Position numbers and translations under genes: made by a program. Below are positions 1 to 33,784 of a DNA stretch of 33,784 nucleotides, piece after piece. Under the pieces are notes generated by a model. The model had not been told where the DNA came from. It was given only the letters and a program-made list of their open reading frames with translations, and searched no databases. The DNA is from Monosiga brevicollis MX1 (taxonomy: Eukaryota > Opisthokonta > Choanoflagellata > Craspedida > Salpingoecidae), in NCBI RefSeq assembly GCF_000002865.3, contig NW_001865043.1, positions 23,064 through 56,847 on the forward strand, read 5' to 3'. Within the stretch, counting starts at the first letter, position 1. Every line of letters starts with the position of its first letter.

Positions 1-420
1 AGCAGAGTCAATAGGACATGAACCAGGTATGATGCGTCATGCGATTTGTTTTACGCCGAGGAGGCAGCCATGAGCATGAAGGGGCGGGCGCTTGAGACGA
101 CTGCGAAAAAAAAAAAACGGAAGAGAAGTGCACAGTGTGATGAAGTCAACACTTTTCAAAGTCATGTGGAGAAGGTGGAAGTATAATACTTAATATGATG
201 CACAACACAAACAATGGCTTACGAGTGGGATTTTTTTTTGCTCGAAAAGCGCGTTGGTTTTAACATAAACTCGACAGGAACAGACAACCTCACACACAAT
301 TAGACAACGGACTTTTACCACATGGTGACCGTTACATTGTCAGAACTTCCCCTTCACAACTTCCTCGTAAACATATACCATAGTCGGGTATTGGACAGAG
401 CTACCTTTCTGCATAGTATT
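1..420. other. No gene recognised; flank of tandem array
   Basis: No convincing exon is seen on either strand. The stretch is AT-richer than the gene regions, with an A-run near 105-117 and a T-run near 231-239. It leads directly into the ~190-bp tandem array. Confidence 0.5.
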
Positions 421-1130
421 AGCCTCACCATTAGTACCCCCCTCGAAGGGCTCAAGGCGCGCTTTGGCTGCGTGGCCTACACAAAATGGCAGCCGGGCCC
501 TTGGTCACATTTTTCGGCGCACGTCAAAACAAAGCTCACCTCGCATTCTTCGCCCCCTTCGCTGCTCACTGTGGAGTCCTCGTCCACTGGCGGCCGCCCT
601 GTGACCTGCCAGCCCCATCATTAGCACCCCACTCAACGGCCAAAAAAAAACCAAGGCGCGCCTTGGCTCCTCGACCAACACCAAATGGCAGCCGGGCCCC
701 TGGTCACAATTTTCGGCGCACGTCAAAACAAAGCACACGTCAACTGCTTCATGCGCTTTCGGTGCTCACCTTGTAGTCCGCGTCCACCTGGAACCATCCT
801 GTGACACGCGAGCCCCACCATTAGTACCCCCCTCGAAACGGCTCAAACAAAGCAAATAGCGCCTCAACACCAAATGGCAGCCGGGCCCCTGGTCACAACT
901 TTCAGCGCACGTCACAACAAAGCTCACCTGGCATTCTTCACACGCGTCCAGTGCTCACTGTGTAGTTCTCATCTACCGTCGACAGCCCTGTGACATGCCA
1001 GCCCCACCATGAGTACCCCCTCGAAACGGCCAAAACAAACAAAAGGTGTACTCCTCAGCCGACACGAAATGGCAGCCGGGCCTCTGGTCACAATTTTCGG
1101 CGCACGTCAAAACAAAGTTCACCTCACATT
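421..1130 (+). repeat. Four-copy tandem repeat, period about 190 bp
   Basis: Four diverged units start near 421, 611, 811 and 1000; the last is shorter. Each opens with a variant of CACCATTAGTACCCCCCTCGAA. About 65-75 bp later comes the best-kept core, ATGGCAGCCGGGCC followed by TGGTCACA, then TTTTCGGCGCACGTCAAAACA, seen at 486, 686, 873 and 1069. Short reading frames cross the units, but their frames differ from unit to unit, so I do not read this as coding. It could be a small satellite or the decayed internal part of a mobile element. Confidence 0.85.
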
Positions 1131-1229
1131 TGACGCTAACACACGCTATTTCGGTGGATGGACCGTTTTGCTCCAGATGTTAAGCAAAGCCCGCTCTGCT
1201 CGTTTGACTTCCTTTTCCGTTTGCATAGC

Positions 1230-1479
1230 TTTTAGGATATGATCTGTTTGTGGTCAATTCACAAAGCAAACAGAGGAAATTGAAACGGGAATGGTACAAA
1301 GTAAAATGCCACTTCCGGTCTACAGAACCGTACTTATATCTCGGTGGCAGGAACAATCACAATGTTCTACAGGCTTCCTTGAGGAGCGCCGTCAAGAATC
1401 ATCAGACATCATCCTGGACTGGTATCTTCCAGAGTGTTCCAGCAGCTTCTGGACTTACGTCTATGCTTGTAGTCCAATA
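1230..1479 (+). mobile_element. 250-bp mobile element, copy A, with target-site duplication
   Basis: This 250-bp block begins TTTTAGGATATGATCTG and ends GCTTGTAGTCCAATA. It recurs in inverse orientation at 6915-7164 with exactly the same length and six substitutions by eye. Copy A is flanked by the direct repeat ATAGC at 1225-1229 and 1480-1484, and copy B by a different 5-bp repeat, as expected for independent insertions with a 5-bp target-site duplication. The ends (TTTTAGGA and, on the other strand, TATTGGAC) are at best weak inverted repeats. A solo long terminal repeat or a short non-autonomous DNA element would both fit. It encodes no protein I recognise. Confidence 0.85.
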
Positions 1480-1484
1480 ATAGC

Positions 1485-1996
1485 AATCGACAAGACAACC
1501 ACAAGCGTCACGCATTTTCAATTTGTACGTGCAGCTTGAGCGGCGGCCGTTAGAGCGGTCACGCGGTCACAAAGGGTTTGTAGATCTTGGATATTGAACA
1601 ATTGAGGATCCACACGCCAGCCGACGTTACAGAGAACAGCAGCAGCGCACCGCCAGCGTCTGACCTGCTCAGCATGAATCAAGCCTTGAACTGGCGCCAC
1701 GTTGAAATTCGATGAGAACAAGACGATATAGACAATCACATTGCCTACAGGTTCGCACCATTTGAATCCGAAGTTTGATAGGAGCAAGGAGTACGGGTTG
1801 CGCGCAATAGCTCTTCAATCAGCTATGAAGCGGAGCAGATTCGTCGGTGAGCAAGCCTGACTCTGCAATCAGTACCAAAAAATAAAAAGCCCACCTCCAG
1901 CTTGATGGGACTCCTGCTAAGGAGCAGATCCAAGGACCGTGCACCCGTCTACCACAGCAGGCCATCAAATATCAATTGCCGGTGCAACAGAACAGC
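1485..1996 (-). other. 3' flank of ankyrin gene 1; possible extra terminal exon
   Basis: Minus-strand reading frames here (about 1518-1800, ending AAAQAARTN-stop) could be a further terminal exon of the ankyrin gene ending at 1997. A TTGCAG acceptor near 1869 would instead give a short terminal exon ending LLRFIAD-stop. No ankyrin consensus is visible in either, and the sequence cannot decide between them. The simplest model stops at 1997. Confidence 0.3.
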
Positions 1997-4492
1997 TCAA
2001 AAATACGGCATCGTGCTGACATGATCTCTCGTATCCGGGTCGGCACCGTGCCGCAGGAGTTGCTGGATACCCTTTCGGCTGGCAGGCAAGGCAGTGCAGG
2101 CTACATGGAGCGGCGTTTGGCCGTTCTATATTATCATCAACGTTTGGGAACATGAGAAATGAGTTCTTCGCGCACGGAAGATATAGCAGGAAACAAGATG
2201 AAATGCAGAGAGCACCGACGAAGAGTGGACAAAAACGGGAAAGAAAGAGGGATAGCGGGAAAGAAGATAGGAGCAAGAGGCCAAACGGACGCGCACAAGG
2301 GATAGAATGTAGAGGGGGGAGAGACGGCGCAAACAAGCCGAGCAGCGGGAGCAGAAGCAACGGCAGCCAGAGGAGAGGGAGGAGGGGATACTGTACTTGT
2401 ACTGACGTCTTTCTTGGCGTTGGGATCAACACCGTGCTCTAACAGCATCTCCATTATGTTGGCATGACCCTGAAAGCACGCCCAATTCAATGGTGTCCAG
2501 CCACGCTGTGGGATGATGCATCGGCATGACGTACGGGTACTGCATCATCAGCATCATCATGTACAGGATAGGGGGGTTAAAAAGGGAGTAGAAGGTGCTG
2601 AACTAACGCTGTCCATGGATTTAGGATCAACACCCTGCTTCATCAGCAGCTCCACCACCTCGGCACGACAGTGAATGCACGCCCAGTGTAGTGGTGTCCA
2701 GCCACGCTGTGGGATGTTGCATTGGCATGACGTACAGGTAGACGGTATCATTGGTACAGGTTGGGTCAGCAAAAGGAGAGGCGAAGTTCCGTACTGACCT
2801 TGTCTTTGGCTTGAGTATCCAGCACCCTGCTTCATCAGCAGCTCCACCACCTTGGCACGACAGTGAATGCACGCCCAGTGTAGTAGTGTACAGCCATCCT
2901 GTGGGATGTTGCATTGGCATGACGTACAAGTACCGACGGTATCATTGGTACAGGTTGGGTCAGCAAAAGGAGAGGCGAAGTTCTGAACTGACCTTGTCCT
3001 TGGCTTGAGTATCAGCACCCTGCTTCATCAGCAGCTCCACCACCTCAGTATGGCCCTGAATGCACGCCCAGTGTAGTGGTGTCCAGCCACGCTGTGGGAT
3101 GTTGCATTGGCATGACGTACAAGTACCGACGGTATCATTGGTACAGGTTGGGTCAGCAAAAGGAGAGGCGAAGTTCTGTACTGACCTTGTCTTTGGCTTG
3201 AGTATCAGCACCCTGCTTCATCAGCAGCTCCACCACCTTGGCACGACAGTGAATGCACGCCCAGTGTAGTAGTGTACAGCCATCCTGTGGGATGTTGCAT
3301 TGGCATGACGTACAAGTACCGACGGTATCATTGGTACAGGTTGGGTCAGCAAAAGGAGAGGCGAAGTTCTGTACTGACCTTGTCTTTGGCTTGAGTATCA
3401 GCACCCTGCTTCATCAGCAGCTCCACCACCTCGGCACGACAGTGAATGCACGCCCAGTGCAGTGGTGTCCAGCCACGCTGTGGGATGATGCGTCGGCAAG
3501 ACGTACAGGTATTGCATCATCAGCATCGCCATGTACAGGATAGGGGGGTCAAAGAGGGAGTAGAAGGTGCTGAACTGACCTTGTCCTTGGCTTTAGTATC
3601 AGCACCGTGCTTCATCAGCAGCTCCACCACCTCAGTATGGCCCTGAATGCACGCCCGGTGCAGTGGTGTATAGCCATACTGTGGGATGTTGCATTGGCAT
3701 GACGTACAAGTACCGACGGTATCATTGGTACAGGATGGGTCAGCAAAGCGAGAGTGGAAGTTCCGTACTGACCTTGTCTTTGGCTTCAGTATCCACACCG
3801 TGCTTCAACAGCATCTCCGCCACCTCGATATGACCCTCAATACACGCCCAGTGCAGTGGTGTATCGCCATCCTGTCGGATGATGCATCGTCATGTCGTAC
3901 AGGTAAGCATCATCATCAGCATCATCATGTGGTACATGCACCATCATAGGGGGGTGATATTCTGCACTGACGTTGGCCTTGACGTTTGTATCAGAACCGT
4001 ACTTCATCAGCATCTCCACCACCTCGACATGACCTTTGTTGCAGGCGTAGTGCAGTGGTGTATGGCCATCCTGTGATATGATGCATCGGCAAGACGTATA
4101 GGTTTCAGCATCATGTACAGCATAGGGAGGTAAAAGAGAGAGTGGGAGGTACTGTACTGACTGACCCTGTCCTTGGTTTCAGTATCAACACTGTGTTTCA
4201 ACAGCATCTCCACCACCTCGACATGACCTCTGTTGCAGGCATAGTGTAGTGGTGTATGGCCATGCTGCGGGGATGACGTCCAGGTAAGCATCATCATCGT
4301 GTACACAGCATTCAGTGACACATTCAAAGTGTAGCTACACAACATCATACCAAGCAGCATACGTACCACATCAACTTTGCATTTGGCAGCATCTGGAATA
4401 CGTTGATGGTTCCAACTGTTCAACAGCTGCAGCGCCTCTTGTGGATCTGATGAATTGCACGCCTTGTACAGCTGCTCTCCAACATCACTCAT
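1997..4492 (-). CDS. Ankyrin-repeat protein 1, one exon per repeat
   Basis: Ankyrin repeats usually mediate protein binding; the partner is unknown. Minus-strand exons: 4367-4492, 4166-4264, 3972-4070, 3773-3871, 3580-3678, 3379-3477, 3186-3284, 2993-3091, 2799-2898, 2608-2706, 2407-2505, 1997-2125. Exon 1 encodes a 42-residue leader ([20 protein letters not shown]...) shared with two paralogues. Exons 2-11 each encode one 33-residue repeat of the type GWTPLHWAC...[18 protein letters not shown]. All but exon 9 are exactly 99 nt and phase 0, with gtcag- or gttag-type donors. Exon 9 is 100 nt: one extra C near 2820 relative to near-identical exon 7 shifts the frame. Skipping exon 9 restores frame and gives about 381 residues. 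The final exon ends [20 protein letters not shown]-stop by read-through of a possible donor, so the 3' end is uncertain. No signal peptide or membrane segment is seen. Confidence 0.82.
2126..2406 (-). other. Long pyrimidine-rich intron of ankyrin gene 1
   Basis: This last intron is about 280 nt, three times the other introns of the gene. It is very purine-rich on the plus strand, so pyrimidine-rich in the transcript, with runs such as GGGAAAGAAAGAGGGATAGC. Similar sequence recurs in introns of the second ankyrin gene around 7420-7600 and 7680-7925, so the intron was duplicated along with the genes. Confidence 0.6.
2608..3678 (-). repeat. Near-identical ~193-bp exon+intron modules
   Basis: Exon low ends fall at 2608, 2799, 2993, 3186, 3379 and 3580, a period of 191-201 bp. 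Both the 99-nt ankyrin exon and its ~94-nt intron are conserved. The introns repeat CATGACGTACA(A/G)GTA, GGTATCATTGGTACAGG and TTGGGTCAGCAAAAGGAGAGG almost unchanged. Conservation of intron bases as well as codons shows recent tandem duplication or gene conversion, not selection on protein alone. Confidence 0.9.
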
Positions 4493-4497
4493 GATGA

Positions 4498-4498
<1 letters not shown>

Positions 4499-4551
<53 letters not shown>
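4499..4551. repeat. (CT)n microsatellite abutting the ankyrin gene 1 start
   Basis: About 26 CT dinucleotides with one interruption, read as (GA)n on the coding strand. The run ends six bases before the ATG at 4492, so it probably lies in the 5' leader. The paralogue at 8456 lacks it. Confidence 0.9.
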
Positions 4552-4554
<3 letters not shown>

Positions 4555-4559
4555 ACATT

Positions 4560-5000
4560 CGCTTTTTGCTTCTACATGTACTTTATCCATCACCAATCTC
4601 ATGAGCCTCCAACTCGTCTGACTATCCCAATGTCGTTAAAACCGGCGACCGGTCAGCGCGCCTTGCTCCACCCTACCTTTATGCGCCAAACAACTCACCT
4701 CTGACCAACTGCTCTTGGTAACAGTTGCGAAGACAGGTGTAGTTGGTTGCCGAAGCGCACGCTGTTGACAGTGAGGCGAGGTCAGTAACCTTACTAAAAA
4801 GGGCGGGGAGGCAGCGAAGCTTTTAACCAAAAACGCTCTAGCGTCGCAACAAAGTCTCCAACCAAGAGAGTCCCGTACCAAACAAAAGCGATCAAGCACC
4901 ACACACAAAGCAAGACACGTCAGACAGCCCTCTGATGCCGATATCCGTACGAATGCCGAAGAGGTGATAAAGAAGGGGCAAAGCAGAAGAGGAGGCTGAA
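4560..5000 (-). promoter_or_regulatory. Duplicated 5' flank of ankyrin gene 1
   Basis: This upstream stretch is homologous to 8480-8960, upstream of ankyrin gene 2. Shared blocks include GAGAGTCCCGTACCAA (near 4866 and 8797), GCGATCA before a CACCA or CACCAT motif, GTTGCGA(A/G)GRCAGGTGTA, and GATGCCGA downstream. Gene and promoter were therefore copied together. No TATA box or other named element is recognised. Confidence 0.6.
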
Positions 5001-5903
5001 AAATGCAACTCATGCTATAAAATGTTCAACCTGTATTTTTGTTTCTTGTTGTTGAGATGTCTAAAAATAGTCAAAACTGACGAAAAAACTTCAAAACACA
5101 TTTATGTGTAATACCTCTACGGCAGCCGGTTAGCAGTCCCTTATAATCCGTCCGTCATGGCAGCCAGAAGATGTTCCAAGCTCGTTGGCTACCCGGTTTC
5201 ACATCTCCAGCCATGTCAAACTCATCTCCCGGCCCGCATGTGCATTTTTGACGGCGAGCGGGCCGACAAAATATTTCTTTGCAGCGCATATCCAAAGGGA
5301 AAATGTAGTGAATATTCATGAGCTCTTCATGTTGCTACAATCGATCGCAACTGTAAGAAAGTCTTTGACCTTTTTGGCAGTTGGCAAGCCCGAGCGGCGA
5401 GGCACAGATCATTGTCAATCAATACTGTGAGGTGCGGCCCTATGAGCGCAAAACAACTGGTCGCAGCGCGGGGGAGTCTCACATGCCTTGTCCGCTCCCC
5501 TCATTGGCCTCGTGCTCGCTCTTGTACGACCTTATCCTCTTCGCTGAACGCGTCCTCGAATATCGGTGTTCAGCGGCACGGCACGAGCAGCCAAGACAGT
5601 CTGGACCGCCATTTCCGCCATGAGGACGTCGAGCCGCAAGCCAGCGCGAGCACAAAAAGACAAAAAGAAGCACAGGACGCACGATCACCGTGAGCATGTC
5701 TCGCGTTCGCTCCGCAGCCTTTCCTGGAATGTGCAACTGGCTGGCAAGCGCGACAGACCGATTACGTGGCTTCTTTGCCGCTCAAAACAGCAGCCGCCCT
5801 AACTCCGAGATCTAAAGGCTTTCGATCCGGGCTGTCTTGGCCAACGCTGCAATGATCGTTCGAGCTGCGCCTTGACGCCAGTGGCTTGGAAAGCGTAGCA
5901 CAG
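5001..5903. other. No gene recognised
   Basis: Several overlapping reading frames of 76-93 codons exist on both strands. None shows a family motif, a consistent exon structure or a preferred strand, so I call none of them. Confidence 0.4.
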
Positions 5904-6191
5904 TTAGAGGGCTGATCCTTGCCCGCGAGCTTTTCTACGGCGCTCTTCAGCCCAAGCTTGTGTCTTACGCGCAGCTGACGAAACAGTCTGATGCCCGACT
6001 TGCGGCACCACGACTGGCGCGGACACCGCTACCTCCACCACGTCAACACACAGCTCGTCGATGATGTTGTCAATGCCATCGTCAGCACCAAGTTGCGTGC
6101 CCACAGTCTCCTGCACCTGTGTGCTGTGGCTTAAATATGACTGTTGTTTGAATCGAAGATGAGCCGTCGTTTTCTCAAGGCCAAGATCCAT
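5904..6191 (-). CDS. Hypothetical 95-residue ORF
   Basis: An uninterrupted frame begins MDLGLEKTTAHLRFKQQSYL and ends ARGQGSAL-stop. The middle is acidic (DDGIDNIIDELCVDVVEV) and the tail is basic (AARKTQAWAEERRRKARGQG). I do not recognise the family. It could be a small single-exon gene, one exon of a larger gene, or chance. It lies next to a decayed copy of the 250-bp element, which leans toward relic sequence. Confidence 0.25.
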   Translation of the reverse strand: MDLGLEKTTAHLRFKQQSYLSHSTQVQETVGTQLGADDGIDNIIDELCVDVVEVAVSAPVVVPQVGHQTVSSAARKTQAWAEERRRKARGQGSAL

Positions 6192-6298
6192 TGTTTGACT
6201 CGATTAAGGCGAACAAATTCAGAATAAATTCAAAACAAAGTCAGATCAAACAGACTGTGGCCGTCAACAGAATGATCAACAAGCACTGCATCGTTCGG

Positions 6299-6483
6299 TA
6301 TTGGACTCCAAGCATAGACGTATGTCCAGGAGCTGCTGGAACATACTGGGAGATACCAGTCCTGCTATCGTGCTCAACCACTGCAGGATGATGTTTGATT
6401 TTCCTTGACGGCGCTCGTCAAGGAAGCCTGTGGAACATTGTGATTGTTCCTGCCACCAAGATTCAAGTACGGTCCGGTGGCAT
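6299..6483 (-). mobile_element. Degenerate copy C of the 250-bp element
   Basis: On the minus strand this copy shares the GGTGGCAGGAACAATCACAA core, the TTCCACAGGCTTCCTTGA stretch and the CTCCTGGACATACGTCTATG end with copies A and B. It lacks the first ~75 bases, has a small deletion near its truncated end, and carries an extra ~20 bases around 6375. Substitutions are much more frequent than between A and B, so it is older. No target-site duplication is visible. Confidence 0.75.
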
Positions 6484-6647
6484 GACAAATTCGCGGTTGA
6501 CAAAATGATCCCTCAACGAGCAGCCCCCGGAATGATCACTGGCAAATTCCTCTCGAGGGCGGTCGATGCTTGTAGTCAAATTAACACACTCCGCTTGTAG
6601 CCGAAACCCAGAACTTTATCAAAGAGCTAGCAATACCTTGCAGCAGT

Positions 6648-6815
6648 TCAACAAGAGCTGCAACCTCCGCTCGTGGTGAGTTGGCATGTGCCCAATGATC
6701 GAACAGAGGCAGGTATCATTGATGTGTCGAGTTGAGAGTTTGAACAAAAGTTCAGGTAACCGCCCACGCTGGTGATACTACCAAGGCCGTTCACGTTGGT
6801 CAGGGCGTCGTTGTC
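6648..6815 (-). pseudogene. Receptor-L / LRR-like exon fragment
   Basis: After a GTTGCAG acceptor the minus strand reads DNDALTNVNGLGSITSVGGY, then LNFCSNSQLDTS, ending GGCSSC-stop. The LTNVNGLGSITSVGGYL pattern matches the repeat of receptor L-domain / bacterial-type LRR proteins. No convincing partner exon is found nearby, and copies B and C of the 250-bp element lie on either side in the same orientation. I read it as a gene fragment, but an unrecognised small gene is possible. Confidence 0.45.
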
Positions 6816-6845
6816 CTGCAACAGCCGGAGAACCAACACATCACA

Positions 6846-6914
6846 TCAGATGCTCACAAACACACCCCATGGCACCGATCCGCTGGCCTTCTCATCCACA
6901 CAAGCCACACCGTG
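6846..6914 (-). pseudogene. Severed 3' end of ankyrin gene 2's last exon
   Basis: Directly after copy B and its duplicated CACGG, the minus strand resumes an ankyrin frame: HGVACVDEKASGSVPWGVFVSI-stop. Joined conceptually at CACGG to the upstream part (ending QLLRHG), it completes a normal repeat. This is what an exon split by the insertion should look like. The tail now lies downstream of the element's own stop codon. Confidence 0.7.
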
Positions 6915-7164
6915 TATTGGACTACAAGCATAGACGTATGTCCAGAAGCTGCTGGAACACTCTGGAAGATACCAGTCCAGGATGATGTCTGATGATCCTT
7001 GACAGCGCTCGTCAAGGAAGCCTGTAGAACATTGTGATTGTTCCTGCCACCGAGATATAAGTACGGTTCTGTAGACCGGAAGTGGCATTTTACTTTGTAC
7101 CTTTCCCGTTTCAATTTCCTCTGTTTGCCTTGTGAATTGACCACAAACAGATCATATCCTAAAA
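6915..7164 (-). mobile_element. 250-bp mobile element, copy B, inside an ankyrin exon
   Basis: Identical in length to copy A (1230-1479), with six differences, in the opposite orientation. It is flanked by the direct repeat CCGTG on the plus strand (6910-6914 and 7165-7169), a 5-bp target-site duplication. It sits inside the last exon of ankyrin gene 2 and contributes codons FRI and a TGA (7152-7154) to it. Confidence 0.88.
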
Positions 7165-8456
7165 CCGTGACGCAAGAGTTGGTCGACAACCGTTCGGCTG
7201 GTAGAGAAGGCAGTGCAGGCTGCATGGAGCGGCGTTTGACCGTCCTATATAGTAACCAATGTTTGGAAACATGGGGCGTGTTTGCATTTTTTTTTTTAAA
7301 GAGGGGGCGTGGGTGGGTGATAGTGAGCGTCAAAAAGCTGAAGAAACAACACGGAAAGCCGCTCGAACGTGCGAGGGAGGCAGGGGCGCTATGGCAAGGG
7401 AAGGTAGTGCGCCGATTGAGGTCACAACATCAGAAAAGGAAAGCGGGTGGAAGATACAGCGGAACAAGCAGAAAAGGAACAAGCGCAAGAACGGAGTGCA
7501 CACAGTGGGCAGGGTGTAGAGGAGAGAAGAATGGAGCAAAGGCGACGTGCACGGGAACAGCAGCAGCAGCCAGAGGGGGGGTGGAGTGGATGAGAAAGGT
7601 ACTGACGTTGTTCTTGGCTTTAGCTTCAGCATCGTTCTTCAACAGCATCTTCACCACCTTGACCCTTAAGTCACAACATCAAGCAAAGGGGGAGCGGGCG
7701 GAAAATACAGCAGTACAAAGCAGGGGGGCATGGTGCACCGACAACGTGCGAGCGCAAACCGGATGAAGAAGAGGGATAGCGGGAAAGAAGAAAAGGAGCA
7801 AGAGACAGAACAGACGGGCACGGGTGCGCAGGGGGTGTAGAGGAGAGAGAGAGATGGGGCAAAGGCAACGAGCAGCGAGGAGCAGGAGCAGCAGCCAGAA
7901 GGGGCGAAGAGGGAGGCACTGTACTGACGTTGTCTGTGGCTGCAGTATCAACACCGTGCTTCAACAGCAGCTCCACCACCTTGACATCACCCCTAATGCA
8001 GGCCTCGTGCAGCGGTGTTTGGTCATCCTGTGGGATGATGCATCAGCATGACGTTCAGGTCCAGCGTCTTCATCAGCATCAACATGTGGTACAGATGCAC
8101 GATCAGGGAGGTACTGTACTAACGTCGTTCTTGGCCTTAGTATCAGCACCGTGCTTCAACAGCATCTCCACCACCTTGACATGACCGTTACCGCAGGCCC
8201 TGTGTAGTGGTGTCCAGCCATCCTGTGGGATGATGCATTTATGCAGTCAACGTCCCAAGTTATACCATAACGTCTCATTCAGATTAAAAGTGTAACCAAG
8301 TTTACACAACAGCATGTCAAACAGCATACGTACATAACATTTGTGTTGGGCAGCATCTCGAATTCGTTGGTGGTCCCAACTGGTCAACAGCTGCAGCGCC
8401 TCTTGTGGATCTGATGAACGACACGCAAAGTACAGCTGAAATCGATCATCACTCAT
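7152..8456 (-). CDS. Ankyrin-repeat protein 2, truncated by an insertion
   Basis: Exons on the minus strand: 8334-8456 (leader [20 protein letters not shown]..., 41 residues), 8124-8222, 7929-8027 and 7152-7244. Exons 2 and 3 are 99-nt phase-0 ankyrin exons ([20 protein letters not shown]... and [20 protein letters not shown]...). The last exon reads [10 protein letters not shown]...VVDQLLRHG and matches the final exon of ankyrin gene 1. After HG the 250-bp element begins and reads FRI-stop. The predicted product is about 137 residues with roughly three repeats. With its 5' flank the gene is a duplicate of the one at 1997-4492. It may still be transcribed; binding partner and role are unknown. 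Confidence 0.75.
7607..7664 (-). pseudogene. Half ankyrin exon left in an intron
   Basis: The minus strand reads [19 protein letters not shown] followed by a gtcagt donor: the second half of an ankyrin repeat without its TPLHxA half. The only AG before it (cttaag) would give 58 nt and break frame, while all intact exons are phase 0. The upstream sequence is intron-like and resembles 7420-7600. It is probably a deletion relic that is skipped. Confidence 0.6.
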
Positions 8457-9068
8457 GGTAACTGTATGTCTCCAGCACGATCCGCTTCAAACCCGCTTTC
8501 TTGCCTCTAGCCACCACCAAGCTCATGAGCCCCCTCCATCGGACTGGGATTCGACATGCGCGCGCCGTTTCCAAAACGGCAGCCGGTCAGCGGGCTCTGA
8601 GCTCTTCTCTGCCTGGTGCGTCAAGAGACTCACCTCAAGCCAATACTTTTGGGTGGCAGTTGCGAGGGCAGGTGTACTTGCTTGCCCAAGCACACGCTTT
8701 TGACTGTGAAGTGAGAAGCCTCACCACGGGAAAGAAAAGGGGGGCGGGGGCAGCTCTCAACCCACGTTCTGGCGTCGCCACAAGGCTTCGACCAGGAGAG
8801 TCCCGTACCAAGCACAAGCGATCAGTCACCATACAGAGCAAGAGATCAAGCGGCCGCCGATGCCGACGTCGAGACCGATGCCCAAGAGGGGAAAGACGAA
8901 AAAAGCTTAAAAGCAAAAAAAGGAAACACTTGCAAGCGAATGGCAGACAAAGGAAAAAATGCAAAAATCACATGTCAAACCTTTTTGTTTTTGTTTTCTG
9001 TGCGAGGACAAGATGAGACGGATGTTTCCCGTTTTAACGATGAATTCACGACAACCCATGGCGACTCT
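8457..9068 (-). promoter_or_regulatory. 5' flank of ankyrin gene 2 (duplicate of 4560-5000)
   Basis: The part at 8480-8960 aligns with the flank of ankyrin gene 1, including the GAGAGTCCCGTACCAA block near 8797. The plus-strand frame running through 8501-9016 has no family match and lies in this duplicated flank, so I treat it as non-coding. Confidence 0.55.
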
Positions 9069-9620
9069 TCAGTGTGATTGGCGATCCCTCTGTCTGAGGG
9101 CTGAGTTCTCGCTGGCCATGTCAGCGTCCGCACACCTCGGGCGATGACTCCAGCCCAACGGACGCTGCGCGCAGTGTCTTGGCGTAATGGATTCAGTTTT
9201 CCAGCGGCTGAGCTGCTTCAATTCGGCGATGCTACGGCCCACGGCCCTCATCTCTGTCGCTGCGTCGTGGCACACCGATCCCGGCCTCATCCTTGCGTGG
9301 TCAATGTTTGTGCAGTGCTCCTTAAGGGCTAGATCAAGCTCCTCAGTGAACCCTTTGTACGTGATTCCGTTGAAGGCTTTGTCCTTGCCCGCCTTCGTTG
9401 CCTTCTGAATCAGCCGTGCGAGCCACGTTGCTGGCAGAAAGATGCCCTTGTCGTCTTGGGTGGATCTGCCACGACGAATCGCTCCTGCTTGATCCTCGCC
9501 GTCTTGGGGAACTGCTGGTAGCTGCCTGGCCTGGCTTGACTTTGACACTTGTCGGTCGTGCGTAACCCGAGGAGAGTGAGGCCGTCTCGCGTTGACGTAC
9601 ATGGCCATCAGCGCCACCAT
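9069..9620 (-). pseudogene. Tyrosine-recombinase-like ORF, probably decayed
   Basis: The 183-codon frame reads on without stop for about 27 more codons upstream of its first ATG (HFGLIIEGSKTVNRSEAF). Near its C terminus it has RPGSVCHDAATEMRAVGRSI, then AELKQLSRWKTES. This resembles the C-terminal box of integrase-like recombinases in eukaryotic elements (R-x-G-x-x-x-D-A ... R-S-hydrophobic-x-E-hydrophobic ... RW). In such enzymes a tyrosine follows within a few residues of RWxS. In this frame it is absent, but one frame over, directly after the same point, the sequence reads HYAKTLRAASVGLE. A 1-nt loss near 9198 would explain this. The family call is by pattern only. Confidence 0.4.
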
Positions 9621-10520
9621 GAACGCCTCTGACCGGTTGACTGTTTTGCTGCCCTCGATGATTAGCCCGAAGTGGCGGAGTCTCAGGGGCGAGCCTGCTT
9701 CAGTTCATGGCAACTGGCATCCAAAGGGAACAAACAGCGACTCATTAACTCTTCTCGGCGCTACAAATGACCGTCTTGGCTGCCCAAATGGTGGCATTGA
9801 TCACCGAGTCTGCAGGACGCTTCCGAGGGAGAGGATCTGATAGCCACAGTGACATGATGATCATATTCAAGTGTTGTGATACATCAAGGCTCTATGGTGT
9901 CCATGTGAACACGTGTAAGCCGCATTCCATGGGTGTTGTCTTGGAATGTCTTGGTTCTCTGTGCGTGTGATAACCCCTTTCCCCTCCCGGTGTCATCCGC
10001 CAGCTTTGAGACATGGGAATATGATTTTCGTCCAATACCTTGAATTTCAAAAGAAAATCAACGATTATTTCGGACATGACATAAGCGCACGATGCAGAAA
10101 CAGCAAATCCATCGTCATCACCTTGTGTCTCAACCTTCAAGCAAAGGTCAGAAAGACGAAAATCATTTTGATGATGTTTCATGTTCAAGATGCTCAGGCG
10201 CTTGAGTTCATGGTTGGGGATAGCACGCCAAAATCCTATTCAAGTCGTTGTGCGCACGTGACTCAAAGACATTAGGACTCTGACGCCAACCAATGCTGAA
10301 GAGAATTGCCATCAAAGTCTTGCGTCGCCTTTTGAGCTCGGCCAGAACGAGGGCTTGCACTGTAATGATTTTTTCGCGATCAATGCATGCGAGGCGATAA
10401 GCGTCATTCATCACTCATCAAGTAAGAATGATTAGGAACAATCATACCTGATCGATCTGGGCTGCGGTATGATTCGGGCCGACGGCTGGCACGTAGCATC
10501 TTAATTACCACCTAATACCA
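9621..10520. other. No gene recognised; two orphan minus-strand frames
   Basis: Minus-strand frames at 9892-10188 (98 codons, begins MNMKHHQNDFRLSDLCLKVE) and 10208-10414 (68 codons, contains REKIITVQALVLAELKRRRK) look more protein-like than average. They have no motif I recognise and no clear splice linkage. They could be upstream pieces of the decayed recombinase element. Confidence 0.3.
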
Positions 10521-10630
10521 AGTGACACACAGTTCACTTGCACATGAGGAGTCAGCGTACCTGGGCACCCAGCGGGCAGGCAGGCAGGCATGCGAAGAGA
10601 CAGAGAGACAGATACACTGGCAGAAGCAAG

Positions 10631-10847
10631 CAGACAGAGACAGAGACAGAGACAGAGACAGAGACAGAGACAGAGACAGAGACAGAGACAGAGACAGAGA
10701 CAGAGACAGAGACAGAGACAGAGACAGAGACAGAGACAGAGACAGAGACAGAGACAGAGACAGAGACAGAGACAGAGACAGAGACAGAGACAGAGACAGA
10801 GACAGTCAGACAGTCAGACCGAGACAGAGACAGAGACAGAGACAGAC
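10631..10847. repeat. (GACAGA)n hexanucleotide array
   Basis: About 29 near-perfect copies of GACAGA to 10805, then an interrupted tail (GACAGTCAGACAGTCAGACC, then more GACAGA). It is framed by short GCAG/GGCA tetranucleotide runs near 10575-10590 and 10862-10880. Every frame stays open across it (Arg-Asp, Thr-Glu or Gln-Arg dipeptides), which explains the long low-complexity reading frames; I do not call a gene. Confidence 0.97.
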
Positions 10848-11176
10848 GCACAGCCAAACAGGCCAGGCAGGCAGGCAGGTAGGTAAATAGCCAAATAGCC
10901 AGACACCCAGCCAGACAGATGGGTGACTGGCCCGAACATCTGTGAGAAAATCTTGAACCAACGTTTCTTAGTCTCTCGTCGTATCCGAAATAATTAAGGC
11001 AAAGATCGAGTGGGCTAGCATTTGTCTAGAACCACAGCGGGCGCCATCAGCGAACAATAAAATCACATGAACAAGTGAAGCAAGATGAGAGGCAGGCGTT
11101 GTGAAGCAGCATTGACGTGAAGTACTAAGCATGTTGCCATCAATCCAAAATGTGAAGACGAAGGCAAATTCTATGA

Positions 11177-12808
11177 TCAACCAACCGTGTCAACTGCATC
11201 AACGTCTGCCCCATGTGTCACCAATACATCAGTGACGTTGGCAAATTTCGAAGCCAAGTGAAGCGCCGTCTTGCCGTTCTGTAACATACACCAAAGCACA
11301 TTAATCGGTGATCTTCAAATATGTCCAAGTCAAACTGAAATTTCTCTGACAGCACGCACAAGGTGAAATCAACTCGCAAAGCTTGACCTGATCTCGGGCT
11401 TCAAGCTCGACATCGAGTCCAGCCAGCAGTTCCACCACCGTCACTTGTCCGTATTCGCACGCAAGGTGAAGAGGCCTGAGGCCATTCTGTAAAGTTTGTG
11501 ATGCCAGATTGCAGTGAGTGTACGGTTGACACAACACAAAAGAGCTCAGGCGGCCGTTGCACGACTGACGTAGGCCTGCGCTTCAGGGTCGACACGATGC
11601 TGCAGCAACACATTTACAATTTCCAAATGGCCGCTTCGGCATGCAAGGTGCAGCGGTGTCGTGTGATCCTATGGTTTCGTAGCCAACGATGACTATAAGG
11701 CCGATGCTACCCAAAACCACACGGCTCGTGTCCAAGCGCAACCGAATAAAGAAATAACAGGGTACCAACGTGGGTCTGCGCGCCAGGGTCCACGCCATGT
11801 TGCAACAACACGTTCACAATCTCCAGATGACCGCCTCGGCACGCAAGATGCAGCGGTGCTGTGTGATCCTGTGGTTTCATCGACCCATGATGACAACAAC
11901 TACCAAGACCACACGGGTTGGGCATGCACAAATAAGGTACCAACGTGGGTCCGCGCTTCAGGGTCAACGCCATGCTGTAACAGCGCATTCACAATCATCA
12001 AATTATTGTTTATGCACGCAAGGTGCAGCGGTGCTGTGCCGTCCTATGAATCAGGAGTGCCGGTATGAAGTGAGCTCAAATCAAACGCAATTCGTCCCCA
12101 ATGAGGTGAGAAACAACGAGGTACCGACGTGGGTCGGAGTTCCAGGGTCAACGCCATGCTGCAATAGCGCATCCACAATCGCGATATGACCGCCTTGACA
12201 CGCGAGGTGCAGCGGTGCTATGCGATCCTATTGATTCGTTGCGTTGGTGCACATTTCAATCCAAAACAACACCATTCAATCGTAGAGCATCTGCAAGGTA
12301 CCAACGTGTGTCTGCGCTTTGAGGTCGACGCCATGCTGCAACAACGCATTCACAATCTCCAAATGACCGCGTAGGCATGCGAGATGGAGCGGTGTTGTGT
12401 CATTCTATGGGTTTGTAGTGTAGACACGGATTGAGCTCAAGTTAATCTGTGACAACATAGCTCATCAGTAAAGATGTAGCATGGTACCGACGTGGGTCCG
12501 AGCGTCAGCGTCAGCACCGTGCTGCAGTAGCGCATTCAGAACAGCCACATGCCCGTTGTGGCATGCAGAGTGCACAGGCGCTCCCGCTTCCTGTGCGTCA
12601 GCATGCCGTGACGCTTCATAAGGCGGTAAACAATTTCCAATCGATGTTGCGATGTCTGATGGTACAAGAACAGACGTACCTCAGTAGTTCTGAAAGCCGC
12701 GGCAGATCGAATGCGTTGTTCGTCGTCCCAACTGTGCATCAGCCGCAGCGCCTCTTGTGGATCCAATGAACAACACGCCTTGAGCAGCTGCTCTCCGTCC
12801 GAAGCCAT
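11177..12808 (-). CDS. Ankyrin-repeat protein 3, nine exons
   Basis: Predicted 307-residue ankyrin protein. Minus-strand exons: 12680-12808 (leader [20 protein letters not shown]..., 43 residues), 12492-12590, 12306-12404, 12129-12227, 11945-12043, 11770-11868, 11570-11668, 11388-11486 and 11177-11278. Exons 2-8 are each 99 nt, phase 0, one repeat apiece, typically [20 protein letters not shown] followed by [11 protein letters not shown]. The last exon reads [10 protein letters not shown]...[13 protein letters not shown]-stop; a gttggt donor there could splice onward, but nothing convincing follows. Donors are often gttggtacc or gtcggtacc. The repeat type differs from gene 1 ([13 protein letters not shown] versus [13 protein letters not shown]), while the leader DPQEAL.L..SW is shared, so each gene has homogenised its own repeats. 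No breaks are seen; binding partner unknown. Confidence 0.87.
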
Positions 12809-13813
12809 GGTGGATCATCAGTCTTGCCCCTCTAGGAAGAAGGCCCAGTCAGATTTATTCAGCTTAACAAGCAAGACGCGACGCGTCATGACGAACAGGC
12901 CAAGAGTGACGATCCGTTTACATTCCAAAGCAGCAGCATCCACTACCTTTCGCCTGAATCTAGTTTACCACACGATCTAGCGATGTGGAAGGCTGCAAGC
13001 CAGAGCCAGAGCTCCAACCAGGCGAAAGCCGGATCGTTGCGATCGCACGATGGATCGTTGGATCGCAAAAAAAGAAGAAAAAAAAAGATGACATCCTCTT
13101 GCTCACAAGCCTTTTGCTAATCAACCAAAGTTTTTTTCGAAGCGATTTTTCACATTGCGACACTTGATGCGAGCAAGCAGGCACACACCTAAAGGACGCT
13201 CGCGAACCATGGTGATTGCGGCTCGTATGTCTGCTGTCCATGACTGGTAAAGGCCTCTGATCCCCAAATCCCTCATGCAGCTACCGCTACACGGATTATC
13301 ATCTCAAATTTCCATTGTTTTGATTGATACCCTTGATCAGTGCTGTGACACAAATATTCATCCCTTGTCGTAGCAAGGTAGCATCAGTTATTTCGGAAGA
13401 CGCGGGTGCTTGGAATAGGATTGCCTGGTAACATGTCCTTGTAGCAAAACGGGCTGACGACTGAGTAACCTCAGTTCCGTGGGTATGACAGTTGTAATTG
13501 GTGCAAGCTGCAACTTGAATGTGACGGAGGCTGACATTGTGTTTGAAGGCTTGGGCACCTGCCAGTCCATTAGATAGCCTGTCGTGTATTTCGGTTCTAA
13601 GCCAGGCGTGAATTTATCTTTGTGATCTTGTGGCCCGTGCCTTTGCCTCACTCAGTGGAATCGAGGGCCTTGTGATCATCTGCCTCGTGTGCTGTGAATG
13701 TGTGAAAATCAGACTGCTTCCCCCGTCCGGCCAAGGAATGTCTGCTTCCACTTTGCAGAAAATCCTGCCCAACGGGCCAATTTCATCCAAAAACCACTCA
13801 AAAAAAGACTCGA
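12809..13813. other. Intergenic; no gene recognised
   Basis: Lies between the start of ankyrin gene 3 and the stop of the FAD oxidoreductase, both minus strand. It holds an A/G-rich run near 13066-13089 and a cluster of GATCGTTG/GCGATCGC-like words near 13030-13065. An 87-codon minus frame at 13388-13651 (TFKLQLAPITTVIPTELRLL...) has no recognised motif. Confidence 0.5.
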
Positions 13814-16387
13814 TTAAGACATTTCGGCTTTGTTGCTGGACCCATCCTGGAAACTGCTGTCTTGTGCTTGCATAGCAGCTAGAAGGTGGGTTCGCAAGTG
13901 ATCAGCCAGGCGTGCTGCTCCAGCACGCCCACCCATCAGATTGACGGCACCTGGACCAAGTTGAAGTGCTGCAGACTCGCCCATCACATAGACCTAGGCG
14001 TGAAACAAAGTTTGCATGGTCACCGCATGTCAGCAAGAAATATGTCAAACCAAAAGATGAGCCACAGAAAAGACGCCACCCGGTTCCTCTCACCGGTACA
14101 TCGGCGCGCCACTGAAGACGTGCCGTGAGTTTGGGGAGACCCGAAGTTGGGCAAAGTTCAATCGGCCAGTGGGTTTGCAGTTGGGACAACAACGGGTGGC
14201 GCTCGGCGTGCACCACTGTGCCTGTAGCCAGGATGATGAGGTCCGCCTCGAGCTCCTCGCCATCGGCAAAATACAGGGTCGGTCGCCCCGTTTCGAGTTC
14301 AAGACATGCAATATCGGTTTCCTCTAAAACTTGACAAGTACCCTCGTTCACAAAAGCTTGTATACGAGCCCACACCTCCGGAGAAATGCTGCCACCACCC
14401 TTGACGCGGCGCAGCATGCGAATCCGTTGCTCGTCATCGAGGGACCAGAAACCGGCAAGATGTTTATTGCGACGATTCGACATCCATTCGAGATCGAGAT
14501 CAAACTGCTTGATGTTGACTTCTCGTCGAGCAATAAACGTCACACGTGCGGCACCTAATGCGGAAAAGGCATAGTTGGGGTCAAGGAAACGTGGGCTATC
14601 CACAGGAACACTAGGTTGTCAAGCGTCTTGGTCACCAGGCGAGGCGGCAAGGAGGTTGAGACCGTACCTTCAGACAATGCGCGCGCAACCAAATGTCCAC
14701 CGGTCAGACCCGCGCCAACAATCACAACGTGGGCGTCTGTTGGTACATCCCAATTGGCAGCTGTCATGATGTCGGAGGCGTGTATCAGCTGTGATGGAGG
14801 GGCCCGACCATAGAAATCCTGAGCCCAGGGCGGGATGTTTTTCACATCTAAGCTTCCCAATGCAAGAACCACGTGTTCAGCGTCGACGGTTCGGCCGTCG
14901 GCCGTAGTAACACGACAACGAGGCGAGCCGTCGTCAGTCGGCGGTGCTGGCTCTAGCTTGGTGACAAGCCCCTCTGTAACAGCATCCTCGAGGTGATAGC
15001 GCTGGATAATAGTGCGGCTGAATCGCTCAAAAACCTTGATCGACCCAAGGAAGAAGGGGGGATGGGGGGGGTGTTAATTCATTTGTTTGCTTTTCACGAC
15101 AGGGTACAACGACGACACGACAGGGTACGACGACGACACGACAGGGTACGACGACAATGGCAGCAGTGGTCTGAGCAGGCGTACCGGGGTCGATGGTACT
15201 TCAAAGGGACCGTTGTAAATTTGCGTGCGATCCAGTGAAATAAGGGAGAACTCGTGCCGAATGTGATGGTCTTCCACAAAGAGCCGCATGCTGAGATGCG
15301 TGAATCCAACAAGGTTAAGTGGGCGTGTGATTGCAAGCCTGGCTGGCTCGTCGAGCGTGCCGAAGCGGGCATACCTGTGCTGGTCGACAGGATCGGCGTG
15401 CGCGTTGGAGGCCGAGCGCAGCTGTGGGATGCGCAGTGCTGCAAACTGCCGCCGCCAACGCTCGATCCAGCATCCGTGGGGATCGATTATCTAAAACAAA
15501 AATTTCAAAAAAAAAAAAAAAAAAGGCAGCAGCCGAAGCAAATATCAGACGCCAACGAGCGCGTCGGGGAACGGTAGCTTTTTGTAGACACGCATCATAC
15601 GCGCATGTGCTGCAACCATTGCCTGTGATCGAGGCCAGAGGCACGAGCTTTGTTGATAGCTGCAGGGAGAAGCAAACACGGTAAGCTCTGCAAGCAAACG
15701 ACAACTGGAAAAGGAGATACGCTCGCTTGCGCGCAGGCGTTGGCTCGTACCGTTGCGGATGGCTGTCTTGGACAGAAAGTATCTATGAGCAATGGGAGCA
15801 AATAAGGTCACCAGCAAGACGGCAAGAGTGAGAGATGGCAAGGGTGTCCTTGCATCCTGTTTGTTGCTGTCGATTGATGGGTGTTACCGGAACCCAACCT
15901 GGCAGGCGGAAACTTGGGATGGATGGGAATGACGCGGCCGCGCTGCGTGTCGTGCTTGAACAGGCCCTCATTCCACGGGGACTCCTGCAAGATGCCGGCT
16001 GAGGTTGAGCACCCAATGTGATGATTGGCAAAGAGACGCCCAGCATGGCAATACCTCGGCAGCTTCTTGAACGGTCTCCAATATCTTGGCCACCAAGCAG
16101 AGCGAATGCTGGCCAGCGCCCACGATGCAAAGCGGCACGGCCACGTGCTCCGGTTCGGAGCATTCTTGCTCCGAGGTGTGGGTCGACTCAAGGCTGACGT
16201 TGCCAGCAATGGCGCTCACAGCGGCTTGCTCGCCCAGAGCCACACCCAGCCCTCCATCTTGTCCACCCCCCGCCGGGCCAACCTGCGCCCGCACCTCCAC
16301 TTCCTCCGCCAGCTGCGCCATTGCCCGTCCAGCCTCAACCGCAAGTCCCAACGTGCAAAGTGCCCCCGACCATGAAACTTCTGACAT
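13814..16387 (-). CDS. FAD-dependent oxidoreductase / N-monooxygenase-like protein
   Basis: Predicted 607-residue flavoprotein with two dinucleotide-binding Rossmann folds. Minus-strand exons: 16055-16387, 15899-15984, 15751-15782, 15601-15659, 15185-15490, 14668-15034, 14094-14554, 13814-13993; all phases close. The first fold is PLCIVGAGQHSLCLVAKILE (residues 85-104). A conserved block IIDPHGCWIERWRRQFAALR then IPQLRS follows. The second fold is HVVIVGAGLTGGHLVARALS (about 374-393), continuing ARVTFIARRE...IKQFD. An ATG-type motif LILATGT comes next, and the tail is LQLGPGAVNLMGGRAGAARL. The order resembles flavin N-hydroxylases of the SidA/IucD group and related bacterial FAD proteins; the substrate is not readable. 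The ~85 residues before the first fold are Ala/Glu-rich, and exons 2-4 (including one of 32 nt) are the least certain. It diverges from COA5 across 205 bp. Confidence 0.8.
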
Positions 16388-16592
16388 TTTCCTCTTGCTT
16401 GCTTACACACACACTTTCTCTTTCTCGCTCTGCTGACTCGTTTCTCTCTCTCTCTCGTGCGCGTAACGAAAACGGCAGCGCGGGTGCCTCTGGAGATTGC
16501 GAGGCAGCACAAGACACGGAGGATACTGGGTGTGTTGGATTGCTACGCGCTGCTGTGCTGCAGGGGATTGGGCCGTAGGCAATACTGGCACC
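16388..16592. promoter_or_regulatory. Divergent promoter of FAD oxidoreductase and COA5
   Basis: Only 205 bp separate the two start codons on opposite strands, so both promoters must lie in or overlap this segment. It contains TCTCTTTCTC and CTCTCTCTCTC pyrimidine tracts at about 16409-16460 and no obvious TATA box. Co-expression is an inference from geometry only. Confidence 0.55.
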
Positions 16593-17019
16593 ATGTCGTC
16601 GTCTTGCTCTGAGTTGCGAGAGCGCTTCCGCGACTGCCTAGCGCAGAGCGACTGCATGACCAAGGTGAGACCATGGCTGCGGGACAGTCGGTGGTGACTT
16701 CAAGGACCGAAGAATAGCAACGATCAACTCTTTCAACTCGTCGCACTGCACACTCACGGCGTTGACGCAAACATTGTCCTGTAGATGGGCAAGTCGGGGA
16801 ACGAGTGCGCGCAGTGGGAGGCCGAGGGTGTTCCGGATGACTGTCGTCGCGTGCAACAGCTTTTTTTTGAATGCAAGCGCGGCATGGTACGTGCTTGCTT
16901 GGAACTCACACTCAACTGTGCGGGCAGCAACCTGCTTGCCTGAAGGATTGGGCTCATCTCAGAATCGCCGCGTCTAGCTGGACCAGCGCACCCGGTTTCG
17001 CGGCAACAAGGCGGCGTGA
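16593..17019 (+). CDS. COA5: Cytochrome c oxidase assembly factor 5 (PET191 family)
   Basis: Small twin-CX9C protein needed in animals and yeast for assembly of respiratory complex IV, normally in the mitochondrial intermembrane space. Three exons: 16593-16664 (24 codons), 16785-16886 (34) and 16978-17019 (13 plus stop), all phase 0, giving 71 residues. Exon 1 reads MSSSCSELRERFRDCLAQSD then CMTK. Exon 2 starts MGKSGNECAQWEAE and ends CRRVQQLFFECKRGM. Exon 3 is LDQRTRFRGNKAA-stop. C5/C15 and C44/C54 form two CX9C pairs, with C21 and C32 extra. QSDC, GKS, FFECKR and LDxRxRFRG are family signatures as I recall them, and the length is close to human COA5 (about 74). An alternative acceptor 15 nt upstream would end NRRV-stop; the family match favours the one used here. 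Confidence 0.92.
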
Positions 17020-17338
17020 TTGAACAGCCTCCAGCATGATCAAGGCCTGCCTTCTCTCTCTCTCTCTCTCTTTATTTTTTTTTTTTTTGGTTACCATCCC
17101 GAATTCTAGCCACGAAGCGGCACATGTCGCCCCAACAACTCTTTCCTGGTCGCACAGTTGGACAATTCACAGTACCATGCTACGCCGTCAACGTCTGAGC
17201 CCATCTTCCTTCATGTGTTTGCATGCTCTGCTCATTGCTCGTTCATGACGCCAAGAAGATGGTTGAAATCGATATCCTTGTATTTATTGATGCCTGCATC
17301 CAAGTCAACCAGCTACTCTAGGGTCCGTGCTTGCCACC
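17020..17338. other. Convergent 3' intergenic region with CT/T tract
   Basis: COA5 (plus) and the LRR gene (minus) end towards each other here. The only clear feature is (CT)n followed by a T-run at about 17051-17090, which may serve 3'-end formation on one strand. No further exon is recognised. Confidence 0.5.
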
Positions 17339-18659
17339 TCATGCGCATGGCTTAGCGGTGGCTGTCTTGGGGCTTGAAGCTACGTGTAGCCGCACGGCTC
17401 CTCCGCACCCGTTTGGCTTGCGGCTGGCCTTTTCCGCACCACAAGACGGTATGATGAGCACATATGCCATGCCATCACTTCCCGCAGCAGATTGGGTCCC
17501 TCGTACCTGTTGCAATTGGGTTCGAGGCCGCCGATGCCACGCGCCTTGCCCCTCGAAATCCTGCGCCAGATGTTGCATACGACCATGAGCAGTCGTGCCT
17601 GTACCTCGTGTCGTTTGACAAAACAAGGGCGACGGGCATACCGGCATGGTGTACCCCACCACTACCACCAGTCCGCAAAGCTAGAATCTGATTGATCTCG
17701 CGTTTAATCTGTGGCGACACGCCAGGCTTGAGATCAACCAACATCAAAGACAGATGACTCCAGTGGTTAAAAAATAAAATAAAATAAAAATCAAGTTTCG
17801 GCAGGCGTGTGCTGCTGCTTGGCATGAGACTCACGGCCCGGTTGGTCACGCCCCAGTCCAAGTACCTGTCAACAGCACCCGACATGATTTGGTGGCGTTC
17901 AAGGTACGGGTGAGGGCACATCGGTTCGAGAATCGAGCTTGAGCGAGATGGCAAGCCTCCCGGAATCTGCGTGTCAAACTTACACGTCGCAAATGTTGGG
18001 TCTGCACTGCAAAAGCTGAACAAAAGCCGAAATGGCGATTGCATCCAGCTGATTCTCGCCCAAATTGATGGAGACCAAGGATGTGTTTTGACTTAGTCCG
18101 GCAAAGAGTGCCAGCGCTCCTGTCGTGGTTCCGCGGGTCGCAGACCAAAACAGGACAGGCGAGGATCCAGAGCATATGAGAACTAGTCGATACAAGTACC
18201 ACAAAAAAAGCTTCATGGCTTTTGCGCCATCGAGCTCGCGGCCACGCACCAGCGGTGGTCAGCCAGCAGTCGGGCAGCAAAAGGTGGCGGACAAACGAGT
18301 TGATCGCCAGTGCTTCGCCCAGCATTTGGTAGCCAGGATCCGTGATGTTTAGGCATGAAAAGTGGACCTCTGTCAACTGTTAAAAGCAACACATGCGCCG
18401 TCTATGAGTCTCAGCCGTGGTCGCACGCTTGTTTGCCCACCATGCGCCTGGGGTGACTCACCGTCGGATCACCCACACGTCGTAGGCCGCGCTCAGCTCC
18501 ACGGGTCAAGCGCTGGCACACCTCCAGAACAGCAGATGGGATTGGCACAGCCCGTGGACTCGACCGTCGCCCCAGGCTTGCATCCTCCCCAAGCTCCTGT
18601 GACACATCCCCTACCTCGCCCTTGAGGCACCGCCCCCGCCGACTTTGACCTTCTCGCAT
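17339..18659 (-). CDS. Small leucine-rich-repeat protein (RNase-inhibitor type)
   Basis: Predicted 229 residues from seven minus-strand exons: 18462-18659, 18250-18376, 17984-18119, 17835-17865, 17655-17708, 17507-17560 and 17339-17428; all phases close. After a basic, probably disordered N terminus (MREGQSRRGRCLKGEVGD...) come LTEVHFSCLNITDPGYQMLG, then EALAINSFVRHLLLPDCWLT. Next is ALALFAGLSQNTSLVSINLG, then ENQLDAIAISAFVQLL. These fit ~28-residue RI-type LRRs (LxxLxLxxNxLxxxGxxxL). The cap PNICDVYLDWGVTNRA plus IKREINQILALR closes the array. The C-terminal exons (QGAWHRRPRTQLQQ and KPNGCGGAVRLHV...) are the weakest part of the model. LRRs bind proteins; no specific family (for example ciliary or NLR-like) can be assigned. 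It starts head to head with androglobin, 383 bp apart. Confidence 0.7.
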
Positions 18660-19042
18660 CGCACACACGCTCTGAATTTTCACACACACACACACACACG
18701 AATTGCGCGCTGACAATTCCTGACGTGCTGACAATGGAAAGTTGGATTCGACGAACAACTACTGTTGTATTTTACTGTTGCCCTGTCAACCAGAGAGCGA
18801 AAAAATAACTTCCCCACCAGCACTCGCTCGTTCGGCTGCGCTGCGCTGAACGGGGTTGCTTGCCCCTTCCTTGCCTGGCACACAGCTGCGCTGGTGGTAT
18901 CAAGTCAATCACGGACAAAATAGCTTGAAGCAGTGACCTGTGAATCATGTCCAGCAAGAAAAACAAGCGGTGTGCCTCCTTGATCTAATCTTCGGTGCCT
19001 TTCTGTTCCCGACTGGTCAGACTTGGACCTTCGCTCACCTGG
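18660..19042. promoter_or_regulatory. Divergent promoter of the LRR gene and androglobin
   Basis: The 383 bp between two opposite start codons hold a (CA)n run at about 18681-18700, close to the LRR start. A minus-strand frame (18772-18966) is open but has no motif, so I treat the segment as promoter and leader sequence. Confidence 0.5.
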
Positions 19043-22038
19043 ATGTCCCACAGGCCAAAGTCGTCTAGCGTGGCGCCCGACTCATCGAGCGATCGCAAAA
19101 CTAGCGTCTTTCCCATATTTTCACACGCTGACATTCAGCAAGAGCGTTTCAACGTACGCTTCCCTGCCGGTCTCGAGCCCTTGGAGCGCTGATCTCGTCA
19201 CGGTATCTTAGCCTCACGCCCTTGGTACCCCCTCCCCTTCAGGATCTTCAAGCCAAAGGCAAGGACAAAGGCACCTGGCCGTTTGTTGACAGCGAAGGCG
19301 ACAACATCCTCCCACCCACGCTCTTGCCGGTCCGGCCCGCCTGCTCCAGCCGGATCTCCCACCCTTGTGCTAAGATGCTCACTTGGCGCAACTCGTTCCC
19401 TACCCGCAGCGTGTTCATGAAAAAAAGCGAGTCGCTGAGCTGGTTGCAACCCCTGATACCAATGCTCATTTGTGCATTGTCGCCTCGCGGCGCTTTGAAC
19501 CGGTTGAGCGTGAGGTCAACTTGAGCTCGGACGAGCGCGTCTATCTGAAGAAGCGCAAGCTCAAAGTTGCGCCCAAGCTAGAGGTTTGGCCGCGCGCCCC
19601 CCTCCTCGCATTTACATCGCCCTCTTCCCCCTCTGTGGCAACTACCTCGACTCATTAGCACTGTCACCCACTACCAGGAGCCATGGGTTGACCTGGTCAA
19701 ATGCAATGCCCACCTCCTTGAGAGTGGCCTCATGACTCAGCTCTTACAGATATTTTCCGTTCTGCAGCGGCCTCCCTCCGATTCCAGTATGTTATCTGCG
19801 AAGCACGAGCACGAGCATGGCACAAGGTGCTGTAGTCGTGGCTTGCCCCCTCACTCAATGTTGGTGCTCAAATTGCCAGCTTGTCACCATGAGCGACCTT
19901 GGCAACTCATCTACCCTCATATCGGCGGGAACAAGTTCGAGGTCAACACTGGAAGCAAATATGTCGTTCGCCTCTACGTTATGGTTAGTCCCTTGAACAC
20001 ACCCTGTTCTCCAAAGACCATCGCTGCAGCAGCTAGGGCGTCCGCCCCCTAGTGCTTTGCAACCCTAACCCCATCGCAATGTCGACTGTGCACAGGGAGC
20101 GTGGCGCAAAATTGTCATTGACGACATGATCCCAATCACCGCAGAGGGCACTTGGCTGCTGCCGCAAAGCTCGCTGCCTGGTGAAATCTGGCCAGCCCTT
20201 GTATCCAAAGCAATCTGCAAGGTCTTGAGCTACAGTTACACAACCCCTTCAGAGCAGCAATCAGAGTTCGGAGATGCTGACATTTGGTCCCTTTTGACCG
20301 GCTGGATGCCAGCCGAGCGACGACCCACCGTGGGCAGCGGGTGTGTCAGCAATGCCCCGCACATTGACCTGTTTTTCTGCTCTCGCTTTTTGTACCTCAG
20401 CGGTTCAATGTTGACCTGCCTTTCAATGACTCTCACTTCTCACCACCTCTTTCACTCTGCTGGCCCCCTTGGCGCCAGGCAACCAAAGTTTTTGCAATGG
20501 CTGAATATGCAGCGCCCTGCTTTACTGACGATCCTAGCCGACGACGTGGTGCCAGACAGCCCGGAGGATGTATTTGAGGAACCGGTGGCCGAGCGCACCT
20601 CACCCGTTGGGCCTTTGCCTGCTCCCCCTGCCACTGAAGCCCGAGAACCGCGACGTGGGCGAAACTCATCGCTTGGAGCCCCCTCTTTGCGCGGCTCGCG
20701 GCTTCCATCAGCCAAGGGTGGCTCCCGTGTCTCCACCCCTGTTCGTGGCGAACGTGATGGGAGCGCATCAGCGCCTCAACGGACAGAGCCCCGTGGCACA
20801 TCGGCCCCGCCAGAGCCAGCGGTGGTACAGGGCTCAAAAGCGCCCACTTTGGCTCCGACCAATCGTCGACAAATCGTGGCCCATATCTTGCACCCGCAGC
20901 CTGCTGACAAGCGTGGCTCGTCCGTCGAAGGTGGGACTCCTCGCCATGCATGGCTTGAACAGAAGCGTTTCACAACGTAGCTTGACCAATTCACATAAAC
21001 GTGGCTCTTACGTGATGCTCTAGTTGACCTTTTGGGATGTGCCCCAATATCGGCACAACACGCCTGCGTGGACGAGGATGAATACATGGCACCAGAAAAC
21101 TGGATCGTTGTTTTCGCCTCACCCTCTTACACCTGGACCGGGGCACTGGCAGCTAGTGCAGATGCCGGTTGGAGCCCACGCGTGCAAGCTGCACTGGGCG
21201 TTACGCGTGAAAGGCTTTTGGCGGAGCAGGCAGCACGGGCCACTCCGCGGCCGGACGGGTTTTCGCACCCCCTCCTACCCCAGTTTATGTTTGCCTCGGA
21301 CTTTTTCAACCTTGCCACGTGCGTACCTCGCCTCCAGCCAAAGATGTGTCATCGAGGGTTGTGGACAAGCTTTTGTTTCTCGCTCTGTACTCGGCTTATG
21401 ACCATATGTCTCCGTGGGTGCTTTTGTGTCTGTCAGGCGTGTCCTAGTTTACGAAAAGCCGGCCATATGCACCAAAAGCGTGCTACTACAACAGTATAAG
21501 GGCCATGCTAGCGTGATTCGCTCGGTGGACAATGCAGACCCAGAGGCGCGCACCGACTTTGAGGTTGGTGTCCGCCTTGCGTTATTCATGATGCTGTTGA
21601 TCGGATTTCTTGGTCGTCAAAGGCAGAGTAACTAGCCATTGGTTGCGACTTGTAGGATATGGACGTGCGTGCAGACCGGCCCTTTTACTTTCACTGCGAC
21701 TCGCGAGAGGCCGTGACGCTCTTCATGGTGGTTGCTGGCTCAGCTGCGGCTCCAGCCATTCAACTTGCCGAGCGCCCGACGAGTGGCACTGAGAATGCAA
21801 GCACATCCTTGCAGCCGGACTATCGTGTGGCCCATCCCGTCGCCTTTTCTCTTTTGCCCTTTACACCCTACCGGAACACCGTCGATGTCCAGGTGTGCCT
21901 GTCACTCATGTTTCAAGTCGATTTGTTTTCTTTTCTCCTTTTGTGCCTTTGCCAGACTACTTCAGACCATCGTTCTACATTAGATACTCACGTGTATTTG
22001 GTTGACTGATGGTTTGTGTGTTTGGTGTTTGTTTTTTG

Positions 22039-22084
<46 letters not shown>

Positions 22085-25000
22085 GCTGTTGTTGTTGTTG
22101 TTGTTGTTCCCAGGCCTTGGTCACGGTGCGCACTGCCACTCAAGCGGGTGTCAAGCTCCAGCTTCCACCCGGCCGCCATCTGTGTCGCATAATATTGCCG
22201 CGTCTCGCAGCGACTACTGCTGTGTTTTACTCGGACAAGGTACGTTCCAAGCCCCAAATTTCCACCCACTCTGTTTCATTGCTCGCCAGCCAGCATACTC
22301 TTATTCGAGGCTCAAAACTCTCCACTGACTCGCCTGCATAGACAATCTCCATATTGCCGGAAACTGATGCTTTGGCGCTTTACGAGAAGCCATGCACACG
22401 CCTTCAGCATGCTGCAGTCAACGTCGTGGAGGTGTGTCGCTCTCGCCGACCGTTGAGCGGACATCCACTCTGTGATAGTTGCTTATTTCTATTCTAATCT
22501 TCTCATGCACCTATCATTCCTTGATTCGTTTTTGTTTCAGGTGTTGGATACGTTTTTGGAGCATAAGCCAGACTCGGCCATGGCGGACCACCGAATGATG
22601 TTTGTGCAGGTAGGTTGTATTACTCTCTCAAATTATTTGCCTTCGAACGCCGCACGACATGACTTGATGGCTCTTGGTTGGCGCACGCTCTGTTGCTAGG
22701 CCGTTTTGCGTCCCAAAATGCGCCACATGCAGGAAAAATTTGGTTGCTCTCTGGTCCACGTCGACCTAGCCATTCAGAGTCTGTTGTGGACGCTGGAGGA
22801 AGCTCTTGGCGACAAGTGGGCAGGCTGTAAAGAAGGTTAGGCCAGCGCCTCTACCACCATTCGAGCACAAGATACGCTTGATGTTTGTCTGTGTCTCTCT
22901 CGTGCTCTAATCTGGCCGTGGGCTCTGCCGTGGAATAGGCTGGGAAGGGGCCGTTCGAATTTTTGGCTCAATGCTCTTCTCATCATTCCGCAGCAAGGGT
23001 CTCGTGGATCGCCTCTCTCCTGCACGCCGTCATACACCCAACGTGATTGTTCGCGATGACACGAGTTCGCTTGCCGACACTTCAGTTTCCTCTGGAACTG
23101 CACCGTGCGTTCAGGCCCTGTCAAGCGCGCGTGTTGCACTGCCTTCTGTCGAGTTGTCTGCCTGTTTTTCGGGTTTTTTTGTTATCGTTGCTTTTCTGAC
23201 TTGATCATCAACATGCCTCTGCACTTGCACATTTCTCATTCATAGGGAGTTCTGCCAGGATGAAGCAGCACGGCTTATACAGTGTGTATATCGAAGCTAT
23301 CGTGCTCGCATTAAATTGTGCGCTGCCTTGGACAACGAGCACAAACAAGCACTTGCAGCCGTGCACGCCACTTGGCAAGCACTTAAGGTTTGTACAGGTT
23401 CCAAGCACGGGTCTTCTCAGCTTGGAGAGCACAAGAGTTCACATCCGGAATTCTGCTTGCTGCCTTTCGACCTTTAGACGAACAGCCTCGAGTTTGGCAT
23501 CACCTTGATTCGTCGCTTTGAAGAACTCGCTCCCGATGTGTCTCGCAGCTTACCGTTTTACCATGAGGAAACGGAATATGCCATGGTCCGTGTCATCCCT
23601 CTCCTCTACGCCATGCTTGATGAACTTGTGCTGATGGATTGTTGCATCGCATCTGGCATGCAGAATAAGACTCTGACGGGTGAGGTCGAGGAAGATCATA
23701 GCAACGACTTTGTTGTTGTGCACCACCAGTGCTTCACGGTGAGCATTCCAACCAAAGTGGCTCTACTCGGACACATTGCCCACCTTGAACGCCACAAGCT
23801 GCCGATGCACGGCTGGCCCAGTCTTGTCTGCGTACTCGTTGATCATGAGAAGCACCGCACGGTACGATGTAATCCTCTGCTCCTTGACATGCTTTGAATA
23901 ATATTGTTTGTATGTTATTTTTTTTTTTTTTTTTTTTTTCCTTTTTTTTTTCTTTTTTTTTTTTTTTTTTTCCAAATAAGACTCCCTTCATGTATAAGCG
24001 CACCTTGACCCTTTCTTGCTCTCAACTTGAAACTTTGCGTTCTGATGATCATAGCTTGAAATGGAGGGAGGCCGCCTTGTGACCATGCTCCAGCCCAGCG
24101 AAGCTGGCTACTCTTTACTAGTTGGCGTCAATGCCCGAGGTGTTACGGGCGCTGTCTCCTGGCGATTGCGAGCCCTTTCCTCGGCTGAGTTGCCCTTGGA
24201 CGTGGCCGCAACTGCAGCTCTTCGCGACGTGCGCGAAAATGGCCCTTTCTTGACCAGTGATCCACAGCTCTGCCAGTACGCTTGATCGCACCCACACGGC
24301 TCGAACCCAAAGCCTCCGAGGTCGAACCGGCAGCTTTTGCTTAGCTCGTATCGGCTGTGTCCACGCCACGTTTGATAGATTGTTGGTGACCTTCCAGAGC
24401 CGTGAGCAATGGTTTGCCATGGACGCCTTTGTCCCTGCGTCATCGCGCGCGCGGCTAGTTGTGGAATGGCGCGCGCTTTCGGGTGCCGTCCTAGCCACAA
24501 TGTCCGATGACGATACAGCTTGTACTCGAGTTGTGACTGTTGCTTCCCTCTTGCCAACTGCGGTGCGGTATTTATTCATTTTTATTCCCGGGTGCCGCTT
24601 TACCGAAGCGTTATTAGTGGGTCCGCCCGGTGCTTGCTTACTCCACTTACTTGTGTAGGACGTGCAAGAGCCCAAGGCCGGAGTTGCGGAAAGTAGACCC
24701 GCGTCTTCACGCCCCCTTCCCACCAAGCCACTCACCGTTGCCCTCATCTTACGCAGTCCTGGTGCGTCGAGCCGCGACAACTGTTTTTCCAAGTCGCTTT
24801 GGTCCTTTGCTCTTTCCTTGACCTCACCCTGATCTCACTTTGCGACGAGATGTTTTGCATAGGCTTGCTGGACAACGCAACAGTAGCTGACGAGCGCGTG
24901 TCTTCTAAGCGCTCTGCCAAGTCTAGCTCTCGTAAAAATGCAGCAGGCCCTCAATGGCAGCTTCACTTTGCGTCCACCGTGAGTTAGCGCGGCATTGCTT

Positions 25001-25891
25001 GCACGTTTTGGAAACTCATTACGAAACTAACTCCATGCTGCGTGGCGTGATGTTGATGGCACAGGAGAACATTCAATTTAAGACTGATACCCGGCAAAAC
25101 GAGGCCATCCGCCATGTCCTGCTCGGTTGGGAAACGGCAGCCCCCGGTCGTCAGAAGCTTGCACAGGTTGGAGTTCAGACCTGGCTCTGGTACTTGATCT
25201 GCAAACGTGTTCACTGGGACTGACTTTTCATCCCTCATATTTATGTTGCATTGCCGTGCTTTGGTAGGAGGCCTATGCTGCGCTAGAGACAACGGTTGAC
25301 CCCAACATTCTGGCGCAGCTTACGCCGCAACGGGCAGACGTAACCAAGCCCGTGATTGGTGACAAGGATTTGCTTGAGGTACAGATTGCCTTTTGCGGCC
25401 TTTTTTTGTACTAACAGTTGTTCTATCCATGTTTGTTGGTTATCATTGCCCCTGTCCTATCCGCCGTTCTCATCGTTGACTGACGTCTGCTCCAGCGGGA
25501 TCTTGCCAAAGCTAAAATGTGCAAGGAACACCAGGCTCGTCAGTCGGCTCTGGATGCCGGCTTGATAACTGAGCGCAGCAATCGCGATGCCAGCAAGGAG
25601 CACATTGTCCTTGATTTTGCCGCCATGCGCGACACAAATCGTCAGGCGCTGGTACAAGCATCCAGCATTTTGTCGCTTCACAAACAGCGCATCGAGGCTC
25701 GGCGCAAAGCTGAGGCTGAAGCATTGGCAGCCCAACAACCAGCCTCCGAACCTGACGCGGCCGCTACCAAGGATAGCAAGTGTGTATTTGTTTCGCCGCC
25801 GCAAACGCATGACCTGACATCCAGTTCTGATCCTTTTTGGTGGCTCACAATGGCTTTGCCCGTGTTTTGTAGAAAGAAAAAGGGCAAATAA
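19043..25891 (+). CDS. ADGB: Androglobin: calpain-like region, permuted globin, IQ motif
   Basis: About 1,422 residues from 24 plus-strand exons: 19043-19153, 19243-19514, 19659-19786, 19880-19983, 20096-20340, 20479-20930, 21024-21318, 21437-21563, 21656-21892, 22114-22239, 22342-22431, 22541-22609, 22700-22835, 22939-23104, 23246-23387, 23478-23861, 24055-24275, 24334-24562, 24659-24761, 24863-24978, 25065-25166, 25268-25378, 25496-25779, 25873-25891. All phases close; the end of exon 2 is the weak point. The N terminus (FPIFSHADIQQERFN, VDSEGDNILPPTL) and calpain-like block (SKYVVRLYVMGAWRKIVIDD, LLTGWMP) match metazoan androglobin as I recall it. Exons 10-14 give globin helices C-H (about 690-815; candidate proximal His761 in PKMRHMQEKFG). 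IQ motif AARLIQCVYRSYRARIK follows, then helices A-B (AVHATWQALKTNSLEFGITL). Later: HHQCFTVSIPTKV, SWRLRALSSAELPL, GWETAAPGRQKLAQ, a charged helical tail and KKKKGK-stop. Heme binding and any protease activity are untested; animal androglobin is linked to cilia and sperm. Confidence 0.92.
22039..22108 (+). repeat. (TTG)n in androglobin intron 9
   Basis: About 23 TTG triplets with one CTG lie immediately before the CCCAG acceptor at 22113. They occupy the place of the polypyrimidine tract. Length variation here could affect use of the exon that follows, which encodes the segment leading into the globin. Confidence 0.95.
23917..23972 (+). repeat. T-rich tract in androglobin intron 16
   Basis: Some 56 bases, nearly all T with three single C interruptions, sit mid-intron about 80 bases before the acceptor at 24054. 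It may act as an extended pyrimidine tract or simply be slippage-prone sequence. Confidence 0.9.
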
Positions 25892-26147
25892 GTTGGTGAT
25901 TTGTACAACTCGTGTTGATCCGGCCTGTTTCGTATTTTTACCTTCCTAACCTCGCTGGGCGAGGTGGCTACCTGGTGTGTCAGCCAAGGCACCACCTGAC
26001 TGTTGGTGCCGTGTCCAACTGTGGTCTCAAAAATCGATTGTGGACCTCAGTCACTCCAAACTCTTGGTCTCAAGAGAGTGGGAAAAAACAAAAACTGGAA
26101 TGTTGAGATCAGTTTTTTGTTTGTTTGTTTTTTTGTGGTTTTTTTTT
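25892..26147. other. Convergent 3' intergenic region
   Basis: Androglobin (plus) and the sulfatase (minus) stop 256 bp apart, facing each other. A T-rich block at 26111-26150 reads as A-rich on the sulfatase strand just past its stop. No exon is recognised. Confidence 0.5.
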
Positions 26148-28994
26148 TCAAGGCAGGACAGGGCCAACAAAATTTTCGTGTGCCTTCATGTACTCGCAAC
26201 AGAGCTGCTTGTCGTTTGTACCACGCTCTGGGTTGTATGCACTTAGATCCCCTACGTACGCCCCATGGATGAGATGAGAACCACATTCCGACGTCATCAA
26301 CGGGAATGGCGGTCTTACATTTGGCCGCACGAGCTAGCATTTGCTGGAAGATCTCTGGTTTGGACTGGGAAATGTCCGTGTGCTCTGTAGGGTCATTGCT
26401 GTCAAGACCACCGAACACGTGCGCACGATGCCACGTCCAGACGGCAAGTTAGCGGTGGGAATCTCGGGGCAGTGTGCAAGGGGTGGCTGGCTGACATCAC
26501 GTACATGATATCAAAGAGACAGCCCTCCTTACAGTCAAAGGATTGGCACGGAACCCCTGTGCTCGGCGTGCTCGTGTTGGGGAAGTGTTCCCCCTGCCAA
26601 AAGGCGTAATCTTTGTACCGACACAGCATCATGAATTTGGGATGAAGCGAAAATGATCAGCCGAGCATCTATTCGTTCCCACCTTGTGAACCTCGGATGA
26701 GCTTGTATTGCCCAACAATTAAAGCGCCGTTTGGTCCAGAGGCCAGAGGCATCTCCGTGCGTGGCGAAGTAGCGTTGGGCGTAACCAGGTACTCCCACTG
26801 GCCATAAGAACATAAGAAGCAGCAATAGTGAGGCTACCCAAAAAAAAACCATATGGCTGTTCAAAGCAGGCGGGTCGATCCCACCATGTCCATGCCGTCC
26901 ACGGCAGGGAAGCCTGGCACAACGTCATCGGGCGACACACCAGCTAGCCTGGCGAAAGTAGGATACCTACGCACGCCAACCGTGACGTTGTGGTGAGCTC
27001 GAAATTATTGGTGTCTTCGGCAAAGACTGAGAACAATGGTTTAGCGGTCCTACCAATCTGCGACATGAATGTAGCCATGCTTTTCGGTTCCAAGCGCAGC
27101 TTGCGGCAGTAGTCCGCCCTGAACAAAGCTGTTGACGCGCATGCCACCTTCCCAGGCTGTGCGTTTTCCTCCACGTAAAGGATAGTTGTTGGCCATGGAT
27201 CCAGACACCTTTTCGTCCACAACAAGTATGAGTACCTGCTTGATGTGCTTCACTCACGCCGTTGGGATATCGAAACGCACGCAACTGCCAGCTGGTCCGC
27301 CGTTATCTGAAGTCATAAGCTGAATGGAACACATGTCATGTGCAAACACGTTGGTAAGCATTTTGCAGACAAGCACGACTGCAGAAACAAAAAGACCGTG
27401 GATTGAGAGGCACAAGCTGTCACAGGCATACCAGCAGGAGGTTGTCCCACATGCCTTTGGCCTTGAGAGCAGCAGTCACGTTGCCATACACCTGTTAAGC
27501 CCGTAGCAGCTCCACTGGTGAGACTTGGCGGCAAGGTGAGGAAAGCGGTGCCGAGGTCATTCGCACTTGCGTGGAACATTACCTCGTCAGCGAATGTGGC
27601 CATCCCCTGTTCTACATTGAAGTTCTCGGTACCGTTGTACTGCGAGATACAAAGCTGCAGTGAGCGTGGCATGAAAAAAGAAAAAGGCTGAAGACACAAT
27701 CGGCGTGTCTGATGCAACACTGGCGGCTCATCCGGGCTTTTGCTACAAACCAAAGTGGAGTACGCTGAGGGTACTTCTTGAGGCGCATGCATGGTCTGGA
27801 GGGCGATATACATGAAAAGCGGCTGTGCCGGGTCGTGAGCCTCGATTATGCGCTCGGCATGGCGCCAAAAATGCTCGTCGCCATAGATGCCTGCAAGACC
27901 GTTGGTAGGAAGCCATGTGTGTTGAATTTGGGAACGCAGAAAAGGTGCCAGCTCGCGACTTAAGCACAAACCGTCATTGGCCACAGAGTACGCCGGTGCC
28001 GTCGAGTTCCACATGTCAAAGGCTGTGCCGCAATCACAGCCGCCGTTGGTGTGATTCCAATGATCCTCGGCACCCCCCAAGTAGCTACCCGCGTACATGT
28101 GAGACCTCAGCTACACAGAACTCAGAACGATGGGTTGGGATGATCATTTTCAAAAGGACAAGAACTGACCCAAAAGAAGAATCAAACCCGTGGCCCACCG
28201 GTGTATTTCCAACGTGTGTTTGACCGAGATGCCACTTGCCAACCTAAGCAAACGCTCGATGAAGGGCTGCTGAACGAGCGCAAGGCAAGTCCACAAGCGT
28301 GATGCAGCAAATGGGTTCAATACGCAATGGCTCACTTGGTGCGTAGCATAGCCAGCCGTCTTGAGCTTTTTGGGCAGCATTGTCATGTTAACGCTGGGGA
28401 AAATCAGCCAGATGTCACCCAGTTTTCCGGCTCTTCAGATGGGCACACGCGTGATGCATTGGACCGACGAGACACCTACGGCACTGCGCCCATTGGCGTG
28501 TCGGCAAAGTCGTTGTTCTCCGAAACGTGAAGCGGATAACGACCTGCAGCCCGGCGAGCAAGTAAAGTTGGTCAATCACCCACTGGCAGACCCCCAAGTT
28601 AAAATACCGGCGAAAGAGATACCTGTCATCAGCGAGCTACGCGTTGGACTGCAGTACCTGATTGAGGCCGGTTTGCAAAGACACGAGTGAGCTTTCAGCG
28701 CCTGCTGCGTCGAATCCAACCAGCTTTCTGGGCGGTCTACCGTCAGATCCCGCAGCCTTACCAGAATCCGTAATGGCGCTCAAGTTTGACGCCAGTGGCG
28801 GCCGCCTGATCGAAATTGGGCGTGTGCACGTTGGGATTGTGGTAGCCAATGTTGGACCAGCCCATGTCATCCACCACAAATAAAATCAGATGCGGCAGCG
28901 TGGCGGCCTGCACCAGACCCAAGCCTAGCACAGCTGACACGACCCACACCCCGAGCCAAGACGCTGCCATTCTTCCAATGAAAGTCAAAGCCAC
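26148..28994 (-). CDS. Secreted arylsulfatase (ARSB/I/J-like)
   Basis: Sulfate-ester hydrolase of the formylglycine sulfatase family, 538 residues, 15 minus-strand exons: 28762-28994, 28623-28657, 28480-28543, 28336-28393, 28170-28243, 27751-28105, 27583-27639, 27432-27491, 27281-27319, 27054-27208, 26885-26966, 26683-26797, 26505-26610, 26319-26398, 26148-26251; all phases close. A hydrophobic signal segment (about residues 9-31) precedes LILFVVDDMGWSNIGYHNPN (metal-binding D42, D43). The catalytic signature is YCSPTRSSLMTGRYP (C80 is the formylglycine precursor). Then come VGKWHLG (K133, H135), SHMYAGSYLGGAEDHWNHT, H261 in QTMHAP, TSDNGGP (D317, N318) and NNYPLRGGK (K340). WEGGMRVNSFV, DMWEYLVTPNATSPRTE, LFDIINDPTEHTD and ENFVGPVLP-stop follow, all typical of this branch. 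Every active-site residue I know is present, so it should be active if a formylglycine-generating enzyme exists. Likely lysosomal or extracellular; substrate not readable. Confidence 0.94.
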
Positions 28995-29391
28995 ACACAG
29001 CTCAGCTCAGTAAAACATCAACAAATTTTTAAAAAAAAGTCGTTTGATTTGTCTGTATCGTCAAGAATTTTTGATTGTCAGCATCACTGAACGCATGAAC
29101 GAATCAACCGTTGAAACCGTGGATGAGTCAGACAGGCAGCCAAGCAGGCATTCTCAGGCCACAAAGAGATGTCGCTCTGACTATGATCGGAATTGGAAAA
29201 AAAACAATGTCATAGAGATATGCTTCAAATGAGCAGGCCACTCAATTGTCCGTGGTAAAGAAGGGCCAAAAATGTGATCGAGAAAGACAACGGTGTGGGG
29301 GGAATAGCACGCCCAGCGTGCAAGCAGGCAGCGCAGTCGGGCTGTGCGCAAATTGCCATGATATTATTTTTTTTTGACGCACGCCTGCCAT
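28995..29391 (-). promoter_or_regulatory. Upstream region of the sulfatase; 3' flank of INPP4-like gene
   Basis: The 397 bp lie between two minus-strand genes in the same orientation, so they must hold both the terminator of the INPP4-like gene and the sulfatase promoter. T- or A-runs occur near 29027-29038 and 29364-29374. No exon or named element is recognised. Confidence 0.45.
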
Positions 29392-32300
29392 CTAGGTGGT
29401 GGACGAGCCGTAGTAGCCATCCGGGGGCCGCAGCATGGCAGGGAGTGCCTGCACCTGAAGCACGTTGAAAGCATAACGCTTCTCACCAATGTTCTTCAGT
29501 ACATTCTCAATGCGCACACCTTTGGATCTCAGATTGGAAAGAACCTGCCAAAAAGCATTTGGTACGGGGAAAGGGGATGTGGTCAAGGAAAAGTCACGCC
29601 AACAGCCAGCCAGGCTTGGCCGAACAGAAAAAAGGGGGCGAGGGAAGCCCCAAAGCATGACACACCGACTCCTTGGTAATCTCATCAATCTCATAGAACT
29701 GGCGCATGACCGTCACCTCCTCCAGGGTCACAGCCATGGACGTACGATCCTATTCGAGACCAAGCCAGGCATACAAGCTCCACTTGAGCCGACGATATGG
29801 AAGAGCACCTGCTTGCACAAAGCGTTGTGCTTGCTTATGCCGTGCGCTACCGTCTACAGGCGCGCTCACCTTGCCGCTTTTACAGCACGTGGTACGCCCC
29901 ATGTTCATGCTACGGGCAAGGCGTTCAGCCTGCCACAGCATCTCGACGTTCTTTGTGCGTCCGCGCGTTGCCACCTCCTGTAGATGCGCAAGACGCGTGC
30001 ACCGGCATCAGACTTGCGCGAGCCCAAGCATGTGCGTCCCAGAAGAACGCTGAGAGACGTGCGCTTCACTCCTTGAGATGACAGACCTGATGCAGAATGC
30101 GCATGTGTTCTCGGATGGCGGAGCAGTTGGGGTCGTCGGGAAAAGCGGCCATGTAGCGCTCTGCATACTCGCGCATTGCCTCAAATCTACCGACAAAACC
30201 GGTAGTGTGTTCATATTAAGGCTCAGACACCAGGAACAGCTTGACCACGAAGGTTCCGGGCACGTGTCCCGAAACATCGCACTGCGTACCCGTGACGATT
30301 GATGACATCTTGAATTTTCGAGTCGCCCACAAGATTTGCAATCGTTTGCATCTCATTGACGCCCTGCGCCAATGACATGGGTAAGTCTGTTAGGCAAGCC
30401 AGTGCGTTTGCATCTTGGGACCAAAACGCTGGCCCCATCCAACCAACCTGTGAAAAAAGAACTGGATAGACAGCCATGGCTTGGCCGCGCTTGAGATTCT
30501 CCGTGACTGAGGGCCAGTATTGCACCGGGATGCCCAACTATCACCGACCACAAAACTCGCATGTTAGACAATGTGGAATCACCAAGACATCACTCACAAG
30601 CCAATCCATGGCTCCAAGGAAAAAAAAAATGATAATTAGGCAGTCACACCAACTCACGTCGAGCTCAAAGTTCCATCGCCGACCACGAATGACGGGATCA
30701 AATTCCGAGCCGTCCACGGCGCTCACCTACAAGTCAAAGAAAGACGACAACACCGAAAGAAAAGTTGCGTGAGCTTAGCCACAGACAACGACCGTCGCGG
30801 CTCGGCAGTCACAAACCGTGATGACGATATTTTTGAGGTCATCCATGCCCACAACCATGTCCTCAAGCATGTTGTCCTCGTCGCCTGCCGTCGAAAGAAA
30901 GCTGCTAACTTGAAACCCAAATCCCACGCGTTCAAGCTGTTGCCAGTAGCTTGGGGTCATGCCCAGCCGCTCGATCTGGCTCACCAGGGAAGCCACTAGC
31001 GTCGTTAAGGCTTGACTAATGACAATATCACGCCTATTTTCACACAAACAGCTTTGTATTCAGAAAGGGAGTTGGCGACTGCTGGCCTCGCAAGAACAAG
31101 TCAAATGGACAAACAGACCGCATGATGAAATCCGACGTGTCCAAAAGTTGTTGGAGCGCGCGCAACTTGCAAATCTTCAATGACTCTGATACGTGCAGGT
31201 AAGCCGCATCAACGCTAAACTCGATGGCCTTGATGGAATCATTCACCTTGGCAATGTCCTCTGTTGAGGTTGAAGAAGGCAAGGTCAGGAAAAAGAGAGC
31301 GGGCAATCACGTTGAGATGAGCGACGACAAAAATGCTGTTGGAGGAGCACTGAAAAGACGAACAACCAACTCACGGTTTTTGAGAGCCCGGCGAAAGCGC
31401 TCATTGTCGACAAAAAGGGACGTTTGAAAGTCCTCCAGCACATTACTATTGCCTGCGTGTTGCGGGATGCATGGGGCAGCATGCTGCAGGAGCCACTCCA
31501 CAGTCTCGTTCTTAAGAAGGGCAGTGAAGCGGTCCACGGCTTCGGCCAAAGCCTCTCCAATATTCTGCATTGCCTCAAACCCTTGTCGGCACTGCGCTTT
31601 GAGCTCCTCCTGTAGGGTCAACGGCAAACAGCAGGAGCAACAAGAAGACAACAGTCATATCAGCGGGCACCAGTGGCAATGTTGAAGCAAGGATTGGACA
31701 AGACTTGAGAACACGGCATGATAGGACTGGGAAACAAAAAACGCGAGTGTAGACGCACAATAAGACGTTCAATGCGCTCGAACATTTGATAAAACTCGTC
31801 TTGCGTCTCGTCAGGGTCCATGGGTAGAGAGTTGAGGGCACGCTCGTGATCCCGTTTGAGGTGTGCTAGACCTCGTTTTTTAAACCCCATAATGTGGGCC
31901 GCGAAGCAGCCGTGCGTGAGGCAAGAGAAAATGCCGCGTCGCGACGCTACGGCGTGAGAAGAATCAGGCGAGAGTGCCGTCAAGGACATGGTTTGGAGGT
32001 GCAGATTGGTCGTGACCATGGCCCACTCTGGCTTCTTTTTGTAAACGCTAGGTTTGAATGTCTTGTCGCGCAGACCATCGAGGTAGGCAGACTGTTGTTG
32101 ATAGCTTGTTTTGCGATCCATGGCCAGTTTGAGATAATGCTGGCGTACGGCTTGCACCTGGCGTCCGGACGAATTGAAGTCGGTATGAGGTCAGACCTTG
32201 GGCGATTGCCGATCAAGCACATGTGCAGCTGCCCTCGTTCAAACGGAGCTAAAAAGCCAACCGACCTGGCCGAGAAGCGAGCCCAGCGAATCGAGCTGTC

Positions 32301-33645
32301 GCATTTCCAAGTTGTCCTCCTCAACAAAGATGCGCAAGAGTTGCAGGGGGATAGCAAAGGCAAATTTGGACTCGATCATCACCTCCTCAAGCTGAAGCAC
32401 CTCACCCGTGGCGGTGCGGACGCGTGTCAATCGCTTAATGCCCTCGTCGGACATTAGAGGGTAGATGGCAGGCCTGGTTTGCACCGATGTGTCCTGAGCG
32501 GACCAATAAGTGTTTCAGGTGAGGATGAATACGGAGAGGCACATTCGCAGATAGATGCATTAGAAGAAGGATACACACAACACACAAACCTCGACGGTAG
32601 GATCACGCAATGACGGCTGCAGGTCAAGCAAACGAAGGATCAAAAGTCAGGGTGAGCAAAGACGAGAGCTTTGCGGTCGGGTTGCCAAGCAGATGCGCAC
32701 GTGAACCACCTGATCTGGCTTGCTTGTGAAGATGTCGACGCGCACGCTGCCGATGATGTCGCCATCGTCATTATGCATGGGGAGGATAAGCCCGGTCGCG
32801 CCTTCTTTGGCTCGTTCCAGGAAATCACTTGAGGTCATATTGTACGCGCCCAGAATGCGCTGGTCCTGCTGCGGGGTATCCTGCATGGCTTCTGCTGAAT
32901 CTGTGTGGATGCTGGCTGCTGTCTGCCGGCGCATCGTGTTGTGCTTTGCCACAAAGCGCAGCTGCAGCGGTCCGTGACCCATGACTTGTTTTTCCTTCAC
33001 GGCCAGCACAGTGGCAAACTGGCCAGAATTCACCTCCTAAGATCCGCGCAAGCGCCAAAACGAGCTGGTCAGTTGAATGTGATGCCAAGTCCGTGTAGCG
33101 AGGCACACGTACCCTCAAGACTTCTGTCTCGGCTAGATTAACCCAGTCTGTGTCATCAAAGGCACGCTGTGCACGACACAAGGCACAGATGACAAGGGTT
33201 AGGCTAGATGTTGCCGGAGAAACATTTCAAGACCAAAAGCCAAACAAGGAAGACCACGGAGCGCCAGGTCACCTCAAAGGCGATGGAAACATTGGGCAGC
33301 ATGGTTGTTCCAGAAACGAAGCGCATGTCCTTGCAAGCTATCCCGGGCCAACGAGGAACGGAGTGCACTGGCAGATGAGTCGGCCGACCAAGACGGGCAG
33401 GGCAGTTCCAAACCATGCTGCTTACAAATATTGAGATCGAAATCTAAGCAAAAAGAGAGCATGTCCATGAGTCGAGCACGGGTTGCTGATTGTCGCAAAC
33501 CAGGCACGGGATATTGGACCAGGCACGTACAGAGATTCGAGCCGAGCGTGGTTCGGGTGGGCTGTTTGACGTAGGTTTGGATAGCCGACTTGAATTGACG
33601 GTTTTCGCCACTGCGAATAGATTGTCGGGCCAGAGAAGAGAGCGA
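29392..33645 (-). CDS. INPP4: INPP4-type inositol polyphosphate 4-phosphatase (5' end unresolved)
   Basis: Removes the 4-phosphate of PI(3,4)P2, damping PI3K signalling, in animal INPP4A/B. Minus-strand exons with closing phases: 33113-33166, 32701-33036, 32590-32616, 32266-32493, 31759-32157, 31375-31609, 31119-31260, 30817-31015, 30658-30726, 30448-30537, 30290-30363, 30087-30186, 29870-29977, 29666-29749, 29392-29544 (765 residues). An N-terminal C2-like region (LPMHNDDGDIIGSVRVDIFT) is followed by FKPSVYKK, VTTNLHLQTM and THGCFAAHIMGFKKRGL. Near the C terminus are ENLKRGQAMAVYPVLFSQGV, NEMQTIANLVGD and VEMLWQAERLARSMN. The CX5R signature TCCKSGKDRTSM follows, then RIENVLKNIGEKRYAFN and RPPDGYYGSSTT-stop. 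These match INPP4 from memory. An intron splits the signature between K and D. Further N-terminal exons near 33273-33443 and 33531-33645 do not join in phase, so the start is unresolved or beyond the window. Confidence 0.9.
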
Positions 33646-33784
33646 CTGTGCGAAACAACACAAAAAAGGTAAGCCAGGTGCTGACACACAGCGTACAGCT
33701 TTACCGCGATGTAATTTTGAGATGCATATATGCCTCCCTCTTTGATCAAAAAAAAAAAAAAAAAAAAGGTGTGGGGCGCGCGCG
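33646..33784. other. Window edge; possible 5' intron of INPP4-like gene
   Basis: Holds an A-run at about 33749-33767 (a T-run on the gene strand) and a GCGCGCG end. A minus-strand frame continues into it, but no INPP4 N-terminal motif is recognisable. Confidence 0.35.

Follow-up and report, generated by a model that had tools for sequence, protein, structure and literature searches.

The window analysed here, 33,784 nucleotides of the choanoflagellate Monosiga brevicollis (C52:23064-56847 in a genome of 39.47 Mb and 57 contigs), carries two well-preserved copies of a short repeat, and the question raised by this locus is what kind of element they represent and whether they arrived by transposition or within larger duplicated segments. 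Copy A (1230-1479) and copy B (6915-7164) are inverted with respect to each other, are each exactly 250 bp long, and differ, when one is reverse-complemented, by six substitutions in an ungapped alignment. Beyond either end the similarity is lost, no flank is common to the two copies, and each is bordered by an exact 5-bp direct repeat of its own: ATAGC for A (1225-1229 and 1480-1484) and CCGTG on the plus strand for B (6910-6914 and 7165-7169). These features had been read from the window alone in an original prediction, and pairwise and genome comparison bears them out. That prediction offered two identities, a solo LTR or a short non-autonomous DNA transposon. We conclude, with a probability of about 0.96, that a Ty1/copia LTR retrotransposon left A and B behind as solo LTRs. 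The element probably belongs to the half-tRNA-primed (Hemivirus-like) type and has termini other than TG...CA; it is a known kind of element, of which this is a new member. Word searches of the literature recognised no publication on it, although such searches could have missed one.

The long copy and the ends of the repeat

A long copy of the element occurs on contig C17 (C17:193802-198095, 4294 bp, minus strand), in which a 5' LTR of 274 bp and a 3' LTR of 250 bp, in direct orientation, enclose a 1072-codon minus-strand open frame. The ends of copy A coincide with the LTR boundaries of this element. Its 5' LTR terminates (minus strand) in ATCCTCAAA and is followed directly by GGTTATGGGCCTCG, the primer-binding site (PBS), while the polypurine tract TTGAGGGGGAG lies directly before the 3' LTR, which begins TATTGGAC. 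A form carrying the repeat as a direct pair around a copia-type pol frame, with the PBS and polypurine tract placed exactly at the repeat ends, settles that the 250-bp unit is an LTR and not a short DNA transposon, and the solo-LTR guess was thereby sustained. The true LTR reads TATTGG...CTAAAA, which places A on the minus and B on the plus strand; the inverted arrangement originally described thus stands, with the two strands exchanged. The termini, TA...AA, do lack the usual TG...CA, as had been remarked.

When the C17 frame was searched as four pieces, Pfam models for the copia protease region, integrase, an SH3-like domain and reverse transcriptase matched in copia order: Pol_BBD (E 4e-13), gag_pre-integrase (2.7e-5), rve (4.4e-6), SH3_retrovirus (4.3e-12) and RVT_2 (5e-35 and 6.3e-19), the gag_pre-integrase and rve matches both lying under the curated cut-offs and the remaining ones over them. 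Integrase therefore precedes reverse transcriptase in this pol. In contig coordinates the RVT_2 match (C17:194724-195371, minus strand, E 2.2e-58) is far above the Pfam cut-off and the rve match (C17:196272-196595, minus strand) below it. No gag domain was recognised by Pfam models in any of the four pieces, no RNase H model matched the last of them, and a search of the genome with Retrotran_gag_2 returned no match, this model being equally silent in all control genomes, so that its silence here does not imply absence. The full-length relative anticipated in the original prediction, with two repeat copies around gag-pol, is accordingly represented by the C17 element as regards pol, its gag portion being unrecognised. 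Elsewhere in the genome, an RVT_2 match at C48:760159-760854 falls in an open frame given as 4756 codons, unusually long for a copia pol.

The two LTRs of the long copy are identical at 241 of 250 ungapped columns (nine differences) and are further separated by a 24-bp gap; BLAST identities score this gap as mismatch, so that the pair is properly described as 96.4% (ungapped columns) and not 88% identical. These differences, together with outer flanks that agree at only 3/5 bases (GCGCT/AGGCT), show the C17 copy to be aged or recombinant, and A and B may derive from another copy.

Priming is the feature by which the element can be placed more narrowly. Nucleotides 26-39 of the host tRNA-Met, encoded by two identical genes in the genome, read CGAGGCCCATAACC, of which the PBS is the exact complement over 14/14 nt. 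The identical 14-nt site follows an LTR on C3 and precedes the matches to copia reverse transcriptase at C15 and C55. An 11-mer from the PBS is not rare by itself, since the genome has 19 hits to it and 15 to its reversed control, and its weight therefore comes from location: four of the 19 hits are at the C17, C3, C15 and C55 elements, and two are in tRNA genes. Use of a short or internal tRNA segment as primer marks the Hemivirus type (PMC1181622, in excerpt; PMC8515867), and the excerpt of PMC1181622 lists copia, 1731, Ty5 and Osser in this genus of Pseudoviridae and has synthesis start at nucleotide 40, to be compared with a PBS that here faces nucleotides 26-39. The likeness consists of the copia domain order and a PBS that pairs with an internal stretch of tRNA-Met, so that priming would fall to a tRNA half whose end lies in the anticodon stem-loop. 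The difference lies in LTR ends of TA...AA as against TG...CA and in the unrecognised gag of the long copy. Placement within Hemivirus, for which the PBS is the evidence, is hence putative, and use of a cleaved tRNA half as primer in vivo is a prediction from sequence.

The unusual termini were not taken to exclude a copia element because exceptions to TG...CA are known, among them the plant elements TARE1 (TA...CA) and AcCOPIA1 (TG...TA), as described in an excerpt of PMC5659011. To these may be compared the TA...AA of the present family and the TATTG...CAATA of a sister copia LTR family, represented on C15 by an LTR of 265 bp with the same tRNA-Met PBS. A TATAA within GATATAAGTACGG, at LTR positions 142-146 (7056-7060 in copy B, plus strand), is a candidate U3 TATA box with a presumptive promoter function; the word TATAAGTACGGT recurs in the C15 LTR of the sister family. 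On the mechanism proposed here, RNA transcribed from the LTR would be copied into cDNA with a cleaved half of tRNA-Met as primer, in the manner of copia and Ty5; integrase would insert the cDNA by way of a 5-bp staggered cut; and recombination between both LTRs would then remove the interior, so that a single LTR stays behind, flanked by the 5-bp duplication.

Copies, target sites and rival explanations

A search of the 39.47-Mb genome with the 250-bp repeat, as had been proposed, returned 43 matches, a lower bound on the size of the family; a divergent copy used as query gave at least 42, three of them at new places (C43, C13 and C51:1415594). The young form is 250 bp long and comprises A, B, C17:193802, C52:1470083 and C16:30441, any two of which differ by 4-13 mismatches. 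Among the older copies, many have a length of 272-275 bp and retain about 24 bp that are absent from the young form, although the old copies at one shared site (site 3) are also without most of this segment.

Within the window, a third and degenerate copy (C) had been placed at 6299-6483. It is a real but truncated LTR, confined to 6299-6473 (plus strand), which retains the LTR start (U3 side) and has lost the other end; it is identical to A at 138 of 153 ungapped columns, with 22 further gap columns. A 20-bp inverted remnant of the LTR start beside it (6562-6581, minus strand) is a weak match (E 0.023). Two opposite LTR pieces about 100 bp apart, C46:9549-9760 and C46:9858-9931, resemble copy C and this inverted scrap. 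The surrounding window also holds tandem segment arrays on the minus strand (2390-4490 and 7590-8460) that appear by eye to consist of ankyrin-repeat-like coding units, the first of which matches sequence in many of the family's genome loci. Farther along are an open frame with a calpain (Peptidase_C2) match (20069-20977, plus strand, E 5.7e-6) and another with a weak sulfatase match below the cut-off (27316-28110, minus strand, E 0.004).

Target-site duplications were compared at ten distinct two-ended sites, hand-picked with one representative for each. An exact 5-bp duplication was found at five and a 4/5 match at one, while four showed agreement at only 0-2 of five positions; among mispaired flanks used as control, none of 90 combinations was exact. 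The expectation that genome copies would show 5-bp duplications was thus confirmed at half of the sites, with four of the ten lacking a duplication. For copy A the state before insertion can be examined directly, since nine paralogous segments align across its junction without the element. Eight of these have a single GCATAGC or GCACAGC, and hence a single ATAGC or ACAGC at A's target position. The clearest case is the opposite end of contig C52, alignable over 545 columns (91%) and empty at A's site. The reciprocal arrangement is seen at GTCTA, single in the window (1947-1951), where the paralog C52:1470083-1470332 has a 250-bp LTR flanked by GTCTA on both sides. On C41, C28 and C55, moreover, an LTR with the duplication CGTTG sits a little upstream of A's site in the paralogous segment, and A's own site is without the element. 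Reciprocal empty sites and target duplications together show that the repeat transposed. For B, no empty allele spanning the junction was found among paralogs, with which similarity begins no more than about 6 bp to the left of the insertion; its transposition is argued from its LTR boundaries and its exact duplication. The reading originally favoured, a transposition and not a segmental duplication, is confirmed for A by the empty sites and supported for B on these other grounds.

Each of three other explanations accounts for some of the same observations. A short, MITE-like DNA transposon, moved in trans by a transposase whose cuts leave 5-bp duplications, would explain the equal length, sharp ends and duplications of A and B. 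However, the repeat has no terminal inverted repeat, its first 20 bases agreeing with the reverse complement of its last 20 at 8/20 positions, a value reached by 1162 of 10000 shuffles; an end-to-end inverted repeat is likewise lacking, and the same sequence is found as the LTR of a long copia copy, with PBS and polypurine tract at its ends. This alternative, which the original prediction had kept in reserve, is very improbable and can be set aside. Similarly improbable, and slightly more so, is the proposal that segmental duplication of subtelomeric DNA, instead of transposition, distributed the repeat. Segments of this kind do recur on many contigs, and flanks are held in common by the group of C51:243010, C51:248803 and C55, by the copies at site 2 (C41, C28 and C55) and by those at site 3 (C47, C1, C53, C40 and C19). 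Similarity running past the repeat ends, which had been named as the observation that would point to segmental duplication, is therefore real for some genome copies, but A and B have no common flank, and the reciprocal empty sites with single target copies still uphold the transposition of A. We read the common flanks as the result of later duplication of segments that already contained an insertion. Duplication multiplied insertions; it did not create them. A probable instance is C51:241000-250900, built of a 5793-bp unit in which every unit has an old LTR copy with the same flanks. The direct pair at C51:243010 and C51:248803, at a spacing of 5.8 kb, was considered as a possible LTR pair and rejected, as the flanks repeat too and the frames recur at 5793-bp spacing; this pair is read as a tandem duplication.

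The least credible of the three, to which we attach almost no weight, is a SINE, or non-LTR short retroelement. The repeat is short and dispersed, and several copies lack the 5' end as first defined, all of which a SINE would share, yet it makes 5-bp duplications, has no tail and occurs as a direct pair around pol, and the window contains neither an Rfam nor a tRNA match. Two other candidates were rejected: a structured RNA, the predicted fold of B being unremarkable (z -1.0; other strand as DNA, z -1.76) and no Rfam match being present in the window, and a Pol III gene, no tRNA being found in the window. With these set aside, the solo-LTR reading is retained for A and B.

Possible recurrent insertion at A's site and the bias toward contig ends

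Older LTRs lie at or beside A's target (site 1) at seven other loci: C51:1402383, C52:1467540, C43, C13, C20, C31:583568 and C31:32846. In a tree of 29 LTR copies, including six of these seven, A's LTR does not come out as their sister: a single clade uniting A with the six older LTRs was rejected (p-AU 2.9e-5), and a clade of the six without A gave a p-AU of 0.06. The right flank of A pairs with the empty locus C52:1470342 (support 100/100; 94% alike), whereas its left flank agrees with that locus at 58/78 positions, no better than with other paralogs. The presence of a young LTR at a site with older copies fits either a second hit on the same nucleotide or gene conversion of an older LTR, and the mosaic of A's flanks suits gene conversion as well.

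Insertions of the family are concentrated near the ends of contigs. After grouping by hand on shared flanks, 13 of 19 insertion sites are no more than 40 kb from a contig end, a zone that makes up at most 11.6% of the genome (binomial p 9e-9). Two loci with shared flanks were merged into other sites (C31:32846 into site 1, C51:1415594 into site 3; 15/21 before merging), and the count omits a few very short secondary hits, at C41:896170, C41:903219 and C44:18869. A similar pattern is seen in the sister family, which has 27 matches, 14-15 of them of about 250 bp or more (93-100% identity); among these longer matches, ungrouped by flank, 11 are within 16 kb of a contig end and two are internal, two further long matches being on contigs for which no distance to the end is available. 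Neither TTAGGG nor TTTAGGG was present at two readable contig ends, which speaks against naming contig ends telomeres, and two other ends checked consist of N only.

This bias may result from assembly breaks at repeats, or from better survival of insertions in duplicated ends, and targeting of the kind displayed by Ty5 is a possibility. Yeast Ty5, likewise a copia-type, half-tRNA-primed element (PMC1181622, in excerpt), integrates at telomeres and silent loci according to an excerpt of PMC5911963, whereas the preference here is for contig ends whose telomeric nature is doubtful. The stronger proposal, that a half-tRNA-primed copia lineage, its termini being TA...(A/T)A, targets for integration a repeated segment close to chromosome ends and is able to strike one nucleotide repeatedly, and thus that Ty5-like targeting exists outside yeasts, seems to us rather unlikely, though worth stating. 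Closer to the present host, an excerpt of PMC6875170 describes the copia-like families Srospv1-6 of Salpingoeca rosetta as mostly of low copy number, with solo LTRs in some families and 5-bp duplications; the present family is likened to them by description and not by sequence. They differ in size, their LTRs spanning 168-554 bp and their full elements 4.9-11.2 kb.

From the perspective of genome biology, much of what is documented here is ordinary: a long element, solo LTRs and reciprocal empty sites make up a textbook case contained in one genome, and the solo-LTR reading accounts for this family of repeats in the window. Less ordinary is the bias toward contig ends. If it reflects targeting and not survival, this family and its sister would together make it possible to test how copia integrases locate chromosome ends in organisms other than yeasts.
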